NCBI GenBank assembly: GCA_018056705.1
Contig: JAGPFE010000011.1
Coordinates: 1 to 64,000, forward strand
Length of the DNA: 64,000 bases
From: Candidatus Hydrogenedentota bacterium
GTDB taxonomy: Bacteria; Hydrogenedentota; Hydrogenedentia; Hydrogenedentales; CAITNO01
Direction: 5' to 3'
The translations under genes and the position numbers were made by a program. The stretch's first letter is position 1, and each line of letters begins with the position of its first letter. This document shows, one piece after another, positions 1 to 64,000 of this stretch. The notes beneath the pieces are model-generated. The model searched no databases. It was not told where the DNA came from and saw only the letters and a program-made list of their open reading frames with translations.

Positions 1-463
1 TGCGGAGTAACTGGCGGGATTCACGGTAATCCGTCAACCGGCGCAACACGGTCGTCAGCGTGCCGCTTGCCTCGCTGGCCCGGATCAGGTTGACGAACAC
101 CGTGTCGAAATGAGCCGGGTACTTTTCAAACGCCGTCCACAGGGGATTACCCGCTTCCACCGAGGCTGCCATCTCTCTGATCATGGCCTTCAGTGCCGGA
201 CGGCTGCCTCGTTCCGATAGTGTTTTCAGCGCGCGCAGCAGCGAGGTCCCCGATTCCAGCAACAGGATCAACTGGCGCAGGAAGGTAATGATATCCCCTT
301 CCCGCGCGCCGCCTAACCCGGAAAACCTCGATCCGGCCGATCCGGTCCCCGCTGCCACTTCCGGAGACGACACGGTCTCCTGTCGCGGCTGTTCCTCTCC
401 GCCGCCGATCACCAGCCTTTTTTTGCCAGGCCTGCTTTTCTTGCTGCCGTCTGCTTCAGCCAT
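1..463 (-). CDS. gspF: Type II secretion / type IV pilus inner-membrane protein GspF (partial)
   Basis: This gene is transcribed leftward off the window edge, so only about 154 N-terminal residues are visible. After a polar, Gly/Lys-rich leader of about 60 residues the protein enters a GspF/PilC domain (ITFLRQLILLLESGTSLLRA, then AFEKYPAHFDTVFVNLIRAS, the hallmark of the first T2SSF repeat). GspF proteins are polytopic membrane organisers of type II secretion or type IV pilus machines. The ATG at 463-461 overlaps the end of the upstream pilin-like gene by 8 bases (AATGGCTGA arrangement), which supports translational coupling. The three preceding genes encode pilin-like proteins, so the four form one operon. 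The family call is strong. Whether the machine is a T2SS or a pilus cannot be decided here. Confidence 0.85.
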   Translation of the reverse strand, partial: MAEADGSKKSRPGKKRLVIGGGEEQPRQETVSSPEVAAGTGSAGSRFSGLGGAREGDIITFLRQLILLLESGTSLLRALKTLSERGSRPALKAMIREMAASVEAGNPLWTAFEKYPAHFDTVFVNLIRASEASGTLTTVLRRLTDYRESRQLLR

Positions 464-1058
464 TACCGTGCTCCTTTGCCCCGGCGGTCCGCGCCGAAGA
501 CACATCGCCAACGCCTGACACCGCGTATACCAGCCGCAAGCCCGATTGGGTCAGCGCGTAACCCCGCTCCACCGTCCACCGGGCGCGGTCATAAGGCCTC
601 CCCAGGACCAGCCGCCATGCCGCGCCCTCCGCCCGCACCACGTAGCAGGTTGTGGCGTCAGCCGGCGCCCCCGGCATCGCGGCGGCGTCCACTACCCGCA
701 CGGACACGCGCGCCTCCGCCTGGACGTCTGACCTTTCACCGGCCGGATCGCGCGAGCCATTCCGCTCAAGGGTCATGCCATACCCGCGCAATGGAATCGC
801 CCATTCCACCGCGACCTTGTCGGGAACACCTTCCTGCCGGGCCGATTCCAGGCGGGCCGATGCCGTGTCCGCTCCTCCCAGGGCGGCCGCCATGGCCCGG
901 GCGCGCAGTTCCATGACCTGCCGACGGGCCAGCGCCACCTGTCCCGCCTGAAACCACGCCGCGCCCAACAGTCCGAAAAGGGTCAGCAGCCCGATCGCGA
1001 ACAGCAGCGCCACGCCCCGGGTTTTCTTTTTCCGATCCCAACCGAGATGACGCTTCAT
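456..1058 (-). CDS. PilX/GspK-like minor pilin or secretion protein
   Basis: The product is 200 residues with a basic N-terminus followed by one hydrophobic helix (RGVALLFAIGLLTLFGLLGA) and a long amphipathic helix. That is the arrangement of GspK or PilX N-terminal pilin-like domains. It lacks the classical G-FTLxE cleavage site seen in its two upstream neighbours. The remainder is a soluble, probably beta-rich domain that I do not recognise. It overlaps the upstream pseudopilin gene by 4 bases and gspF by 8 bases, so it is almost certainly co-translated with them. At 200 residues it is shorter than typical GspK (about 300), so a PilX-like minor pilin is equally possible. Confidence 0.6.
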   Translation of the reverse strand: MKRHLGWDRKKKTRGVALLFAIGLLTLFGLLGAAWFQAGQVALARRQVMELRARAMAAALGGADTASARLESARQEGVPDKVAVEWAIPLRGYGMTLERNGSRDPAGERSDVQAEARVSVRVVDAAAMPGAPADATTCYVVRAEGAAWRLVLGRPYDRARWTVERGYALTQSGLRLVYAVSGVGDVSSARTAGAKEHGNG

Positions 1059-1645
1059 GACCGGGACCTCCCCAGATTCACGTCCACGAACCGGGTAACC
1101 GATCGATTGGTCGGCAGCGTCCGGGGATCCGGGACCGCCGTAACCACCATCCGCGTCGCATCCGGGACATCCTGCTCAAGCCACTGTTCCCGCCACACCG
1201 TTCCGTTCGCGACGGCAAACGTCACATCGCCCACCATCGCGCGCAAGGTTACCTTGCCGGAAGACGCGCCCGCGGGTATTTCTTCGCGAAGCAGCCGCGC
1301 CTCGCCCCCGTCCCGGACAACCCGGTACGTAACCCGAACCGGCACGGCAGGATCACGCCAGCCGTTTGCCATCGGGGCGGCCACCACGAGAGTCAGCGCG
1401 CCATCCGAATCCAGACGAACGTGTCCGGGACCGGATATGACACTCGACGCGTCCGAACGGAACTGCTCCAGCAGGTTTTCCAGGCTTGTCGCGGCACCCT
1501 CTCCCGCCGAAACGATCCGGTGGTAGTCCATCAGGCGGGCCAGCATGACCACCCCCATCGTGGTCACCACCGAGAGCACGCTCAGCACCACCAGCAATTC
1601 CAGCAGCGTGAAGCCCCCCGCGTGTGACCGCGATTTACCCCTCAT
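1055..1645 (-). CDS. Type II secretion/type IV pilus pseudopilin (GspJ/GspH-like)
   Basis: The N-terminus carries a prepilin peptidase site and hydrophobic helix (GGFTLLELLVVLSVLSVVTT), so the protein is cleaved after Gly and methylated on Phe like other pseudopilins. The rest is a soluble domain of about 150 residues. I chose the ATG at 1645 because it overlaps the stop of the upstream gene, gives the usual short basic leader (MRGKSRSHA) and has a GGGAG about 9 bases upstream. A longer in-frame start at 1678 would add 11 residues. The position between another pseudopilin and a GspK-like gene suggests GspJ-type, but the minor pseudopilin class is an inference. Confidence 0.75.
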   Translation of the reverse strand: MRGKSRSHAGGFTLLELLVVLSVLSVVTTMGVVMLARLMDYHRIVSAGEGAATSLENLLEQFRSDASSVISGPGHVRLDSDGALTLVVAAPMANGWRDPAVPVRVTYRVVRDGGEARLLREEIPAGASSGKVTLRAMVGDVTFAVANGTVWREQWLEQDVPDATRMVVTAVPDPRTLPTNRSVTRFVDVNLGRSRS

Positions 1646-2135
1646 GGTCCAGTGCTCCCGCGCGTTGCATCGCGTCACCCGCCGGCATGGGAGCGGTCAG
1701 CGCGAAGGACTGTTCCCGACCGCTATCCAGCCAGGTGACCACGACGGTCAACTCCATCACGTCGGGCATGTTCTCCAACGGCCGCGCGAAGGCCCGCCAC
1801 CGGAAGGTTCCCCGGCTGGTCCACTGATCGGGAAGCGTGGTGAAGGGATAATCGACCGCGAGGTTTTCCCCCGCGGGAATCACGACCAGCCGGTCTCCCT
1901 GTTCATCCTGCTGCCAGCGGAAAGACGCGGGGGCCCGCGTCACTTCGGCCAGTTTCGCCATGGCAAGATCCGTGGCCGTCGCGCGGAATTCCGCCTCGCG
2001 GTAGAGATCACCCACCCGGCCAGCGAGCATCACCAGAATACCCACCGCCACTGATACCACGGTCAGGGCCGTCAGCAATTCCAGCAACGTGAAACCGGAC
2101 CGGTTTACCTCCCGGCTGATCACCAGACTCCGCAT
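1635..2135 (-). CDS. Pseudopilin with prepilin-type cleavage site
   Basis: This protein of 166 residues starts with a short leader and a type IV prepilin motif (SGFTLLELLTALTVVSVAVG). It is the first gene of the leftward operon that ends with gspF. The ATG at 2135 is preferred because an upstream in-frame extension to 2213 runs into AT-rich DNA of a different character and would place about 40 residues before the cleavage site. The C-terminal domain is not recognised beyond its pseudopilin-like size. The gene sits at the edge of the AT-rich restriction-modification islet, so its upstream promoter region may have been replaced by the insertion. Confidence 0.75.
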   Translation of the reverse strand: MRSLVISREVNRSGFTLLELLTALTVVSVAVGILVMLAGRVGDLYREAEFRATATDLAMAKLAEVTRAPASFRWQQDEQGDRLVVIPAGENLAVDYPFTTLPDQWTSRGTFRWRAFARPLENMPDVMELTVVVTWLDSGREQSFALTAPMPAGDAMQRAGALDHEG

Positions 2136-2209
2136 AGACCTGCTGAATCCTCTTCCCCCTTGTGTCTCATTATATAAGGCAATAATGACGCAATCAATAA
2201 AAAATACCG

Positions 2210-2890
2210 TCAATGTGAGTCAATAACCAACTTAAAATAATCGAAAATATGAACCTTTTCTAGATCCAACATGTACTTCGGAGCCCGAGGTCTTCCGTTG
2301 GAATTGATACCCTGCTTAAAGATATCTAATTTCACTAAATCTGCTTCTCTAACAACTACAAATAAAATTTCTAGTAGTTTTGCCGATGTCTTTCTGTACC
2401 GGGATATTGATGTCCGTTCAATGCGGTTTTTCTCGTATTTAGATAGCCCACCTTTCAATTGCGTATGCCATTGTTGAAAAGTGCGGTTTTCGTCATTATA
2501 GATAACGTCACATAATCCTAAAATTACCCCATACGCACCATCAGTCCGAATCGCCTGCTCAATGGCGCGCATGTCATTTAGTGGAGACTGATGCGAATCG
2601 GACTTTATAGCCTTAGCCTTGACATCCCAATTAATCACCCCTTTTAAATCAAAAGTAATGTTCCCGAAACGATCTCCGGGCCAAACAAAATGGGGTACAC
2701 CCGAAAGATGTTTTCGGATAAGATATTCGAAATAAAATCCGAACCACTCCATTTGTCGCCATTGGTCCTTCGCTTCTTTCATCTCCAGAATAGCGGCTTT
2801 ACCATCCCACACGGACTTTATAGACCTTAATGCCTCTATCAACAGTCTAATATCATAATCAGTACTGTCATGTAATCCAGTGGTTACCAT
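2210..2890 (-). CDS. Probable type II restriction endonuclease partner of the C5 methyltransferase
   Basis: The product is about 226 residues and lies immediately downstream of the methyltransferase gene, whose TAG stop ends at 2900. The ATG at 2890 has an AGGTG about 7 bases upstream. A GTG at 2899 directly abutting the previous stop is the alternative. I do not recognise the family by sequence. A segment with an acidic residue followed by a D-x-K core (FGNITFDLKG, then NWDVKAKAIKSD at roughly residues 80-100) resembles a PD-(D/E)xK nuclease active site, and the size fits a type II enzyme. The function is therefore inferred from context and this motif. It could instead be an unrelated accessory protein. 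Confidence 0.5.
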   Translation of the reverse strand: MVTTGLHDSTDYDIRLLIEALRSIKSVWDGKAAILEMKEAKDQWRQMEWFGFYFEYLIRKHLSGVPHFVWPGDRFGNITFDLKGVINWDVKAKAIKSDSHQSPLNDMRAIEQAIRTDGAYGVILGLCDVIYNDENRTFQQWHTQLKGGLSKYEKNRIERTSISRYRKTSAKLLEILFVVVREADLVKLDIFKQGINSNGRPRAPKYMLDLEKVHIFDYFKLVIDSH

Positions 2891-2899
2891 CTCAAACAC

Positions 2900-4273
2900 C
2901 TAAAATTCGAACAGAGTTAATTGACGTTGCCTCCCAACTAGATCCAAAATTCCGGAATCGAACCCAAGCAACACCGACGCAATAAGTCTCACCGCTCCCA
3001 CATTAACGGCATTACCTAATTGTCTGTATGCCGTCTCATCATCAATTCCAGACCGTTCAAAGATATTTCCCGGAATTCCCTGCAATCTGGCCGCCTCTTT
3101 GGGCGTAAGGCGACGGAATTCAGACGCTTTAGGCCGTAATAGAGGACCAATGACGGATGTCTGGGTGATCGCTACTAGAGCAGGTAGATAAGTAGGGGGC
3201 TTTACCCGAATACCACTAGGGCGGAATTGAATGACAAGATTTTTAAGTGTTCTACCACTACGAATCGGATGCGCCTTTCTCGCTTGCCATTCGAACTTCT
3301 GACGTGATAAAGGAAACTCCCGCACTGTCAGTGATGCGCTTCCAAACCGCATCATCAACCAATCTTCAATAACATCGGCATATTTATGGTAAAAAAAACT
3401 GTTTTTTATGCGAAAATCCCGCTCCCAATTTGGCATGGAGTTATTCAATTCTGGTTTTTTAGCAAACGCAAAGACCCAGATCGGAAACCCAGGAAGCACA
3501 TCTTCGGGAATGTTTCGCACAAACCATTCCCAAGCTTCTAGATAAGTTTTTTCAGGTTCGTTTACCAAGTAGCGCTCTAAACAAGGGATTTCCTCATCTC
3601 CATCTAAATAATCCGAAATAGACCAGTTGTCAGGAGACCACCACTGATACTTTCTCAATCGTTGAGCCATCTCGTAACACCGGAAAATACAACGGTAATC
3701 AAGGTCATGTCGCACACCTAAAATAAAAATGCGTTCACGAACTTGTGGCGTTCCACCATATTCCGGAGGAATAGTATGAGGAGAAACAATTAAAGGTTCA
3801 TCCAAAACATAATACCCAAGATATCTCAACGACTTAATTATTGTCTCCCATGTCTCTCGATGTCTAGGACCAGCCAGATTACGCACATTTTCCAAGAATA
3901 AATAAGGGGGACGTTTGACACGAATGATCTCAAGGATATCAAAAAACAAGGTCCCCCGAGTCCGATCAAGGACTCCCTTTTGTGTTCCCGATTTCGAAAA
4001 TGGTTGACACGGAAAACCCGCACAAAGTATATCGTGATTGGGAACCTGCTGATCTATGATATTGTCAACAACTGACCCCTGATCAGATCCTGTAATAGAA
4101 CGTATGTCTTCAAGAAAATCCGTTACATCAGGAAAAACCTCTCGATATACTTTCCGGCATGTCGGGTCTATTTCGCACGCCATTACACAGGTTCCACCAA
4201 GCGATTTTAGGGCAAAGTGAAAGCCCCCAATACCTGCAAACAGGTCAATAAATTTAAACGCATGCGCACTCAT
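2900..4273 (-). CDS. DNA (cytosine-5-)-methyltransferase
   Basis: The 457-residue product shows the C5-methyltransferase motifs in order: motif I DLFAGIGGF (10-18) for S-adenosylmethionine binding, motif IV GFPCQPFS with the catalytic Cys at 89, motif VI LENV (about 127-130), motif VIII QVRER (177-181), a target recognition region, motif IX RRLTPKEAARLQGIP and motif X GNAVNV near the end. It transfers a methyl group to C5 of cytosine in a specific site that cannot be read from the sequence. It is the first gene of a two-gene operon with a probable endonuclease. It has no N-terminal helix-turn-helix extension of the kind that lets some C5 methyltransferases repress themselves. Codon use is AT-rich relative to neighbours. 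Confidence 0.95.
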   Translation of the reverse strand: MSAHAFKFIDLFAGIGGFHFALKSLGGTCVMACEIDPTCRKVYREVFPDVTDFLEDIRSITGSDQGSVVDNIIDQQVPNHDILCAGFPCQPFSKSGTQKGVLDRTRGTLFFDILEIIRVKRPPYLFLENVRNLAGPRHRETWETIIKSLRYLGYYVLDEPLIVSPHTIPPEYGGTPQVRERIFILGVRHDLDYRCIFRCYEMAQRLRKYQWWSPDNWSISDYLDGDEEIPCLERYLVNEPEKTYLEAWEWFVRNIPEDVLPGFPIWVFAFAKKPELNNSMPNWERDFRIKNSFFYHKYADVIEDWLMMRFGSASLTVREFPLSRQKFEWQARKAHPIRSGRTLKNLVIQFRPSGIRVKPPTYLPALVAITQTSVIGPLLRPKASEFRRLTPKEAARLQGIPGNIFERSGIDDETAYRQLGNAVNVGAVRLIASVLLGFDSGILDLVGRQRQLTLFEF

Positions 4274-4278
4274 GGAAT

Positions 4279-4297
4279 TAGTGTATCCAATACACTA
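4279..4297. promoter_or_regulatory. Perfect 8+8 dyad over the methyltransferase transcription start
   Basis: TAGTGTAT and its exact complement ATACACTA are separated by 3 bases. The dyad ends 5 bases before the methyltransferase start codon and covers the predicted -10 element and start point. It looks like an operator for a dimeric repressor, or an RNA hairpin at the very 5' end of the message. Confidence 0.6.
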
Positions 4298-4320
4298 TCA
4301 GACGAACAATTTCCTTGCAA
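4292..4320 (-). promoter_or_regulatory. Probable sigma70-type promoter of the methyltransferase gene
   Basis: On the minus strand TTGCAA (4320-4315) and TAGTGT (4297-4292) are spaced by exactly 17 bases. Transcription would begin near 4285, leaving a leader of only about a dozen bases and no good Shine-Dalgarno sequence before the ATG at 4273. Confidence 0.45.
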
Positions 4321-4390
4321 GTTCTTGGAATTGCCTTTTTACCTTGCGTCAATGCTCTGCTATGCTGAACTAACAGATGGGATATGCGGC

Positions 4391-5317
4391 ATGCAACTCG
4401 ACGTTTCCGGACACAGTGATATCGGAAAGAAAAAAGACCGGAATGAAGATAGTTTCGGGGTATTCCGGGCAGATCCACCTCGTACCACCCTGATTTCCGA
4501 GGGAGCCCTCGCGGTCGTGGCAGACGGCCTGGGAGGGCACGGCAACGGGGACATCGCTTCGAAACTCGCGGTCTCCATCATGCGGGACATGTTGCGAGAA
4601 CCGCCGCCGGATGACGCGGCGTTCAGGATAGAAACCCTTCCTGATCGAGGCTACCTTCCCCTGTTGCGCGCCGCCGCGGAACGGGCCAACGAAAACATCT
4701 ACCGCACGAACGTGGACCACGTTGCCGGGCGACGGCCCATGGGTACCACCCTTCTCGCCGCCATTCTGGCCAAGGACGCGGCGTGGTTGATTAACATCGG
4801 GGATTCCCGGGCCTATCACATCCGCGACGGCGTGGTCCTAGCCAAAACCGACGACCATTCCTGGGTGGATGAACAGGTCCGCCAGGGCCTGATGACCGCG
4901 GAAGCGGCCGAAAACGACAAACGTAAAAACCTGGTCACCCGTTCTGTTGGCACCCACGCTTCCGTGGAGGTGGACTGTTACCACTGGCCCGTCGCGCCGG
5001 GAGATGTTCTTATTCTGTGTTCGGACGGCCTGGTCAACATGGTCAACGAGCGCGAAATCGTCAGGATCGCCTGCCAGCCGTTACCCGCCAAGGAAATCGC
5101 GATCCAACTGGTGGACGCCGCCAACGCCGCGGGCGGACGGGATAACATCACCGTAATCGTCGCCCAGGTGAACCCCTCGCCGTGGCTAAGGTTCCGGTCC
5201 CACGCCAGGGCATGGTTGAGCCGGGCCATCCCGATGTATACCGCGCTTGTCGTGGGCCTGGTGGCTGTCGCGATCGGCTGCGCGGCAGGCTGGATTTTCC
5301 GTGGCCTTTTCCAGTAA
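4391..5317 (+). CDS. PP2C-family Ser/Thr protein phosphatase with C-terminal membrane anchor
   Basis: The 308-residue product has the metal-binding PP2C motifs: RNED (17-20), VADGLGGHG (Asp about 45), MGTTLLAA, NIGDSRAY, LILCSDG and GRDNIT. These coordinate the two metal ions that activate water for dephosphorylation of phospho-Ser/Thr. A single hydrophobic helix near the C-terminus (TALVVGLVAVAIGCAAGWIF) anchors it in the inner membrane with the catalytic domain in the cytoplasm. The start at 4391 is chosen because it sits right before the conserved N-terminal strand. An upstream in-frame extension to 4217 overlaps the divergent methyltransferase gene and is AT-rich. No Hanks-type kinase partner is adjacent, so its substrate is unknown. 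Confidence 0.9.
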   Translation: MQLDVSGHSDIGKKKDRNEDSFGVFRADPPRTTLISEGALAVVADGLGGHGNGDIASKLAVSIMRDMLREPPPDDAAFRIETLPDRGYLPLLRAAAERANENIYRTNVDHVAGRRPMGTTLLAAILAKDAAWLINIGDSRAYHIRDGVVLAKTDDHSWVDEQVRQGLMTAEAAENDKRKNLVTRSVGTHASVEVDCYHWPVAPGDVLILCSDGLVNMVNEREIVRIACQPLPAKEIAIQLVDAANAAGGRDNITVIVAQVNPSPWLRFRSHARAWLSRAIPMYTALVVGLVAVAIGCAAGWIFRGLFQ

Positions 5318-5376
5318 AACAACATGGTCGCATCTCCATCACGGGACTTGTCATTCAACCTGCGGAGGAGCCCGAT

Positions 5377-6723
5377 ATGACGCTCGCCATGGCCCTTGCC
5401 CTGACCGTCACCACGCTCGCTCAGCCCTACCAGCCCACCTGGGAATCCCTGGACAAACGTCCCAGCCCACAGTGGTTCGAGGATGCCAAGTTCGGTATTT
5501 TCATCCACTGGGGGGTGTACTCGGTACCGTCCTGGGGTCCCAAGGGCAAATACAGCGAATGGTACTGGCACGACATGCAGGACCCGAACGGTGAAACCTG
5601 GAAATTCCACGTGAAAACCTACGGTGAAAAGTTCAAGTACCAGGATTTCGCCCCCATGTTCAAGGCCGAACTTTACGACCCCGACCAGTGGGCGGACGTC
5701 TTCGCCCGGTCTGGAGCGAAATACGTGGTATGCACGTCCAAGCACCACGAGGGATTCTCCATGTGGCCCGATCCGAATAACTGGAACTGGAATGCCATGG
5801 ATATCGGTCCACATCGCGACCTGCTCGGTGAACTCATCGAGGCGGTTCGAGCCCGTGGCCTGCGCATGGGTTTCTATTACTCTTTCTACGAGTGGTTCAA
5901 CCCGCTCTACCAGAGAGATGTCCACCGCTACGTGGACCAGTACATGCTGCCGCAGATGAAAGATCTTGTCACCCGCTACAAGCCGGATATTTTCTGGCCC
6001 GACGGTGAATGGGAACATCCCAGCAAGGTATGGCGGAGCACCGAATTCCTGGCATGGCTTTTCAATGAATCGCCCGCCCCGAAAGATATCGCCATCAATG
6101 ACCGGTGGGGCAAGGACTGCCGCGACCGACATGGCGGTTTTGCCACGCCCGAATACGAATTCCGCGAGAAAAACGGGTTGCTTACCGGAAAGGGACTCTT
6201 TGAAGAGTGCCAGGGCATGGGGCGTTCCTTCGGGTACAACCGCAACGAAACCCCGGATGAATACCGGTCCGCCACTGAACTGCTGCACCTCCTCATCGGC
6301 ACGGTAGCCCGGGGCGGTAACCTGCTGCTCGATATCGGTCCCGGGGCGGATGGCCGCATTCCGGACATCATGCAGGAACGCCTGCTGGAAATGGGCCAAT
6401 GGCTACAGGTCAACGGCGACGCCATTTACGCCACCGACCGCTGGGCAGACGCGCCCGAGATGGAACACGTGAAATTCACGCGAAAGGGGGATAGTTTCTA
6501 CGCCATCTGCCTGCAATGGCCGGGCAGGAATCTTTCCATTCCCAACACGCTCGGTGCGAAGGAGGCCGCGGCGGTCATGCTGGGCATGGAGGGAGATCTC
6601 GCCGTCAGCGTGACAGGCGACCGGATCGATATCACCATGCCGGACGTGAATCCCGGGAACATGCCCTGCCTGCACGCGTGGTGCGTCAAGGTCACGCCCC
6701 AAGGCGGCAACCCGCTGCGTTAA
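5377..6723 (+). CDS. Secreted alpha-L-fucosidase (GH29)
   Basis: The 448-residue protein has a signal peptide (about residues 1-16) and the GH29 sequence FGIFIHWGVYSVPSW, SKHHEGF (121-127) and DIFWPDGEW, in which Asp 209 corresponds to the family nucleophile. It would remove terminal alpha-L-fucose from polysaccharides or glycans with retention of configuration, in the periplasm or outside the cell. The ATG at 5377 has a perfect GGAGGAG 6 bases upstream. The last 80 residues form the usual C-terminal beta domain. The only nearby upstream gene is the phosphatase, 59 bases away, which has no obvious metabolic link. Rhamnulokinase, GH92 and sulfatase genes elsewhere in the window support a role in deoxy-sugar-containing polysaccharide use. 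Confidence 0.93.
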   Translation: MTLAMALALTVTTLAQPYQPTWESLDKRPSPQWFEDAKFGIFIHWGVYSVPSWGPKGKYSEWYWHDMQDPNGETWKFHVKTYGEKFKYQDFAPMFKAELYDPDQWADVFARSGAKYVVCTSKHHEGFSMWPDPNNWNWNAMDIGPHRDLLGELIEAVRARGLRMGFYYSFYEWFNPLYQRDVHRYVDQYMLPQMKDLVTRYKPDIFWPDGEWEHPSKVWRSTEFLAWLFNESPAPKDIAINDRWGKDCRDRHGGFATPEYEFREKNGLLTGKGLFEECQGMGRSFGYNRNETPDEYRSATELLHLLIGTVARGGNLLLDIGPGADGRIPDIMQERLLEMGQWLQVNGDAIYATDRWADAPEMEHVKFTRKGDSFYAICLQWPGRNLSIPNTLGAKEAAAVMLGMEGDLAVSVTGDRIDITMPDVNPGNMPCLHAWCVKVTPQGGNPLR

Positions 6724-6737
6724 TCCAGATGATCTCC

Positions 6738-6770
6738 TGCCGCGGCTGGAAAGATCACCGGTCCGCGGCA
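6738..6770 (+). terminator. Possible terminator hairpin after the fucosidase gene
   Basis: TGCCGCGG pairs exactly with CCGCGGCA across a 17-base loop, followed by the moderately T-rich TGTTGATTTA. The long loop and broken T-run make this a weak call. Confidence 0.35.
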
Positions 6771-6810
6771 TGTTGATTTATCAGTCAGCCGGATGAACAA
6801 GTTGCGTGAG

Positions 6811-6828
6811 GCGCGCGGATCCGCGCGC
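6811..6828. promoter_or_regulatory. 18-base perfect palindrome upstream of the beta-CASP gene
   Basis: GCGCGCGGATCCGCGCGC is a perfect 18-base palindrome ending 17 bases before the next gene's start codon and just before its GAGGAG ribosome binding site. It may be an operator, or a structure that affects translation initiation. Confidence 0.4.
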
Positions 6829-6845
6829 GCGTGAGGAGTGTTTAC

Positions 6846-8237
6846 ATGCGGGTGATACCTCTGGGCGCCACGGGTGGTGAAGTAACGGGGTCAGCCTTCC
6901 TGGTGGAAACGCGATCCGCCGCCGTGCTGGTGGATTGCGGCATGTTCCAGGGCGGCCGGGCCATCGAACAGAAGAACCGCACCCTGCTGCCATATGGATC
7001 CCGGCTGAACGGCATCGTGGTCACCCACGCGCACCTGGATCACGTGGGACGGATTCCCCTGCTGTTCCGTGAAAAAATCCGCGTACCCTGTTACGCGACG
7101 CCTGCCACCACCGAACTGGCCGCGTTGATTCTCAGGGATGCCGCCCACCTCATCGAGCAGGACGTGGCCCGGCAGAATCGACGCCGCCAGCGATCCGGCA
7201 AACCGGCCATAGAGCCCCTGTACACCCCGGACGACGCGGAGGCAGCCATAGCCGCTTTCCGGCCGGTACCTTACCGAAAGCCCGTGGAAATCGCCGACGG
7301 AATCGAGGCGGACTTCTCCGAGGCAGGGCACCTGCTGGGGTCCGCGAGCATCCGGCTGACCGTCCGGGAAGGCCAGACCTCCCGGCGACTGGTCTTTTCG
7401 GGTGATCTCGGGCCCAAGGGCGCGCCTATCCTCAAGGACTACGAGCCGTTTCACCATGCGGACTGGGTATTCATCGAGTCGACATACGGTGACCGTGACC
7501 ACCGTCCCTTCGCCGACACGGTGGAAGAATTCAAGTACATCGTCCAGAAAACCGTCCGCGAGGGCGGCAAGATGTTCATGCCCACCTTCTCCGTAGGCCG
7601 CGCCCAGGTAATGACCATGCTGCTCGCGGCCATGTTCCGCAACGGTGAAGTGCCCCGTTTCCCGGTCTATCTCGACAGTCCCATGGCCATCGAAGCCTCC
7701 CGCATCACCATGTCTCACCCGGAACTGTTCGACGACGAAATGACGGCGTTTCTCCACGACGGTTCCATCGAGGAGGACCTGCGGACCTTCCACGTAACCC
7801 GCACCGTGGATGAATCCAGGCAGATCAACGACGCAAAGGGCCCCTGCCTGGTCATCGCGGGATCCGGCATGTGTACTGGCGGCCGCATCCTGCACCATCT
7901 CAAGCATAACCTGTGGCGCCCGGAAACCCACGTGATTTTCGTGGGCTACCAGGCAGCGGGTACCCTGGGTCGACAACTGGTAGACGGAGCAAGGACGGTC
8001 CGGCTGCTTGGCGAGCAGATCCTCGTGCGCGCCCACATCCACACCCTCGGCGGATTCAGCGCACACGCGGGACAGAAAGACCTGCTGGAGTGGATGGGCG
8101 TGCTCGCGCCGGCCGCGCCACGGGTAGCGGTGGTCCACGGTGAACCGGTACCCCGGGACACCCTTGCCGCCCGCATTACCGAACGCTTCGGCCTCGCCCC
8201 GATCAAGCCCGACCGAAACATCCCCATCGAGATGTAA
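6846..8237 (+). CDS. Metallo-beta-lactamase/beta-CASP RNA-processing family hydrolase
   Basis: The 463-residue protein has the metallo-beta-lactamase motif HAHLDHVGR (61-69), further metal ligands in EAGHLLGSAS and SGDLG, and the beta-CASP segment (STYGDRDH, FMPTFSVGRAQ, IAGSGMCTGG, GFSAHAGQ). This is the bacterial RNA specificity factor/YsiL-type family related to CPSF-73, predicted to be a zinc-dependent cytoplasmic ribonuclease or phosphodiesterase. A GAGGAG precedes the ATG at 6846. The upstream GTG at 6831 would put the ribosome binding site inside the gene. The neighbours give no pathway clue. The substrate is unknown for this subgroup. Confidence 0.88.
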   Translation: MRVIPLGATGGEVTGSAFLVETRSAAVLVDCGMFQGGRAIEQKNRTLLPYGSRLNGIVVTHAHLDHVGRIPLLFREKIRVPCYATPATTELAALILRDAAHLIEQDVARQNRRRQRSGKPAIEPLYTPDDAEAAIAAFRPVPYRKPVEIADGIEADFSEAGHLLGSASIRLTVREGQTSRRLVFSGDLGPKGAPILKDYEPFHHADWVFIESTYGDRDHRPFADTVEEFKYIVQKTVREGGKMFMPTFSVGRAQVMTMLLAAMFRNGEVPRFPVYLDSPMAIEASRITMSHPELFDDEMTAFLHDGSIEEDLRTFHVTRTVDESRQINDAKGPCLVIAGSGMCTGGRILHHLKHNLWRPETHVIFVGYQAAGTLGRQLVDGARTVRLLGEQILVRAHIHTLGGFSAHAGQKDLLEWMGVLAPAAPRVAVVHGEPVPRDTLAARITERFGLAPIKPDRNIPIEM

Positions 8238-8261
8238 CACTAGAAGAAAGAGGATCGGGAC

Positions 8262-9209
8262 ATGCCGCGTCAACCTGCTCGGATTATCCGGTTCCTGTTG
8301 CTGATCTTCCTGGCTTCAACCCTCGCGCCTTCGGGATGCGGCTGGTGTGGAGAGCCATCGGACGCCCGCATCCTCCTGGTCGGTGACAGCTGGGCCCAGG
8401 GTATCTGGGTTACCCGGGCGTGGGAACAGCCCTTCCGCGAAGCCGGCCTGGAACACGTCCACTGGGCGGGGGAAACAACCAGCATCGGTGGTCGTAAAGC
8501 CTCTGACTTCGTCAAGCCCGAATACCAGGAGAAAATTCGAGCGGAACTGAACCGGAATCCGAAGGTTGACACGGTCCACCTGATCATCGGCGGGAATGAC
8601 GTCCTCAGCCGTATCCGCGATACGAACGTGTTCACCGCGTGGACGGAAGACAAACGCAAAGAAGAGTGGCGCGCCATCGCTAACGATATCCGCGAGATCT
8701 GCCGGTTCCTGCTGGCCTGTCCAGGCATACGGCACGTGGTCATCGCTGGCTACGACTACCTCAACGTGGCCACGATCCGGCAAATTCTTCCCCTGGTGGA
8801 CCATGGGAAAAACTGGGATTTCGGCGGCATGACCCAGGCCCAGGTCAACCAGTGCTTTATCGAGGTGGAACGCCTGAAAATGGAACTGGCCCGGGAAATG
8901 GACGGCGTGGAGTACGTGCACAACCTCGGGCTGAACCAGCATTACTTCAACCAGCCGGAAGGGGCTCCCGCCCCGGGTGATCCGCCCGAATTCACGCCTT
9001 TCCCGGGTGGAGATCCCGCCATGCCCATGCCCGACGGCTGCTTCGATTCCGTGCAATTCGGGGGCCAGACCTTCGCGGGTGACGGCGTGCATCCAAATGT
9101 CGCCACCCATCAGCGGATGATCGCGCGGGCCGCGAAGTTGTATTATATTCCGTGGTTTGCGTCCGAATCCGGAAAGCAGGCGACCGCGGAAGCGACCCCC
9201 TCGCGCTAG
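8262..9209 (+). CDS. Secreted SGNH/GDSL-type hydrolase
   Basis: The 315-residue protein begins with a signal peptide followed by LAPSGC, a possible though imperfect lipobox, so it may be a lipoprotein. SGNH blocks are present: block I VGDSW with the catalytic Ser at 43, block III GGND (about 107-110) and block V DGVHPN (about 276-281) with the Asp/His of the triad. Such enzymes remove acyl or acetyl groups from carbohydrates or lipids. It starts 24 bases after the beta-CASP gene with an AGAGGA ahead of the ATG, so the two are probably co-transcribed. A large insert between blocks III and V makes it longer than the usual 200-residue fold. The substrate is not predictable. Confidence 0.8.
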   Translation: MPRQPARIIRFLLLIFLASTLAPSGCGWCGEPSDARILLVGDSWAQGIWVTRAWEQPFREAGLEHVHWAGETTSIGGRKASDFVKPEYQEKIRAELNRNPKVDTVHLIIGGNDVLSRIRDTNVFTAWTEDKRKEEWRAIANDIREICRFLLACPGIRHVVIAGYDYLNVATIRQILPLVDHGKNWDFGGMTQAQVNQCFIEVERLKMELAREMDGVEYVHNLGLNQHYFNQPEGAPAPGDPPEFTPFPGGDPAMPMPDGCFDSVQFGGQTFAGDGVHPNVATHQRMIARAAKLYYIPWFASESGKQATAEATPSR

Positions 9210-9263
9210 TCGTTCTCCGCGACCGGATTGGATTGTTCAACCGAAGGGAATGGAGGCGGCAAC

Positions 9264-9998
9264 ATGGCGGCCTATTTTTCCAGGGGATTCCACCCCGTGG
9301 ATGACGTGGCGCCCCGGGAAACGCCCGGTGATCCTACTGATCCCGTGCCGATTCTCGTGGTCGACGACAGCGACACAAACCGCCTGATCCTGGAGCGGAT
9401 GTCGCTCGCGCCGGGCCGGATCGTGCACCAGGCCGGGTCGGGTAGTGAAGCCCTCCGACTCGCCGAGACCCGCGAGTATGCCGTGGTACTGCTCGACGTG
9501 CAGATGCCTGACATCGATGGGTTTGAAATCGCCCGGCGCATCCGCCGGATCGCGGGACGCGAAAATACCCCGATCATCTTTGTTACCGCCATAGATCGCA
9601 CCGACGCGATCCAGTTCGAAGGGTATGCCGCTGGGGCCGTAGACTTCATTTTCAAGCCGGTCAGCGCGCCCGTGCTCCGGGGCAAACTGGCGGTGTTCGT
9701 GGATCTGTACCGCAGTCGCAGGCTCATTCTCCGCCAACTGGAACAGATCCGCAGCCAGAACGAGGAACTGCGCAGGCAACTGGACGAGATCCGAACCCTG
9801 CAAAAGCTGCTGCCCATATGCGTGAAATGCCACAAGGTCCGATCGGATGAAGGATACTGGCAGAACCTAGAAGATTATATCCGTCAGCACACGGACCTGA
9901 TGCTGTCACACTGTCTATGCGCCGAGTGTCAGCAGGCGGTTTACCCTGAACTGTCGAATCCTTCGGGAAACGGGGCTGGATCTTCCGCGAATTCATAA
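9264..9998 (+). CDS. Response regulator receiver protein with Cys-rich C-terminal module
   Basis: The 244-residue protein has a full receiver domain: acidic pair DD (34-35), phospho-acceptor Asp 78 in LLDVQMPDIDG, Thr in FVTA and Lys 131 in FKP. A coiled-coil linker follows (about 148-180), then a short module with CVKC (186-189) and CLCAEC (217-222) around EGYWQNLEDYI. This module recurs at the ends of PAS-type kinases and response regulators and looks metal-binding. That metal role is an inference. There is no DNA-binding domain. The start at 9264 follows GGAGG by 7 bases. No kinase is adjacent, so it is an orphan regulator here. It overlaps the convergent gene by 58 bases. Confidence 0.85.
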   Translation: MAAYFSRGFHPVDDVAPRETPGDPTDPVPILVVDDSDTNRLILERMSLAPGRIVHQAGSGSEALRLAETREYAVVLLDVQMPDIDGFEIARRIRRIAGRENTPIIFVTAIDRTDAIQFEGYAAGAVDFIFKPVSAPVLRGKLAVFVDLYRSRRLILRQLEQIRSQNEELRRQLDEIRTLQKLLPICVKCHKVRSDEGYWQNLEDYIRQHTDLMLSHCLCAECQQAVYPELSNPSGNGAGSSANS

Positions 9999-10849
9999 CG
10001 GATTCGTGTTGCCCTGCCCCGCCAGTAGGGTTTCCGGCCTTCTGGCAACAGCCACGCCACTTCCCCCTCCCGGGGCACGCGCATACCGTCCACCTTGATT
10101 TCCCCCGTCCATCGGCCTTCCCAGGGCATGGGCCGGATCCCGTCCTTTTCCATCATCGGGCGGTCCTCCGCCCGGACCGACTCAATCAGCCCCGACGGTC
10201 CAAAACGGAACAGCAGGCTAATCCGCGTCGTACCATCCACAAGGGTAGCCTGGGCGGATGTCGCGTCTACCGCATCCCATATCACGCCTTGAGACGGCAG
10301 CAGGGCCGTTGGATACCAGGCCCCTTCCGCGAGGAAACGCATTAATTCGCCCTTGTTGATCGCCTCCGTGTCCTCGATGTCTACCAGGGGCATGATCCCC
10401 ATTGCCCGGACACGGAGTATTCCCCGTCCGCCCACGTAGACGTCGCGCGCTTCCGCGCTAACTCCGGGCACCAGTGGAACCCGGGCAAACCAACCGAAAC
10501 CCGGAGGACTGAGCGTTACCCGTTGAAAAGAGGAAAAGCGCTTCCAGTTCGGCCGATCCCCACCCAGGTCGATTTCCCCTTCATGTTCCATGGTCACCGC
10601 GGCAACCAGCGGCTGACCAGGACAAAGTGCCACCTCAAAATACCGCCGCACCGGGGCTGGCAGACCGACCGTCTCCGCGGGATCATACGTCAACTGTTTC
10701 AGTGGTCGTCGGCGCGTCTCCAGTTCGCGCGTAAGACTCCGGTCCATGGCCCGCCAGGTCCGAATCCGCCATGCCACCAGGGCAACCACCCCGACGATCA
10801 GTAACCCCGTGAAGATCACCGTCAGGGAGGGTACTATGGAAAGTTTCAT
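9941..10849 (-). CDS. DUF6544/DUF6920-like membrane-anchored protein
   Basis: The 302-residue protein has one N-terminal transmembrane helix (about residues 8-28) followed by a large domain containing LPAPVRRYF, a pattern I associate with the DUF6544/DUF6920 families. The domain is probably exported or membrane-facing and its function is unknown. It lies 21 bases downstream of leuD on the same strand, so it may be read through from leuCD, although no biosynthetic link is known. Its 3' end overlaps the convergent response regulator gene by 58 bases. The assignment to a domain family is from memory of motifs and should be confirmed by profile search. Confidence 0.6.
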   Translation of the reverse strand: MKLSIVPSLTVIFTGLLIVGVVALVAWRIRTWRAMDRSLTRELETRRRPLKQLTYDPAETVGLPAPVRRYFEVALCPGQPLVAAVTMEHEGEIDLGGDRPNWKRFSSFQRVTLSPPGFGWFARVPLVPGVSAEARDVYVGGRGILRVRAMGIMPLVDIEDTEAINKGELMRFLAEGAWYPTALLPSQGVIWDAVDATSAQATLVDGTTRISLLFRFGPSGLIESVRAEDRPMMEKDGIRPMPWEGRWTGEIKVDGMRVPREGEVAWLLPEGRKPYWRGRATRIRYEFAEDPAPFPEGFDSSG

Positions 10850-10870
10850 GCCGGGCCGCTTCCCGCGGGC

Positions 10871-11467
10871 TCAGGCAATACCGCGGGCGCGTTCGTACGC
10901 CGCGATCTGGTCTTCGTACCGCAGGGTCAGGCCGATCTGGTCCCATCCGTTCAGCAGGCGTTCCTGGAGGAAAGGATGCAACTCAAAGGAAATCACGGAA
11001 CCGTCAGGCTTGGTGATGACCAGGTTTTCCACGTCCACCGTGAGCGAATAGCCTTCCTGGGCCCGCACTTCCCGGAATAACTGCTCGATCATTTCGCCGG
11101 GCAACTTTACCGGCAGGATGCCGTTGTTGAAGCAGTTGTTGTAGAAGATATCCGCGAAGGACGGCGCCAGCAGCACCCGGAAGCCGTAATCATGCAGCGC
11201 CCACGGCGCGTGTTCCCGGGACGAACCGCAGCCGAAATTGTCCTTGGTCAGCAGGATGCTCGCCCCCTTGTAGCGTGGAGCGTTCATTTCGAAACCAGGA
11301 TTCGGGGTTTTACCGTCATCCAGGTACCGCCAGTCATAAAACAGCACATCGCCGTAGCCCGTGCGTTCGATCCGCTTGAGAAACTGCTTGGGGATGATCT
11401 GGTCCGTGTCCACGTTGAGGGCTTCCAGCGGGGCCACGATGCCGGTATGTTTCCGCAGGGGTTCCAT
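10871..11467 (-). CDS. leuD: 3-isopropylmalate dehydratase small subunit
   Basis: The 198-residue product matches LeuD over its whole length: [33 protein letters not shown] and the C-terminal swivel domain of the aconitase family. With LeuC it isomerises 2-isopropylmalate to 3-isopropylmalate in leucine biosynthesis. The length of about 200 residues is that of the bacterial LeuD type. The ATG at 11467 is preceded by GGAG at an 8-base spacing. It lies 28 bases after leuC on the same strand, so the two are an operon. leuA and leuB are not in the window. Confidence 0.97.
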
Positions 11468-11494
11468 GGTTCAGTCTCCCGGGCGCGCCGCCCG

Positions 11495-12904
11495 TCAGTC
11501 CTTGTAATCCCAGTTCCGCACGTCCACGAAATGCCCGGCGATCGCTGCCGCCGCCGCCATGGCCGGGCTGACCAGGTGGGTTCTGCCGCCTTTTCCCTGG
11601 CGGCCTTCGAAATTACGGTTCGAGGTCGCCGCGCAACGTTCTCCGGGTTCCAGCCGGTCGTCGTTCATGGCAAGGCACATCGAACAGCCCGGGGCACGCC
11701 ATTCGAAACCCGCCTCGACGAAGATCCGGTCCAGTCCTTCCTCCTCGGCCTGGCGGCGCACACGCATGGAACCGGGCACCACGAGTACCTGCTTCACCCG
11801 GTCCGACTTTCGATGTCCCCGGGCGACCTTGGCCGCCTCCCGCAGGTCTTCAATCCGTCCATTGGTGCACGAACCAATGAACACCTTGTCCACCTCGATG
11901 GCCGTCATGGGTATCCCCTCGCCGAGTCCCATGTATTCGAGGGCTTTTCGCGCCGCAAGGCGGTCGTTATCCTCGGCAATTTCAGCAAGCACCGGCGTCC
12001 GCCCGGAAATACCCGTTACCATGCCCGGAGAGGTTCCCCAGGTCACCTGGGGTTCCACGGTCGCGGCATCCAGTTCCACCACACGGTCATAGGCACACCC
12101 GGGATCCGACGCCCATGCCAGCCACTCCTGGCATAACGTTTCCCATGGCCGATCCGGCAGGAAAGGCCGGCCCTTGAGATACGCCAGGGTCACTTCGTCG
12201 GGAGACACCAGCCCGGCCCGCGCGCCTGCCTCGATACTCATGTTGCACACGGTCATCCGGCCTTCCATGGAAAGGCTTCGGATCGCCTCGCCGGTATATT
12301 CGATCACGTATCCCGTGCCGCCGGCCGTGCCGATTTTTCCAATGATCGCCAGGATCAGGTCTTTCGCGGTCACACCCCTGGGCAGTCGCCCGTTTACCCG
12401 GATTTCCATGGTTTTCGACGGCTTCTGCAGGAGGGTCTGCGTGGCCAGCACGTGTTCCACCTCGCTGGTGCCAATGCCGAAGGCCAGGGCACCCAGCGCG
12501 CCATGGGTGGACGTGTGGGAATCTCCGCAAACCACCGTCATTCCAGGCTGGGTCAGGCCCAGTTCCGGCCCCACGATATGAACCACGCCGTTCCGGTCGT
12601 CGGTCATGTCGAAGCAGGTAATGCCAAATTCCGCGCAGTTCCGGCGCAGGGTTTCCACCTGGGTACGGGACAGCAGGTCCGCGATGGGCTTCGACCGGTC
12701 CGTCGTCGGGATATTGTGGTCCATCGTCGCGAAGGTCATTTCCGGGCGACGCACCCGACGTCCCGCCAGGCGCAACCCCTCGAATGCCTGCGGGGAAGTC
12801 ACCTCATGCAGGTAATGCCGGTCAATGTACAGGATCGTATCCTGCCCTTCCGGGGTATACACCTCATGGGCTTTCCAGATTTTCTGGTAGATGTTTTCCG
12901 CCAT
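11495..12904 (-). CDS. leuC: 3-isopropylmalate dehydratase large subunit
   Basis: The 469-residue product is full-length LeuC. It has the aconitase-type [4Fe-4S] ligands: Cys in [13 protein letters not shown] and the pair in CSMCLAMN near residues 400-406, plus [13 protein letters not shown]. It carries the iron-sulfur active site of isopropylmalate isomerase. The ATG at 12904 follows AAAGGAG at a suitable distance. The intergenic region upstream is AT-rich and includes a TATAAT on the minus strand (12958-12953), a likely -10 element, but I see no convincing -35. A leucine leader peptide was not found. Confidence 0.97.
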
Positions 12905-13103
12905 GACTGGCTCCTTTTGATCCGCCCCCCTGTTTTCCCGCCATTATTCCATATTATATATGTATTTCCGTCACCCGCCCCAAATCTCAGCGTATGCGAC
13001 CAACAGAAACCTGTGCTCAACATGCCTTGCGGGACCGGAAATTGCGTTACCCGTCACGGTCCCCGCATCATGTGAGGATAAACGTGACCGAAGGGAAGCC
13101 CTG

Positions 13104-14297
13104 ATGGAGTGGAAGATCTTCCGCGGCGCGACCCCATGGATATGCGCTTTCCTGGTAACCCTCTCAGGCGGAGGATGGGGCATGCCGCCGGACCCGCTTC
13201 CCGGGGGATGCGAGCGGGTCCTGGTACTTGCCCCCGGACCAGGTAACCCCCGCAACTCGGAGGGAGACTTCATCACCCTGCGGGATGGACGAATCGTATT
13301 CGTCTATACCCGATTTACCGGGGGCGGCGGCGACCACGACCGGGCGGAACTTGTCTCTCGGGAATCCCTGGACAACGGGAAAACCTGGAGCGCCGACGAC
13401 AGGGTCATTGTCTCCGGTGAGGGCGGGATGAACGTAATGTCCGTGTCCCTGCGCCGGCTGCGTTCAGGGCGGATAGCCCTGTTTTACCTGCGCAAGAACA
13501 GCGTGGAAGACTGCCGACCCGTGATCCGGTATTCCACGGACGAGGGCAACACATGGTCCGACCCGGTGGAAATCATCCTGGATCCCATCCGGTACTACGT
13601 GGTCAATAACGACCGGGTTCTCGTGCTGCCCTCGGGGCGGATCCTGATTCCCGCGGCATGTCACGACTGGTACAAGGGCGGGCATACTCCAGCGGAAGTC
13701 CAGGTCTGGAGATCCGACGACGAGGGTAAAACCTGGACGGCTGGCCCGATCCTGCCCCCTTCCGCCGAAGCAGGCGATTCCGGCTTGCAGGAGCCGGGCA
13801 TCACGCGGTTGCCGGACGGACGTATCCTCATGCTGTGCCGTACCTCCGGTGGTTCCCAGTTCGCGGCATGGAGCACCGACAACGGGGAGACCTGGACTTC
13901 CCCCCGTCCCACCAACATCGCGTCTCCCCTTTCGCCCGCGTCGATCGAACCGATCGGCCCTGGTGGCGACCTCCTGATGGTCTGGAACGACCATCGTCAC
14001 CTGTCGCCGGACCAGCGACGTTACCGGACGCCCCTGGCCATCGCGGTCTCCCGGGATGGGGGCGCGTCCTGGGAAAACGTCAAAAACCTGGAAAACAACC
14101 CGGACGGATGGTACTGTTACACCGCCATCCACGAAGTAGGAGACCACGTGCTCCTGGGGTGTTGCGCAGGCAACCGAAAAAAAGAACAGGGTCTCGCCCT
14201 GACCGAGGTAATACGCGTGCCGATAACCTGGGTCTATACCCCGGGTGACCGGTTTGATACCCTGCCCGAAACCAGCCTTAAGGGAAACACGCCATAA
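13104..14297 (+). CDS. Secreted sialidase-like BNR/Asp-box protein
   Basis: The 397-residue protein has a hydrophobic leader and at least five Asp-box repeats (S-x-D-x-G-x-T-W type) at about residues 88-95, 144-151, 204-211, 257-264 and 323-330. They are spaced as in a six-bladed beta-propeller of the sialidase superfamily. Such proteins cleave sialic acids or related uronates, though many PVC members have unknown substrates. The ATG at 13104 has GAAGGGAAG just upstream. It is the first gene of a plus-strand run with a GH67/GH20-like protein and a phosphoesterase, both also secreted. A sialate O-acetylesterase is encoded 43 kb away. Exact specificity is uncertain. Confidence 0.8.
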   Translation: MEWKIFRGATPWICAFLVTLSGGGWGMPPDPLPGGCERVLVLAPGPGNPRNSEGDFITLRDGRIVFVYTRFTGGGGDHDRAELVSRESLDNGKTWSADDRVIVSGEGGMNVMSVSLRRLRSGRIALFYLRKNSVEDCRPVIRYSTDEGNTWSDPVEIILDPIRYYVVNNDRVLVLPSGRILIPAACHDWYKGGHTPAEVQVWRSDDEGKTWTAGPILPPSAEAGDSGLQEPGITRLPDGRILMLCRTSGGSQFAAWSTDNGETWTSPRPTNIASPLSPASIEPIGPGGDLLMVWNDHRHLSPDQRRYRTPLAIAVSRDGGASWENVKNLENNPDGWYCYTAIHEVGDHVLLGCCAGNRKKEQGLALTEVIRVPITWVYTPGDRFDTLPETSLKGNTP

Positions 14298-14330
14298 CCT
14301 GGCGCGGTCAGAGGAGAAAGGAAAATCGCC

Positions 14331-16697
14331 ATGCAACGAGTCCGCCGATCTCTCGGGTATGCCTGCCTCTTTCCGCTGGTAACCCTGGCCGTCATCCCCG
14401 CTTTTTCCGACACGCATTCCGCGGAGACCCCTGAAGAAAATACCGTCCGGGTGCTGCCCGGACCGGTTACCGCCCAGGACGCCGGGCTGGAAAAAATCGT
14501 CCACTTGCTCTCGGATACCCTGACCGGACGGGGGCCCGGCGCGTGGCCAGCGCGCATGAACGCCCCGGATGCCTCCATCACGTTACAACTGCGGCCCCCG
14601 GAATCCGGCCAATCCGATGAAACCTTTCATATCACAACGGAACCCGGGCCCGACAAGGCTGTCCGCCTCGTGCTTACGGGTGGGCGCCCCAGGGCACTGC
14701 TCTACGCGGCAGGCTGGATACTCCGAAACGCGGACCGTGACGATACGGCCCTGCTGTTTCCACCCGGTATCCGGGGAACCTTCGCGCCCGCGTGGCCCAT
14801 CCGGGGGCATCAACTGGGCTATCGCGCCACGGCCAACAGTTATGACGCCTGGGATGACATCCGCTATGAACGGTACATCCTCGACCTGGCCCTGTTCGGC
14901 GCCAACGCCATCGAAAACATCCCTTTTCAGGACGACAAGCCGGCGCCGCTGATGCCCTTACCCCGCCAGGAAATGAATCGAAAGATCAGTGAAATTTGCC
15001 AGGCCTACGACCTGGAATACTGGGTGTGGACTCCCGCCACTTTTTCCCTGGATGACGCGGCACAACGGGCCGAAGAACTGGATCGGCATGAGGCCTTGTA
15101 CGCTGCCTGCCCGACCCTGTCCGGGGTTTTCTTTCCAGGGGGTGACCCTGGAGACAATCCGCCAGAACGGGTGATTCCCTTTCTCGAGGACCTTGCCACG
15201 CGCCTGGAAAAGTATCATCCCGACGCGCGGGTATGGCTGTCGCTGCAGGGATACCGGGCGGAATGGGTGGACGCGGTGTTCACGTGGATCGAGCGGGATC
15301 ATCCCGCGTGGCTGGGTGGCCTGGTGGGCGGACCATCCAGTCCTCCCCTGGCGGAACTCCGCGCCCGGTTGCCAAAAGAATACCGCCTGCGGGACTATCC
15401 TGATATCACCCACACGGTCCGTTGCCAGTATCCCGTGCCGTGGTGGGATCCGGCCTTCGCCCTGACGCTCGGACGGGAACCGATCAATCCCCGCCCCCTT
15501 TTCTACGCGGATGTGCACCGGCAAACCGCGCGGTTCACGGACGGTTTCATCGCGTACTCCGACGGCATTCACGACGACGTCAATAAAGCGGTATACAGCG
15601 CGCTGGCCTGGGATCCATCCCTCACGCCGCGTGAAATCCTGCGGCAATACGCGCGCCTCTTCTTCGGCCCGGACACGGCCGACGCAGTAGCCGACGGCAT
15701 CCTCGCGCTGGAACGCGACTGGGATGGCCCCCTGGCCGAAAATGGCAGTGTAGCCGCGACCGCGGCATACTGGCGACAGTTGAACCGGCAGTTTCCATCC
15801 CTTGGCGAAAACTGGCGGTGGAATTGCCTGTTGCTCCGGGCTGAATACGACGAGTGGACGCGCAAGCGGCTGCTCTACGAGCAATCTCTCGAAGCACGGG
15901 CCATGGACGTACTGTATCCCGGGTCTGACCAGGATCCGCGAACCGCCATGGATAACGCCGAATCCATCCTGCAACAAGCCGAGACGCGTCTTCCAGACCC
16001 GGCACAGCGGGACCGGATCATCGCGCTTTTCGAAACACTGTTTAAACAGATCGGCCTGCAATCAAGCGTGGAACGCTATGGCGCGAGTGGTCACGAACGT
16101 GGATGCTCCCTCGATTTTCTGGAGTACCCACTCAATAACCGATGGTGGCTTATCGACCGGTTCCAGGAAATCCGGCAATTGACCGACCCATCGGAACAAT
16201 GGCGCCAAATCCGTGAACTCCGGGCCTGGGAATCCCCCGTACCTGGCGCGCTGTACGACGACATCGGCCACGTGGGACGATGCCCACGGGTTCTGATGGG
16301 CAGCCGCCGCGCGGGAGACCGGTATCTTCCTGATGAGCCTATCCCGACCCAATGGTGGTGGGACAACGGGTTCAGTCGACGGCGCCTTTCCTGGCAGTGT
16401 ACCATGGACTGGCCTCGGGCCCTCGTGTATGAGGGACTCAACCCGGCGCAAAAATGGATTTTCCGGTGTACTGGCTACGGAGACGTCCTGCCGAGGGCCG
16501 ATGGCGTCCCGTTGAATCCCACCCGGCATAACCGGGAGATCGGCGGGATCAAGGAATTCCCCGTGCCCCCGGAACTGACCCGGGACGGCTCGTTGGTCAT
16601 CACCTTTGACCCCGTACCGAACGAGGAAAACCTGAACTGGCGGCAACAATCCCGCCTGGCGGAAACCTGGCTGTTTCCTGACGCCGAAAACCCCTGA
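14331..16697 (+). CDS. Secreted glycoside-hydrolase-like protein (GH67/GH20-type N-terminus)
   Basis: The 788-residue protein has a signal peptide and then a domain of about 110 residues resembling the alpha/beta domain that precedes GH67 and GH20 barrels. It continues into a barrel-like part starting PIRGHQLGYRATANSYDAW and YILDLALFGANAIENIPF. This phrase recurs in alpha-glucuronidase-like proteins of Bacteroidetes and PVC bacteria. C-terminal residues 560-788 are less familiar. It is likely an exo-acting glycosidase on uronate- or hexosamine-containing chains, but the catalytic residues cannot be placed with certainty. It starts 33 bases after the sialidase-like gene with AGGAGAAAGG upstream, so they form an operon. 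Confidence 0.65.
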   Translation: MQRVRRSLGYACLFPLVTLAVIPAFSDTHSAETPEENTVRVLPGPVTAQDAGLEKIVHLLSDTLTGRGPGAWPARMNAPDASITLQLRPPESGQSDETFHITTEPGPDKAVRLVLTGGRPRALLYAAGWILRNADRDDTALLFPPGIRGTFAPAWPIRGHQLGYRATANSYDAWDDIRYERYILDLALFGANAIENIPFQDDKPAPLMPLPRQEMNRKISEICQAYDLEYWVWTPATFSLDDAAQRAEELDRHEALYAACPTLSGVFFPGGDPGDNPPERVIPFLEDLATRLEKYHPDARVWLSLQGYRAEWVDAVFTWIERDHPAWLGGLVGGPSSPPLAELRARLPKEYRLRDYPDITHTVRCQYPVPWWDPAFALTLGREPINPRPLFYADVHRQTARFTDGFIAYSDGIHDDVNKAVYSALAWDPSLTPREILRQYARLFFGPDTADAVADGILALERDWDGPLAENGSVAATAAYWRQLNRQFPSLGENWRWNCLLLRAEYDEWTRKRLLYEQSLEARAMDVLYPGSDQDPRTAMDNAESILQQAETRLPDPAQRDRIIALFETLFKQIGLQSSVERYGASGHERGCSLDFLEYPLNNRWWLIDRFQEIRQLTDPSEQWRQIRELRAWESPVPGALYDDIGHVGRCPRVLMGSRRAGDRYLPDEPIPTQWWWDNGFSRRRLSWQCTMDWPRALVYEGLNPAQKWIFRCTGYGDVLPRADGVPLNPTRHNREIGGIKEFPVPPELTRDGSLVITFDPVPNEENLNWRQQSRLAETWLFPDAENP

Positions 16698-16749
16698 TCC
16701 TTCAATCCGTTTCTGGGGCTGAATGTCCCTGATCCTGGAGAACACGCTT

Positions 16750-18561
16750 ATGATGACGTACCTGGATACGAACAAGCCGTGGCCCCATCCATCGGCCCGC
16801 GCGGTAGCGTGTGGATTGCTCCTGTTGGCCTTGAACGGGGCGGTATGGAGCGAAAACCTGGCCGAGCGGTCCATGAAAAAACTGGACGCGGCACCCATGC
16901 CCACGCCGGACGCGGTTGACTTCGCCGTGTGCGCGGATCCCCAGCCGGGCGGACTGCTCGGTACCCCCGAAGCCTTCCTGAAGATGATCGATGACTGGAA
17001 CGCCTGGCGTCCGGACTTTGTCATGTGCGCGGGCGACATGATCATGGGCGGGCCACCAGAGCAACTGGGGCCCATGTGGGATGAATTCCTGGGGCACGTG
17101 GACAAGATAGAAGCGCCGTTCTTCCCCGTGCCGGGAAACCACGACGTGGGAGATGATCCCGAGGTACTCCAGGTTTACCGTGACCGGGTGGGCCCTTTCA
17201 ATTACGTCGTTCGTCGGGGGCCGGTGGCCTGCGTGGTACTCAATACCGAGGAACGAGGAGAGCATGACGGTCTCACACAGGAACAGCGCCAATGGCTGGC
17301 CGACACCCTGGCGGCAACACCCGCCCGTCATATCTTTCTGTTCCTGCACGTGCCGCTCTTCGCCTACAACTGGGCCCGTGACTGGCAACCCGTGGCGGAT
17401 ATCATCCGGCCTTATCCCGTGCGGGCCGTGTTCGCCGGACACGAACACTATTACCGCCTGTGGGACACCCGCGACGGCGTGGCCTACATCGTCGCGGGCA
17501 GCGCGGGAGGCAGCACGAGAGGCACGCCTGAAGAAGAAGGTGGATTCTTCTGCTGGCTGGCCATACGGGTACGCGGCGAAACCTGGAACTGGGCGCTGGT
17601 CCGGCCGGGGTCCATCCTTCCCGCGGATGTGGTCACCCAGGCTGCCGTGGACCGCGCCGCTTCGTTGCGGAATATCCTGCGCCTGGAAGAGGTCCGGGGA
17701 AACTGGGGTGAACCGGTGGAAGGACCGTGCCGGGTCATCCTGAACAATCCATTTGACACGCCGCTGTCCGCCACGCTGACCTGGAACTGTCCCGCTGGCT
17801 GGAAGGTGTCCGATTCCACCCTCGCGTTCCATGTCGCCCCGGGAAAAACGGCCGAACATACCGTGACCGTGTCCGGAGCCGGGCCGCTGTTTTTCCCCGC
17901 CCCGATCCTGACCGGCAAAATCACGGATCCCGTCACCGGTCGGCCCCTGACCCTTTCCCAGGAATTGCCTTACACGCCCAAACTGGCCGCGCCCCGGGCC
18001 ACGACGCCCGTCACGGTAGACGGATCCCTGGATGAGTGGGACCACGCCCCGGCCGCCCGGCTGATGTACGGCGTGGCGTATGATCCGGCGGATGAAACGG
18101 ATCTTTCCGCCTGGGTCCGGGTCATGTGGGACGATCGGCATTTCTATCTTGCCCTCGAGACCCGGGATAACGCGTTTCATCAGCCGTATTTCGGCGACGT
18201 GGTGTGGATGGCGGACAGCGTGGAATTCTGGGTAGATCATTCCAACTGGAGCCTGAGCCTGTCGACGAAAGGTCCCCAGGTGTTTCTCGATGAGCGTCCC
18301 GACAAGCACCTGGACGCCGCGGTGGAAGGTATCCCCCTGGCGATCCGGCGGGATGGAGACCGGATCACGTACGAGGCGGACTTCCCGGCGGATCAACTAC
18401 CCCAGGTCAAACTGGCACCCGGGGAAAGCGCCCTGTTCTCCATTCTCGTAAACGACCTCGATCCCGATGGCCCCGTAAAACAGCGACACTACGCGGAACT
18501 CACGCCCGGCGCGGGGGAGCACTTCACCTGCCCGAAGGTTCGCGTGCAATTCCAGCCATGA
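16750..18561 (+). CDS. Secreted calcineurin-like phosphoesterase with C-terminal CBM9-like domain
   Basis: The protein has an N-terminal signal sequence and a metallophosphoesterase domain with CADPQ (61-65), CAGDM (93-97), PGNHD (128-132), FLHVPLF and GHEHYY (about 226). These are the ligands of a dinuclear metal centre. A linker beta domain follows, then a C-terminal module (about 415-603) beginning TTPVTVDGSLDEWDHA with WMADSVEFWVDH. That matches the CBM9-like fold used for binding sugars or for substrate delivery. The start at 16750 has GGAG 9 bases upstream. An alternative ATG at 16723 adds 9 residues. It probably acts on phosphorylated glycans or nucleotides outside the cell. It is the last gene of the secreted trio. 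Confidence 0.82.
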   Translation: MMTYLDTNKPWPHPSARAVACGLLLLALNGAVWSENLAERSMKKLDAAPMPTPDAVDFAVCADPQPGGLLGTPEAFLKMIDDWNAWRPDFVMCAGDMIMGGPPEQLGPMWDEFLGHVDKIEAPFFPVPGNHDVGDDPEVLQVYRDRVGPFNYVVRRGPVACVVLNTEERGEHDGLTQEQRQWLADTLAATPARHIFLFLHVPLFAYNWARDWQPVADIIRPYPVRAVFAGHEHYYRLWDTRDGVAYIVAGSAGGSTRGTPEEEGGFFCWLAIRVRGETWNWALVRPGSILPADVVTQAAVDRAASLRNILRLEEVRGNWGEPVEGPCRVILNNPFDTPLSATLTWNCPAGWKVSDSTLAFHVAPGKTAEHTVTVSGAGPLFFPAPILTGKITDPVTGRPLTLSQELPYTPKLAAPRATTPVTVDGSLDEWDHAPAARLMYGVAYDPADETDLSAWVRVMWDDRHFYLALETRDNAFHQPYFGDVVWMADSVEFWVDHSNWSLSLSTKGPQVFLDERPDKHLDAAVEGIPLAIRRDGDRITYEADFPADQLPQVKLAPGESALFSILVNDLDPDGPVKQRHYAELTPGAGEHFTCPKVRVQFQP

Positions 18562-18580
18562 CGTATTCGCCTCCCCCGGC

Positions 18581-19540
18581 TCAATGGGGCAGGTCGAACA
18601 CCCGCATGATGGCCGACATGCGACGGTTTACCGGCGCCACGCCAGGATAACGAACAAACTCCACGTGACCGTCCATGTACAACACGTTGCAGCCGCCGGG
18701 CACGTGATTGAACGAGGCTGCCGCCACGCCAATATTGTCATACATGACGAACACGCTACTCGCCGCGGTGGACGCCAGGGCCGGGTTGTTGATATCCGTC
18801 ACCAGGAACCGTTCGATACCCTGCCGGATACGGTACACCTTGTCACCGCCGCCATTTCCGTTTCCGGCGGAAACGTTCCGATCGCTGTCCACCGCCCGAA
18901 GGAACGCGTCCGGATCATTACGGTTCGGCATGGTCGAGAAAAACAGGTCCCGTAAAGTATCCACCACCTGCTGGGGCGCGATGGAGAGGTCCACCGCGTC
19001 AGCCTCCGTGATACCGAGTTGTTCCGCCGCTTCCAGCAGGTGCGTCAACAGGTGCATGTCGATGTCCTGCGGATCGTCATCCCCCGCCCGGTCCCACACC
19101 CACGACACGTACGTGTAACTGGCGTCCACGCCTTCCACGCCTTCCTGGTGCGTGGGCGAGGGTACCTTGTTCAGCAGGGTCAGCGTGCCGTCCGGGGCGA
19201 CATGATTTTCCAGCCGATCCTCGGCGTCCGATGGACAGAAAAGAATGGCCGGATCTGTCAGGTACTCCGGGTACATGGCGGATAGTCGCGGCCCCCACGC
19301 GAAACAGGGCCGGAAACCGCATCCCGGTTCCAGTTCCATGGGCGGAAACAGACCGTTGGACGCCTCGCCACTGTACATGGCGAAAATCAGGCCCCATTGC
19401 TTCAGGTTGTTCGCGCAGGTAGCCCGTCGGGCCGCTTCCCGGGCGCGAGCCAGCGCGGGCAGTAAAAGAGAGGCCAGAACACCAATGATCCCGATAACCA
19501 CCAGCAACTCTATCAGCGTGAATCCGCGCGCGCGTTTCAT
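18581..19540 (-). CDS. H-X-DG type pseudopilin (DUF1559-like)
   Basis: The 319-residue protein starts [20 protein letters not shown], a classical prepilin cleavage site, continues with [21 protein letters not shown], and ends with the processing-associated signature [18 protein letters not shown]. The spacing between His and Asp-Gly is ten residues here rather than the canonical nine. Proteins of this group are greatly expanded in Planctomycetes, Lentisphaerae and Hydrogenedentota and are thought to form surface or secretion structures. It lies 43 bases downstream of a Pro/Gly-rich membrane protein gene and has AAGGGGATT before the ATG. It is not part of the gspF operon at the left edge. Confidence 0.88.
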
Positions 19541-19583
19541 GAGGAATCCCCTTGTTTATCGTGTTGCGACCGAAGGAAAAAGT

Positions 19584-20270
19584 TCACCGCGATTCCGGGT
19601 TATTTCCGGGAGGCGCTTCACCCGGCGATGGCGGCGGCATGTCCGGTGGCGGACCAGCCAGGCCCGGATTCATCCCATTCCCCGGTGGGGGACCCATGGG
19701 AGCGCCCGGCCCCATTCCGGGACCCCGTTCCCGCCAGCGGGCCCGGCGTTCTTTCATTTCCTGGACGCGCTGCTCAAACCGTTCCCGCATCTCGGGTGGA
19801 ACATGTTCTTTCAATGCTTCCAATCGATCGGGATCCATCCGCCAGCCAGGCCCACCACGTCGCCCTCCTCCCGGCGGCCCGGGCATTCCGGGCGGCGGTC
19901 CCAGGGCGCCCGGACCGGTACCCAGTTGCTGCTGCTGTTCCGGCGTGAGCACGCTCCGGACCTGTTCCATAACGCGACGCATGGTCTCCGGTCCAGGAGG
20001 TCCTTCGGCCCCTTCCTTCAGAATCCGGGTCACCTGTTCGGTCTGCTCGTCGGAGAGTCCCAGGCGCTCGCGCAACTGTTGCGCCCGATCCCGGGCCATG
20101 ATCTCACCCGCCTTTTCCGGATGAATGGCCAGTTCGGAAGGTCCCTGGGACCGGTTGCCTGAAACGGCAAAATGGTATACCGCCCAGCCGATGCCCCCAA
20201 GCAGGTAGATCACACCCGCTGCCGCTAGCAACCATTGCCACCACGGACGCTTACGCTCCTTACCATCCAT
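19584..20270 (-). CDS. Membrane-anchored Pro/Gly-rich protein with LTxxQ-like helices
   Basis: The 228-residue protein has one N-terminal transmembrane helix (WWQWLLAAAGVIYLLGGIGW). A helical segment with ERLGLSDEQTEQVTRIL and VRSVLTPEQQQQL follows. This resembles the LTxxQ motif of periplasmic Spy/CpxP-like chaperones. Long Pro/Gly/Met-rich stretches around and after it are probably disordered. The ATG at 20270 is preferred over a GTG at 20279 because GGAG lies 8 bases ahead. It is upstream of the pseudopilin gene and probably co-transcribed, which suggests a role in folding or displaying it, but this is an inference. Confidence 0.6.
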   Translation of the reverse strand: MDGKERKRPWWQWLLAAAGVIYLLGGIGWAVYHFAVSGNRSQGPSELAIHPEKAGEIMARDRAQQLRERLGLSDEQTEQVTRILKEGAEGPPGPETMRRVMEQVRSVLTPEQQQQLGTGPGALGPPPGMPGPPGGGRRGGPGWRMDPDRLEALKEHVPPEMRERFEQRVQEMKERRARWRERGPGMGPGAPMGPPPGNGMNPGLAGPPPDMPPPSPGEAPPGNNPESR

Positions 20271-20417
20271 GCCACGCACTCCATGTTGCCCCTCCGCAGA
20301 AAAGAATCAAGTTCCGTGCCACGTTTACAGGCCATTTTCATGGATACTACGAGGTAAGCATACGCCTCTTTTGCGCGATACGACACAAAGGCGCGCAATT
20401 TTTGCGCGGCGGGATGT

Positions 20418-23400
20418 TCAGGACCCGGGAATCTCCAGTCTTTGGGGCTCAGCGTCATTGAGGGTTATTCGAACCCGGGCGGTCATTCCCTCCGGGGGCA
20501 GGGCCAGGAATACCGTTCGTTCTTCGTTGCTTTCCAGCACCAGGGGAGCGCGAACGGGAAAATCGGGAATCCACTCGGGAGTGACGAATCCGAAACACTG
20601 CAGTTCCACGCTGCCGCAAGCCGGAAAAGACCATGGATTCCGCGTGGTCACCCGCAACCGGCCGGGCTCCCGATCTACCCTTACCACCGGACGCAAGGTT
20701 TTCTCTGCCAGCGTGTCCACCCATCTCGCCCCGTTCCAGAACATCCACGCCATCACACCACCTGTTCCATCTGGAGATTCTTCTGAAGTCACCCGAATCT
20801 TCCATTGCCCCCGCTCACCGGGATTGAGCGCGACATATACCTGCGAGGGCTCTGCGCGCCAGCCAGGCGAAGTCGACAGGTGCGCCACCGACTCAATCTT
20901 TCCATCCACGAGGTAGTTCGCCACGGTCAAGGTAACCTCACATTCGGGCGCGGTCAATGTGCCTTGAAGCGATACGGTCAGTGGCAACCCCCGGGATGGC
21001 GGCGTCACCATGCCTTGCCGCCAGTAGCGGCAGAACATCCGCGGCACGTCGTTCTGATCAACCAGGACCCTGGTGGGGGGCGTGGCGAGGATCATTTTCG
21101 GCAGTACCCAGAAACTGGCTGCCGCGAAAGGGGGCACCGCGCAGGAAATCCTGTTACCATCCGTCACGGGCAGATCGGTCACGCTGCGTTCGAGACCATC
21201 CGCCAGGGCCGCCGCGGCCAGCGGGGTATACCACGACGCGCTGCCGGACCACGCCGTACCGTACGGCTCACTCAGCCGGAGCAGCATACCGTCCCGGGGA
21301 CCAGGCAACGCGGCCCGGTGAGCCGCCACGGCATACCCGGCGGTCTTGACGGTCTCCAGGATCACGCCCGGACCACCCAGGGTAAGCAACGACTGCCGGT
21401 GCGGCATCGGACCCGGCTGAATCCCGCAAATGGCCGAAAACAACGGAGTCCTAAGACGGGCCGCCGCTTCAGGCGCGCCCAGGGAACGCCAGTCTCCAGG
21501 GCCTGCGCGCAACCAGAACTCCCGCGTTGGCGGCGCGGAGGGTAACGGATTGTCTCCATCCGGTGGGGCCCACAGTGCGATGACGACCCGCCCGTCGGGA
21601 TCCATTCCTGCTGGCAGGGTTCCGGGCCAAGTGAATACCACGGCCTGTTCCGCCCGCGGTACGGGATCTACCCCCATGCCGGCCACCCGATCGAAGGTCA
21701 GCGCGCCGGACTCACGATATGCCTCCAGCGCGTGGTTCACCCGGTCCTCAATATCCTGGGCAGTCCCGCCCAGCACCAGCGCGGTGACCGGACCGTTTCC
21801 AGGATGTGCCATGGGGTCAGGCAACAACACGGCTTCTCCCCGTTGCAGCACGTCCGCGATCTCACGACGATGGTCCGAAGACAGCGTTTCGATCAATGCC
21901 CTGGCGTAGCGGTTCGATTCCGGGCTGCCCAGCGCGATACGCAATGGCGCGTCCGTGTGATACTTCAGATGGGGACAAGTGGGGGCGTTGGCGTCAGGCC
22001 ATGGATCCCGTTCCAGCGCGTCGGAAGTCACCACCGCGGGAATTCCCCGCCGGTAAAGGGCGATCGCGAGAGCCCGGGCAGTCCGGCGCAGCCGAATGTC
22101 CTCGCCCGGAACAATCAGCGCCGGTTGCAGGGACCATGTTTTACCGTCCTTGGAACGTAAGGTATCGCTCCCGGACGCCGCGAACCATCCGGCGGCCGGC
22201 AGGAAATACGTGCCGGTCGGGCGTTCCTCGTCCCGGGTACGGTACAGGTCAGGTCGGGCGTGCCGTCGACCAACCACGGGCCGCCCGGATCCTCCCGCAA
22301 TCGGAACACACCCCGGGTCTGGCGATGGAGATGACAGGAATACCGCTTTCCCACGGGCATCCACCCCTTCGAAAGCGATCTCGCACCTCGGCCAGTCCTC
22401 TCCTTCGGACACCTGCCACCGCCGGACCAATTTCCCCTCCAGGAAAGGCTGCTCCACGGTCAGTTCCTGCATCCAGGACAACCGCCGCGCGGTAAACGTC
22501 GGCGCGCCAGGCCGTACCGCCGGGCCCGAGGTCCAAAGTTCCGCGCCATCCGCGGTCCGCGAAGCATCATTATTCAACGCGAATACCGCGCCGATATCCG
22601 GCGCGTCGAATGACCATCTGCTGGACTTGTCCGTGTAGCGCCGCAAGTCCCCGGTATCCGGATCAAACTCCAGCAGCACCCGGTCGTTTTCCAGAACCGG
22701 CCGGTTATCCCGCACCGGAGTATCCGGCGTGCCCCCGGACCGGATAAAGCACGTGGCATAGCCCGTCGCGGGCACCTGTCGGGCCAGAAATCGGAACCGG
22801 CCCACTTGTCTCGGCGTGCCGTCCTGCGCCGTCGTTTCCCGGATGTCCAGCGTAAAGGGCATGGGCTCGTCCAGCGCGTCCACCAGCGCTGGACGTTCCA
22901 TTCCCGTGATGTCCGCCTCGAGTTCCCCGGACACCGTCCGGTCCACGGGCGCGGCATTAAAGAGCAGCACGGCCCGGGTCCCTTCCTGGCGTCCGAATTT
23001 CGGGGCCACGCCCATGGTGTTAACCTGGCCCCCTAGTGCTTGCAGGGCCTCCTCAACGCGGGAACGGATCATTTCCCGCGCGGCGCACAGGTCCCCGAAA
23101 CTGTCCAGCAGGTCCTCCTGGCTTCCCATCCCCGCCAGCCGCCACCACGCGCCACGCGCCGAGAGCACCCGCCACCCCCAGTCCAGGTCCTCCAGCGGAG
23201 CCCGTGCTCCAGCGAGTCCACACAGGGTGACTGCCGTTTCTCCCGCGGTCAGCAGCGATTCCGTTTCCGTCCACGCGCGATGCATGGCGGGAAATCGAAG
23301 CAACAGGCCCGGCCGGTTCCCGGAAACCATGCCCGTCGCGAGCCGGTCGGGAGGAAACGCCCCGTCCGACGTGAGCAGCGTGGGCATCGCCGCGAAGTAC

Positions 23401-25205
23401 GCGTCCGGCGCGAGCCGGTCTATTCTCGCGGGGGGATACAGGGATGGTAACCTTGGCAACAGGGGTTCCAGCCACCCGGGAACGCCACCGGTCACGTCCA
23501 TCAGGACCAGGGAAGGCCCCCAGCCCTGGCGGTTGTCCGCGCGCCGGCTCACCCCCAGCATGTCGGGCAGCGCGTCCCCGTGTTCCGGCGGCGGCATGGC
23601 CGCATCACGCCGCAGTACGAACCATCCGCCAGGATCCAGGGGAATCGCGCTCACACCGGGCATGAAGCGGTAGCCTTCAGAGACTATCGCGCCCCGGATG
23701 CCCGACTCGGCCAGCCGCTCGAACCCGGCGGCATCCGGCAAAGGACCCTCCGTGAACGCCGCGGACTCCGGCGTGTGCCCCAGCAGGGCCTGCGCGACAC
23801 CCAGGGTCGTCGCGGTGTCCCGGCGCGCCGTTTCGGGCCTGGCCACCCGGGGATCGGGCGTGCTGTCAGCCGCCGCAACGGACATAAACGCCGGACGCCC
23901 CAGGGGCGCCACCAGGTCCAGCAGGTCAGGACGGGCCGCGAAGAACGGCAGCAGGTCGTCTGGTCCTGCCGCGTAAAATCCACCCCCACGCCAGCGGCCC
24001 TGCAGCAGGGCCAGGTCCGTCAGCAGCGATACCTCCCGCTCAAGAGCCGCCATGTCCCGGGCAGGGCTCAACGGCCCAACGCCCATCCACGTCACCGGAT
24101 TGCGCGGCCATGGCGCATCCGCCATCGTCAGCGTAATAATTGCCGGATCGCCCCCTCCCGCCCGCGCGGTCAGTGTTACCGGCCCCCCTCCCGCTCCGGG
24201 CCCATCGGCCGGCACGGGTACCGGCAACAGCACGTCTTCCGTCTCGTACGGCCGCAACGCGGGCAATTTCACCTGGGCTGCCAGCGTGCCGTTCTGCATA
24301 TCAATGGTGCCCGGCGGACTGGCGGTGGGGCCATGGTTCCACGCGGCCAGTGTAAACAACCGGCGGACATCACCAGCCGTGCCGCTCAGTCGTCCCGTGT
24401 CCCGGGGAAGCGTGTCGAAGTGTACTGGGCCCGAAGCAACCGCCCGGCGCACCCGCAGGGCGATTTCCCACCCGTTCGCGCCCGACAGCATACTCCGGTT
24501 GGCCCATGCCCCGTTCAGCAGCCCCGCGATGGAAACGTCCAGCGCGCGGGCCAGCACGTCCAGATCGGCCAGGGGAGCCTCGAACATCACGAGATGCTGA
24601 CCCGGAGGCAACACCGCCAGGAATCGGTCTACCCCTGCCTCCTCCAGGGAAGCCGCCCGGATGTCCCGGTAGGACTGGCCATTAATCCACCACCGCGCGC
24701 CGAAGTGCGTGTGAGCCTCGAAGAACACCGGGGTTGCCGCGTCCACCGTCACGTAGAAGGCGGCGTAGGCCACGCCTTCATCCCGCCCACGGAACAGGCT
24801 GGAAAAATCGAGGCGGGGCGTGTCCAGCCTCGCGGCCTGCCATACAGCTTGGGGCCCCTCGACCGCGAGCAGGGGTATCGGCCGGGTCATCGCCACGCCA
24901 CCGAGGGGTTCCATGAAATCCCGGCTGCCCAAGGCTGCCCCTCCACCGGCGGCCGCGCGGATAATTCCCTCCGGACGATCGGAAGGAAACGGCCCACACA
25001 CGAACCAGTCCCGGGGAAACCCCCGCTCCAGCATCGCATTCAGGGGCTCGGCGTACCGGGCCGTCTGGCTCGTGGGGGCAACCGGTGGTGCCTGTCCCCA
25101 CGCGGCGGGAATCGCGATGGCCAATAACCACGACACCAGCGGCACTAGACGCGTTGCGGCCACATGGCGCGATTTGCTGGACCGGTTTACACCCATGGCG
25201 TTCAT
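20418..25205 (-). CDS. Giant secreted GH38 (alpha-mannosidase)-like protein, possibly inactive
   Basis: The 1595-residue protein has a signal peptide (about 20-37). A region with RDWFVCGPFPSD and a jelly-roll-like part (about 60-240) follow. A poorly conserved middle third comes next, and then a segment from about residue 765 that fits the GH38 C-terminal domain (AVLLFNAAPVDRTVSGELE, PVLENDRVLLEFDPDTGDL). A helical segment before it, ending in SRVEEALQAL, fits the GH38 middle domain. I cannot find the DxFGH-type nucleophile motif or the His/Asp metal ligands of GH38 in the middle third. It is therefore either very divergent or a non-catalytic relative. The start lacks a clear ribosome binding site. 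The upstream gene is 49 bases away on the same strand. Confidence 0.6.
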   Translation of the reverse strand: MNAMGVNRSSKSRHVAATRLVPLVSWLLAIAIPAAWGQAPPVAPTSQTARYAEPLNAMLERGFPRDWFVCGPFPSDRPEGIIRAAAGGGAALGSRDFMEPLGGVAMTRPIPLLAVEGPQAVWQAARLDTPRLDFSSLFRGRDEGVAYAAFYVTVDAATPVFFEAHTHFGARWWINGQSYRDIRAASLEEAGVDRFLAVLPPGQHLVMFEAPLADLDVLARALDVSIAGLLNGAWANRSMLSGANGWEIALRVRRAVASGPVHFDTLPRDTGRLSGTAGDVRRLFTLAAWNHGPTASPPGTIDMQNGTLAAQVKLPALRPYETEDVLLPVPVPADGPGAGGGPVTLTARAGGGDPAIITLTMADAPWPRNPVTWMGVGPLSPARDMAALEREVSLLTDLALLQGRWRGGGFYAAGPDDLLPFFAARPDLLDLVAPLGRPAFMSVAAADSTPDPRVARPETARRDTATTLGVAQALLGHTPESAAFTEGPLPDAAGFERLAESGIRGAIVSEGYRFMPGVSAIPLDPGGWFVLRRDAAMPPPEHGDALPDMLGVSRRADNRQGWGPSLVLMDVTGGVPGWLEPLLPRLPSLYPPARIDRLAPDAYFAAMPTLLTSDGAFPPDRLATGMVSGNRPGLLLRFPAMHRAWTETESLLTAGETAVTLCGLAGARAPLEDLDWGWRVLSARGAWWRLAGMGSQEDLLDSFGDLCAAREMIRSRVEEALQALGGQVNTMGVAPKFGRQEGTRAVLLFNAAPVDRTVSGELEADITGMERPALVDALDEPMPFTLDIRETTAQDGTPRQVGRFRFLARQVPATGYATCFIRSGGTPDTPVRDNRPVLENDRVLLEFDPDTGDLRRYTDKSSRWSFDAPDIGAVFALNNDASRTADGAELWTSGPAVRPGAPTFTARRLSWMQELTVEQPFLEGKLVRRWQVSEGEDWPRCEIAFEGVDARGKAVFLSSPSPDPGCVPIAGGSGRPVVGRRHARPDLYRTRDEERPTGTYFLPAAGWFAASGSDTLRSKDGKTWSLQPALIVPGEDIRLRRTARALAIALYRRGIPAVVTSDALERDPWPDANAPTCPHLKYHTDAPLRIALGSPESNRYARALIETLSSDHRREIADVLQRGEAVLLPDPMAHPGNGPVTALVLGGTAQDIEDRVNHALEAYRESGALTFDRVAGMGVDPVPRAEQAVVFTWPGTLPAGMDPDGRVVIALWAPPDGDNPLPSAPPTREFWLRAGPGDWRSLGAPEAAARLRTPLFSAICGIQPGPMPHRQSLLTLGGPGVILETVKTAGYAVAAHRAALPGPRDGMLLRLSEPYGTAWSGSASWYTPLAAAALADGLERSVTDLPVTDGNRISCAVPPFAAASFWVLPKMILATPPTRVLVDQNDVPRMFCRYWRQGMVTPPSRGLPLTVSLQGTLTAPECEVTLTVANYLVDGKIESVAHLSTSPGWRAEPSQVYVALNPGERGQWKIRVTSEESPDGTGGVMAWMFWNGARWVDTLAEKTLRPVVRVDREPGRLRVTTRNPWSFPACGSVELQCFGFVTPEWIPDFPVRAPLVLESNEERTVFLALPPEGMTARVRITLNDAEPQRLEIPGS

Positions 25206-25254
25206 TGTGCGGCAGGGTACCGTGAAGGTTCAAACCTCCTTATCGGTTCTGGCC

Positions 25255-26799
25255 TCAGGGAAACGCCACACGACGCGCCGGAAACGGTTCCCGCCACGGG
25301 GTAATCCGCCACTCCGCGGGCGCGCTGGCTACCCGCGGCCGCTGAGGCATCAGGATCCGTTTCAGCATTTGCGGGCCAGATGGCCGCTCCGGCAGAGGTT
25401 CCAGCCGGTAACCCGTCCACGGATGGGCCCCAACCACGTCAACGATCCGGAGGGTTCCTCCACCGGGCCCATATTCCGGCACATCCACCACGCGCGTGAG
25501 TCCCGGGGTCATCTCTACCCACACCAGGGCGGACGCGTCGCGTCCCGGTCCAAAGGGCGGCGGACACCGCAACGCCTCGGCCAGGCGCACGGGCGCGAAG
25601 CCCACCCGGTATACATCTGGAAACACCGCCAGGGTCTCGTCCCCTGGGATAGTCGCCGCCTGGGCCATGCCTTGTTTCAGCAGGCGATGGGCTCTCTGCC
25701 AGTCCATGGATATCCAGCCGTGCCAGGCCATCAGGGCCAGGCACGTCGCCGTGCTCGCGGCAACGGTCCGCTTTCTAAACCTCGGATGCTCCAGTTGCGC
25801 CCGGAACCCCGCTGCCCCCACCAGCGCCAGCAAGGCCACCGGAACTATGTACGCCCCTCCCCCTTCGAAGGTCTGAACATCCAGCCTCCCACCCACCGCC
25901 AGGCAAACCGGCAGAGACAGCGCGACCAGTCGCCCGGCTGCCCTCCCCGCGAAATGCCGCGCCAGCAGGATCAGCCCTGCCCACGTGATCAGCGACCACG
26001 CGGCGTGCCACGCCGGGTAGGCCTCGAAAAACCGCGCCGCGTCGGCAGAAAGGCCAAAAGGCCATGCCACCAGCAACCACGCCTGGCCACCACGTAACAG
26101 GCCGAACAGGCCCATCGGGTCCCAGGAACAACTGTACAGGGCCCCGCCCAGGATGGCCAGCGTCACGGGCAACACGCGGCGCATGCCACCCCACCCGGTC
26201 GACTGTCGAATCCACGCCCATCCCGCGATCAGTACCAGCGCTGTCCACCACTGTCCCGTAATCCACGCGATCCCCGGCGGCAGCAGCCATCCCGCCAGGG
26301 TCCGGCCCACACCACCCCGAGCGGACGATTCCACCACCCATACCGCCACCAGCAACAGCAACCCGTCGGCCAGGGCGGTTATCCCGGTCACGGTAAATAT
26401 CGCGCCGGATTTCACCGGGTGGGCCAGAAACAGCACCGCCGCCACGGAACCCAGCCACCACGGCCCACCAGTGATCGAACGGCTCAACCGGAAAACCAGG
26501 ACGACCACCCCATACAGCAACACCAGGCTCGCCAGGCGAGGCCAGACAACCGACGGCCCGTGGAACATCCCCGAACAAACCGTAAAAAACCACCCTCCCT
26601 TTCCGGCGGAGGCTTCCGGTAACCTGACGAAGTCTTCCCCCATGGGTCCCAGCCGCAGTGTCCACCCGAACAGGATAAGCAGGTACAGGGCGTCCGCTAC
26701 CAGGAAGGGCAACCAGCGGTCCGTTCGCGCGGAGGCAGGCGAATCGTCTTTCACCCCCCCGGGTTCAGTGGGCGGTGAACCGGGCGAGTTCCTGTTCAT
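25255..26799 (-). CDS. Polytopic membrane protein, GT-C glycosyltransferase-like
   Basis: The 514-residue protein has about ten hydrophobic helices followed by a soluble tail of about 150 residues. The loop LAHPVKSGAIFTVTGITALADG resembles the corresponding loop of TMTC/PMT-type GT-C enzymes (HP, then a charged or Gly-rich turn, then a helix). That suggests a polyprenyl-phosphate-sugar-dependent glycosyltransferase or a relative. The first extracytoplasmic loop has GEDFVRLPEA, where PMT-type enzymes carry their catalytic acidic residues. The assignment is tentative. It overlaps the end of the DapA-family gene by 35 bases and precedes the 1595-residue protein gene, so the three are one operon. 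Confidence 0.5.
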   Translation of the reverse strand: MNRNSPGSPPTEPGGVKDDSPASARTDRWLPFLVADALYLLILFGWTLRLGPMGEDFVRLPEASAGKGGWFFTVCSGMFHGPSVVWPRLASLVLLYGVVVLVFRLSRSITGGPWWLGSVAAVLFLAHPVKSGAIFTVTGITALADGLLLLVAVWVVESSARGGVGRTLAGWLLPPGIAWITGQWWTALVLIAGWAWIRQSTGWGGMRRVLPVTLAILGGALYSCSWDPMGLFGLLRGGQAWLLVAWPFGLSADAARFFEAYPAWHAAWSLITWAGLILLARHFAGRAAGRLVALSLPVCLAVGGRLDVQTFEGGGAYIVPVALLALVGAAGFRAQLEHPRFRKRTVAASTATCLALMAWHGWISMDWQRAHRLLKQGMAQAATIPGDETLAVFPDVYRVGFAPVRLAEALRCPPPFGPGRDASALVWVEMTPGLTRVVDVPEYGPGGGTLRIVDVVGAHPWTGYRLEPLPERPSGPQMLKRILMPQRPRVASAPAEWRITPWREPFPARRVAFP

Positions 26800-27757
26800 A
26801 CTGGGCCTTGAAGGCCTCGTAGGCCTCGTCCGTCAGGGGCGCGCGGTCCGCCAGGTAGGGATGGGTGGCGCTCGACCGATCGTACCCCGGCACATCGTAG
26901 CCCTTTTCCCGGGCGTATCGTTTCAGGAAATCCACGGGATTGGCGCAACCCCGAACCAGCCGGTTGACCGCCGCCTGGATTTCCAGAACCCGCGACCAGT
27001 CGCTCCCCTCCGCCGCGTCCAGCATGGCCGTGAACAAGCCGGGATTCAGAATGGTTCCCTGGCCGATGCAGGCCCGCGCGCCCAGCCACAGGCCCACGTA
27101 AAACACGGTCTCGCAACCAACGATGAAGCCAAAGTCCTTCCCCGAGGTCGCGCGGATCAGTTCGAACACGTACGCGCCGTTCTCCGTGGAGAATTTCCCG
27201 GCCACGAGGTTGTCGATCTCCGCCAGTCGGGCCAGGGTATCCGGGGCCAGGCAGAATTCCGGACGGGTCACCGGCGGCTGGTAGAGGAACACCGGCCCGG
27301 GCACGGCGGCGCATATCCGCTCGAAGTAAGACAGGTGCGCGTCGGCAATGGCCCGCGCCCCCGCGTCCGCTGGTACCAGGCACTCCGGCACGGTGTATAC
27401 CACGCCCGCCGCGCCTTGTTCCAGGGCATATGTACCCAGTTCTACTCCTTCACGGATATATTGCCCGGGATCGGGCAGCCGATCGAAATCCCGGTTCCAC
27501 GTACCGCTCGTCCCCACGAGTACCGGCGCGCGCCCTCTCAGGTGATCGCAGGCCAGCGCGGCCATCCGGCGGGTTTCCTCGACGGAGAACGTGTACATGA
27601 GCCCCATCCCCGACCGGACAAAATAGGCGCTGATGCCGCCTTGGTCCAGCAGGAAATCGAAAAACCGCCGCTGTCCGGTTTCGTTCAACGCGCCCTGCCG
27701 GTCGAAGATAGTAAACACCGGGGCGATCGCTCCGCGAACCCACGCTGGAACTTTCAT
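26765..27757 (-). CDS. Dihydrodipicolinate synthase (DapA)/N-acetylneuraminate lyase family aldolase
   Basis: The 330-residue protein is a class I pyruvate-type aldolase. PVLVGTSGT stands at the GxxGxxG-like region, Tyr lies in VFLYQPPV and the Schiff-base Lys in AGKFSTENG. It is somewhat longer than DapA (about 290) because of a C-terminal extension and lacks other lysine genes nearby. A role in degrading a 2-keto-3-deoxy sugar acid or sialic acid is therefore as likely as lysine synthesis. The ATG at 27757 is preceded by GGGGAG. It heads an operon with a GT-C-like membrane protein and a giant secreted GH38-like protein, which favours a carbohydrate role. Confidence 0.82.
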   Translation of the reverse strand: MKVPAWVRGAIAPVFTIFDRQGALNETGQRRFFDFLLDQGGISAYFVRSGMGLMYTFSVEETRRMAALACDHLRGRAPVLVGTSGTWNRDFDRLPDPGQYIREGVELGTYALEQGAAGVVYTVPECLVPADAGARAIADAHLSYFERICAAVPGPVFLYQPPVTRPEFCLAPDTLARLAEIDNLVAGKFSTENGAYVFELIRATSGKDFGFIVGCETVFYVGLWLGARACIGQGTILNPGLFTAMLDAAEGSDWSRVLEIQAAVNRLVRGCANPVDFLKRYAREKGYDVPGYDRSSATHPYLADRAPLTDEAYEAFKAQYEQELARFTAH

Positions 27758-27847
27758 AACACTCCCCTTTTCGCGGGCCGTTTCTTTCGCGAACCGCCCA
27801 CGATCGCGCGTCGAACGTTATGGACCTGTGCCGCTCGCCGGGGCAAG

Positions 27848-28027
27848 TCAGTCGAGAGAAAGCGCGTTGGTGGGACAGACATCCACGCACGCACCGCAGT
27901 CCGCGCACTTGTCGGGATCCACGGTGATCTTGTTGGTTTCCTCGTTCAGTTTCAGGGCTTCCGTGGGGCATTCCGACTCACAGGCCGCGCAGCCTTCGCA
28001 CTTATCCACATCAATTTTCACGGTCAT
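27848..28027 (-). CDS. Small 2[4Fe-4S] ferredoxin
   Basis: This 59-residue gene encodes two CxxCxxCxxxC cluster motifs (CEGCAACESECP and CADCGACVDVCP), each followed by the conserved Pro. That is the classic bacterial clostridial-type ferredoxin with two low-potential [4Fe-4S] clusters, acting as a soluble cytoplasmic electron carrier. The ATG at 28027 has AGGATC upstream. It lies 127 bases downstream of the last gene of the arsenic island on the same strand and 90 bases before the aldolase gene, so it may belong to either unit or stand alone. A role in delivering electrons to the arsenic proteins is possible but speculative. Confidence 0.93.
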   Translation of the reverse strand: MTVKIDVDKCEGCAACESECPTEALKLNEETNKITVDPDKCADCGACVDVCPTNALSLD

Positions 28028-28154
28028 GGATTGTGATCCTTGCTTAACAGGCAGTTTCAGGTCACTCCGGCATCCTCAGCCATGGAGCAAACCCGTGCTT
28101 CCTTATTTTCGCATACCTCCCGGACCGCGCGCCAATTCAGCCCCATACAGGGGG

Positions 28155-28703
28155 TCAATGGCCTGGCGCGCTGGGCGGTCGGACCTGCCCCAGCATCGCC
28201 AACACCTCCCCCTGCACATATTCCCGCAGTTTGCCCGGATCTCCCGCGAAATCCCACATCTGCTCCAGGTTCTTCCATCGCTGTATTTTGCCGTCCACGC
28301 CTTCGTAAAACAGCACCAGCGACGGAATGGACAATTTGAATGGCGCGGCAAGGGCCAAGCCCGGTTCGGTGTCATAGTTCACCGAGCGCCATTCGAGTAT
28401 CCCCTGGCTCAATGGCTCCATGAAACTCTGAAACACCACCTGCCGGGATTCCCGCTCAATTTCCAGGCATGTCACGCACCGCACCGTCCCATGATAATAA
28501 CACGCCACCAGTTTCACTGGCGCGGCAGTCTCCAGATTGGACCCCGGCGTGGCCGGAGCCGTCGCAGCAGGTGCCCCCGTGGGCTCTGCGGGCGCAGGCG
28601 ATCCAGCGGGATCCGCCATCCCCTGTAATGCCAGCAATAGCATTACGGTCACCATGGTTATTCTTCCTGCCGTCATCCGCGCGTTATCCTTCATGCGACC
28701 CAT
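28155..28703 (-). CDS. ArsF-like thioredoxin-fold protein
   Basis: The 182-residue protein has an N-terminal membrane or signal helix, an Ala/Pro-rich linker and a thioredoxin-like domain with ACYYHGTVRCVTCLEIER. This is the signature I associate with the ArsF family described as a subunit reducing nitrophenyl arsenicals. The CxxC (RCVTC) is the likely redox site. It would act at the membrane or in the periplasm. The start at 28703 has AGGAGA 7 bases upstream. It is 46 bases downstream of the ArsG-like transporter gene, matching the arsF-arsG association. The substrate in this organism is unproven, and a general thiol-redox role is the alternative. Confidence 0.7.
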   Translation of the reverse strand: MGRMKDNARMTAGRITMVTVMLLLALQGMADPAGSPAPAEPTGAPAATAPATPGSNLETAAPVKLVACYYHGTVRCVTCLEIERESRQVVFQSFMEPLSQGILEWRSVNYDTEPGLALAAPFKLSIPSLVLFYEGVDGKIQRWKNLEQMWDFAGDPGKLREYVQGEVLAMLGQVRPPSAPGH

Positions 28704-28749
28704 CAACCGTTCTCCTTGTTTCGTCGGTATGTCACGGAAATCTGCCGGC

Positions 28750-29451
28750 TCATGGCGCCGTGTAAATCATGTATAACCCACCGAGAATGACCAGTATCCC
28801 ACAAATTTTTTTGACCAGCATCGCGCCCCGGGACCGTTCGTTCCAGTCCAGATACTGCTGCACCACCTCGGTAAACGTGCCCGCCAGCACGATGACCGAG
28901 CAGTGTCCAAGGCCATACAGCGCCAGCAGCACAATGCCATATCCCAGGTTGGACGCGCCCAACTTGAACACGATACCAAGCATGGGTGCCATGTAGGCAA
29001 AGGTGCATGGACCAAGGGCTACCCCGAATACCAGCCCCAGCAGGAATGCCGCGAGTATGCCCCGCCGACGCATGCTTACGCCGCCCGGTCCCGACCATGG
29101 CATGGGGATCACGTCGAGCAGGTGCAGCCCGACCACGAAAAAGATCGTCGCCACGAAGTAATTACCCCATGCGCCCACGTCGCCCATCATCCGGCCCGCG
29201 AGGGCGGTGATCGCGCCTATTGCCGCGATCGTGATCAGGATCCCGCCGGCAAACAGCGAACTGGTGAGAAAGGCCCGACCCGTGCTCATGCGGCCCTGTC
29301 CGTCGATGAAACCCACGATCAACGGAATACTCGCGAGATGGCAGGGACTGAGCACGATACTCAGGACACCCCACGTAAAAGCCGCGGCCATGGCGATGGT
29401 GACCGTGCCTTCCACCGCGCGGGTCAGCGTCGTAAACAGGGTGTCAATCAT
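28750..29451 (-). CDS. ArsG-like CcdA/DsbD-family membrane protein
   Basis: The 233-residue protein has six predicted helices and two conserved Cys-Pro-type motifs, LSPCHLASIPLIVGF and GPCTFAYMAP. These are the paired redox cysteines of CcdA/DsbD transmembrane electron carriers. The subfamily with this sequence, next to an ArsF-like gene, is annotated as the ArsG family, reported to export aromatic aminobenzylarsenicals. The alternative is an electron transporter that feeds the periplasmic thioredoxin encoded just upstream. The ATG at 29451 has GGGGGAGG 8 bases ahead. It follows the thioredoxin gene by 18 bases. Confidence 0.8.
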   Translation of the reverse strand: MIDTLFTTLTRAVEGTVTIAMAAAFTWGVLSIVLSPCHLASIPLIVGFIDGQGRMSTGRAFLTSSLFAGGILITIAAIGAITALAGRMMGDVGAWGNYFVATIFFVVGLHLLDVIPMPWSGPGGVSMRRRGILAAFLLGLVFGVALGPCTFAYMAPMLGIVFKLGASNLGYGIVLLALYGLGHCSVIVLAGTFTEVVQQYLDWNERSRGAMLVKKICGILVILGGLYMIYTAP

Positions 29452-29469
29452 CAGGTTTTCCTCCCCCGT

Positions 29470-30006
29470 TCAATCGAAGGTATATCCGATTTCCTTCCAG
29501 GTCTTGAGAATATCTTCCCGGCTGAAGAACCCCTCGTGCCGGAAACGTTCCTTTCCGGTTTCATCGTAGAAAATCTGCGTGGGAATCACCCGGATGCCGT
29601 ACTGCGCTCCCGCGTCCCGGTTCTCCCACACATCGATGAACACCACGTCAAACCGGCCCTTGTATTCTTCCCGCAGGCCATCCAGAATCGGTTTCATCGC
29701 CCGGCACGGCACGCATTTCCCGGCTCCCAGGTCCACCAGCTTGGGCAACGTTTTCGCGGCATGATTTTCGGCAACTGGCGCGCCTTCCGTTTTTCCCGCC
29801 GGGACACCCGCAGCCGCGGGCGTTTCTTTTGGCGTCGGTTCACGCTCGTCGGCCACCTGCCTAGCGATGCCCGTGGTTTCCGCGGGCTTCGAAACACCTT
29901 GACGCTGTTTCACGATGACTACGCCCGCGATAGCCACGGCCACCACGGCTACAACCACGATCTTGGACAGGGCAATCGCGCCCTGATTATGATTCACGCG
30001 CCGCAT
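29470..30006 (-). CDS. Membrane-anchored thioredoxin-like protein
   Basis: The 178-residue protein has one N-terminal transmembrane helix (about residues 14-32), a Pro/Glu/Thr-rich spacer and a thioredoxin domain with the active site GKCVPCRAMKP and the cis-Pro in RVIPTQIFY. The active site CVPC and the anchor suggest a periplasmic disulfide reductase or oxidase. Its closest partner is probably the CcdA-like protein encoded next, which would supply electrons. It overlaps the DGC protein gene by 20 bases. It shares a GAAGGAGAC ribosome site with several other genes of the island. Confidence 0.88.
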   Translation of the reverse strand: MRRVNHNQGAIALSKIVVVAVVAVAIAGVVIVKQRQGVSKPAETTGIARQVADEREPTPKETPAAAGVPAGKTEGAPVAENHAAKTLPKLVDLGAGKCVPCRAMKPILDGLREEYKGRFDVVFIDVWENRDAGAQYGIRVIPTQIFYDETGKERFRHEGFFSREDILKTWKEIGYTFD

Positions 30007-30421
30007 GATCTGTCTCCTTCTCTAAAACGTTGCACCGCTCCCTGGAGCCTCTAAGCAGTGGACGCGCCTCGGCGCACACTTTTTCGATGTTTTCTGGCGT
30101 GACTGGGCTCGATCCTTTTTCGAAACCCAACGCGTCCAGACGCAACTGGTGGAGTCCGGTAATGCCAGCCTTTTCCAGGCACTTGCTGGCGCACCCCACC
30201 GCACAACCGTCGATGGCCAGCACGGCCCCTGCCGCCCGCGCGCTGAGGATCATGCCCGCCACGCCACCGCCAATTCCGGCAAGGCAGGCCATTTTCCCTG
30301 AACCCTCACGGGTCAACGCTCGAGCCGCGCTGTCGGTGAGCGCCCCCGTGTCTGCTCCTCCTGAGCAGGGAAAAATGAGCCTGGGAGCCGTGTCACATCC
30401 ACAAGGCGTGTTCGATTCCAT
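29987..30421 (-). CDS. DGC-domain putative zinc-binding protein
   Basis: The 144-residue protein matches the DGC family (PF08859-like). It has an N-terminal CGC, LIFPCSGGADTGALTD, then MACLAGIGGG and AIDGCAVGCASKCLEKAG, which holds four conserved cysteines. The family is predicted to bind zinc and is often encoded with thioredoxins and permeases of the arsenic or thiol type. In this operon it may sequester or hand over metalloids, which is an inference. The ATG at 30421 has AAGG upstream. It lies 17 bases downstream of the small glutaredoxin-like gene. Confidence 0.82.
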   Translation of the reverse strand: MESNTPCGCDTAPRLIFPCSGGADTGALTDSAARALTREGSGKMACLAGIGGGVAGMILSARAAGAVLAIDGCAVGCASKCLEKAGITGLHQLRLDALGFEKGSSPVTPENIEKVCAEARPLLRGSRERCNVLEKETDHAARES

Positions 30422-30438
30422 GTGTTCAACCTTGTTTT

Positions 30439-30672
30439 TCAGCCTTGCAGCATCTTTTTCACTTCTTCGACCGTGGGAACCTTGCCCACGCTCTTGACCT
30501 GTCCGTCCACCGCAAGGCCGGGAGTCATCATCACGCCGAACTTCATGATTTCGTTCAGATCCGTGATCTTTTCGAGTTCATAGGTCAATCCGAGCTCCTC
30601 CGCGGCAGCCTTGGCCGTCTCCGCTAGTTTCTGGCACTTGGGACATCCCGTTCCGAGAATCTGGATTTTCAT
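30439..30672 (-). CDS. TM0996/MTH895-family glutaredoxin-like thiol protein
   Basis: The 77-residue protein is a minimal thioredoxin fold with ILGTGCPKCQKL (CxxC active site) and the cis-Pro segment MMTPGLAVDG. This is diagnostic of the TM0996/MTH895 group of small redox proteins. These genes are commonly found next to ArsP/YraQ-type permeases, as here. It is probably cytoplasmic and may donate thiols to the permease or to the DGC protein. AGAAGGAGACG precedes the ATG. Its length is exactly that of the family. Confidence 0.92.
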   Translation of the reverse strand: MKIQILGTGCPKCQKLAETAKAAAEELGLTYELEKITDLNEIMKFGVMMTPGLAVDGQVKSVGKVPTVEEVKKMLQG

Positions 30673-30700
30673 CGTGCGTCTCCTTCTGTTGTGTTTCTGG

Positions 30701-30862
30701 TTATCCCTTTGACACCCCGCGTGTCACCAGTTCCTGTTCGGTATATGCTGCACGGACAGCGTGATCCCCACGCTGTCCCTGCAAAAAACTTTCAGCCCTT
30801 TGGTCCGCGCACACCTGGCAAATCACGAAGGGGTTTCTACATTCTGATCCTGTATTCTTCAT
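30701..30862 (-). CDS. Possible 53-residue Cys-containing small protein
   Basis: An open frame from ATG 30862 ends 28 bases before the glutaredoxin-like gene. It encodes three cysteines in a CxxxxxxCxxC pattern (ECRNPFVICQVCADQRAESF). The ribosome binding site (AGGCG) is weak. A perfect 10-base hairpin lies inside the frame and would be unusual in a coding region. No family is recognised. It may be a real small thiol protein of the arsenic operon or a chance frame. Confidence 0.25.
   Translation of the reverse strand: MKNTGSECRNPFVICQVCADQRAESFLQGQRGDHAVRAAYTEQELVTRGVSKG
30754..30778. repeat. Perfect 10-base inverted repeat (stem-loop)
   Basis: GGACAGCGTG and CACGCTGTCC are exact complements with a 5-base loop. 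No T-run follows on either strand, so it is not a canonical intrinsic terminator. Confidence 0.6.
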
Positions 30863-31022
30863 ATTTAAACGCCTAAGGTAAGTCGATCGCCGGCGAAACT
30901 CCGTAACGTGCAGATGATGTGTCTCCCACGGATATAAACCTGGCACCCATTGGGATGGGTTAACCGTCGGGTGTTCGCGTATCCGCGTAACGGCCTTTCG
31001 GGTGATGCGCATAGGTACAGGG

Positions 31023-32561
31023 TTATCTCCATATAAGTCCATACGCCATCCCGCTGAGCGTTGCCATGATGACCACCAAGGTGCAGAACACCACGGCCCG
31101 CTTCGTGCCCATGATGCCCCGGATCACCAGCATGTTAGGCAGGCTCAGGGCGGGACCCGCCAGCAGCAGGGCCAGCGCCGGCCCCTTGCCCATCCCCGCG
31201 CCAAGCAGGCCCTGGAGGATCGGCACCTCCGTTAACGTGGCAAAGTACATGAACGCTCCAAACACGCTGGCGAACAGGTTGGTCCACAGCGGCCACACAA
31301 GACGCGTCATCCCCTCCACCGCCGTGCCACGCAATCCAGAGGCCGCCAGGAACGTGTCCGGACTGTCCCCGACCAGCATCTGCACGTATTGCGAGGGAAT
31401 CAGACCTTCGTGGCCCGGGCGCCCCAGCAGTAGCCCGGCTACCAGCACCCCCGCGAGCAGCAACGGCATGATCTGCCGCGCGAAACCCCAGGTCGCCGCG
31501 CACCACGCTCGCGGTTCTCCCGGCTGGCTGGCCGTGATTACCGTCAGCCCGGCCACCGCCGCGGTAAATGGAGCCAGCACCCACATGCCCCCGGACGGCA
31601 GGAGAAGGGCCAATATCAGTGGCGGTATGCCTGCCACCAGGACCTTCCACCACGCTACGCCCAGCCAGAGCACCAGAACCGCCGCGAACAGCACGCCCAG
31701 CCCGGACGTAATCAACCATTTGTTCTGCCAGAGCGTGGTCCATATGCCGGGAGTCGGTATCCGTTCGACCACGTCGGATGCCGCGACACGCATCTCCTGT
31801 CCCGCTGATGCCCCTTCCAGCACTGTAAATTTCCACGAGCCATCCGCTGTGCCTTCGGGCGACTGGATTACCGCCACCCTCAGGATCCGTCCATCCGCGA
31901 GGCGCGCGAAATAGTCGTTTGGCGCCCCCCAGTTCGCGAACACGAGGATACCAACCATCAGCGCGAAAAATATCGCGTTCTTCCATAGCGGGCGCGTCAC
32001 CTCCGGCTCCGGCATGGTCGCCTGGATCGCCGCCTTTTCCGCTTCCTCCTTCCTGAAAATCAGGTGCATCAGCAGGCCGATGATCACGCTGAACCCGATC
32101 GCCCCGACGGCCCGGGCAATGCCCAGTTCCATGCCAAGAATCCGGGCCGTCAGGATGATCGCCAGCACGTTAATCGCCGGCCCTGAATACAGGAACGCGC
32201 AGGCAGGACCAAGGCCCGCCCCCATCTTCCATATCCCCGCGAACAGGGGAAGCACCGTGCACGAACATACCGCCAGGATCGATCCCGATACCGACGCGAC
32301 GCCATACGCGAGGACCTTGTTGGCTCCCGCTCCCAGGTACTTCATGACCGAGGCCTGGCTGATGAAAACGCCAATGGCCCCGGCAATGAAAAACGCTGGC
32401 ACCAGGCATAGCAGCACGTGTTCCCGGGCATACCACCGGCTCAATTGCAGCGCTTCCATTACCGCCCCGGTAAAGCGTGGACTGTCCACCGGCAACCAGA
32501 AAAACAGCGCGAACACCGCCGTCATGAAGCCGAGAACCTGAAGTTCCTTTTTCACTTCCAT
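31023..32561 (-). CDS. ArsP/YraQ-type permease (PF03773-like)
   Basis: The 512-residue membrane protein has two homologous halves of about four to five helices: SILAVCSCTVLPLFAGI with YSGPAINVLAI, and LTEVPILQGLLGAGMGKGPA with LLAGPALSLPNML. A soluble insert of about 70 residues lies between them (around NDYFARLADG to IPTPGIW). ArsP members export trivalent organoarsenicals such as methylarsenite, and YraQ relatives are less defined. Encoded 14 bases after arsR and in an island with ArsM, it probably exports methylated arsenicals. The ATG at 32561 (GGAAAGG upstream) is preferred to a start at 32666, which lies inside arsR. Confidence 0.8.
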   Translation of the reverse strand: MEVKKELQVLGFMTAVFALFFWLPVDSPRFTGAVMEALQLSRWYAREHVLLCLVPAFFIAGAIGVFISQASVMKYLGAGANKVLAYGVASVSGSILAVCSCTVLPLFAGIWKMGAGLGPACAFLYSGPAINVLAIILTARILGMELGIARAVGAIGFSVIIGLLMHLIFRKEEAEKAAIQATMPEPEVTRPLWKNAIFFALMVGILVFANWGAPNDYFARLADGRILRVAVIQSPEGTADGSWKFTVLEGASAGQEMRVAASDVVERIPTPGIWTTLWQNKWLITSGLGVLFAAVLVLWLGVAWWKVLVAGIPPLILALLLPSGGMWVLAPFTAAVAGLTVITASQPGEPRAWCAATWGFARQIMPLLLAGVLVAGLLLGRPGHEGLIPSQYVQMLVGDSPDTFLAASGLRGTAVEGMTRLVWPLWTNLFASVFGAFMYFATLTEVPILQGLLGAGMGKGPALALLLAGPALSLPNMLVIRGIMGTKRAVVFCTLVVIMATLSGMAYGLIWR

Positions 32562-32575
32562 GAGATGCCTTTCCG

Positions 32576-32908
32576 TTACGTGCGGGCGATCCGGGCCACC
32601 ATCCTGCGTTCTTCCGCCACGGATTCCAGCACCGCGTCCACGCACTGGAAGAAGTTCAGAATGCACGGCACGCGAAGGCTGTAGAACACCTGGTTGCCCT
32701 GGCGGTCGTCCTGCACGATGCCCGCGTTTTTCAGGATGGAAAGATGCTTGGAAACGGTGGAAATGTCGGCGTCTACCAGCGCGGTCAGTTCACATACGCA
32801 CCGGGGGCCTGCCGCCAGTTCTTCCACGAGAAACACCCGGGTAGGGTGCGCGAGGGCCTTGATTACCCGTGCCTCGGCTTCACAGCGTTTCCGGGTTTCC
32901 GCGTCCAT
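32576..32908 (-). CDS. arsR: ArsR-family transcriptional repressor
   Basis: The 110-residue protein is a single winged-helix ArsR domain (RVIKALAHPTRVFLVEEL, then ISTVSKHLSILKNAGIV). Two cysteines in PRCVCELTAL match the position of the arsenite-binding CVC of ArsR, so it is likely a thiol-based arsenic sensor. Two in-frame ATGs exist. The one at 32908 has AGGAGA at a 6-base spacing, whereas at 32914 the ribosome site would touch the start. It has its own promoter (32936-32965) and is followed by the permease gene, so it autoregulates the second unit of the island. Confidence 0.92.
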   Translation of the reverse strand: MDAETRKRCEAEARVIKALAHPTRVFLVEELAAGPRCVCELTALVDADISTVSKHLSILKNAGIVQDDRQGNQVFYSLRVPCILNFFQCVDAVLESVAEERRMVARIART

Positions 32909-32935
32909 TTTCATTCTCCTTTTTTCTTATTTTCC

Positions 32936-32965
32936 ATTTTACCCAAATACGAAATAAAAAGTCAA
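32936..32965 (-). promoter_or_regulatory. Sigma70-type promoter of arsR
   Basis: On the minus strand TTGACT (32965-32960) and TAAAAT (32941-32936) are 18 bases apart in a very AT-rich stretch. This is 28 bases before the preferred ATG. The spacer ATTTCGTATTTGGG is where an ArsR dimer could bind. Confidence 0.75.
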
Positions 32966-33009
32966 GCCGTTTTGCCTTCTTTTTGGTGCCTGCTTCTTTT
33001 TCTATCACC

Positions 33010-34209
33010 TCACGATGTCGTCGCCTGGCGGAACCACCCGGATGTCCGAAGACAAATCCGCACCAGCATCAGCATCACCGGCACTTCGATCAGCACCCCC
33101 ACTACCGTCGCCAGCGCCGCGCCGGATGACAAGCCAAACAGCATCGTCGCCGTCGCGATGGCCACTTCAAAATGGTTAGACGCACCGATCATCGCGGCGG
33201 GGGCGGCGTCCTCATACGCCAGACCGATCACCCGGGCCAGCGCGTATCCCAGCGCGAATATCAACAGGGTCTGCAGAAACAGGGGGATCGCGATCCACAC
33301 AATCGTCAGCGGATTGGCAAGGATGGTGTCGCCCTTGAACGAGAAGAGAAGCACCAGCGTGGTCAGCAACGCCACGATGGTCACGGGAGTCAGCAGGTGC
33401 AGGAACTTTTCCCGGAACCATGTTTCCCCTTTCGCGGAGATGATCCACTTCCGCGAAAAATAGCCCGCCACCAACGGCAAAGCCACGTAAATCGCTATGG
33501 ATAGCAACAGGGCCTGCCAGGGCACCGGCAGTTTGCCCACTCCCAGCAGAAAACCACCCAGCGGTCCGTAAAGCAGGAGCATGGTCAGCGAATTAATGGC
33601 TACCATCACAAGGGTCAGCCCGTCATTCCCCCGGGCCAGGTAACCCCACACCAGCACCATCGCCGTGCAGGGCGCGATGCCAAGCAGGATACACCCCGCG
33701 AAATAACTTCGCCACAAGGGCACCTCCAGCATCTTCACCCCTTCATGTGACACCACCGTCCCCGCTCCATGGGTCGCCCCAACCGGAAGATCCAGCCCGA
33801 ACGGCATCTTCACAAGGTCCGTTGCCCCCGCGCCGATCAGCCCCTGAAACGCCCATCCCAGGAAAAACAGCGTGATCCCGTACATGGTAAAAGGTTTCAC
33901 GCACCAGTTGATGAAGAGGGTCAGTAACACCGGCTTACCGCTGCGGCCCGCCCGAACCACCGATCCGAAATCGATTTTTACCATGATCGGGTACATCATG
34001 AAAAACAGGCATACGGCGATGGGGATCGATACCACCGGCGCGCCATTCACGTGAATCGCCGTGCCGTCAAGGGTCCGCGCCAGGCCAGGGGCTATCCGTC
34101 CCAGCGCGATACCACCAGCGATGCATAACGCCACCCACAGGGTCAGGTAGCGTTCGAACACGCTCGTCATTTTCCGTTCCTGGTCTTGCTGGTGTGCCTT
34201 GCTATTCAT
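33010..34209 (-). CDS. acr3: Arsenite efflux permease, Acr3 family
   Basis: The 399-residue protein has ten predicted transmembrane helices. The Acr3 signature [19 protein letters not shown] contains the catalytic Cys of helix 4, and [11 protein letters not shown] lies in helix 9. Acr3 exports arsenite (sometimes antimonite) driven by the membrane potential. The length matches bacterial members once the 15-residue hydrophilic N-terminus is allowed. The start has GGAG 7 bases upstream. It lies 58 bases downstream of arsM, with a perfect hairpin spanning the arsM stop codon in between, and is followed by the arsR promoter. Confidence 0.95.
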
Positions 34210-34262
34210 GCTGAAACTCCTTGATCTTTCATTTTTGAAGTCCGTTGACCATGGTTCCCACC

Positions 34263-34292
34263 GGAAATCAGGGTTTAACAGCCCTGATTTCC
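34263..34292. terminator. Perfect 11-base hairpin spanning the arsM stop codon
   Basis: GGAAATCAGGG and CCCTGATTTCC pair exactly with an 8-base loop. The arsM TGA lies inside one arm. No U-tract follows, so it may act as a partial terminator or an RNA-stability or processing hairpin between arsM and acr3. Confidence 0.5.
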
Positions 34293-35119
34293 AGGCTTGT
34301 TATCCATGTCTCCGGCGTCCCCCCCGCGGGAAACAGTTCAGCCAACTGTCGGAACACCGGATCTGACCACTTAAACATCGCCGCCACGTGTTCCGGACGG
34401 CTCACCAGTTGGATCGCGTCAAACCCGGCGGCTTCCACCATGGCGCGCGTGGCTTCCACGATTTCCGCGCCCGCCACACAACCCACCAGGGCTTCCACGC
34501 GTTCCCGAACGATTTCGGGCAATGGTTTCAGTAACGCCATATCTGACACCGCCACCCGACCGCCCGGGCGAAGCACCCGGAACATCTCTCGCCAGACCCG
34601 CGGCTTGTCCGGAGACAGGTTGATCACGCAGTTGCTGAGAATCACGTCCACGCTGGCGTCGGCTACGGGAAGATTTTCGATTTCCCCCAGGCGGAACTCC
34701 ACGTTGTCCAGGCCCGTCTGTCGACGGTAAGCCCCGGCGTTGCGCCGCGCACGCGCGATCATTTCCGGCGTCATGTCTACGCCGATTACCCGGCCGCTCG
34801 CGCCTACACGCCGTCCCGCGATAAACACGTCAAACCCGCCACCGCAGCCAAGGTCCAGCACCACTTCCCCCGGCTTTAACCCCGCCAGGGCCGTGGGATT
34901 CCCGCAAGACAACCCCAGGTTCGCGCCTTCGGGTAATGCCGCGAGGTCTGACTCTTCGTACCCCAGCGTACGGGCCAGGGCCTCGGCGTCACCCACCGGT
35001 CCCCCGCAACAAGAAGCGGTGCCGCAACATCCGCTTCCTCCCGCGGCTACCTGTCCATAGGCATGCCGGACCGCCTCCCGCGTCTGTTCCGCGTCCAGCC
35101 GATCCATGGGGTCATCCAT
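34268..35119 (-). CDS. arsM: Arsenite S-adenosylmethionine methyltransferase
   Basis: The 283-residue protein has the ArsM organisation: an N-terminal Cys-rich segment ([11 protein letters not shown]), [19 protein letters not shown] with a conserved Cys, the SAM-binding motif DLGCGGGFD, then [10 protein letters not shown] and VGCVAGAE carrying further thiols. ArsM methylates As(III) to mono- and dimethyl products using three conserved cysteines. The start at 35119 overlaps the stop of the arsR-arsC fusion gene (ATGGATGA) and has GGAG 8 bases upstream. An ATG at 35134 is the alternative. Translational coupling to the sensor-reductase gene is likely. Its products would require the organoarsenical exporter encoded downstream. 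Confidence 0.95.
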
Positions 35120-35948
35120 CGTCGCGTTCTCCATGTTGCTTACGCCAAAGTTTTTCCAGTACTTCCGGCATCTCCAGGACGAAATCCCGGATCTCGTCCC
35201 GTACCCGCCTGTAATGTTGCAAGGCCTCCTCATCGCTCCGGGCACCCTCGGCCAGTTTCGGCGGATCCTCGAATCCCGCGTGGACCCGCCGCGCCCGTCC
35301 CGGAAATACAGGGCAATGCTCACGCGCGTGACCGCACACCGTGACCACCCAGTCAACCGCTAGATCCGGCAATTCCCGCACCGTTTTGGACCACTGTTTC
35401 GAAATATCCACCCCTGCTTCCGCCATCACCCGGACGGCCAGGGGGTTGAGTCCATGCTTCTCGATCCCCGCCGACCAGGCTTCCACGACATCGCCCTTGA
35501 GGTGACGTGCCCAGCCTTCGGCCATCTGGCTGCGACAGGCATTCCCCGTGCAGAGAAAAAGCACCCGGGGCCGGTTTCCAGCGTCTTTACACGGGGCCGG
35601 CGTCGCGCGACATCCGGCGGACCGGGCCGACGCCCCTTCCATCCGGCGCAGCATCTCCATCACCCCGGGGTCGGCGCGGTACGCCCCACGGAACGTGACA
35701 AACAGATCCTGGGCCACGGGCGACCGCAACGGGGCGAGCTGATAATGCATCCAGGTGCCCTCCCGGCGGGCCGTGACCACCCCGGCGGCCCGGAGAATGG
35801 ACAGATGCCGGGACACCTTGTACTGCGGTTCTTTCAGGGCGCGGGTCAGGTCACACACGCAGGTTTCGCCGCGCAAGGCCAGCAGGATGGCCAGGCGGAA
35901 CCGGGTGGGATCGGCCAGTGCCTTGAATAATCGGACTTCCTCGTCCAC
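35112..35948 (-). CDS. Fused ArsR repressor and ArsC arsenate reductase
   Basis: The 278-residue product has an N-terminal ArsR winged-helix domain (FKALADPTRFRLAILLAL, with the sensing pair in ETCVCDLTRAL). A short linker leads to a low-molecular-weight-phosphatase-type ArsC domain (FLCTGNACRSQMAEGWARHL, VVTVCGHAREHCPVF, HAGFEDPP). The phosphatase-loop Cys and the later Cys pair are all present, so the thioredoxin-coupled arsenate reductase should be active. Fusion puts the arsenite sensor and the enzyme that makes arsenite in one chain. The GTG start at 35948 has AAGGAG 6 bases ahead. A TTG at 35954 would abut it. It is the first gene of the island. Confidence 0.95.
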   Translation of the reverse strand: MDEEVRLFKALADPTRFRLAILLALRGETCVCDLTRALKEPQYKVSRHLSILRAAGVVTARREGTWMHYQLAPLRSPVAQDLFVTFRGAYRADPGVMEMLRRMEGASARSAGCRATPAPCKDAGNRPRVLFLCTGNACRSQMAEGWARHLKGDVVEAWSAGIEKHGLNPLAVRVMAEAGVDISKQWSKTVRELPDLAVDWVVTVCGHAREHCPVFPGRARRVHAGFEDPPKLAEGARSDEEALQHYRRVRDEIRDFVLEMPEVLEKLWRKQHGERDDG

Positions 35949-35960
35949 GGACAACTCCTT

Positions 35961-35988
35961 TTATGCGTTTATGCGCTATAACGCATAT
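35961..35988. promoter_or_regulatory. ArsR-type operator with three TTATGCG half-sites
   Basis: TTATGCG occurs at 35961-35967 and 35969-35975, and the inverted half CGCATAT at 35982-35988. The last two form a perfect TATGCG-6-CGCATA dyad. The array sits between the -10 element and the start codon of the ArsR-ArsC fusion gene. Confidence 0.7.
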
Positions 35989-36015
35989 TATAGCGGAACC
36001 ATTCCCCCGAAGCAA
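35987..36015 (-). promoter_or_regulatory. Sigma70-type promoter of the arsR-arsC fusion operon
   Basis: On the minus strand TTGCTT (36015-36010) and a consensus TATAAT (35992-35987) are spaced by 17 bases. Transcription would start inside the operator array. Confidence 0.8.
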
Positions 36016-36050
36016 AAAAATAATCCCTGCCTCCTTGCGCCGGAAAAACC

Positions 36051-37577
36051 TTACACGCCCGCGCGGGCCCACTCTTTCATGCGCGCGATGTTTTGCCGCA
36101 CCTGGGCGGCATATGCCGGCATGCCGGAAACCTGCTCCAGGTATACCTCCATCTCGGCATCGTAGGCCGCTTCGGACTCCGGCGCCTGGCCCTTGTCACC
36201 CGTTTCGCTGATCCATCGATCCAGCAGGGACCGCATGGCTGCCAGCCGATCCCGGTGGGCTGGATCTTCCGCAAGGTTGCGCAGTTCCCCCGGATCGGTC
36301 TCGCGGTCATAGAGTTCCTCGACGGGACGGGGCACGGCAAACAGCCGTTCCGCCGGGTGTCCGGCCAGTTTGCCGGTATCATGGAGTTCCCGCAGGCGGA
36401 TCAGGATATCCTTGGCGTCCTTGTAGGCGTTCGGCTGGAGGTGAGGACGGCCGGGATAACCGTTTCGGATATAAGTGTATCGTCCGTCGCGGAGGCTTCG
36501 GATCCGGTCCACCGTCTCGTCGCAGCGGTCCCGGGCGGACACCACGTAGTCCCGGGGATGGACGTCGGGGCCGAACAGGGGCCGTGCCTCCATCCATGAC
36601 GGGACAGGAATGCCCGCGAGGGCCAGCGACGTGGCGGCCATGTCAATGTGGGCGACGAGATTCTGGCGGATTTCTCCCCCGGGAACCCGTCCTGGCCCCC
36701 ATACCACGAAGGGCACCCTTGTTCCTTCTTCGTAGAGGAACTGCTTGCCCCGGGCGTGGCTGATCCCGTGATCCGTGAGAAAGAACACCACGGTATGTTC
36801 CAGCGCGCCGTCCGTCCTGAGTTTTTCCAGGATTTGCCCCACCTCGATGTCCACCTGGACGACCGAGTTCAGGTACCTTGCCCAGTCTTCCCTCAGTACC
36901 GGGTCATCCGGGTAGTACGGTGGCAGGGCCACGGTATCCGGATCGACGGGATGGGACACCCTGGCCTCGCGGAACTTACCACCCCGCAACTGAAACTGCA
37001 TGAAGAACGGCTGTCCCGGCGCGCGACGGGTGTAATCCGTGCCGTCGTACAACGACTCGGAACAGACGAAGTTGTAATCGGTCTTACCGGGACCACCGTC
37101 GGGCCATGACACGTTGCCTACCCAGTACCCCGCCTCACGAAACAGCCCGGGAATGGGCCGGACAGGATCGGGCAAATGGATCAAGGCCTTGGGGGACCGC
37201 GAACTGCGGTGGTTGTGTGCCCCGATCGTGGTCTGGTACATCCCGGTGATCAGGGCCGACCGGCTGGGCGAGCATACTGGAGCGGTCACGTAAGCCGACG
37301 CGAAGGAGGTGCCCTCGGCGGCCAGTTGATCCACGTGAGGCGTGTTTACCAGGGTATTTCCCTGGAAGCCGAAGTGGCGGGACATGTCCTCCGCCACGAT
37401 CCACACGATATTGGGGTGATCCGCCGCCGCCCGCGCGATCCCTCCCCCCCACAGGACGGCCGCCGTTGCTCCGCCTGCCACTTGAAGAAATTCCCTGCGT
37501 CGCACGCGGAAACCCCGCACGGGACGCGCACTCAACTTGCTCTTGTCAGACCTCATAGGAATCCCATCCTTTTTCAT
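36051..37577 (-). CDS. Exported sulfatase (heparan N-sulfatase-like)
   Basis: The 508-residue protein has a Tat-type leader ([11 protein letters not shown], 26-36) and the sulfatase fold: [12 protein letters not shown] for metal binding, the formylglycine signature [12 protein letters not shown] with Cys 102, and FFLTDHG for the second metal ligand. Sulfatases of this type remove sulfate esters or N-sulfates from polysaccharides after the Cys is oxidised to formylglycine by a maturase, which is not in the window. The ATG at 37577 is preceded by GGGAG. It lies 33 bases downstream of another sulfatase gene on the same strand, so both are likely one operon for sulfated glycan use. Confidence 0.92.
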
Positions 37578-37610
37578 GTTCGCTCCCGGCCCGCAATAAT
37601 CAGTGATAGA

Positions 37611-39227
37611 TCAGGATGCCCCCTTTCTATATTTCACGCCCGTGGCATCGGCCCATTGCCTCCAGGCGGCAAGCAGTGCCGCGGCCCTGTCCGGGTACTG
37701 GTCGGCCAGGTTCCGAAGTTCCGTGCGATCCGCTTCCATGTCGTACAGTTCCCACGGCCCCGAATCCGTCGCCACGAGTTTCCATTTTCCCTCCCGGATA
37801 GCCCGGTTGCCCTCGTGTTCCCAGTACAAACGGGGATGGGGATCCCGCGCCTGGCCTGCCAGCACGGGTACCAGGCTTCTCCCGAACAGCGGCGTCACCG
37901 GTCGGCCATTAACCGTATCCGGATACGTGGCTCCCGCCAGTTCCAGGCAGGTCGGCAGGACGTCGGTGATATGGGCCACCTGGTCAGTCAGCGCACCCCG
38001 TTGCCGGATACCCGCCGGCCACCACGCGATCAGTGGCATCGCGATACCGCCCTCGTGCACCCAGTGCTTGAACCACCGGAAAGGCGTGTTGCTGGCGTTG
38101 GCCCAGCCCCGTTCGTAGGCCAGGTAGGACCCTCTATCTCCCGCCCGGGTTCCCGGCTTGTGCAGCTTCCGGCCCATGATGCTCTCGTGACAGCCCCCGT
38201 TGTCCGATATAAACAGTACCAGCGTATTCTCGGCGATCCCGCGCTCGCGCAAGGCATCAAGTACCCTTCCGATCCCCTGGTCCATCCGGTCGATCATCGC
38301 GGCATACACCGCCATGCGCAGGTCCATGTCATCCTGGTCGGCCACCTGATCCCATGCCGGCACCTCGGGATCCCGGGGCGAAAGGGCCCACTCGGGCCGG
38401 ATAATGCCCATTTCCCGCATGCGGGCATATCGTTGCTCCCGCAGGTGATCCCATCCTTCCCGGTACTTTCCCCGGTATTTCGCGATGTCCTCGGGCAGGG
38501 CGTGCAGGGGCCAGTGGGGAGCGGTATACGCGAGGTACAACAGGAATGGGCCTTGCGCGGGATCGTGCTCCCGGATATACCTGACGGCGTAATCCGTAAA
38601 GGTCTCGGTCATGTAGAAGTGGTCGCCTTCAGGCCGGATCGGCTCGTCGTCCAGGGCCATAACCCGCGTGTTGGGGCCTTCGTCCAGGATTTCGAAGTAA
38701 CTGCTTGCCCCGCTGATCAGTCCGTAGTACCGATCGAACCCCCTTCGGCGAGGCCAATGCTCTGGAGCTTCGCCCACGTGCCATTTTCCGGACATGTAAG
38801 TCCGGTATCCCGCCGGGCGCAGGACCTCGGCCAGGGTAACGCATCGGTCATTCAGGTACCCCTGGTAGGGACCGGGAGGCTTATGCTGGCCCACCCGGCT
38901 CACCATGTCGCCCATGCCCGCCTGGTGGGGATTGAGCCCCGTCAGCAGTGCCGCGCGCGAGGGACAACACCGCGCGGCTGAATAGGCCTGGGTAAATCGA
39001 ATGCCTTCGGCTGCCAGGCGGTCCAGGTTCGGGGTATGAATTTCCGACCCGTAACAGCCAAGATCGGAAAACCCCATGTCGTCCGCCAGGATTATGAGAA
39101 AATTGGGCCGGGCCTGTCGGCTGGCCGTGGTATCAGCGCGCGCCACTCTCCATCCCACCCCCACGCCGGCAGCCGCGCATATCGTTTGCCGCAGGAAAGA
39201 CCTGCGCGTCCACTGATTACGCGCCAT
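37611..39227 (-). CDS. Exported arylsulfatase-type sulfatase
   Basis: The 538-residue protein starts with a Tat-like leader (TRRSFLRQTICAAAGVGVG), followed by PNFLIILADDMGFSD, the formylglycine signature RCCPSRAALLTG (Cys 87 is modified), SGKWHVG and LFISDNGG with metal ligands. It is a family S1 sulfatase for sulfate esters on sugars or aromatic compounds. The start at 39227 has GGGGAGA 5 bases upstream. A longer frame to 39365 would add a non-signal N-terminus. It is the first of two sulfatase genes and is preceded by a TTGTCC-7-GGACAA dyad. Confidence 0.93.
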   Translation of the reverse strand: MARNQWTRRSFLRQTICAAAGVGVGWRVARADTTASRQARPNFLIILADDMGFSDLGCYGSEIHTPNLDRLAAEGIRFTQAYSAARCCPSRAALLTGLNPHQAGMGDMVSRVGQHKPPGPYQGYLNDRCVTLAEVLRPAGYRTYMSGKWHVGEAPEHWPRRRGFDRYYGLISGASSYFEILDEGPNTRVMALDDEPIRPEGDHFYMTETFTDYAVRYIREHDPAQGPFLLYLAYTAPHWPLHALPEDIAKYRGKYREGWDHLREQRYARMREMGIIRPEWALSPRDPEVPAWDQVADQDDMDLRMAVYAAMIDRMDQGIGRVLDALRERGIAENTLVLFISDNGGCHESIMGRKLHKPGTRAGDRGSYLAYERGWANASNTPFRWFKHWVHEGGIAMPLIAWWPAGIRQRGALTDQVAHITDVLPTCLELAGATYPDTVNGRPVTPLFGRSLVPVLAGQARDPHPRLYWEHEGNRAIREGKWKLVATDSGPWELYDMEADRTELRNLADQYPDRAAALLAAWRQWADATGVKYRKGAS

Positions 39228-39265
39228 CCGTATCTCCCCAACGCGCCTGATCTCCACGCCATGCA

Positions 39266-39284
39266 TTGTCCAGATATCGGACAA
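39266..39284. promoter_or_regulatory. TTGTCC-N7-GGACAA dyad upstream of the sulfatase operon
   Basis: A perfect inverted repeat with 6-base arms and a 7-base spacer lies 39 bases before the sulfatase start codon, in the region divergent to the small membrane protein and porin. It is a candidate operator. No regulator gene is adjacent. Confidence 0.45.
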
Positions 39285-39307
39285 CCAAAACAAAATAAAA
39301 TTTGCCC

Positions 39308-39335
39308 TTGCTTTTAAAAATGCCCGGTGTACAAT
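39308..39335 (+). promoter_or_regulatory. Candidate promoter for the small membrane protein and porin
   Basis: TTGCTT (39308-39313) and TACAAT (39330-39335) are separated by 16 bases. The start codon of the small protein lies 79 bases downstream. Confidence 0.45.
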
Positions 39336-39414
39336 GATGTTCAAAATCGCCCATCCGAAAATCACTTAATGTGACACGTACAGGTCAACCATTCAAACAG
39401 TGGGAGGAAAGACC

Positions 39415-39591
39415 ATGAAAACACACCTGCGGACACTCACGGTGACACGAAAACTGGAACGAAGCGAATCGCTGCTGGTTACCCAGCAGAAAGTCGCCGT
39501 GTGGACGGCCGTTTTCACGGCAGTGGGGGTTCTGGCCGAATCGGTCGGAGCCTGGGTCGACCTGTTCAATAAGGGGGGTGGTTCCCGATAA
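39415..39591 (+). CDS. Small single-pass membrane protein of unknown function
   Basis: This 58-residue frame has a near-perfect ribosome binding site (GGGAGGAAA), ATG at 39415, a charged N-terminal half (RKLERSESLLVTQQK) and one hydrophobic helix (VAVWTAVFTAVGVLAESVGA). It is likely a real single-pass inner-membrane protein with the N-terminus in the cytoplasm. It precedes the porin gene by about 120 bases on the same strand and may be co-transcribed from the promoter at 39308-39335. I recognise no family. Confidence 0.6.
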   Translation: MKTHLRTLTVTRKLERSESLLVTQQKVAVWTAVFTAVGVLAESVGAWVDLFNKGGGSR

Positions 39592-39710
39592 CCACGGCAC
39601 AAGGTTCTGGACCGCTCGGGCTGTGCGGACACCCCGTTTTCGTGGATTTCAGGACGCGCGAACATGGCGGTTTCCGAAGAACGCGGTCCGATCAACTGCT
39701 GGGAGGCAAC

Positions 39711-41216
39711 ATGATGTGCTGGCATACACGGATTGTTTTCGGGGCGATGGTCTCGCTGCTGGCCGCGCTACCGGTACTGGCCCAAGATCCCGCGCCCCTG
39801 ACGGACCGGGAAAAAGAGTTGCTCACCCTGATTGAAAAACTGGAGAACCGGGTGAGCGCGCTCGAAGCACAACTGGCGGAAATGAAACAGGCATCCCCTT
39901 CGCCGGAGGCAGCGAGCGCACCCGCGGCCCAGGTGTCTGCCGAAGATACGGCAACGGGAAAAACGGACTCGAAATCCCTGGAAGAGCGGGTCGCCGTCTT
40001 AGAAAAGGAAAGAGAGGGTTCGCTGAAAACCTTCTGGAAAGAAGGTCTCCGCCTGGAATCCCCGGATGGCCAGTTTAAACTGAAACTCGGCGGGCGCCTC
40101 TACATGGATTTCGTGTGGTTCGACCAGGACGCCTCCCTGAAACGCGCCTTCGGCGACGAACAGGACGGCGGCCAGATTCGCATGGGACGCATTGACCTGC
40201 AGGGAACCCTGTACGAAAATGTGCTCTATCGCCTGGAGTACGAACTGGCGGGGAACAATGGACCCAACGGTTTCACCGACACCTACCTCGGCTACACCGG
40301 TATTCCCGGCATCAGTTCCATCCTCGTCGGCCATTTCAAGGAACCGTTCAGCCTCGAGGAAATCACGTCGGACCTGTACACCTCCTTCATGGAACGGGCC
40401 ATGCCGGTCTCCATCGCGCCGTCCCGGAACCTTGGCATCATGGCCAGCGGGGCGTGGCTGGGCGAACCGAAACAAGAGCGACTGTTCGCCCAGGTGGGCA
40501 CCTTCAAGGAAACGGATAACTGGCCGAGCGCCAACGACCTGGACGAAGCCCGGGGCTGGTCGCTCACGGCGCGCGTGGCGGGCCTGCCGTGGTACGCGGA
40601 CAAGGGCCGCCAACTGCTCCACCTTGGCGCGTCCTACAGCCGCCGTGATATCGACGGAGCCACCGTAAACCCCTACCGGTTCCAGCCGCGACCGGAAACT
40701 GCCCTGGCCCTGTACCGGTACGTAGACTCCGAGGGATTCAAGGGATTCCGCCTGCAGGATACCCGTCCCGAGGATGCCGACCTGTATGGCCTGGAAGCAG
40801 CCCTGGTACTGGGACCCGTGTCGGCACAGGCCGAGTACCTGCTGGCGGACGTCAATACCACCTTCGCCGGGGATCTCCGGTTCGCGGGATGGTACGCCTT
40901 CCTGTCCTGGTTCCTCACCGGTGAAAACCGGGTTTACAATCACAAGGATGGTACCTTCGGCCGCCTGATCCCCCGCCATAACTTCGCGTGGGGGAAGGGA
41001 TGGGGCGCGTGGGAACTGCTCGCCCGCTATTCCACCCTCGACCTCAACGCTGACATCACGCGCGGCGGAAACCAGGATAACATCACCCTTGGCCTGAACT
41101 GGTACTGGAACCCCAACACCCGGCTCATGCTGGATTACACCTACGCCGACGTGGACCATGACCTGTATTCGGGTAACATGAACATCGTGCAGACCCGGTT
41201 CCAGGTCGATTTCTGA
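39711..41216 (+). CDS. OprO/OprP-type outer-membrane porin
   Basis: The 501-residue protein has a signal peptide, a periplasmic coiled coil (about 25-60, heptads of Leu) and a C-terminal beta-barrel with LKLGGRLYMDFVWFDQD, LGYTGIPGISSILVGHFKEPF and a final Phe typical of outer-membrane proteins. This matches phosphate-selective porins O and P (PF07396-like). It would let phosphate or other anions through the outer membrane. The ligand is not certain, and sulfate or sulfated sugars are also plausible beside sulfatases. The start at 39711 follows GGGAGG. A perfect hairpin that contains the stop codons of this and the convergent gene lies at its end. Confidence 0.88.
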   Translation: MMCWHTRIVFGAMVSLLAALPVLAQDPAPLTDREKELLTLIEKLENRVSALEAQLAEMKQASPSPEAASAPAAQVSAEDTATGKTDSKSLEERVAVLEKEREGSLKTFWKEGLRLESPDGQFKLKLGGRLYMDFVWFDQDASLKRAFGDEQDGGQIRMGRIDLQGTLYENVLYRLEYELAGNNGPNGFTDTYLGYTGIPGISSILVGHFKEPFSLEEITSDLYTSFMERAMPVSIAPSRNLGIMASGAWLGEPKQERLFAQVGTFKETDNWPSANDLDEARGWSLTARVAGLPWYADKGRQLLHLGASYSRRDIDGATVNPYRFQPRPETALALYRYVDSEGFKGFRLQDTRPEDADLYGLEAALVLGPVSAQAEYLLADVNTTFAGDLRFAGWYAFLSWFLTGENRVYNHKDGTFGRLIPRHNFAWGKGWGAWELLARYSTLDLNADITRGGNQDNITLGLNWYWNPNTRLMLDYTYADVDHDLYSGNMNIVQTRFQVDF

Positions 41217-41243
41217 CGCGTCGTGTGAAAGCGCCGTCAGAAA
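41210..41243. terminator. Hairpin containing both convergent stop codons
   Basis: TTTCTGACG and CGTCAGAAA pair exactly over a 16-base loop. The TGA of the porin gene and the TGA of the opposite outer-membrane gene each lie in an arm, so it could act as a shared bidirectional terminator. Confidence 0.55.
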
Positions 41244-42280
41244 CGCATCCCAATGGCAGCGCCCCACCAGAAATTCCAGCCGTCCCGCGCGCTCAGGCCG
41301 CTGGTGTAGTCCGCGTCGAATTCCAGGCGCAGGTGCAACCTGTCGCCAAGAGGCCGGACCAGCGCGCTCTCGGTGAACAGGGCCACGGCTGAACCGTCCG
41401 CGTCGGCCAGCAGGTCGCCGGCGTGGGTGAGCAGCGTGTTGCCAAAAAGGTAGCGATGCAACCGCAGGCCCAGGTGTCCACCTGTCAGCGTGCCACTGCT
41501 TTCGCCTGATCCAGATGGTTCCCGGTAGCGATCCGTCACGCCACCCACGCCCAGGTAGACCGCCGCGCTGCCTGCCTCGCTTTCGGGAAACAGGGACCTG
41601 TACAGACCAAGGCCAAGGTAGGCCCGGCGGCTCGATTGACCGTCCAAAGCCAGAGCATCCCGGACATATCCACCCCGCAGATACGGTTGAAATCCCTCGC
41701 CATCTCCCTGCAGCAGCCCCCTGAACACTTCCCGGTCTCCCCGATCACGCGCCGCGCCCTCCACGGTCACGCCCCAGTCCAATGAAGGACCGTTGCCCCC
41801 CAGTTCCAGCCGTCCCGACACCGCGCCGTGATCCACCCCTCCAACACCGCCCGCGCCCCCGCCGACGCCTACGCTGCCCGCCAGCGCGCCATCGGACATT
41901 TCCGGCGTCGTTCCGGGAGATTCGGGAAGAGGAACTGCCGTGGAAACCTGGTTCAGCGAGATCCCTTCACTCGCGCCATCCAGTAAACGCAGGGCAGGTT
42001 TCCCTTCGGCATCCAGGCAGAACCGGCCGTACCGGGTAGAACCGTCGCTGAAGGTCACCATGAACCCCCGGCGGGTGCTCAGGGCCGTAAGCCGGTCCAC
42101 CGGCGCCACCAGGCGTCCCCCCATCGTGGTGCGGAATACCACCGAACCGTCCGTGATTTTCACCAGCGTGCCCGACAGGGTTTCCCCGCTGGAAAGCCCC
42201 AGCACGTCCGATTCGGCCGCCGCGGCCCACCATGCCGCGCAACCGATCAGTATCGCCGCTATCCACGCCCGCGCGTTCAT
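41237..42280 (-). CDS. DUF481-like outer-membrane beta-barrel protein
   Basis: The 347-residue protein has a signal peptide, an N-terminal domain of short beta repeats (VLGLSSGETLSGTLVKITDG), a Gly-rich linker (about 130-150) and a C-terminal barrel with alternating strands ending MRF. This is the layout of YdiY/DUF481 salt-induced outer-membrane proteins. Its function is unknown. It begins inside the end of the flippase-like gene (4-base ATGA overlap), so the two are coupled, perhaps linking a lipid-related membrane protein to envelope assembly. Confidence 0.65.
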   Translation of the reverse strand: MNARAWIAAILIGCAAWWAAAAESDVLGLSSGETLSGTLVKITDGSVVFRTTMGGRLVAPVDRLTALSTRRGFMVTFSDGSTRYGRFCLDAEGKPALRLLDGASEGISLNQVSTAVPLPESPGTTPEMSDGALAGSVGVGGGAGGVGGVDHGAVSGRLELGGNGPSLDWGVTVEGAARDRGDREVFRGLLQGDGEGFQPYLRGGYVRDALALDGQSSRRAYLGLGLYRSLFPESEAGSAAVYLGVGGVTDRYREPSGSGESSGTLTGGHLGLRLHRYLFGNTLLTHAGDLLADADGSAVALFTESALVRPLGDRLHLRLEFDADYTSGLSARDGWNFWWGAAIGMRF

Positions 42281-43404
42281 GATCCGGTATCCAGGGCCTC
42301 AGGGTCGCCGTCCCCCCCTCCTTCCGCGCCAGAATCCGTTCCCACCAGGGCTTCCCGTCGCAGTTCGGCCAGGGCCACCCCTTCGGTCCAGAGGCTCCAT
42401 AATCCAAACGCCACCACCATGATCAAGTTTACCAGATGTCCGGTGATGGCCAGCGCGCGGGCCGTGTCCAGCGGCACCGCGGGATCCGCCAGCACCAGCC
42501 CGCACATGATCCCCGCGTGAAAGGGGCCCACGAATCCGGGGGGCCCGGGCACGCTGATAAACAGCGCCAGCAGCGACAGTGTCACGAAGGTCGCGTACCA
42601 CGGCAGGCGCAGGTCGAACGCCCGGAACAGCGCGGCATGGGTCAGCAGGAAAATGCCCCACAACGCCAGGTTCGCCACCAGAGCCCCCGCCAGGTGACGC
42701 GGACGCCGCGCGACACTCAATCCCTCGGCCAACCGACCGATCAGGCGTTCCAGCGCGTGGGCCCCTCCCGGCCACCGCGCGCCCAGCAAACGTTCCGTAA
42801 CCCGAATCAGCCTCGGCGCGGTGCCATGGGCCATCGCGAGCACCACCGGCGCCGCCACCAGAATCACCAGGATTCCCCGGAACGCGCGCCGCAGGTGATC
42901 CGGCGTCAGCAACGGCCCATATACGGCGCGCCACTCCTCGGGCAGCGGCAGCGCGCGGATCTGTTCCACCGGATATACCCACGCGAACACGCCGAATACC
43001 ACCGCCAGCCCCGTCACGTCCGCCACCCGGTCCGCCGCCACGTAACTCAACCCCCGGCTGAGGGGCACCCCCGCCGTGCGGTTCAACGCCAGCGCCCGGA
43101 TGATCTCTCCCAGTCGGGCGGGCAACACGAAATTAGCCAGAAAACCAATCTGCGTGGCGTGAAACAACCGGGCGAAGGACACCCGCTCGAAAGCGCCCAC
43201 GATAAATTGCCAGCGGATCACCCGGGCCACGAAACTCGCCACCACCAGCAGGCAGACCAGCAACGTCCAGCCCGGATCCATGGCGGCGAACGCCCCGGCG
43301 ACCGCCTTCCAGTCCGTGCCGCGGAACAGCAGCCAGATCAGAACGGCGCCCAGGATCAGTCCCGCAAGTCCCTGTAACACGCTGGAGCGTCGTGACATGT
43401 ACAT
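42277..43404 (-). CDS. Lysylphosphatidylglycerol synthase TM-type (AglD/MprF-like) membrane protein
   Basis: The 375-residue protein has about eight transmembrane helices. It shows the LPG_synthase_TM pattern FARLFHATQIGFLANFVLPARLGEIIRALAL and SVPGPPGFVGPFHAG, the conserved loop of this family. Members act as lipid flippases or as membrane partners of glycosyltransferases. It lacks the MprF synthase domain, so it is not a lysyl-PG synthase by itself. The first ATG at 43404 is followed by another at 43398. It is co-transcribed with the DUF481-like gene. The divergent UDG-family gene begins 112 bases away. Confidence 0.85.
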   Translation of the reverse strand: MYMSRRSSVLQGLAGLILGAVLIWLLFRGTDWKAVAGAFAAMDPGWTLLVCLLVVASFVARVIRWQFIVGAFERVSFARLFHATQIGFLANFVLPARLGEIIRALALNRTAGVPLSRGLSYVAADRVADVTGLAVVFGVFAWVYPVEQIRALPLPEEWRAVYGPLLTPDHLRRAFRGILVILVAAPVVLAMAHGTAPRLIRVTERLLGARWPGGAHALERLIGRLAEGLSVARRPRHLAGALVANLALWGIFLLTHAALFRAFDLRLPWYATFVTLSLLALFISVPGPPGFVGPFHAGIMCGLVLADPAVPLDTARALAITGHLVNLIMVVAFGLWSLWTEGVALAELRREALVGTDSGAEGGGDGDPEALDTGS

Positions 43405-43516
43405 GGAATCCGTTCGCGTGCCTCGCGCGGGGGCGTTCCGGCACCTGAAACGCGGGAAAGTATATCATACCTGGAAACAGGTCTATTTCGAGGCCAGGAA
43501 AGATCCTCCTTGAGTC

Positions 43517-44167
43517 ATGACGCCGCATGTCTCCCATACGCGCGAACCTATGTGCCAGGCGGAAAAGCGACTTGCCGACGAAATGCGGCGTGCCCGGTCC
43601 TGTCGCCTGTGTGAAGCATCGCTCCCCCTGGGGCCCCGTCCCGTGCTGCGGGGCAGGGCCACCGCAAAATTGCTGATCGTGGGACAGGCACCTGGAACCC
43701 GGGTCCACGCCACCGGCCTGCCCTGGAACGACCCCAGCGGCGATCGCCTGCGGACGTGGATGCGCGTGGATCGCGATCTTTTTTACGACGAGTCCCGCGT
43801 GGCAATCATCCCCATGGGCCTGTGCTACCCCGGGCGTGATCCCCGCGGCGGGGACCTGCCGCCCAGGCCCGAATGCGCGCCCCTCTGGCACCCCCGGTTG
43901 CGTCCGCTGCTGCCGGAAATCCGCCTGACCCTGCTGGTCGGCACGTACGCGCAACGGTTCTACCTCGCGTCTCGATGTGGGCGGAGCGTAACCGACACGG
44001 TCAGGGCGTGGCGATCCTATCTGCCGGATTTCTTGCCCCTGCCTCATCCTTCTTTCCGCAACCTTGCCTGGCTGCGGCGCAATTCGTGGTTCGAAGCGGA
44101 GGTCCTGCCTGCCCTGCGGGCCATGGTCGCGGAATTGCTCGGCCTCGTCCCGAAAGACGATGATTAA
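43517..44167 (+). CDS. Uracil-DNA glycosylase family protein
   Basis: The 216-residue protein matches the small UDG-superfamily group with LIVGQAPGTRVHATGLPWND for the active-site loop, a Cys pair in CRLC near the N-terminus and LPHPSFRN for the second motif. Typical uracil-excising Asp/Asn positions are altered in this subgroup, so its base specificity is uncertain. Only two cysteines sit at the place where Fe-S family 4 enzymes have ligands, so an iron-sulfur cluster is unlikely. The ATG at 43517 has no strong ribosome site, and 43550 is an alternative start. Confidence 0.78.
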   Translation: MTPHVSHTREPMCQAEKRLADEMRRARSCRLCEASLPLGPRPVLRGRATAKLLIVGQAPGTRVHATGLPWNDPSGDRLRTWMRVDRDLFYDESRVAIIPMGLCYPGRDPRGGDLPPRPECAPLWHPRLRPLLPEIRLTLLVGTYAQRFYLASRCGRSVTDTVRAWRSYLPDFLPLPHPSFRNLAWLRRNSWFEAEVLPALRAMVAELLGLVPKDDD

Positions 44168-44268
44168 ATCCAAGGCGCTGTCAAACCGGCCGCTCCTTGA
44201 ACAGTTCTGCGTGCCCGTCCGCGCGGGCCTGATTTCTCATCCCCGCGCCCGGCAAAGAAAGGGCTCCT

Positions 44269-46614
44269 ATGATTCGGAAAACAGGTAAGATTCTGCTGAT
44301 CCTGGCCCTGTTCACGGGACTCGCCCTGTGCCTGTTCCTGGCGGGCGTGATCCTGTTCGTGAAAGGCATCGCCTCCACCCGGCCCAATCAACTGGTCACC
44401 AGCGCGTCCCCCGGCCTGTACGGCGCGGAAGTCAACGTGTTCAGCGGTACCGGTGGCTACTTCTACATGTGCGGACACAACACCCCCGCCGCGTGCGTAC
44501 CCTTCGGCATGGCGCGCCTCGCGCCGGATACCCTGAGCGTCCTGTTGAACATCCCGGGGCTGAACCGCTCCGGCTATTACTATAACGACAACAAGATCAT
44601 GGGGTTCAGCCACACCCGGCTGGTCGGCGCCGACGCGGCCGAGGGCGGTGTCCTGCGCGTCCTGCCCGTCACGGCTGACCGCGCTCCCAGCATGCTGAAA
44701 CGGTCGTCCCGATGGGTTCGATTCAGCCATCGGAATGAACGGGCGTTTCCTGGTTATTACGCCCTGCGCCTGTTCGGCGGCAGCGTCCTGGCGGAACTGA
44801 CCGCGTCCACCCGGGGCGGCGCGCACCGCTACACCTTCGCGCCGGGTGTCGCGCCGTGCCTGCTGGTGGACATCACCAGCGCGCTGGGCGACAAGGGACG
44901 GGTTGAAAACGCCGCCGCGCGGTTTTCCGACGACCGCGGGGAACTCTCTGGTTCCCTGGTCACCTACGGCTCTTTTTCCGGTCGTTACGGTGGATTGCCC
45001 ATGTACTTTGTCGCCCGCTTCAGCGAACCCCCGGTCCGATGCGAAGTCTGGCAGGCGAATCAACCCCTTGGGGAAGGATGGCAGGCTGCCGGCTCCCACG
45101 CGCTGATGGCCCTGTATTTCGCGCCCAGGACTGCGGAAACTTTGCCCATCGAGATCCGCGTGGGCCTCTCGGCCGTGAGCATCGCGGGAGCCCGCGCCAA
45201 CCTCGAAGCCGAACTGGCCGGTCGCCCGTTCGACGACATTCTCGAAGCGGCCAAGTCCGCCTGGGAAGAGATGCTCTCCCGAATCCGGGTCGAAGGCGGC
45301 ACCCCTGCACAGCGGCGCGTCTTTTACACCGCGCTCTACCGGGCTTTCCAGATGCCCACGGTGTTTTCCGATGTCGACGGGCATTACCCCGGCTTCGACG
45401 GCGCTACGCACCTGGCCGATGGCTTCCGCTACTACACCGACTTTTCCCTGTGGGACACGTTCCGCACGGTCATGCCCCTGTATTACCTGGTTGCCCCCGA
45501 CGAATCCCGGGACATGCTCCGTTCCCTGCTGGCCATGGCGGAACAGGGCGGGGGCTTTCCCCGATGGCCTTCGGGAAAGGGCTACACGGGCTGCATGTTC
45601 GGCTCTCCGGCAGATATAACCATCAGTGAGGCCTGGCAGAAAGGACTCCACGATTTCGATGGAGAAAAGGCCTATGCCATCCTGAGGCGGGTAGCCACCG
45701 AAGGTCCACCTCCTGGTTCCCGGGCACCCGGCCGGGACGGCCTTGCGGAGTACGCCACACTGGGATGGGTTCCCGGTGACCGCTACGAGGAATCGGTCGC
45801 GAAAACCCTGGAATACGCGTGGGCCGATGACGCCCTCGCGCGCTTTGCCGCCCTGCTGGGGCACGCGGATGACGCCACCCTGTTCCGGGAACGGGCCGAC
45901 CGCTATCGCCTCAGTTGGCATCCGGGTCGACTGTTTTTCCTTCCCAGGGATGGTGCCGGCAAGTTCATTGACTTCCCCTTCGATCCCCTCAAGTTAACCT
46001 ACACCGATTTCAAGGGCAAATACACCCGGGCTTACGTTGAGGGCAGCGCGATGCAGTGGCGGTGGGCGGTCCCCTTCGATCCCGAGGGCCTGGTCGCCCT
46101 GTTTCCCTCGCCGGAACGATTCGTCGACGAACTCGAGGCCTACATGGCGGGTATGCGTCCGGAAAAGGGCTGGTGGCATCCGGGAGGTAACTACTGGCAT
46201 GGCAACGAACCCTATTTCCACGCGCCGTGGCTGTTCCTCTTCGCGGGACGCCCGGACCGCGCGCGGTTCTGGGTGCGCCGCTGCCTGAACACCCGGTATG
46301 GCGACGACCCCGTCGGACTGGACGGCAACGACGACGGCGGCACCCTTTCGGCGTGGTACGTGTGGAGCGCCCTGGGCCTGTATCCCCAGGCGGGGGCCGA
46401 TCGGTACTGGCTGGGCGCGCCCCTGTTTGACCGCGCCATCCTCCGCGTGGCAGACCATAAGGCCCTGGAAATCCGGCGCGATGGCCCGGCCGATCCAACT
46501 GCCTCCGCCATGGGAATCCACGCCGACGATCAGCCCATCAAGGCATGGACCCTGAACCACCAGCAACTCACCGGTACCAGGGTCCTTCGTTTCACTTTTC
46601 CCGGAACCCCCTGA
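44269..46614 (+). CDS. GH92 alpha-mannosidase
   Basis: The 781-residue protein has an N-terminal membrane or signal helix, a beta-sandwich domain with GHNTPAACVPFGMARL, and an (alpha/alpha)6 barrel with DFSLWDTFRTVMPLYY, WHGNEPYFHAPWLF and GLDGNDDGGTLSAWYVW. These are the family hallmarks, including the likely acid Glu in GNEP and the Asp pair in GNDDGG. GH92 enzymes are calcium-dependent exo-alpha-mannosidases. The protein sits outside the cytoplasm. It is likely complete in one gene at the usual GH92 length of about 750-800 residues. It follows the UDG-family gene by about 100 bases but is functionally unrelated. Confidence 0.95.
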   Translation: MIRKTGKILLILALFTGLALCLFLAGVILFVKGIASTRPNQLVTSASPGLYGAEVNVFSGTGGYFYMCGHNTPAACVPFGMARLAPDTLSVLLNIPGLNRSGYYYNDNKIMGFSHTRLVGADAAEGGVLRVLPVTADRAPSMLKRSSRWVRFSHRNERAFPGYYALRLFGGSVLAELTASTRGGAHRYTFAPGVAPCLLVDITSALGDKGRVENAAARFSDDRGELSGSLVTYGSFSGRYGGLPMYFVARFSEPPVRCEVWQANQPLGEGWQAAGSHALMALYFAPRTAETLPIEIRVGLSAVSIAGARANLEAELAGRPFDDILEAAKSAWEEMLSRIRVEGGTPAQRRVFYTALYRAFQMPTVFSDVDGHYPGFDGATHLADGFRYYTDFSLWDTFRTVMPLYYLVAPDESRDMLRSLLAMAEQGGGFPRWPSGKGYTGCMFGSPADITISEAWQKGLHDFDGEKAYAILRRVATEGPPPGSRAPGRDGLAEYATLGWVPGDRYEESVAKTLEYAWADDALARFAALLGHADDATLFRERADRYRLSWHPGRLFFLPRDGAGKFIDFPFDPLKLTYTDFKGKYTRAYVEGSAMQWRWAVPFDPEGLVALFPSPERFVDELEAYMAGMRPEKGWWHPGGNYWHGNEPYFHAPWLFLFAGRPDRARFWVRRCLNTRYGDDPVGLDGNDDGGTLSAWYVWSALGLYPQAGADRYWLGAPLFDRAILRVADHKALEIRRDGPADPTASAMGIHADDQPIKAWTLNHQQLTGTRVLRFTFPGTP

Positions 46615-46683
46615 TGGTAGGAGGGAAAAACCGCTTCGGCGCGTCCCGGGCGAGCGTGCAGGGTCCACCGCGGCAGGCCAACC

Positions 46684-47499
46684 TCACTGGGAGGCACCGG
46701 ATGGGGTGCCCGCGCTGGACTCGTTCGCGCCGGCCGGTCGTATCCGGATGTTCCGGTACCACAATTCTCCACCGTGATCCTGCAGGGCGATCCGACCGGA
46801 TCGTGGCAGTTCGGCGTAGGGCGTTTTAAACTTGCCGATGGGTTCGGTCATCTGGGCGAAATCGGTATCGATTACTTTCCAGCCGTTCACCGCGACTGTC
46901 ACCCGGGATCCCCGCAGGGAAATATCGTAGGAGTTCCACTCGCCCGCGGGACGGGCCATGTTGAACATGGGCGTGACCACGTCGTAGATGGATCCCGTGC
47001 CATTTTTATGCGCGGGCCAGCCGTAGTCGTCCAGCACCTGTACCTCGAACCCCCGCAGGGCGGACTCGCCCTCGGGCACCCGGAGAAAAACCCCCGAGTT
47101 ACACCGCATCTGCGGGTTCAGCGCGAGGGCAAGGGGCCGCGCGAACCACCTTGGCGGGGATAACCGGAATTCCAGGTGCAGGTCAAAATCGCCGAAAGAC
47201 GCCCCCGTGTAGGTGGCGTATTTCAATGGGCCAATCCCCCCGAAAATGTGCAGCATGCCGTCGCGTACCTCGAAGAAATTCGCGGGCCTGCCTTCTGGGT
47301 CCGTCCAATGTTGGGCATGATCCCCATCCAGCAGGTCAATCCAGCCCGGTCCTTCCGGCGGTTTCACGCACTGTCCCACTGGCCGGGGACTGCCCGGCGC
47401 GAAGTAATATTCATGCGCGCCCGCCAGCGCCAGCGCGGTCAACCCGAACAGTATCCACGGCAACAGCCGCGCGACACGCATCACCCGTGATGGCTTCAT
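46684..47499 (-). CDS. DUF1080 / 3-keto-disaccharide hydrolase-type protein
   Basis: The 271-residue protein has a membrane or signal helix and a single concanavalin-like DUF1080 domain with GWIDLLDGDHAQHWTD, FEVRDGMLHIFGG, DFDLHLEFRLS and MRCNSGVFLRVP. Some DUF1080 proteins cleave 3-keto-disaccharides. Many in PVC bacteria are of unknown activity. It is secreted or membrane-tethered. The gene overlaps the end of the Mrr_N-type gene by 4 bases (ATGA), so it is co-translated although the functions appear unrelated. Confidence 0.85.
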   Translation of the reverse strand: MKPSRVMRVARLLPWILFGLTALALAGAHEYYFAPGSPRPVGQCVKPPEGPGWIDLLDGDHAQHWTDPEGRPANFFEVRDGMLHIFGGIGPLKYATYTGASFGDFDLHLEFRLSPPRWFARPLALALNPQMRCNSGVFLRVPEGESALRGFEVQVLDDYGWPAHKNGTGSIYDVVTPMFNMARPAGEWNSYDISLRGSRVTVAVNGWKVIDTDFAQMTEPIGKFKTPYAELPRSGRIALQDHGGELWYRNIRIRPAGANESSAGTPSGASQ

Positions 47500-48128
47500 G
47501 AGTCGTCCCTTATCGCCTCTCGCAACAGGGCATCCTTGCGTTTCCGCGCTTCTTCCCGACCTTTAGTGGTCAGTTCCCATATACCTCGTGGACTACCTGG
47601 TTTAATATATCCCTCTTCCATTAATGTATTTCTTGCCCAATAGGCTCTATTCCACCATTGCTGACAGGCAGGATTAGATGGTACCCTGGCCATGTCTTCT
47701 TCTGTCAGTTGATCCTTCAACCGTCGATATAACCGATCCTGCATGATATCGGTCGAAGCCTGGCCTCCGGCATCCAGCAGCTCCACCAGGATCGGGGTTT
47801 CCAGGTCCTTTTTGGTAAGCCCACCGGCACGACGTTTTCTTTTAACCTGCCCGCCACGGGGAGAAGCCAAGTCAGGTACGGACCGCCCCCTGAGAATCCT
47901 TCCGGCGTTTTTCTGTAAATCTTTTAACTGCTTCTGCAGACCCTCCAGTGCTTTACACCGCTGGATGGCCCAGTCTGCCGTGTTGTGATCCCCCTGTAAC
48001 AGGGCATCCGCTCCGGTTTGACGGAGATTCTGAATCAACTGGCCTCCCGCTTCGATCAACGTCTCAAAAGCGGCTTCAAAGGTGTCGGTGTCCACTATTT
48101 TCGATAACATGCCGCCATGTTCCCCCAT
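47496..48128 (-). CDS. Protein with C-terminal Mrr_N-type winged helix
   Basis: The 210-residue protein has an N-terminal helical half rich in Leu and Gln (about residues 15-80), a basic linker (GGQVKRKRRAGG) and a winged-helix domain ILVELLDAGGQASTDIMQDR to WWNRAYWARNTLMEEGYIK. This matches the N-terminal domain of Mrr-type restriction systems (PF14338-like). It lacks the nuclease domain of Mrr, so it is probably a DNA-binding or regulatory protein. Base composition is lower in GC than its neighbours. The ATG at 48110 is an alternative start with GGGGGA upstream. Confidence 0.7.
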   Translation of the reverse strand: MGEHGGMLSKIVDTDTFEAAFETLIEAGGQLIQNLRQTGADALLQGDHNTADWAIQRCKALEGLQKQLKDLQKNAGRILRGRSVPDLASPRGGQVKRKRRAGGLTKKDLETPILVELLDAGGQASTDIMQDRLYRRLKDQLTEEDMARVPSNPACQQWWNRAYWARNTLMEEGYIKPGSPRGIWELTTKGREEARKRKDALLREAIRDDS

Positions 48129-48210
48129 ACCTGGTTACGAAACACCATGTCGCTTTCACGTAAAAACTATAAGTAAAGCTGGCGATGCATAGCAACAACG
48201 TAATACTATT

Positions 48211-48283
48211 CTTTTTGAGTGGCAGGGTGACGCCATGAACCGAAAAAGTTTTCATCCATTTCAGACTCCCTCCACTCAGAAAG
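48211..48283. repeat. Inverted repeat pair, 12-base arms, 49 bases apart
   Basis: CTTTTTGAGTGG and CCACTCAGAAAG match at 11 of 12 positions when inverted. They bracket an AT-rich 49-base stretch. No target-site duplication or transposase is visible. Confidence 0.45.
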
Positions 48284-48328
48284 GGAACTCTTGCCAAAAC
48301 ATAAACCTATAAAATCCATCATTTATGG

Positions 48329-48357
48329 TTGCGCTTCTGGTAAAAACCGGTTATAAT
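48329..48357 (+). promoter_or_regulatory. Sigma70-type promoter of the hybrid histidine kinase gene
   Basis: TTGCGC (48329-48334) and consensus TATAAT (48352-48357) are spaced by exactly 17 bases. Transcription would begin near 48364, about 24 bases before the GTG start. Confidence 0.75.
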
Positions 48358-48387
48358 GTATATACGTAAAAAAGGAACACCCGCGAC

Positions 48388-51300
48388 GTGAATGTTCTCA
48401 GGGCACTGCGAAGGCGGTTGCTGTTGCCGCTGGCTTTTGGATTCGCCCTGTTCGTGGCGGTTATTTTCGGTTACCTGCTGCCCCGCGTCCAGGAACGGCT
48501 GATCGAGCAGAAACAGCGGGACACCGTGGATAAAACGCATATCGTCGTGGGATTGCTGGAGGAACTCAACCGCCGCGTTGAAATGGGAACCCTCACCCTA
48601 TCCCAGGCCCAGGGTATCGCGCTGGACGAAATCCGGGGTATCCGGTACGGCCGTGACATGAAAAATTACTTCTGGGTGATGGATTACGACTATCGTCTCC
48701 TCGCTCATCCTTACCGGCGGGAACTGCTGGAGCAACCCGACCTGGCCTCGTACGTCAACGAAGAAGGCCGTCACATCTTCCAGGAATTCGTAAATCTTGC
48801 CCGCACGGAAGGAGAAGGGTTCATCCAGTATCGTTTCCCGGTGTATGACGAACCCGTATCGGACCTCAAAACGTCCTATATCGTCGCTTTCGGCGGATGG
48901 GATTGGGTTATCGGGACCGGCTTTTATAACCGGGAAATCCGCCGGGAGGTGGAAACGTTCATTATCCGCATGACCGCGGCTTGCGGCGGTATCGCGCTCG
49001 TCGTACTGCTTCTATATGGATATATTTATTACCAGATGTACCGCGTGTCACAGCGGGGCGAGCAGGCCGAAGAGGAAGCGGCAAACTTGCTCCGTCGTTT
49101 CCAGTCGGTTTTCGACCAGACTTTCCAGTTGATGGGCATGACCACCCCGGAGGGCCGGGTCATCACCGTCAACCGGACCGCCCTGCGGATGATCGGCCTG
49201 CCGGAAGAAGCCGTAAAGGATCGGCTGTTCTGGGAAACACCCTGGTGGTCCCATACGCCAGAAATCCAGGAACAGTGCCGACAGGCGATCGAACGGGCCC
49301 GCCAGGGAGAAACCGTTCACATCGAAACGGTGCACTACACCGCGGAAGGACTACCCGCCGATGTGGTGGCCACGTTTTCTCCCCTGCTGGACGCGTCCGG
49401 AAAGGTCGAATGCATTATCGCCGAAGGGTTGGACATCACCGATCAGAAACGGGCGGAACGCCAGGTAAGGGAACAGGAAGCCCGGTACCGGGCCCTTGTT
49501 GAAAACGCGCGCAGCCTGATTCTCCAGCTGGATGCCACCGGGCGGGTCCGGTTCATTAACGAGTTTGCCCTGGAACTCCTGGGATACGCCGAGGGGGAAC
49601 TGGTGGGGCGTTCGCCCGTGGAAACCTTCATCCCGGCGACGGACGACGCGGGCCGGGACCAGTACACGCCTTTCCGAAAAATGCTGCTGTCCGGAGAGGA
49701 TTACCAAGGCCTGGAAACCCAGTGTACGCAGGCCGATGGGGGCAAACGCTGGATTTCCTGGTCCTGCCGCGCGTTGCGGGACGAAGAGAATAACCCCACG
49801 GGAGAAACCCTGCTGGCCGGTGTGGACGTCACCACCCAGCGGCAGATCTACGAGGAACGCAGTCAACTGGTCGCCGCGGTAGAAGCGCTGGAAGAGGTCG
49901 TACTCGTGGTGGATGCCGGCGAAAACGTGGTGTACGCAAATCCCGCCCTGGAACGCCTGACTGGCGCGGACCCGGCCGCCTGGGTGGGCAAGCCCCTTGT
50001 TGCGCTGCTGGAGCACCTGAAGGCGAATGCCTTCGCCGAGTTACTCCAGGAAAGTGCCATGGGGCGTGAACGGGGGTGGCGCAAGCAACTGACCCTCAAC
50101 CACGAGGAAGGGCAGGTTCTGGATGTGGACGTCACCGCCCGACGGGTACGAGGCCGTGGCCAGGGGTGGGTCTACATCCTGCGAGACATTACCCGGGAAA
50201 TCCTGGAAGCCGAACGGCAACGACAGTCCCAGAAGATGGAAGCCATGGGCACGCTGGCCGCGGGTATAGCCCACGATTTCAACAATATCCTCAATGCCAT
50301 CGGCGGCAACGCGGAACTGCTGCTGGACGAATCCGCCCTTACCCAGTCCGGCCGGGCATGCGTGGATGAAATCCTGACGGCCACCGAACGCGCCTCGGAC
50401 CTGGTGCGCCAGATTCTGACCTACAGTCGGCAGAAACCGGGTGAGTTGAAACCCCTTTCCCTGGGACCACTGGTGAAGGAAGCGCTCAAACTGGTTAAGG
50501 TCTCCCTGCCGCCGGAAGTTTCCCTGAAAATGGATATCGCCCCGGACCTGCCCCCCGTCATGGGCGACATCACCCAGATTCACCAGGTAGTCCTGAACCT
50601 CTGTACCAACGCCATTCACGCCATGGAATCCACAAACGGCGGGCTGCTCGGCGTGTCCCTGAACCAGGCGCGGTTCGACGTGGGCGACCTCACGGAGCAG
50701 GACCAGGATATCAAGACCGGCAGTTACGTGTGTCTCACCATCAGCGACACGGGATGCGGCATCCCGGAACACATCCGGGACCGTATCTTCGACCCCTTTT
50801 TCACCACCAAGCCCGAGGGCAAGGGCACCGGCATGGGGCTTGCCATCGTGCAGGGCGTGATGACCAGCCACGGGGGAATTATCCGGCTGTTCAGCGAGCC
50901 CGGATGGGGCACCACGTTCCGGTTGTATTTTCCGGCACTGGAAACCGTCCCGTCCCACGGTACCGAAACCCACACCTCAACCGAACCAGAAACGCCACCC
51001 CCCCAGGCACCCGTGCGAGGCCATGGGGAACGCATCCTCGTGGTGGACGATGACCGGGCCGTGCTTAATGCCATGGTACTTCAACTTCGGAAACTGGGTT
51101 TCACTCCCGTGGCCATGCCGGGACCCCGGGAGGCGCTGGAATCCTTCGAAGCCGATCCCCATCCTTACGCCCTGATCATCACGGACAGCAACATGCCCGG
51201 CATGTCGGGCCTCACCATGATGGAACGGATCCGCGCGATTCGGCCGGACATTCCGGCCATCCTGGTAACCGGTCTTTCCACGGACCAGGTGGACGAATCA

Positions 51301-51426
51301 GCCGCCCGGGCAGGCATACGCGTTACCTTGTCCAAACCCATTCGGATGGCCCACCTGCAGGCGGCTATCCGGGAAATCCTGTTCTCGCCCGATGCCGCGC
51401 GGCATGAACGGGGGCCCTCCGCCTGA
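48388..51426 (+). CDS. Hybrid histidine kinase with Cache, three PAS, HisKA, HATPase and receiver domains
   Basis: The 1012-residue membrane protein has TM1 (about 12-32), an extracytoplasmic Cache domain (YFWVMDYDYRLLAHPYRREL), TM2 (about 192-212) and three PAS domains (about 230-350, 355-480, 485-600). A HisKA domain follows with the phosphorylated His near 628 in GIAHDFNNIL, then an HATPase domain with DTGCGIPE (about 786), and a C-terminal receiver with an acceptor Asp in IITDSNMPGMSG (about 931). It should sense a small extracellular ligand. The GTG start at 48388 has only AAGGAA about a dozen bases upstream. No separate response regulator or phosphotransfer gene is adjacent. Confidence 0.92.
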   Translation: MNVLRALRRRLLLPLAFGFALFVAVIFGYLLPRVQERLIEQKQRDTVDKTHIVVGLLEELNRRVEMGTLTLSQAQGIALDEIRGIRYGRDMKNYFWVMDYDYRLLAHPYRRELLEQPDLASYVNEEGRHIFQEFVNLARTEGEGFIQYRFPVYDEPVSDLKTSYIVAFGGWDWVIGTGFYNREIRREVETFIIRMTAACGGIALVVLLLYGYIYYQMYRVSQRGEQAEEEAANLLRRFQSVFDQTFQLMGMTTPEGRVITVNRTALRMIGLPEEAVKDRLFWETPWWSHTPEIQEQCRQAIERARQGETVHIETVHYTAEGLPADVVATFSPLLDASGKVECIIAEGLDITDQKRAERQVREQEARYRALVENARSLILQLDATGRVRFINEFALELLGYAEGELVGRSPVETFIPATDDAGRDQYTPFRKMLLSGEDYQGLETQCTQADGGKRWISWSCRALRDEENNPTGETLLAGVDVTTQRQIYEERSQLVAAVEALEEVVLVVDAGENVVYANPALERLTGADPAAWVGKPLVALLEHLKANAFAELLQESAMGRERGWRKQLTLNHEEGQVLDVDVTARRVRGRGQGWVYILRDITREILEAERQRQSQKMEAMGTLAAGIAHDFNNILNAIGGNAELLLDESALTQSGRACVDEILTATERASDLVRQILTYSRQKPGELKPLSLGPLVKEALKLVKVSLPPEVSLKMDIAPDLPPVMGDITQIHQVVLNLCTNAIHAMESTNGGLLGVSLNQARFDVGDLTEQDQDIKTGSYVCLTISDTGCGIPEHIRDRIFDPFFTTKPEGKGTGMGLAIVQGVMTSHGGIIRLFSEPGWGTTFRLYFPALETVPSHGTETHTSTEPETPPPQAPVRGHGERILVVDDDRAVLNAMVLQLRKLGFTPVAMPGPREALESFEADPHPYALIITDSNMPGMSGLTMMERIRAIRPDIPAILVTGLSTDQVDESAARAGIRVTLSKPIRMAHLQAAIREILFSPDAARHERGPSA

Positions 51427-51461
51427 TCTCCCGGCGACGAGGCACTTCCATCACGAAACGG

Positions 51462-53564
51462 TCAGGATATCCCGGGGCAAGGGGGACATCCTGCCGCATT
51501 CAACGCCTGCTCCAGGGTATCCAGCGTGGATACCGGCGGCGCGCAACCGCCTGGACCGCATACCCACGCTGACGCGGCCACCCCCGCGTCAAGCGCCTTT
51601 CCCGCGAACAGGGCGGGCAGCGAGGCACCCCGATCCGCGTCAGCCACCGCGACAATGCCCTGAAACAGGGCATGTTTACCCATCACGGAAAGTAAAGCCC
51701 GGCAATCGTCTTCACCTTCAGGCCCCGGTCGACGCAGGACGGCCACCGTGACCGGACGGGCCTGGGTTTCTTCCGCGAACGCCAGTAGAAACGGAACCGC
51801 TTCGGGAAACCGCCGGGCCAGGCCAAGGTTCCGGCGGATCCAGCCTTCCGCCGCGCCAACCCAGGCGGAATCGTCGATGATATGCCCCAGCCGCCACAAC
51901 ACCGAAAAAGCCAGCGTGTTCGGCCCGGGCTCCTGTCCATCCTGAAACGGCACCGCGGTAAATGGCAGGTCCACCGCGTCAGAAGCCGTCCTGTGGAACC
52001 CTTCCGCGAGATTTGTTCCAGCGAACCTTGTCACCATCCGCCGGGCCAGATCCAACGAGGCCTCCAGCCATCGGTAGTTGCCGGTAACTTCGTGCAGATC
52101 CAGTAATCCCCGCGCGACGGCGGCAAAATCGTCGAGCACCGCCGGGGGGCCATCCTGGTCTCCCAGCGTGGAACGCAACCCCGCGGGAGATCGGAAATGT
52201 CGGTTCAGAAGCAGGTCGGCGCACGCGCGCGCCGCTTCCCTCCAGGGTCCATCGCCCAACACCCGGATGGCTTCGGCCAGGGCAGACAGGACCAAGCCAT
52301 TCCAGGACGCAACAATCTTGGCATCCCGTGGAGGCCGGACACGCGTATCGCGGTGAAGCCGCAACAACGGCCGAAGTCGCTCGAACCGGGCGTGTTCTTC
52401 GTCCGTGAGGGGCGTCTCCAGCCGGGGAATGCTCCAGCCATGGTGATAGGACTCGTGACTGGAAAAATTCCCCTCCGGCAAGATGCCGAAACGCTCAATG
52501 AACCAATCCGCGCCCGTTTCCGGCAAGGCGCGTCGGACCTCGTCCGGCGTCCACAGATAAAACATGCCTTCCTTGCCGTCACTGTCGGCATCTTCGCTGG
52601 CGTAAAACCCGCCGTCTTGATCACGGGCATCCCGCAGAAGGTATTCGATCGTGTCCCGCCCGATCTCCAGGAAGCGGGGTTCACCCATCACGCGTCCAGC
52701 CGCCAGGTAAACCCGGGCCAGCAGGGCATTGTCATAAAGCATTTTTTCGAAATGCGGCACCTGCCATTCCGGGTCAACGGTATACCGGTGAAATCCCCCG
52801 CCCACGTGATCGCGCAGCCCACCGAGGGCCAGCGCGTCCATCGTCTTCCGTAACATCCGTTCTGCCGAAGATGACTTACGATATACCGTTCGCCGCAGCA
52901 GCCATTCCAGTACGCCCACGGGCGGAAACTTCGCGCCTTGTCCCCAGCCACCATGCTGATCGTCAAAATCCGACGCGATTTCGGTTTCAGCCCCCCGGAG
53001 CAGGTCTTCCAGGTTTTCTTCCGAGGACTCTGATCCGGGCGGTACCAGCCGATTCGCGATCAACCTCGCAAGTTCGGTCGCCCCTTCGACCACCTTGTCC
53101 CTCTTCTCTTTCCATAACCCGGCCACGTGCAATAGCACCCTTGTAAAGGCAGGCTTGCCCCAGCGGTCCACGGGGGGAAAATAGGTGTCGCCGTAAAAAG
53201 GCCGCCCATCAGGCGTGAGAAACACGCTCAGCGGCCAGCCGCCCGCGCCGGTCATGGCCACCACCGCGGCCATGTAGGCCTCGTCCAGGTCTGGGCGTTC
53301 CTCCCGGTCCACTTTAATCGGAATAAACTGGCTGTTGAGGATGGCCGCCACCACGGGGGACTCAAACGATTCCCGTTCCATCACGTGGCACCAGTGACAG
53401 GCCGCGTAACCGATGGAGAGAAAGACCGGCTTGTCTTCCGCGCGGGCGCGCGCCAGGGCTTCCTCGTCCCATGGCTGCCAGGCCACGGGATTTTCCGCGT
53501 GTTGCCGCAGGTAGGGACTGGCCGCGTTGGCCAGTCGGTTTTTCAGCGGTGGCAACTTGGACAT
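51462..53564 (-). CDS. YyaL/SSP411-type thioredoxin-domain protein
   Basis: The 700-residue protein has the signature N-terminal domain [20 protein letters not shown] with the CHWCHVM thioredoxin-like active site, followed by an (alpha/alpha)6 barrel similar to N-acylglucosamine 2-epimerase. This combination is the DUF255/YyaL family, related to human spermatogenesis protein SPATA20. It is a cytoplasmic protein of unknown function, often suggested to be a redox-linked epimerase or isomerase. The length matches the family. It is convergent with the kinase gene and divergent from rhaB. Confidence 0.93.
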
Positions 53565-53731
53565 GGCGCGCTCCTGAGTAATCGGGCCCTACAAAAAACA
53601 TCGCGGGGGCCGGGTTACTTCCCGCCAGGGGGTATGATGTTGTATTGAAGCCGGTTCTTCGGCTAGTTTTACCCCGTATACAGACACGCCGGCGGCTTCA
53701 GGATAACGGTGCCGGCGGGGAGGTTATGGTT

Positions 53732-55210
53732 ATGCGCGCGCGACAGTACCTGGCCTTCGATCTCGGCGCGGAAAGCGGCCGCGCCGTCCTGGGCACCCTC
53801 AGTAGCGGACAACTCCAGCTTGAAGTGGTCCACCGGTTCCGCACGGAAGGACTGATGATGCTGGGTACGCGGCAGTGGGACTACACCCGGATTTACGAGG
53901 AAATGATCTTCGGGTTGCGCAAGTGCGCCCGGGAGTACACCAGCCGGCTGGACGGCATCGCCGTGGACACCTGGGGCGTGGACTTCGGGCTGGTTGCCCG
54001 GGATGGTGTCGTGCTGGCCAACCCCACGCACTACCGGGACAAGCGCACCGAAGGCATGCAGGAACTGGCCTTTTCCAAGGTTCCCCGGGAGGAAATCTAT
54101 CGCCGGACCGGCATCCAGTTCCTGCCCTTCAACACGGTCTACCAGTTGCTGAGTCTCAAGGCATCCGGGTCGCCTCTCCTTGACGCCGCGGAATGCGCGC
54201 TGCTCATGGGAGATCTCTTCTCCTACCTGCTCTGCGGCGTTCGGGCATGCGAGTACACCAACGCGTCCACCACCCAACTGCTGGATCCCTGGAACCGGAC
54301 GTGGCGGGAAGATCTTATCGCGGAACTGGATCTGCCCCGGCGCGTCCTGTTGCCCCTTACCCGCCCCGGCTCGGTGCTGGGCGCCCTGCGGGATGACATC
54401 GCCCGCGACACGGGCATTCAGACCGGCACCCCTGTTATTGCTACCGCGTCCCATGACACGGCCAGCGCCGTCGCGGCAGTTCCCGCCACGGGAGAGAAAC
54501 CCTGGGCTTACCTCTCCAGCGGGACGTGGTCCCTGCTGGGCGCGGAACTCGATGAACCCCTGGTCAACGATGATTCCCTCGCGCTGCAATTCACCAACGA
54601 GGGCGGCGCAGGTGGCAAAATCCGTTTCCTGAAAAACATCTTTGGCCTCTGGCTGGTGCAGGAATGCCGGCGCCAGTGGGAAAAAGAAGGCCAGACCATC
54701 GACTACGCCCTGTTGACCGACGAGGCCCGCAACGCGCCGGCCTTCCGGTCGGTACTGCCGAACCTGGATGATCCCCGGCTGCTCGCGCCGGACAACATGC
54801 CCGAACTCATCCGGCACATCTGCGTGGAAACGGGACAACCCGTTCCCCAGGACCGCGGGGAGACGGTGCGCTGCGCGCTGGAGAGCCTCGCGCTGAAGTA
54901 CCGCCGCACGTTACGAGGTCTCGACGGGTTACTGGGACGGAAAACGGAACGTCTCCACATTATCGGCGGTGGCACCCAGAATCAGTTGCTGTGCCAGATG
55001 ACCGCCGACGCCTGTGGCATCGAGGTCATCACCGGACCCGTGGAAGCCACGGCCATGGGAAACATCGGCGTTCAGGCCATGGCCACCGGCGCTCTCGATT
55101 CCCTGGAAGACCTCCGCGCGATGGTTTCCGCCTCCACGCCGATGGCCCGGTATGAACCCCGCGACACCGAAGCCTGGGACACCCTGGACGCCCGGCTCGC
55201 GCGGACTTAA
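53732..55210 (+). CDS. rhaB: Rhamnulokinase
   Basis: The 492-residue protein is a FGGY-type sugar kinase with ESGRAVLGTLSSG for phosphate binding, DTWGVDFGLVARDG, YRDKRTEGM, SHDTASAV, WAYLSSGTWSLLG and IIGGGTQNQLLCQ. It phosphorylates rhamnulose at O1 in rhamnose breakdown. The ATG at 53732 has GGGGAGG 8 bases upstream. An in-frame ATG at 53726 would be only 2 bases from it. The isomerase and aldolase of the pathway are not in the window. It is followed 18 bases later by purU, so the two are probably co-transcribed despite unrelated roles. Confidence 0.92.
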   Translation: MRARQYLAFDLGAESGRAVLGTLSSGQLQLEVVHRFRTEGLMMLGTRQWDYTRIYEEMIFGLRKCAREYTSRLDGIAVDTWGVDFGLVARDGVVLANPTHYRDKRTEGMQELAFSKVPREEIYRRTGIQFLPFNTVYQLLSLKASGSPLLDAAECALLMGDLFSYLLCGVRACEYTNASTTQLLDPWNRTWREDLIAELDLPRRVLLPLTRPGSVLGALRDDIARDTGIQTGTPVIATASHDTASAVAAVPATGEKPWAYLSSGTWSLLGAELDEPLVNDDSLALQFTNEGGAGGKIRFLKNIFGLWLVQECRRQWEKEGQTIDYALLTDEARNAPAFRSVLPNLDDPRLLAPDNMPELIRHICVETGQPVPQDRGETVRCALESLALKYRRTLRGLDGLLGRKTERLHIIGGGTQNQLLCQMTADACGIEVITGPVEATAMGNIGVQAMATGALDSLEDLRAMVSASTPMARYEPRDTEAWDTLDARLART

Positions 55211-55227
55211 AGAAAGGTCCAACTCCC

Positions 55228-56082
55228 ATGGGACTGACCGCGACCCTTATTCTTCACTGCAAGGACGTGCCGGGCATCGTGTACCGCGTGAGCCAATTCC
55301 TGTTCGAGCGGGGCGCGAACATCATCCACGCCCAGCAGCACGCCGAAGGGCTGGACGAACAGTTTTTCATGCGCGTCCATTTTGACTGTTCGGCCATCCG
55401 TTGTACCCGGGCAGAACTGCGCCGAGAACTGGCGGAACTCGCCGGCGGATTCGGCATGGAAACCCGCCTGCGCTACTCCGACGAGCGCCATCGCATGGCC
55501 ATCATGGTGTCGAAATACGACCACTGCCTGTACGACCTGCTGCTACGGCACCGTTACGGAGAGATCAACGCCGACCTCGCCCTCGTGGTCAGCAATCATC
55601 CCGACCTGGAGCCCGTGGCCGCCTCCTTCGGCGTGCCTTTCATCGTGCAGCCCGTGACCCCTGAAACCCGCGAAGCCGCCGAGGAGGCCGTGCTCAAGCA
55701 TTTCCAGGCCCACCACGTGGACTTCGTCGTGCTGGCCCGCTACATGCAGATTCTGACCTCCCGGTTCATCCGGGAATATCCCAACCGCATCATCAACGTG
55801 CACCACGGGTTCCTGCCCGCGTTCAAGGGTGCCCGGCCTTACCACCAGGCCTATGAATACGGCGTGAAGATCATCGGCGCCACCAGTCACTACGCCACGG
55901 AGGAACTGGACACCGGCCCGATTATTGCTCAGGAAACCCTGCCCGTCACCCATGCCCACAGCGTGGAGGATCTCGTGAGGTTAGGCCGGGACATCGAACG
56001 CCGGGTGCTTGCCGTGGCGGTCCGGGCCCATGCCGATGACCGCATCATGGTGTATCGCCGGAGGACGGTGGTGTTCCAGTGA
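55228..56082 (+). CDS. purU: Formyltetrahydrofolate deformylase
   Basis: The 284-residue protein has an N-terminal ACT domain (VPGIVYRVSQFLFERGANII) and a formyltransferase-type domain with MVSKYDHCLYDLLLRHRYG, INVHHGFLPAFKGARPYHQA and ATSHYATEELDTGPII. These include the catalytic Asn/His/Asp of the family. It hydrolyses 10-formyltetrahydrofolate to formate and tetrahydrofolate, balancing the one-carbon pool, with the ACT domain as the regulatory ligand site. The length is standard. It overlaps the convergent SASA gene by 38 bases at its 3' end. Confidence 0.95.
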   Translation: MGLTATLILHCKDVPGIVYRVSQFLFERGANIIHAQQHAEGLDEQFFMRVHFDCSAIRCTRAELRRELAELAGGFGMETRLRYSDERHRMAIMVSKYDHCLYDLLLRHRYGEINADLALVVSNHPDLEPVAASFGVPFIVQPVTPETREAAEEAVLKHFQAHHVDFVVLARYMQILTSRFIREYPNRIINVHHGFLPAFKGARPYHQAYEYGVKIIGATSHYATEELDTGPIIAQETLPVTHAHSVEDLVRLGRDIERRVLAVAVRAHADDRIMVYRRRTVVFQ

Positions 56083-56929
56083 TCGATCCCGACGCCTGTG
56101 GCGATTCCCGCCACAAGCGAAGCAAGGCCTCGGCGTATCGGCGACCAAGCTCCCGCAGAGAGGGCGTGTCGAAATGGACCCCATCCTCCAGGGCGGTCAG
56201 CCCTTCCGAGGATACCACCGCGAGACGCGGTACCCGGCCGGGCAGGGCATGAATCTGCCGGTTTACCTCCCGCCAGAGCACCGGCTGACCGTCATGGTAT
56301 TCCGCGAGGAACCGGCCCAGTTCTCCCGCGACTACCGGCAGGTCCGGCACGCCGAGATCCGCGCGCAGATCCGCGAACATCCGGGCACAACGATCGGCGT
56401 AGGATGCGGCAGCGGCCTGGTCACTGGTATCGTTTTCTCCCTGGTGCCACAGGATGCCCCGAAGGGTACCGCGCCGCGTGGCTTCCCGGGCTCGATCCAA
56501 CGCGCGATCGTACAGGTCACCGCCTTTTTCCCACCGGCTCAGCGGCGTGCCGCCCACCGCGCAGGGCACCAGTCCAATGATCGCCCCGGGGGAGGCCTCC
56601 GCCATGGCGATCGCGAAACTCAAGCCGAGTCCAGCTCCCGCCGTAGGCTTGTCGTGATGCAGGGGCTCCCGCGCGTGCACCCACTGCCGGTCCTCGGTGA
56701 ACACCATGACGCGGGAATGCCCCTTTGCTGACAGGTCGTCCAGCGGGCCCCGACCCGCCATGTTAGACTGGCCCATGAGCAGGTACACGTGAAACCGGTC
56801 CCGATGGACAGGGAGCCCCGCGTCCAACGGCGCGTTGTCTCGCGTTTCGGCCATACCCTCTCCGCTCCAGACGAAACACGCGATCCCCAACCAGCACAGA
56901 CCCGGCATACCGAAGATGGCGCGCGACAT
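56045..56929 (-). CDS. Secreted sialate O-acetylesterase-type (SASA) esterase
   Basis: The 294-residue protein has a signal peptide and a SASA-like SGNH fold with LLMGQSNMAGRGPL (catalytic Ser in QSNM), IIGLVPCAVGGTPLSRW, LWHQGENDTS and DGVHFDTPSLRELG for the Asp/His. It likely removes O-acetyl groups from sialic acids or other glycans outside the cytoplasm. The ATG at 56929 has AAAGGAG 6 bases ahead. The nearby sugar-acting genes and the distant sialidase support a role in decorated glycan use. Its 3' end overlaps purU on the other strand. Confidence 0.87.
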   Translation of the reverse strand: MSRAIFGMPGLCWLGIACFVWSGEGMAETRDNAPLDAGLPVHRDRFHVYLLMGQSNMAGRGPLDDLSAKGHSRVMVFTEDRQWVHAREPLHHDKPTAGAGLGLSFAIAMAEASPGAIIGLVPCAVGGTPLSRWEKGGDLYDRALDRAREATRRGTLRGILWHQGENDTSDQAAAASYADRCARMFADLRADLGVPDLPVVAGELGRFLAEYHDGQPVLWREVNRQIHALPGRVPRLAVVSSEGLTALEDGVHFDTPSLRELGRRYAEALLRLWRESPQASGSITGTPPSSGDTP

Positions 56930-57016
56930 GATTACTCCTTTCCTGGCGTGATTCAACCCGCCTGCTCATTTTATGATGGGAGGAACAATCGGTCACACCA
57001 ATCATGGGAGGTTATT

Positions 57017-58456
57017 ATGAACTCCAGCGGAAAAAAACCGGGTAGCATGGGGATTATCCCGGTCCTGACCATGCTTTTCATGGCAGGCGCTTTTGCCGCG
57101 GACTGCCGGATCGATCCGGACGGCATGACCGTGGTCAATGGACAGCGGGTATTCATCCTCGGCTTGTACGAGAACCCGGAGGATGACGCCGTCCTGGATC
57201 GCGTCATCGCGTCAGGGTACAACCTGCTGCACGCCAAAGACCAGGCCGCGCTGGACCGACTGGCCGCCCGGCACGCGTGGGGCATCGTCGAACTCGGCGG
57301 CCTGGCGGACCTGAGCACGCAACGGGAACAACGGCAGGCCGAACTTGAGCGACTGGTTTCCGACCTGCGGAATCACCCGGCCCTGCTCGCCTGGGAAATG
57401 CCCGACGAAGCCCTATGGAACTGCTGGTACGCGGCGGAACTGTGGCGGTTTGGCGAAGAACGTCGCCTGCACCATGAACGGATCACCGCGGTCACGGATC
57501 CAACCCTGGCCGCTGAACTGAAGGCCTTGCGGGAAGAGGCGGACCGCCTGTACGCCGAAGCGGAATACGCCCGGGGCGACGCAACCGCGGACACGATCTG
57601 GCGCAAACTGGGAGAGGAACCACCGCGGCCAGGCTTCGGCTTCGGTGATGCCCCGGAACGCGCCGCGAAACTGCTGGAGGGACTCAAAATCGCGTACCGG
57701 CTGACCAGGGAGCTGGATCCGATCCACCCCGTCTGCATGAATCACGCTCCCCGGAACAGCATCGAAGACCTGGCAGCGTTTGGGCAGGCGGCGGACATCG
57801 TGGGATGCGACATCTACCCGGTCCCGGTATCACCGCGGGTGCGTCATTCGGACCTGGTTAACCGGACCCTTTCCTGCGTAGGCGACTACACCAGCCGCAT
57901 GCGGGCCTCGGCGCCAGGCAAACCCGTCTGGATGGTGCTCCAGGGATTCGGCTGGGCCGATATACACGAAATGCCCCCAGAGGCCGAACAGGAAATGCGG
58001 CGCCCCACCCTGGACGAAACCCGCTTCATGGCCTATGACGCGATAGCGCGGGGGGCCCGTGGACTCGTTTACTGGGGCACGGCCTACATCGTGAAAGACT
58101 CCACCCTGTTCAACGACCTGATGACCCTCGGCCAGGAAATCCATCGCCTGCAACCGGTGCTGTCGGCGACTGACACCTCGCAGCCCGTCCAGGTTGCCCT
58201 TGCCCCCGCCAATGGTTCCCAGGAACGGACCATCGTGGCGCTGGGCAAGGAGTCAGACGGCCAGTTGTGGATCATCGCGGTGAATGAGGACGCCATTCCA
58301 CACCAGGTAACCTTCCGTCATCCCCTGCTTCGAGAAGGCGACACCTACACCTGCCGGATTTCCGGTCGGGAAGCCGTCGCGCGACAGGGGAGCATCACCT
58401 TCAACGCGCGGATCAATGAAGTCCTGGTTATCGGTCCAAAGTCAGCCCAACCCTGA
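57017..58456 (+). CDS. Secreted TIM-barrel-like glycoside-hydrolase candidate
   Basis: The 479-residue protein has a signal peptide, a barrel-like central part (VFILGLYENPEDDAVLDRVI, HPALLAWEMPDEALWN, ADIVGCDIYPVPV) and a C-terminal beta domain. This is the style of GH2/GH5/GH42-like proteins of PVC bacteria. The Glu in WEMPDEAL is a candidate acid, but no family signature is decisive. The ATG at 57017 has GGGAGG 5 bases ahead. The following gene begins 13 bases later, so the two are an operon. It is probably involved in oligosaccharide breakdown. The substrate is unknown. Confidence 0.65.
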   Translation: MNSSGKKPGSMGIIPVLTMLFMAGAFAADCRIDPDGMTVVNGQRVFILGLYENPEDDAVLDRVIASGYNLLHAKDQAALDRLAARHAWGIVELGGLADLSTQREQRQAELERLVSDLRNHPALLAWEMPDEALWNCWYAAELWRFGEERRLHHERITAVTDPTLAAELKALREEADRLYAEAEYARGDATADTIWRKLGEEPPRPGFGFGDAPERAAKLLEGLKIAYRLTRELDPIHPVCMNHAPRNSIEDLAAFGQAADIVGCDIYPVPVSPRVRHSDLVNRTLSCVGDYTSRMRASAPGKPVWMVLQGFGWADIHEMPPEAEQEMRRPTLDETRFMAYDAIARGARGLVYWGTAYIVKDSTLFNDLMTLGQEIHRLQPVLSATDTSQPVQVALAPANGSQERTIVALGKESDGQLWIIAVNEDAIPHQVTFRHPLLREGDTYTCRISGREAVARQGSITFNARINEVLVIGPKSAQP

Positions 58457-58469
58457 AGGAGCGAGCCAA

Positions 58470-59918
58470 ATGGCTGGAACCCCTGTTGATCGGAGGACCT
58501 TCATTGAGGTGACGGGCGCGGCCATCGGGCTGGGCGCGTCCGGGAGCGCGACCGCGGCAAAAACCATGGTATCAGCGCCCCCCTTCGTTCCCGATGACGC
58601 GTCTTCCCTTGAAAAATCCGTGGCGGAACTGCTCGCGACCACGCCGCTCATGGACACGCACGAACACCTGCCTCCCGAGGCGGATCGCCTTGCCGACCTG
58701 GACAACCCGAACGCCGATCACGCGCCGGACTTCAGTATTTTCTTCACGCATTACGCCGGCTCGGACCTGCAGGTGGCGGGCATGCCCGAGGCCGATTACA
58801 AGCGACTGATGTCCCGTGACCTGACCCCGAAAGAGAAGTGGCGGCTCGTCGCGCCATGGTACGCGCGTTGCCGGAACACGGGGTACCTGCTGTGCGCGAG
58901 GGAAAGTGCCCGCCTTCTGCACGGTGAAAGCGACCTGGGGGAAGATAACTGCGAGGCCATCAGCGAACGGGTCAAACAGGACATCCGTCCCGGGTTCTAT
59001 CGCCGAATACTCCAGCATGTTGCCGGCATCGAGCATGTACAGGTTAATTGCCTGAAGAGTGGACCATTCCGGGAAAGTGAACCTGCCAGTGACCTGTTCA
59101 GTTTCGACCTGAGTACCGTCAGCCTTGCCAGTAGCGTATCGATGAAGACCCTGGAACGAATCGCCGGAGGACCTGTTCCAACGCTCCAGGCGGCCCACGC
59201 GACGATTGATCGCGCGTTCGAACGCTTCGGACCGAAAGCCATCGCGGTCAAAGACCAGAGCGCGTACAACCGTCGGCTGCTCTACACCGACGTTCCAGAC
59301 ACGGACGCGGCCCCCCTCTACGAACGCTTCGCCCGCGATCCGAAATCCCTCTCGCAGGACGAGAAGGAAGCCCTGCAGAACAACCTGTTCCGGCGATGCC
59401 TTCGCCGCGCCGCGGACTACCATCTGCCCGTGAAATTGCACACCGGCTACTACGCCGGCTACGGGCACATGCCGCTGGATCGGGTCCGCGACAACTTCTG
59501 TGACCTGGTAAACGTGGCGCGTGAATTCCCCGAGGTGACCTTTGTGCTGATGCACATCGGCTATCCTTACCAGCACGAACTCATTGCCCTGTGCAAACAG
59601 TACGCCAATATCTATGCCGACATGTGCTGGGCGTGGATCATCGACCCCGAATCTTCCGCCGCCTTCATGAGGGCCTTCCTGGTTGCCGCCCCAGCCTGCA
59701 AACTGCTTTCTTTCGGCGGCGACTATCTCTACGTGGAACTGGTACCCGGTCACGCTCGAATTGCCCGGCGGGGTATCACCCGCGCCATGACCGGACTGAT
59801 CGAATCGGGCTGGCTGTCCGAGTCGGAAGCACCCGCCCTGATCGAGCGGATTATGCGAGGGAACGCCCAGGAAATTTTCGATCTCGAACGGGTTCTACGA
59901 AACGCCTCGACCTCCTGA
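58470..59918 (+). CDS. Exported amidohydrolase-family (amidohydro-rel/uronate-isomerase-like) protein
   Basis: The 482-residue protein has a Tat-type leader (DRRTFIEVTGAAIGLGASGS) and a metal-dependent barrel with MDTHEHLPPEAD (His pair), LPVKLHTGYYAGYG, VLMHIGYPYQHELIAL and LLSFGGDYLYVEL. This resembles amidohydrolase_2 and glucuronate isomerase-like proteins. The enzyme may act on a sugar acid or ester. The start at 58470 follows AAGGAG. It is coupled to the preceding secreted protein gene (13-base gap), so the two likely work on the same substrate. Confidence 0.78.
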   Translation: MAGTPVDRRTFIEVTGAAIGLGASGSATAAKTMVSAPPFVPDDASSLEKSVAELLATTPLMDTHEHLPPEADRLADLDNPNADHAPDFSIFFTHYAGSDLQVAGMPEADYKRLMSRDLTPKEKWRLVAPWYARCRNTGYLLCARESARLLHGESDLGEDNCEAISERVKQDIRPGFYRRILQHVAGIEHVQVNCLKSGPFRESEPASDLFSFDLSTVSLASSVSMKTLERIAGGPVPTLQAAHATIDRAFERFGPKAIAVKDQSAYNRRLLYTDVPDTDAAPLYERFARDPKSLSQDEKEALQNNLFRRCLRRAADYHLPVKLHTGYYAGYGHMPLDRVRDNFCDLVNVAREFPEVTFVLMHIGYPYQHELIALCKQYANIYADMCWAWIIDPESSAAFMRAFLVAAPACKLLSFGGDYLYVELVPGHARIARRGITRAMTGLIESGWLSESEAPALIERIMRGNAQEIFDLERVLRNASTS

Positions 59919-59924
59919 TGGCAT

Positions 59925-61955
59925 TCACTGGCCGTTTCCCGGAGCACCGCTGACCACCGTGAACGACACGGTCCGCGCGTTACCAAACACGTCACGGATC
60001 GCCAGTGACACGTTCACGGGTCGGACCGGATCGGCGGACAGGCTTATTGTCGATCCCTTTTCCTTCTTGCCGTTGACCTTCCACGTCAAGTCCCTCAGGG
60101 ATCCCCCTGGCGGCATGGATCGGAAAAACCCCTCCGGAATATCTTCACCCAGCCCGCAGGGCAAACGACCCGCTGGAGCCCGTACCAGCGCGGTCCCATC
60201 CAGCACCCGGCTTTCCCCAGGAGGAAGCGTGATCGTGTCCGGCAGGTCCACCAGCCCCAAGGCGCATCGCCCGGTCAACGCGTCCGCCACGACGCGCATG
60301 AGCGTATCCCGGGCTCCGGCGCACCCCCACGCCAGAAGCACCGCGTCCGCGTCTGTCAGCCGGGTCGCGTAATCTGGTCGTCCCAGAAAGACCACAATGA
60401 CGCGCGGAATCTGCTGCCTCAGGGCACGGGTCAGTTCAATCAGCGTTTCTACCCGTTCCCGCTCGGTCACCACGATAACAACCGTATTCAGTCCGCGCGT
60501 GTTCCGGGTCAACCGGTCGATTTCAAACGTCTGGATGTCTCCCGCGTGCCCGGCGGACATGATCGGTTGCTGCACCACGGTTTTCAGCGACTTCCTGAGA
60601 CCTTTCTGCAACACGTCGAGATCCACCGTCCCCGTGAGCCCCACTGGCGCGGCATCCCGACCCAGCGGCAGCGCGTCTCCCCGCAGATGAAGCAGGGTCA
60701 GGCTGGTCCGTTGCAGCGCGGTCATCGCATCTTCCGGCTTTTCCCCTCCGGACGCGTTCGCGTTGATCTCCTGCCGGGCCGCCGAGAGAATGCCAGCCAC
60801 CCGCGTCGCCTTTTCCCGTACCAGTTCGGCGGGCAGGTCACCACGGGCCGCCGCCGCGGCCAGGTAATCTATCGCCCGTTCCACCCCGCGCAGACCACCT
60901 TGCCACAGGATCATGTCTGCCCCGGCCAGCAGGGCCTGGCGGGCCGCTTCGGCCGCGTCCATTTTCAGGGTTTCGCCGTCCACCGGTCCGGCCAGCACGA
61001 TCCCCCTGAATCCCAGTTGCCTCCTTAACAGGTCCTGCAGCACGGTGGCATTAAGACACGCCGGCCCGCCCGACCACATCGGCACTTCCACGTCTCCCAC
61101 CTGCGCCACGCGCGCCGCCCGGAGGGCTTCCGCGTAGGGAAGACCGTCCCTACCGGGCCACGCGTCCGGCGGCGTGGTGAGCACCGGAGGCTGATTCCAG
61201 TCCCGAGTCCAGGATCCGCCAGGAAATCCCCACGGGGTGGCCAGTACGCCCCGTTCCCCAAGTCTCCGGATCACCGACACGCCCAGACGGGCCACCTCGT
61301 GAGGTCGGGAACCGATACAGCGGGTCGACGCGGCTGAACCGGGAAGATCCGGCCACAGCGAAAGGTCGGGACCAGGCATCCAGTCCATGCCCAACCCCCG
61401 CATGGTCCGCGCCACCACGTCCGCCCAGGCCACCGCGTACCGGTCTTCCCCCGTGGCGGCCACGGCCATCAGCGGTGGCAATGGCGGCAATGAACCGCGC
61501 GCCGTGCCAGCCATAAACGCCGTCAGGTCCCAAGGATCCGCGCCGATCAGCATCGGCCGGCCAGCCCGCCGTTCCGCCTGGCGCAACATGGCCACCAGCA
61601 GCGGCAGGTTTTCCGGTTTGCCCGCCGCGCGAATCCACGCCCCTCCGGGCGGCAAACGATCCAGAAACGATCCATCCTCCGGCGTAAGTTTCAGTGCGCA
61701 ATCCATGGACACGACCATGAGCGCAGCCAGCAGGGGCTTAAGCGAGGCCGGATCCGTCTCCTTCGACAGGGGAACGGAATCCCGCGGTGTCGTCCCGCCG
61801 GTCGGATTAACCAGCGAAGGCGGAGCAACCATCCTTTCCCGGGATTGCGCGATCGCCTGCTCAAAACGTACCGGCAACCCTGCCACCACCCCCATAAGAA
61901 GCACCGCGGCAATCCACCGGCCCGGCAAACCGATCTCCTGCTGTCCCCGTCTCAT
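59925..61955 (-). CDS. GH3-like secreted protein lacking catalytic residues
   Basis: The 676-residue protein has a signal peptide or anchor and a GH3 (NagZ-like) barrel: LIGADPWDLTAFM, DWMPGPDLSLWP and QLGFRGIVLAGPVDGETLKM with the helix ARQALLAGADMIL, followed by an alpha/beta sandwich domain. The usual KHFPGHG motif is replaced by WGFPGGS (about residue 247). The nucleophile Asp in the (S/T)D motif is replaced in VLAGPVDG (about 318). It is therefore probably an inactive or repurposed GH3. It overlaps the MEMO gene by 4 bases on the same strand. Confidence 0.75.
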   Translation of the reverse strand: MRRGQQEIGLPGRWIAAVLLMGVVAGLPVRFEQAIAQSRERMVAPPSLVNPTGGTTPRDSVPLSKETDPASLKPLLAALMVVSMDCALKLTPEDGSFLDRLPPGGAWIRAAGKPENLPLLVAMLRQAERRAGRPMLIGADPWDLTAFMAGTARGSLPPLPPLMAVAATGEDRYAVAWADVVARTMRGLGMDWMPGPDLSLWPDLPGSAASTRCIGSRPHEVARLGVSVIRRLGERGVLATPWGFPGGSWTRDWNQPPVLTTPPDAWPGRDGLPYAEALRAARVAQVGDVEVPMWSGGPACLNATVLQDLLRRQLGFRGIVLAGPVDGETLKMDAAEAARQALLAGADMILWQGGLRGVERAIDYLAAAAARGDLPAELVREKATRVAGILSAARQEINANASGGEKPEDAMTALQRTSLTLLHLRGDALPLGRDAAPVGLTGTVDLDVLQKGLRKSLKTVVQQPIMSAGHAGDIQTFEIDRLTRNTRGLNTVVIVVTERERVETLIELTRALRQQIPRVIVVFLGRPDYATRLTDADAVLLAWGCAGARDTLMRVVADALTGRCALGLVDLPDTITLPPGESRVLDGTALVRAPAGRLPCGLGEDIPEGFFRSMPPGGSLRDLTWKVNGKKEKGSTISLSADPVRPVNVSLAIRDVFGNARTVSFTVVSGAPGNGQ

Positions 61956-63202
61956 GTTCCCCGCTCCGCCGCGCAGGCCGCGAAAGTCACCACGCCCCCC
62001 TGGGGATCAGGCGCGTCCCCGGTGATGTAATTTGGCCGGAACGGTCGGTTTCCAATGGCCGTCGCCGTGGCGTAGATACAGCCCATGCCGCAGACGTGAC
62101 GGGGATTTCCGCCCCGCATGATCGCCCGGTAGAATCCCGCGGGATCACCTTCGCAGAGATAATTCAAGGCGGTTACATCCGCCGTAATAATCTGATCCAG
62201 TAATTCGGGGGTAATATCCACCTCGTCACCGAAGCGCCTCCCCACGTGGGAAAGATCGGCTCCCGCGATGGCAACGGCCCGGGGATTGTCAGCCACCAGG
62301 GCCCGGGCGACATCGAGGAACCGGGCCACATCGGGCCGGTCGTCAGGAATGGCTTCTTCGCCCATGTCCGGCGTGGTGAGCATGCCGCACAGCACGGGAA
62401 TGATAGGCGGCGCGTCATCGCCGTACAGCAAGGCCAGCATGAGCGCCTGGAATTCCAGGGAATGTTCCGTGCGATGCAGGATCTCCTCGGCATAGGGATT
62501 CCACGAGCAGGCTTTCTCGAGCCGGGACAGGGCTTCCCGGGCCACGGGAACCGTGCCGAGCGGCGTCTCGAAATCCTTGGCGCACAGGACGAAGGGGTGT
62601 TCACCCGCCGCGTGGGCCACGCCAAACAGCAACACCAGGTCCGGCTTTTCCCCTTGCCAAAGCCACCGGTAGGCCCACGCGTAAAGGTGCCCGCCCCGCG
62701 CGAAGTCAATGTGGGGCGCGATAAGCCCACGAATCGGGGGGCCGCTCCCAGGCTCTGCCTCGGTGGGCATGCCAGGGCCATCGGTCCGAAAACGTTCTCC
62801 GAGCCACGCCCGCAGGGCATCGGGCTCCCCGGGGTAGCCACGCCCGGCCAGCCACGCCGGACGCACCGCGCTTTCCCGAAATGCCTGGTCTATCGCGACC
62901 CGGCGTTCCTCGAACGTCGCGTCCGCCAGCAGCCCTGCACTACTCAACTGATCGGCAAGACCCCGCACGTCCTCCGGACGCGCGTTCACGCCGAACTGTT
63001 CCCGAAAAAGCCGACAGATGGCCTCCGCGTCCCGCTGCCCGTCGAACAAGGCCGCCAGCATGAAGGCTGGCGGCGGCATCAGGACTCCGTCGGTAACGTA
63101 TCCAAATGGATCGCTCAGGTGAAAAAATTCACGTCCTTCGTGCTCGATCAGGCTGACGTCCAGGTAACGTAACGGCGGTATCGCGCCCGGTTCGGCTTCC
63201 AT
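61952..63202 (-). CDS. MEMO1/AmmeMemoRadiSam-B protein with PqqD-like N-terminal domain
   Basis: The 416-residue protein has a MEMO domain (about 155-416) with GLIAPHIDFARGG, LLFGVAHAAGEHPFVL, HRTEHSLEFQALML, IAGADLSHVGRRFG and CGMGCIYATA. His/Asp residues of the dioxygenase-like fold are present. About 110 residues before it resemble a PqqD-type peptide-binding fold (FHLSDPFGYVTDG, AICRLFREQFGVNA). MEMO proteins are linked to radical-SAM AmmeMemoRadiSam systems, but no radical-SAM or AMMECR1 gene is in the window. The start at 63202 has AGGAGGAAT upstream. The fused front end suggests recognition of a peptide substrate. Confidence 0.85.
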   Translation of the reverse strand: MEAEPGAIPPLRYLDVSLIEHEGREFFHLSDPFGYVTDGVLMPPPAFMLAALFDGQRDAEAICRLFREQFGVNARPEDVRGLADQLSSAGLLADATFEERRVAIDQAFRESAVRPAWLAGRGYPGEPDALRAWLGERFRTDGPGMPTEAEPGSGPPIRGLIAPHIDFARGGHLYAWAYRWLWQGEKPDLVLLFGVAHAAGEHPFVLCAKDFETPLGTVPVAREALSRLEKACSWNPYAEEILHRTEHSLEFQALMLALLYGDDAPPIIPVLCGMLTTPDMGEEAIPDDRPDVARFLDVARALVADNPRAVAIAGADLSHVGRRFGDEVDITPELLDQIITADVTALNYLCEGDPAGFYRAIMRGGNPRHVCGMGCIYATATAIGNRPFRPNYITGDAPDPQGGVVTFAACAAERGT

Positions 63203-63273
63203 CGCGGATTCCTCCTGCTGACCATCGTAGTATGCCCAAGCGCCTCCTGTTCCGGCAACGCTCAGGCGGAAGG

Positions 63274-64000
63274 CTAAAAAACTCCCGAGTCCGCCTGTTT
63301 ACGCGCCTCTTCCAGCAGTTGCCGATAGTCCGCGCGATCCACCAGGCGTAGCGCTTCCGCGAAGGCGCCAGCGGCGTCGGACCAGGCTCCCCGACGGGCA
63401 AGCATGACACCAAGGTTCCGCCAGGCGTGATGAAGGGTCGGGTCACCCCGCAGTGCCAGGCGCAAAGCCTGTTCCGCTTCTTTTTCCATGCCGCATAACG
63501 CGAGGTTACCACCCAGTTCCGCCAGCCAGTCGTATTGTTCCGGCATCCGGCGTAAAGCCTCGCGGTAAGCGGTGACGGCTTCGGCATGCCGACCCAGCTC
63601 CGCCAACTGCGCGCCCAGTTCGGCCTGGGCCGAGGCGTCTTCCGGAGACTCGGCCACCTTCCTCCGGTTCAGATCCAGGTAAAACGCGGCCTTGTCCTCT
63701 GGACTCCGGGGGGCGTTCCAGAGCGGGTAATGCCGCACCACTGCAGGACTGTCCACCATGGGCACGCCCATGGATTCCAGCGAAGGATTGACCAGTTCAT
63801 GCACCCGTCCCGTAAACCGTATGCCCGCCCGGTTGGGAAGCAGGCGAACCTTCCAGCTGGTATAACAGGCAGGATATCCCCGGGTATAGGGGTCGTCCGC
63901 GTCAACGGGCCGGGCATCCGCCCGGGCCTGCTGGTCCGTATACGTTATGGTCTGTATGCGCCAGGCCTGTTCAGGCGGTTCTGCCACGTGCTCCAGCAGG
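63274..64000 (-). CDS. GT2-type glycosyltransferase with C-terminal TPR repeats (partial)
   Basis: The reading frame continues past the right edge, so the N-terminus is missing. The visible 241 residues include SWKVRLLPNRAGIRFTGRVH, which marks the end of a GT2 glycosyltransferase domain of the TPR-containing type. At least four TPR-like helical repeats follow (AELGAQLAELGRHAEAVTAY, EAEQALRLALRGDPTLHHAW). Such enzymes glycosylate proteins or cell-surface chains. The frame ends at 63274 with a gap of 71 bases to the MEMO gene. The first residues visible are LLEHVAEPPEQAW. Confidence 0.75.
   Translation of the reverse strand, partial: LLEHVAEPPEQAWRIQTITYTDQQARADARPVDADDPYTRGYPACYTSWKVRLLPNRAGIRFTGRVHELVNPSLESMGVPMVDSPAVVRHYPLWNAPRSPEDKAAFYLDLNRRKVAESPEDASAQAELGAQLAELGRHAEAVTAYREALRRMPEQYDWLAELGGNLALCGMEKEAEQALRLALRGDPTLHHAWRNLGVMLARRGAWSDAAGAFAEALRLVDRADYRQLLEEARKQADSGVF

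Follow-up and report, generated by a model that had tools for sequence, protein, structure and literature searches.

The window, meaning the whole stretch of 64,000 nucleotides analysed here, carries on its minus strand an open reading frame at 20418-25205, exactly where an earlier note on this DNA had placed a 1595-residue protein. The product, referred to as P0001, has full-length counterparts, one of them 63% identical with an intact frame and others 21-29% identical, and hence the gene is real. The 63%-identical copy belongs to a sister species, and the 1595 codons run without stop or frameshift in both species. The homolog from the same genus and most of the other named homologs are labelled Candidatus Hydrogenedentota, which places the organism of the window in this phylum. 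The two copies give a dN/dS of about 0.21 and a pN/pS of 0.38 (Nei-Gojobori), which are rough values with synonymous sites near saturation. The gene is kept under purifying selection, and its frame is unbroken. On inspection, the N terminus has a hydrophobic stretch at about residues 20-36 followed by AAWGQA, and P0001 is apparently exported by a signal-peptide-like start. The gene for a membrane protein, P0002, lies 49 bp upstream. The features of the locus are as follows.

20418..25205, minus strand: gene of P0001, pseudo-GH38 protein of 1595 residues (ORF position, homologs)
25095..25205, minus strand: signal-peptide-like N terminus, residues 1-37 (hydropathy and AAWGQA, read directly)
24471..25073, minus strand: N1 domain, residues 45-245, best-conserved part of the clade of P0001
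24111..24470, minus strand: N2 linker/beta domain, residues 246-365 (alignment; borders approximate)
23406..24110, minus strand: GH38 catalytic alpha/beta domain, residues 366-600, active site lost (hhalign, AF2 model, Foldseek)
22986..23405, minus strand: GH38 middle (three-helix) domain, residues 601-740 (Pfam match in relatives; model)
21306..22985, minus strand: GH38 C-terminal beta domains, residues 741-1300 (Pfam, hhalign, AF2 model, Foldseek)
20421..21305, minus strand: C-terminal beta region, residues 1301-1595 (alignment; NPCBM_assoc/NEW3-like in 7/17 relatives)
23748..23750, minus strand: E486, column of the catalytic nucleophile/zinc Asp (joint alignment)
23490..23492, minus strand: T572, column of the acid/base Asp (joint alignment)
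23145..23147, minus strand: W687, column of the helical-domain zinc His, QHHD (joint alignment)
25255..26799, minus strand: P0002, 514-residue multi-pass membrane protein with a predicted GT-C-like fold and first-loop Asp D56 (model, fold search)
26765..27757, minus strand: DHDPS-like aldolase overlapping P0002 by 35 bp, linked in the genus of the window only (locus comparison)

As a single sequence, P0001 has no match in Pfam, NCBIfam or the PDB at E-values up to 10, the Pfam GH38 models included. A family profile built from 17 full-length relatives, which are 21-63% identical to P0001, matched GH38 structures in the PDB, namely 3lvt with an E-value of 1.7e-21, fission yeast Ams1, and SpGH38. 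Among these relatives, Pfam matches at E-values up to 1 were found for GH38N in 8, the middle domain in 14, and 38C in 8. Aligned by hhalign, the family pairs with the clade of long intact GH38s at an E-value of 8e-90 over 902 columns, and with a set consisting mainly of GH38s from the window's own genome at 1.5e-41 over 760 columns. The AF2 model of residues 345-1300 has a pLDDT of 86.2 and a pTM of 0.89; its first 40 Foldseek matches are all GH38 alpha-mannosidases, with a best E-value of 1.7e-28 and TM-scores of 0.61-0.70 for the best. Because of the profile, hhalign and AF2/Foldseek matches, the catalytic domain is placed at residues ~366-600. The PDE...GE...RN motif region of GH38 is kept in most relatives in the alignment. 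Judged from these profiles and the model, residues ~366-1300 comprise a complete GH38 alpha-mannosidase fold with the catalytic domain included, and the relation to GH38 is certain once the relatives are considered. Profile alignment, structure prediction and ortholog search, all proposed in the earlier note, placed the fold and uncovered a clade of relatives. That note had called the C-terminal GH38 domain clear and the catalytic third unrecognisable. The first statement overstates what the single sequence shows and becomes true with relatives added, and the second is true of the single sequence only.

P0001 shares the whole fold, with its alpha/beta, three-helix and beta domains, with GH38 alpha-mannosidases such as SpGH38 (2wyh/2wyi), the Enterococcus faecalis enzyme (3lvt/5kbp), and Drosophila Golgi mannosidase II. 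It differs from them by lacking the H-x-D motif, the zinc His and the acid/base, by a nucleophile column that is variable in its clade, and by the addition of N1, N2 and the C-terminal region (1595 residues versus ~900). In SpGH38, zinc is bound by H13, D15, D125, which is also the nucleophile, and H351, while D232 serves as acid/base (PMC2815779). We inspected these positions in joint alignments of 23 clade members (some partial), six long relatives with an intact site, canonical GH38s from the window's own genome, and six relatives from outside the phylum. The His-x-Asp metal motif of strand 1 is complete in 0/23 clade members and present in all six intact relatives. None of the 23 has the zinc His of the helical HD motif; its column holds 19 Pro, two Trp, one Val and one Thr, and P0001 has Trp687 there. 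The acid/base Asp is likewise absent from all 23 members, with Thr572 in P0001, although this column is the least secure, being Asp in only 5/6 of the intact clade. Intact relatives inside the phylum read HFD, GDVFGH and QHHDSITG at the corresponding motifs, and those outside read, for instance, HCD, AWDVFGH and QHHDAITG. A DxFGH-type site, said earlier to be untraceable, can be located by its column, which in P0001 reads AFTEGPL with Glu486 in place of the nucleophile Asp. This residue, reached by column counting, is still acidic, a point missing from the earlier claim of a lost site. Intact nucleophile and metal ligands, which the earlier note had named as the finding to speak against that claim, were looked for, and Glu486 is what stands at the nucleophile, next to an absent metal motif, zinc His and acid/base. 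The view of P0001 as an apparently secreted GH38 relative devoid of a catalytic site is thereby borne out, and the alignments and model together provide good support for the clade having lost catalysis and representing a GH38-derived pseudoenzyme.

Two explanations would preserve activity. The apparent loss could be an alignment artefact, an intact active site lying elsewhere in the protein, and some room for this is left by the divergence of P0001, whose catalytic and middle domains are 15% identical to those of intact relatives, and by a gap in its first strand. However, less divergent members are free of gaps at the key columns, with AWDAPG against AWDVFGH and AWRQLCYWSAPDKLG against AWRQLLCGQHHDSITG (another member reads YWSAPDRLG), and hhalign yields the same pairing; we regard an artefact as very improbable. 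Alternatively, P0001 could still hydrolyse its substrate by an altered mechanism that needs no metal and relies on Glu486 or other acidic residues in the barrel. The nucleophile column holds Asp in nine, Glu in five, Asn in five, Gly in two, Ser in one and His in one of the 23 members. The acid retained in 14/23, P0001 among them, fits such a mechanism, as do some barrel residues that are invariant in the alignment of relatives (D451, R453, and R462), but the other nine members have N, G, S or H there, the acid/base is gone throughout, and conservation has moved away from the catalytic domain. We hold a surviving hydrolase to be improbable.

The shift of conservation is seen when the dead clade is compared with its long intact relatives, which keep all four metal/nucleophile residues. 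In the intact clade, conservation is highest in the catalytic and helical domains, with a mean identity of 76-77% versus 49-65% elsewhere. In the dead clade, the best-conserved part is N1 (residues 50-235), with a mean pairwise identity of 43% versus 28-34% elsewhere; of the 44 columns that are invariant, 20 fall within it. In P0001, degeneration has gone furthest in the catalytic domain, whose identity to the family is 18% versus 38.5% for N1. These figures suggest that the main constraint has shifted to N1, as would be expected if the protein gave up catalysis and its constrained function passed to N1. A search of the PDB with the N1 profile returned nothing significant and no solved relative. 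Domains resembling N1 also come before a GH38 that looks intact and before DUF4838 proteins.

The closest relatives of the dead clade are long intact GH38s of 1216-1605 residues from Hydrogenedentota (L059-L062, L064, and L098) and from other phyla (L173-L175 and L178), and those of ~1560 residues have the same overall layout as P0001. In the tree, the dead clade is monophyletic (100/100) with intact lineages branching around it. Because of this topology, and because the active site is retained in intact relatives of comparable length, both from the phylum and from beyond it, the loss of the site is derived. The earlier note had confined the loss to this genome; it is instead the common state of a clade spread over Hydrogenedentota. 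Outside the phylum, one other family contributes two further long relatives of GH38, L176 (5633-9580, minus strand) and L177 (5698-9537, minus strand), which according to alignment and tree have also lost the zinc site and which group beside the clade with modest support (85). Their loss may be either an older shared one or a second one, and as read from sequence they possibly form a second, independent line of GH38 pseudoenzymes.

The genus of the window sits on a long branch (~2.1-2.2). This raises the explanation that the gene is decaying in this genus, as the relic of a pseudoenzyme still functional elsewhere, in keeping with a catalytic domain that is the least conserved part and a dN/dS above that of the neighbouring genes. 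Decay is nonetheless at odds with 1595 codons unbroken in two species at 63% protein identity, a dN/dS of about 0.21, and the constraint remaining on N1 and the C-terminal parts. We think a relic quite improbable.

We then inspected P0002 and the other neighbours. P0002 has no Pfam match. Its family is found in 58/68 genomes of the phylum, normally in single copy, which makes it a candidate signature gene of Hydrogenedentota; the family motifs are PLGRDYA, MANPVKTEAV and DPVHLxGGG. The P0002 model has a pLDDT of 82 and a pTM of 0.86, and its first 11 Foldseek matches are all GT-C proteins (OST catalytic subunits, ALG12, ArnT, AglB, PglB, and Emb/Aft). Most of these matches have a high probability, but the best E-value is just 1.6e-3, which is weak. 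The model suggests that P0002 has a GT-C glycosyltransferase fold. P0002 resembles the GT-C enzymes (OST/PglB/AglB, ALG12, and ArnT) in its predicted fold, which crosses the membrane several times, and in the Asp of its first extracytoplasmic loop; unlike them, it shows no detectable sequence relation to known GT-C enzymes, and the Asp is lost in some linked lineages. Specifically, the position of D56 (motif PLGRDYA) is Asp in 44/52 rows, comprising 36/39 unlinked and 8/13 linked ones.

Linkage was tallied by hand from locus tables for the 25 genomes with a substantial pseudo-GH38. P0002 lies directly upstream (<150 bp) in 13 of them and within 2 kb on the same strand in three more, giving 16/25. 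In the remainder, it is nearby on the other strand in one, on another contig in six, and not found in two. The flanks of intact long GH38 loci that were examined contain no P0002-like gene. Neither protein strictly needs the other, because P0002 occurs in many genomes without a pseudo-GH38 and 8/25 carriers have it on a different contig or lack a detected copy. The idea that P0002 always precedes a pseudo-GH38 was rejected, the family being nearly universal in the phylum with most copies elsewhere. The DHDPS-like aldolase was also discarded as a conserved operon member, its linkage being confined to the genus of the window. A family of CPBP-type (Rce1-like) membrane proteins is located just downstream in eight loci, with a Pfam match in one of two members scanned. 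At L046 (7007-9886, plus strand), an alpha-L-rhamnosidase fused to a YkuD L,D-transpeptidase domain is encoded directly upstream of a pseudo-GH38 gene.

We propose, with a probability of roughly 55%, that P0001 is a pseudoenzyme of GH38 descent which serves envelope glycan assembly as a partner of the GT-C-type protein, binding glycans or providing a scaffold without catalysis. Its ancestor would have been a long GH38 alpha-mannosidase with N-terminal beta domains, a complete GH38 core and a C-terminal beta region. The zinc site and acid/base would have been lost before the carrier lineages of Hydrogenedentota diverged, and the dead protein would then have been retained under purifying selection. 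After export, it may work non-catalytically next to the GT-C protein, at the outer surface of the cytoplasmic membrane, and the dead cleft and/or N1 might bind a mannose-like glycan or glycoprotein made or modified by that protein. P0001 would thus be a functional partner of P0002, in the role of a lectin-like scaffold or an acceptor-presenting subunit.

A purely structural pseudoenzyme would be a large scaffold or adhesin, at the surface or in the periplasm, with N1 for contact and the GH38 core as a spacer, and its GT-C neighbour would reflect co-regulation or a glycosyltransferase of which P0001 is the substrate. Such a protein would account for N1 being best conserved while the GH38 core drifts, and for the degeneration of the catalytic domain in P0001 in particular. 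On the other hand, the core is full-length in all complete members, though a spacer could shrink, and the conserved gene pair points to glycans. We consider the purely structural role rather unlikely, and it is because the pair of pseudo-GH38 and P0002 genes is conserved that we favour the link to glycans. Like the earlier note, we infer a binding or structural role, of which a glycan-related one is the likelier form given the linked GT-C-like gene. Extending the partner reading, the GT-C protein and the secreted dead GH38 as its dedicated glycan- or acceptor-binding subunit, possibly with the CPBP-type protease, could make up a glycan-assembly module at the level of the phylum, which we put forward only tentatively. 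If so, in lineages where the first-loop Asp of P0002 is lost as well, two carbohydrate enzymes that have both been retired would together form a complex for sensing or anchoring.

Chitinase-like proteins of GH18 and Klotho of GH1 have kept a glycosidase fold, lost catalysis, and gained a role in binding or signalling. Pseudoenzymes derived from glycosidases are a known kind from several families, and a GH38 example was not found in the literature searched, which is no proof of absence. P0001 differs from the GH18 and GH1 cases in its family, its zinc-dependent ancestor, its bacterial origin and its linkage to a membrane protein, and its own binding role is a putative one. Its clade offers an old, phylum-wide pseudoenzyme that can be compared with intact relatives and whose linked gene hints at a role. 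As the GH38 fold is kept, automatic annotation may call less divergent members alpha-mannosidases and thereby credit these uncultured bacteria with more capacity for carbohydrate degradation than they have.

Other genes of this genome were also noted. Two GH38s of canonical length are encoded on contigs C53 and C100 (L066:5729-8575 and L068:4833-7829, both minus strand); they keep H-x-D and the zinc His, but in place of PDxFGH they read TPFSYGQ, which has no Asp at the nucleophile column. The GH3-like protein that the earlier note had paired with P0001 is real (59925-61955, minus strand; GH3 N-terminal domain with an E-value of 1.2e-24). Inspection by eye shows FRGIVLAGPVDG in place of the SD-type nucleophile motif of GH3 enzymes and ATPWGFPGGSW in place of their KHFPGHG, and from these motifs the protein looks like a second dead glycosidase. 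A 788-residue protein without Pfam or NCBIfam match (14331-16697, plus strand) is 75% identical in the sister species, where it stands in the same order beside the pseudo-GH38 locus. At positions 2001-4000, the G+C content drops to 0.435, compared with 0.56-0.68 elsewhere in the window.
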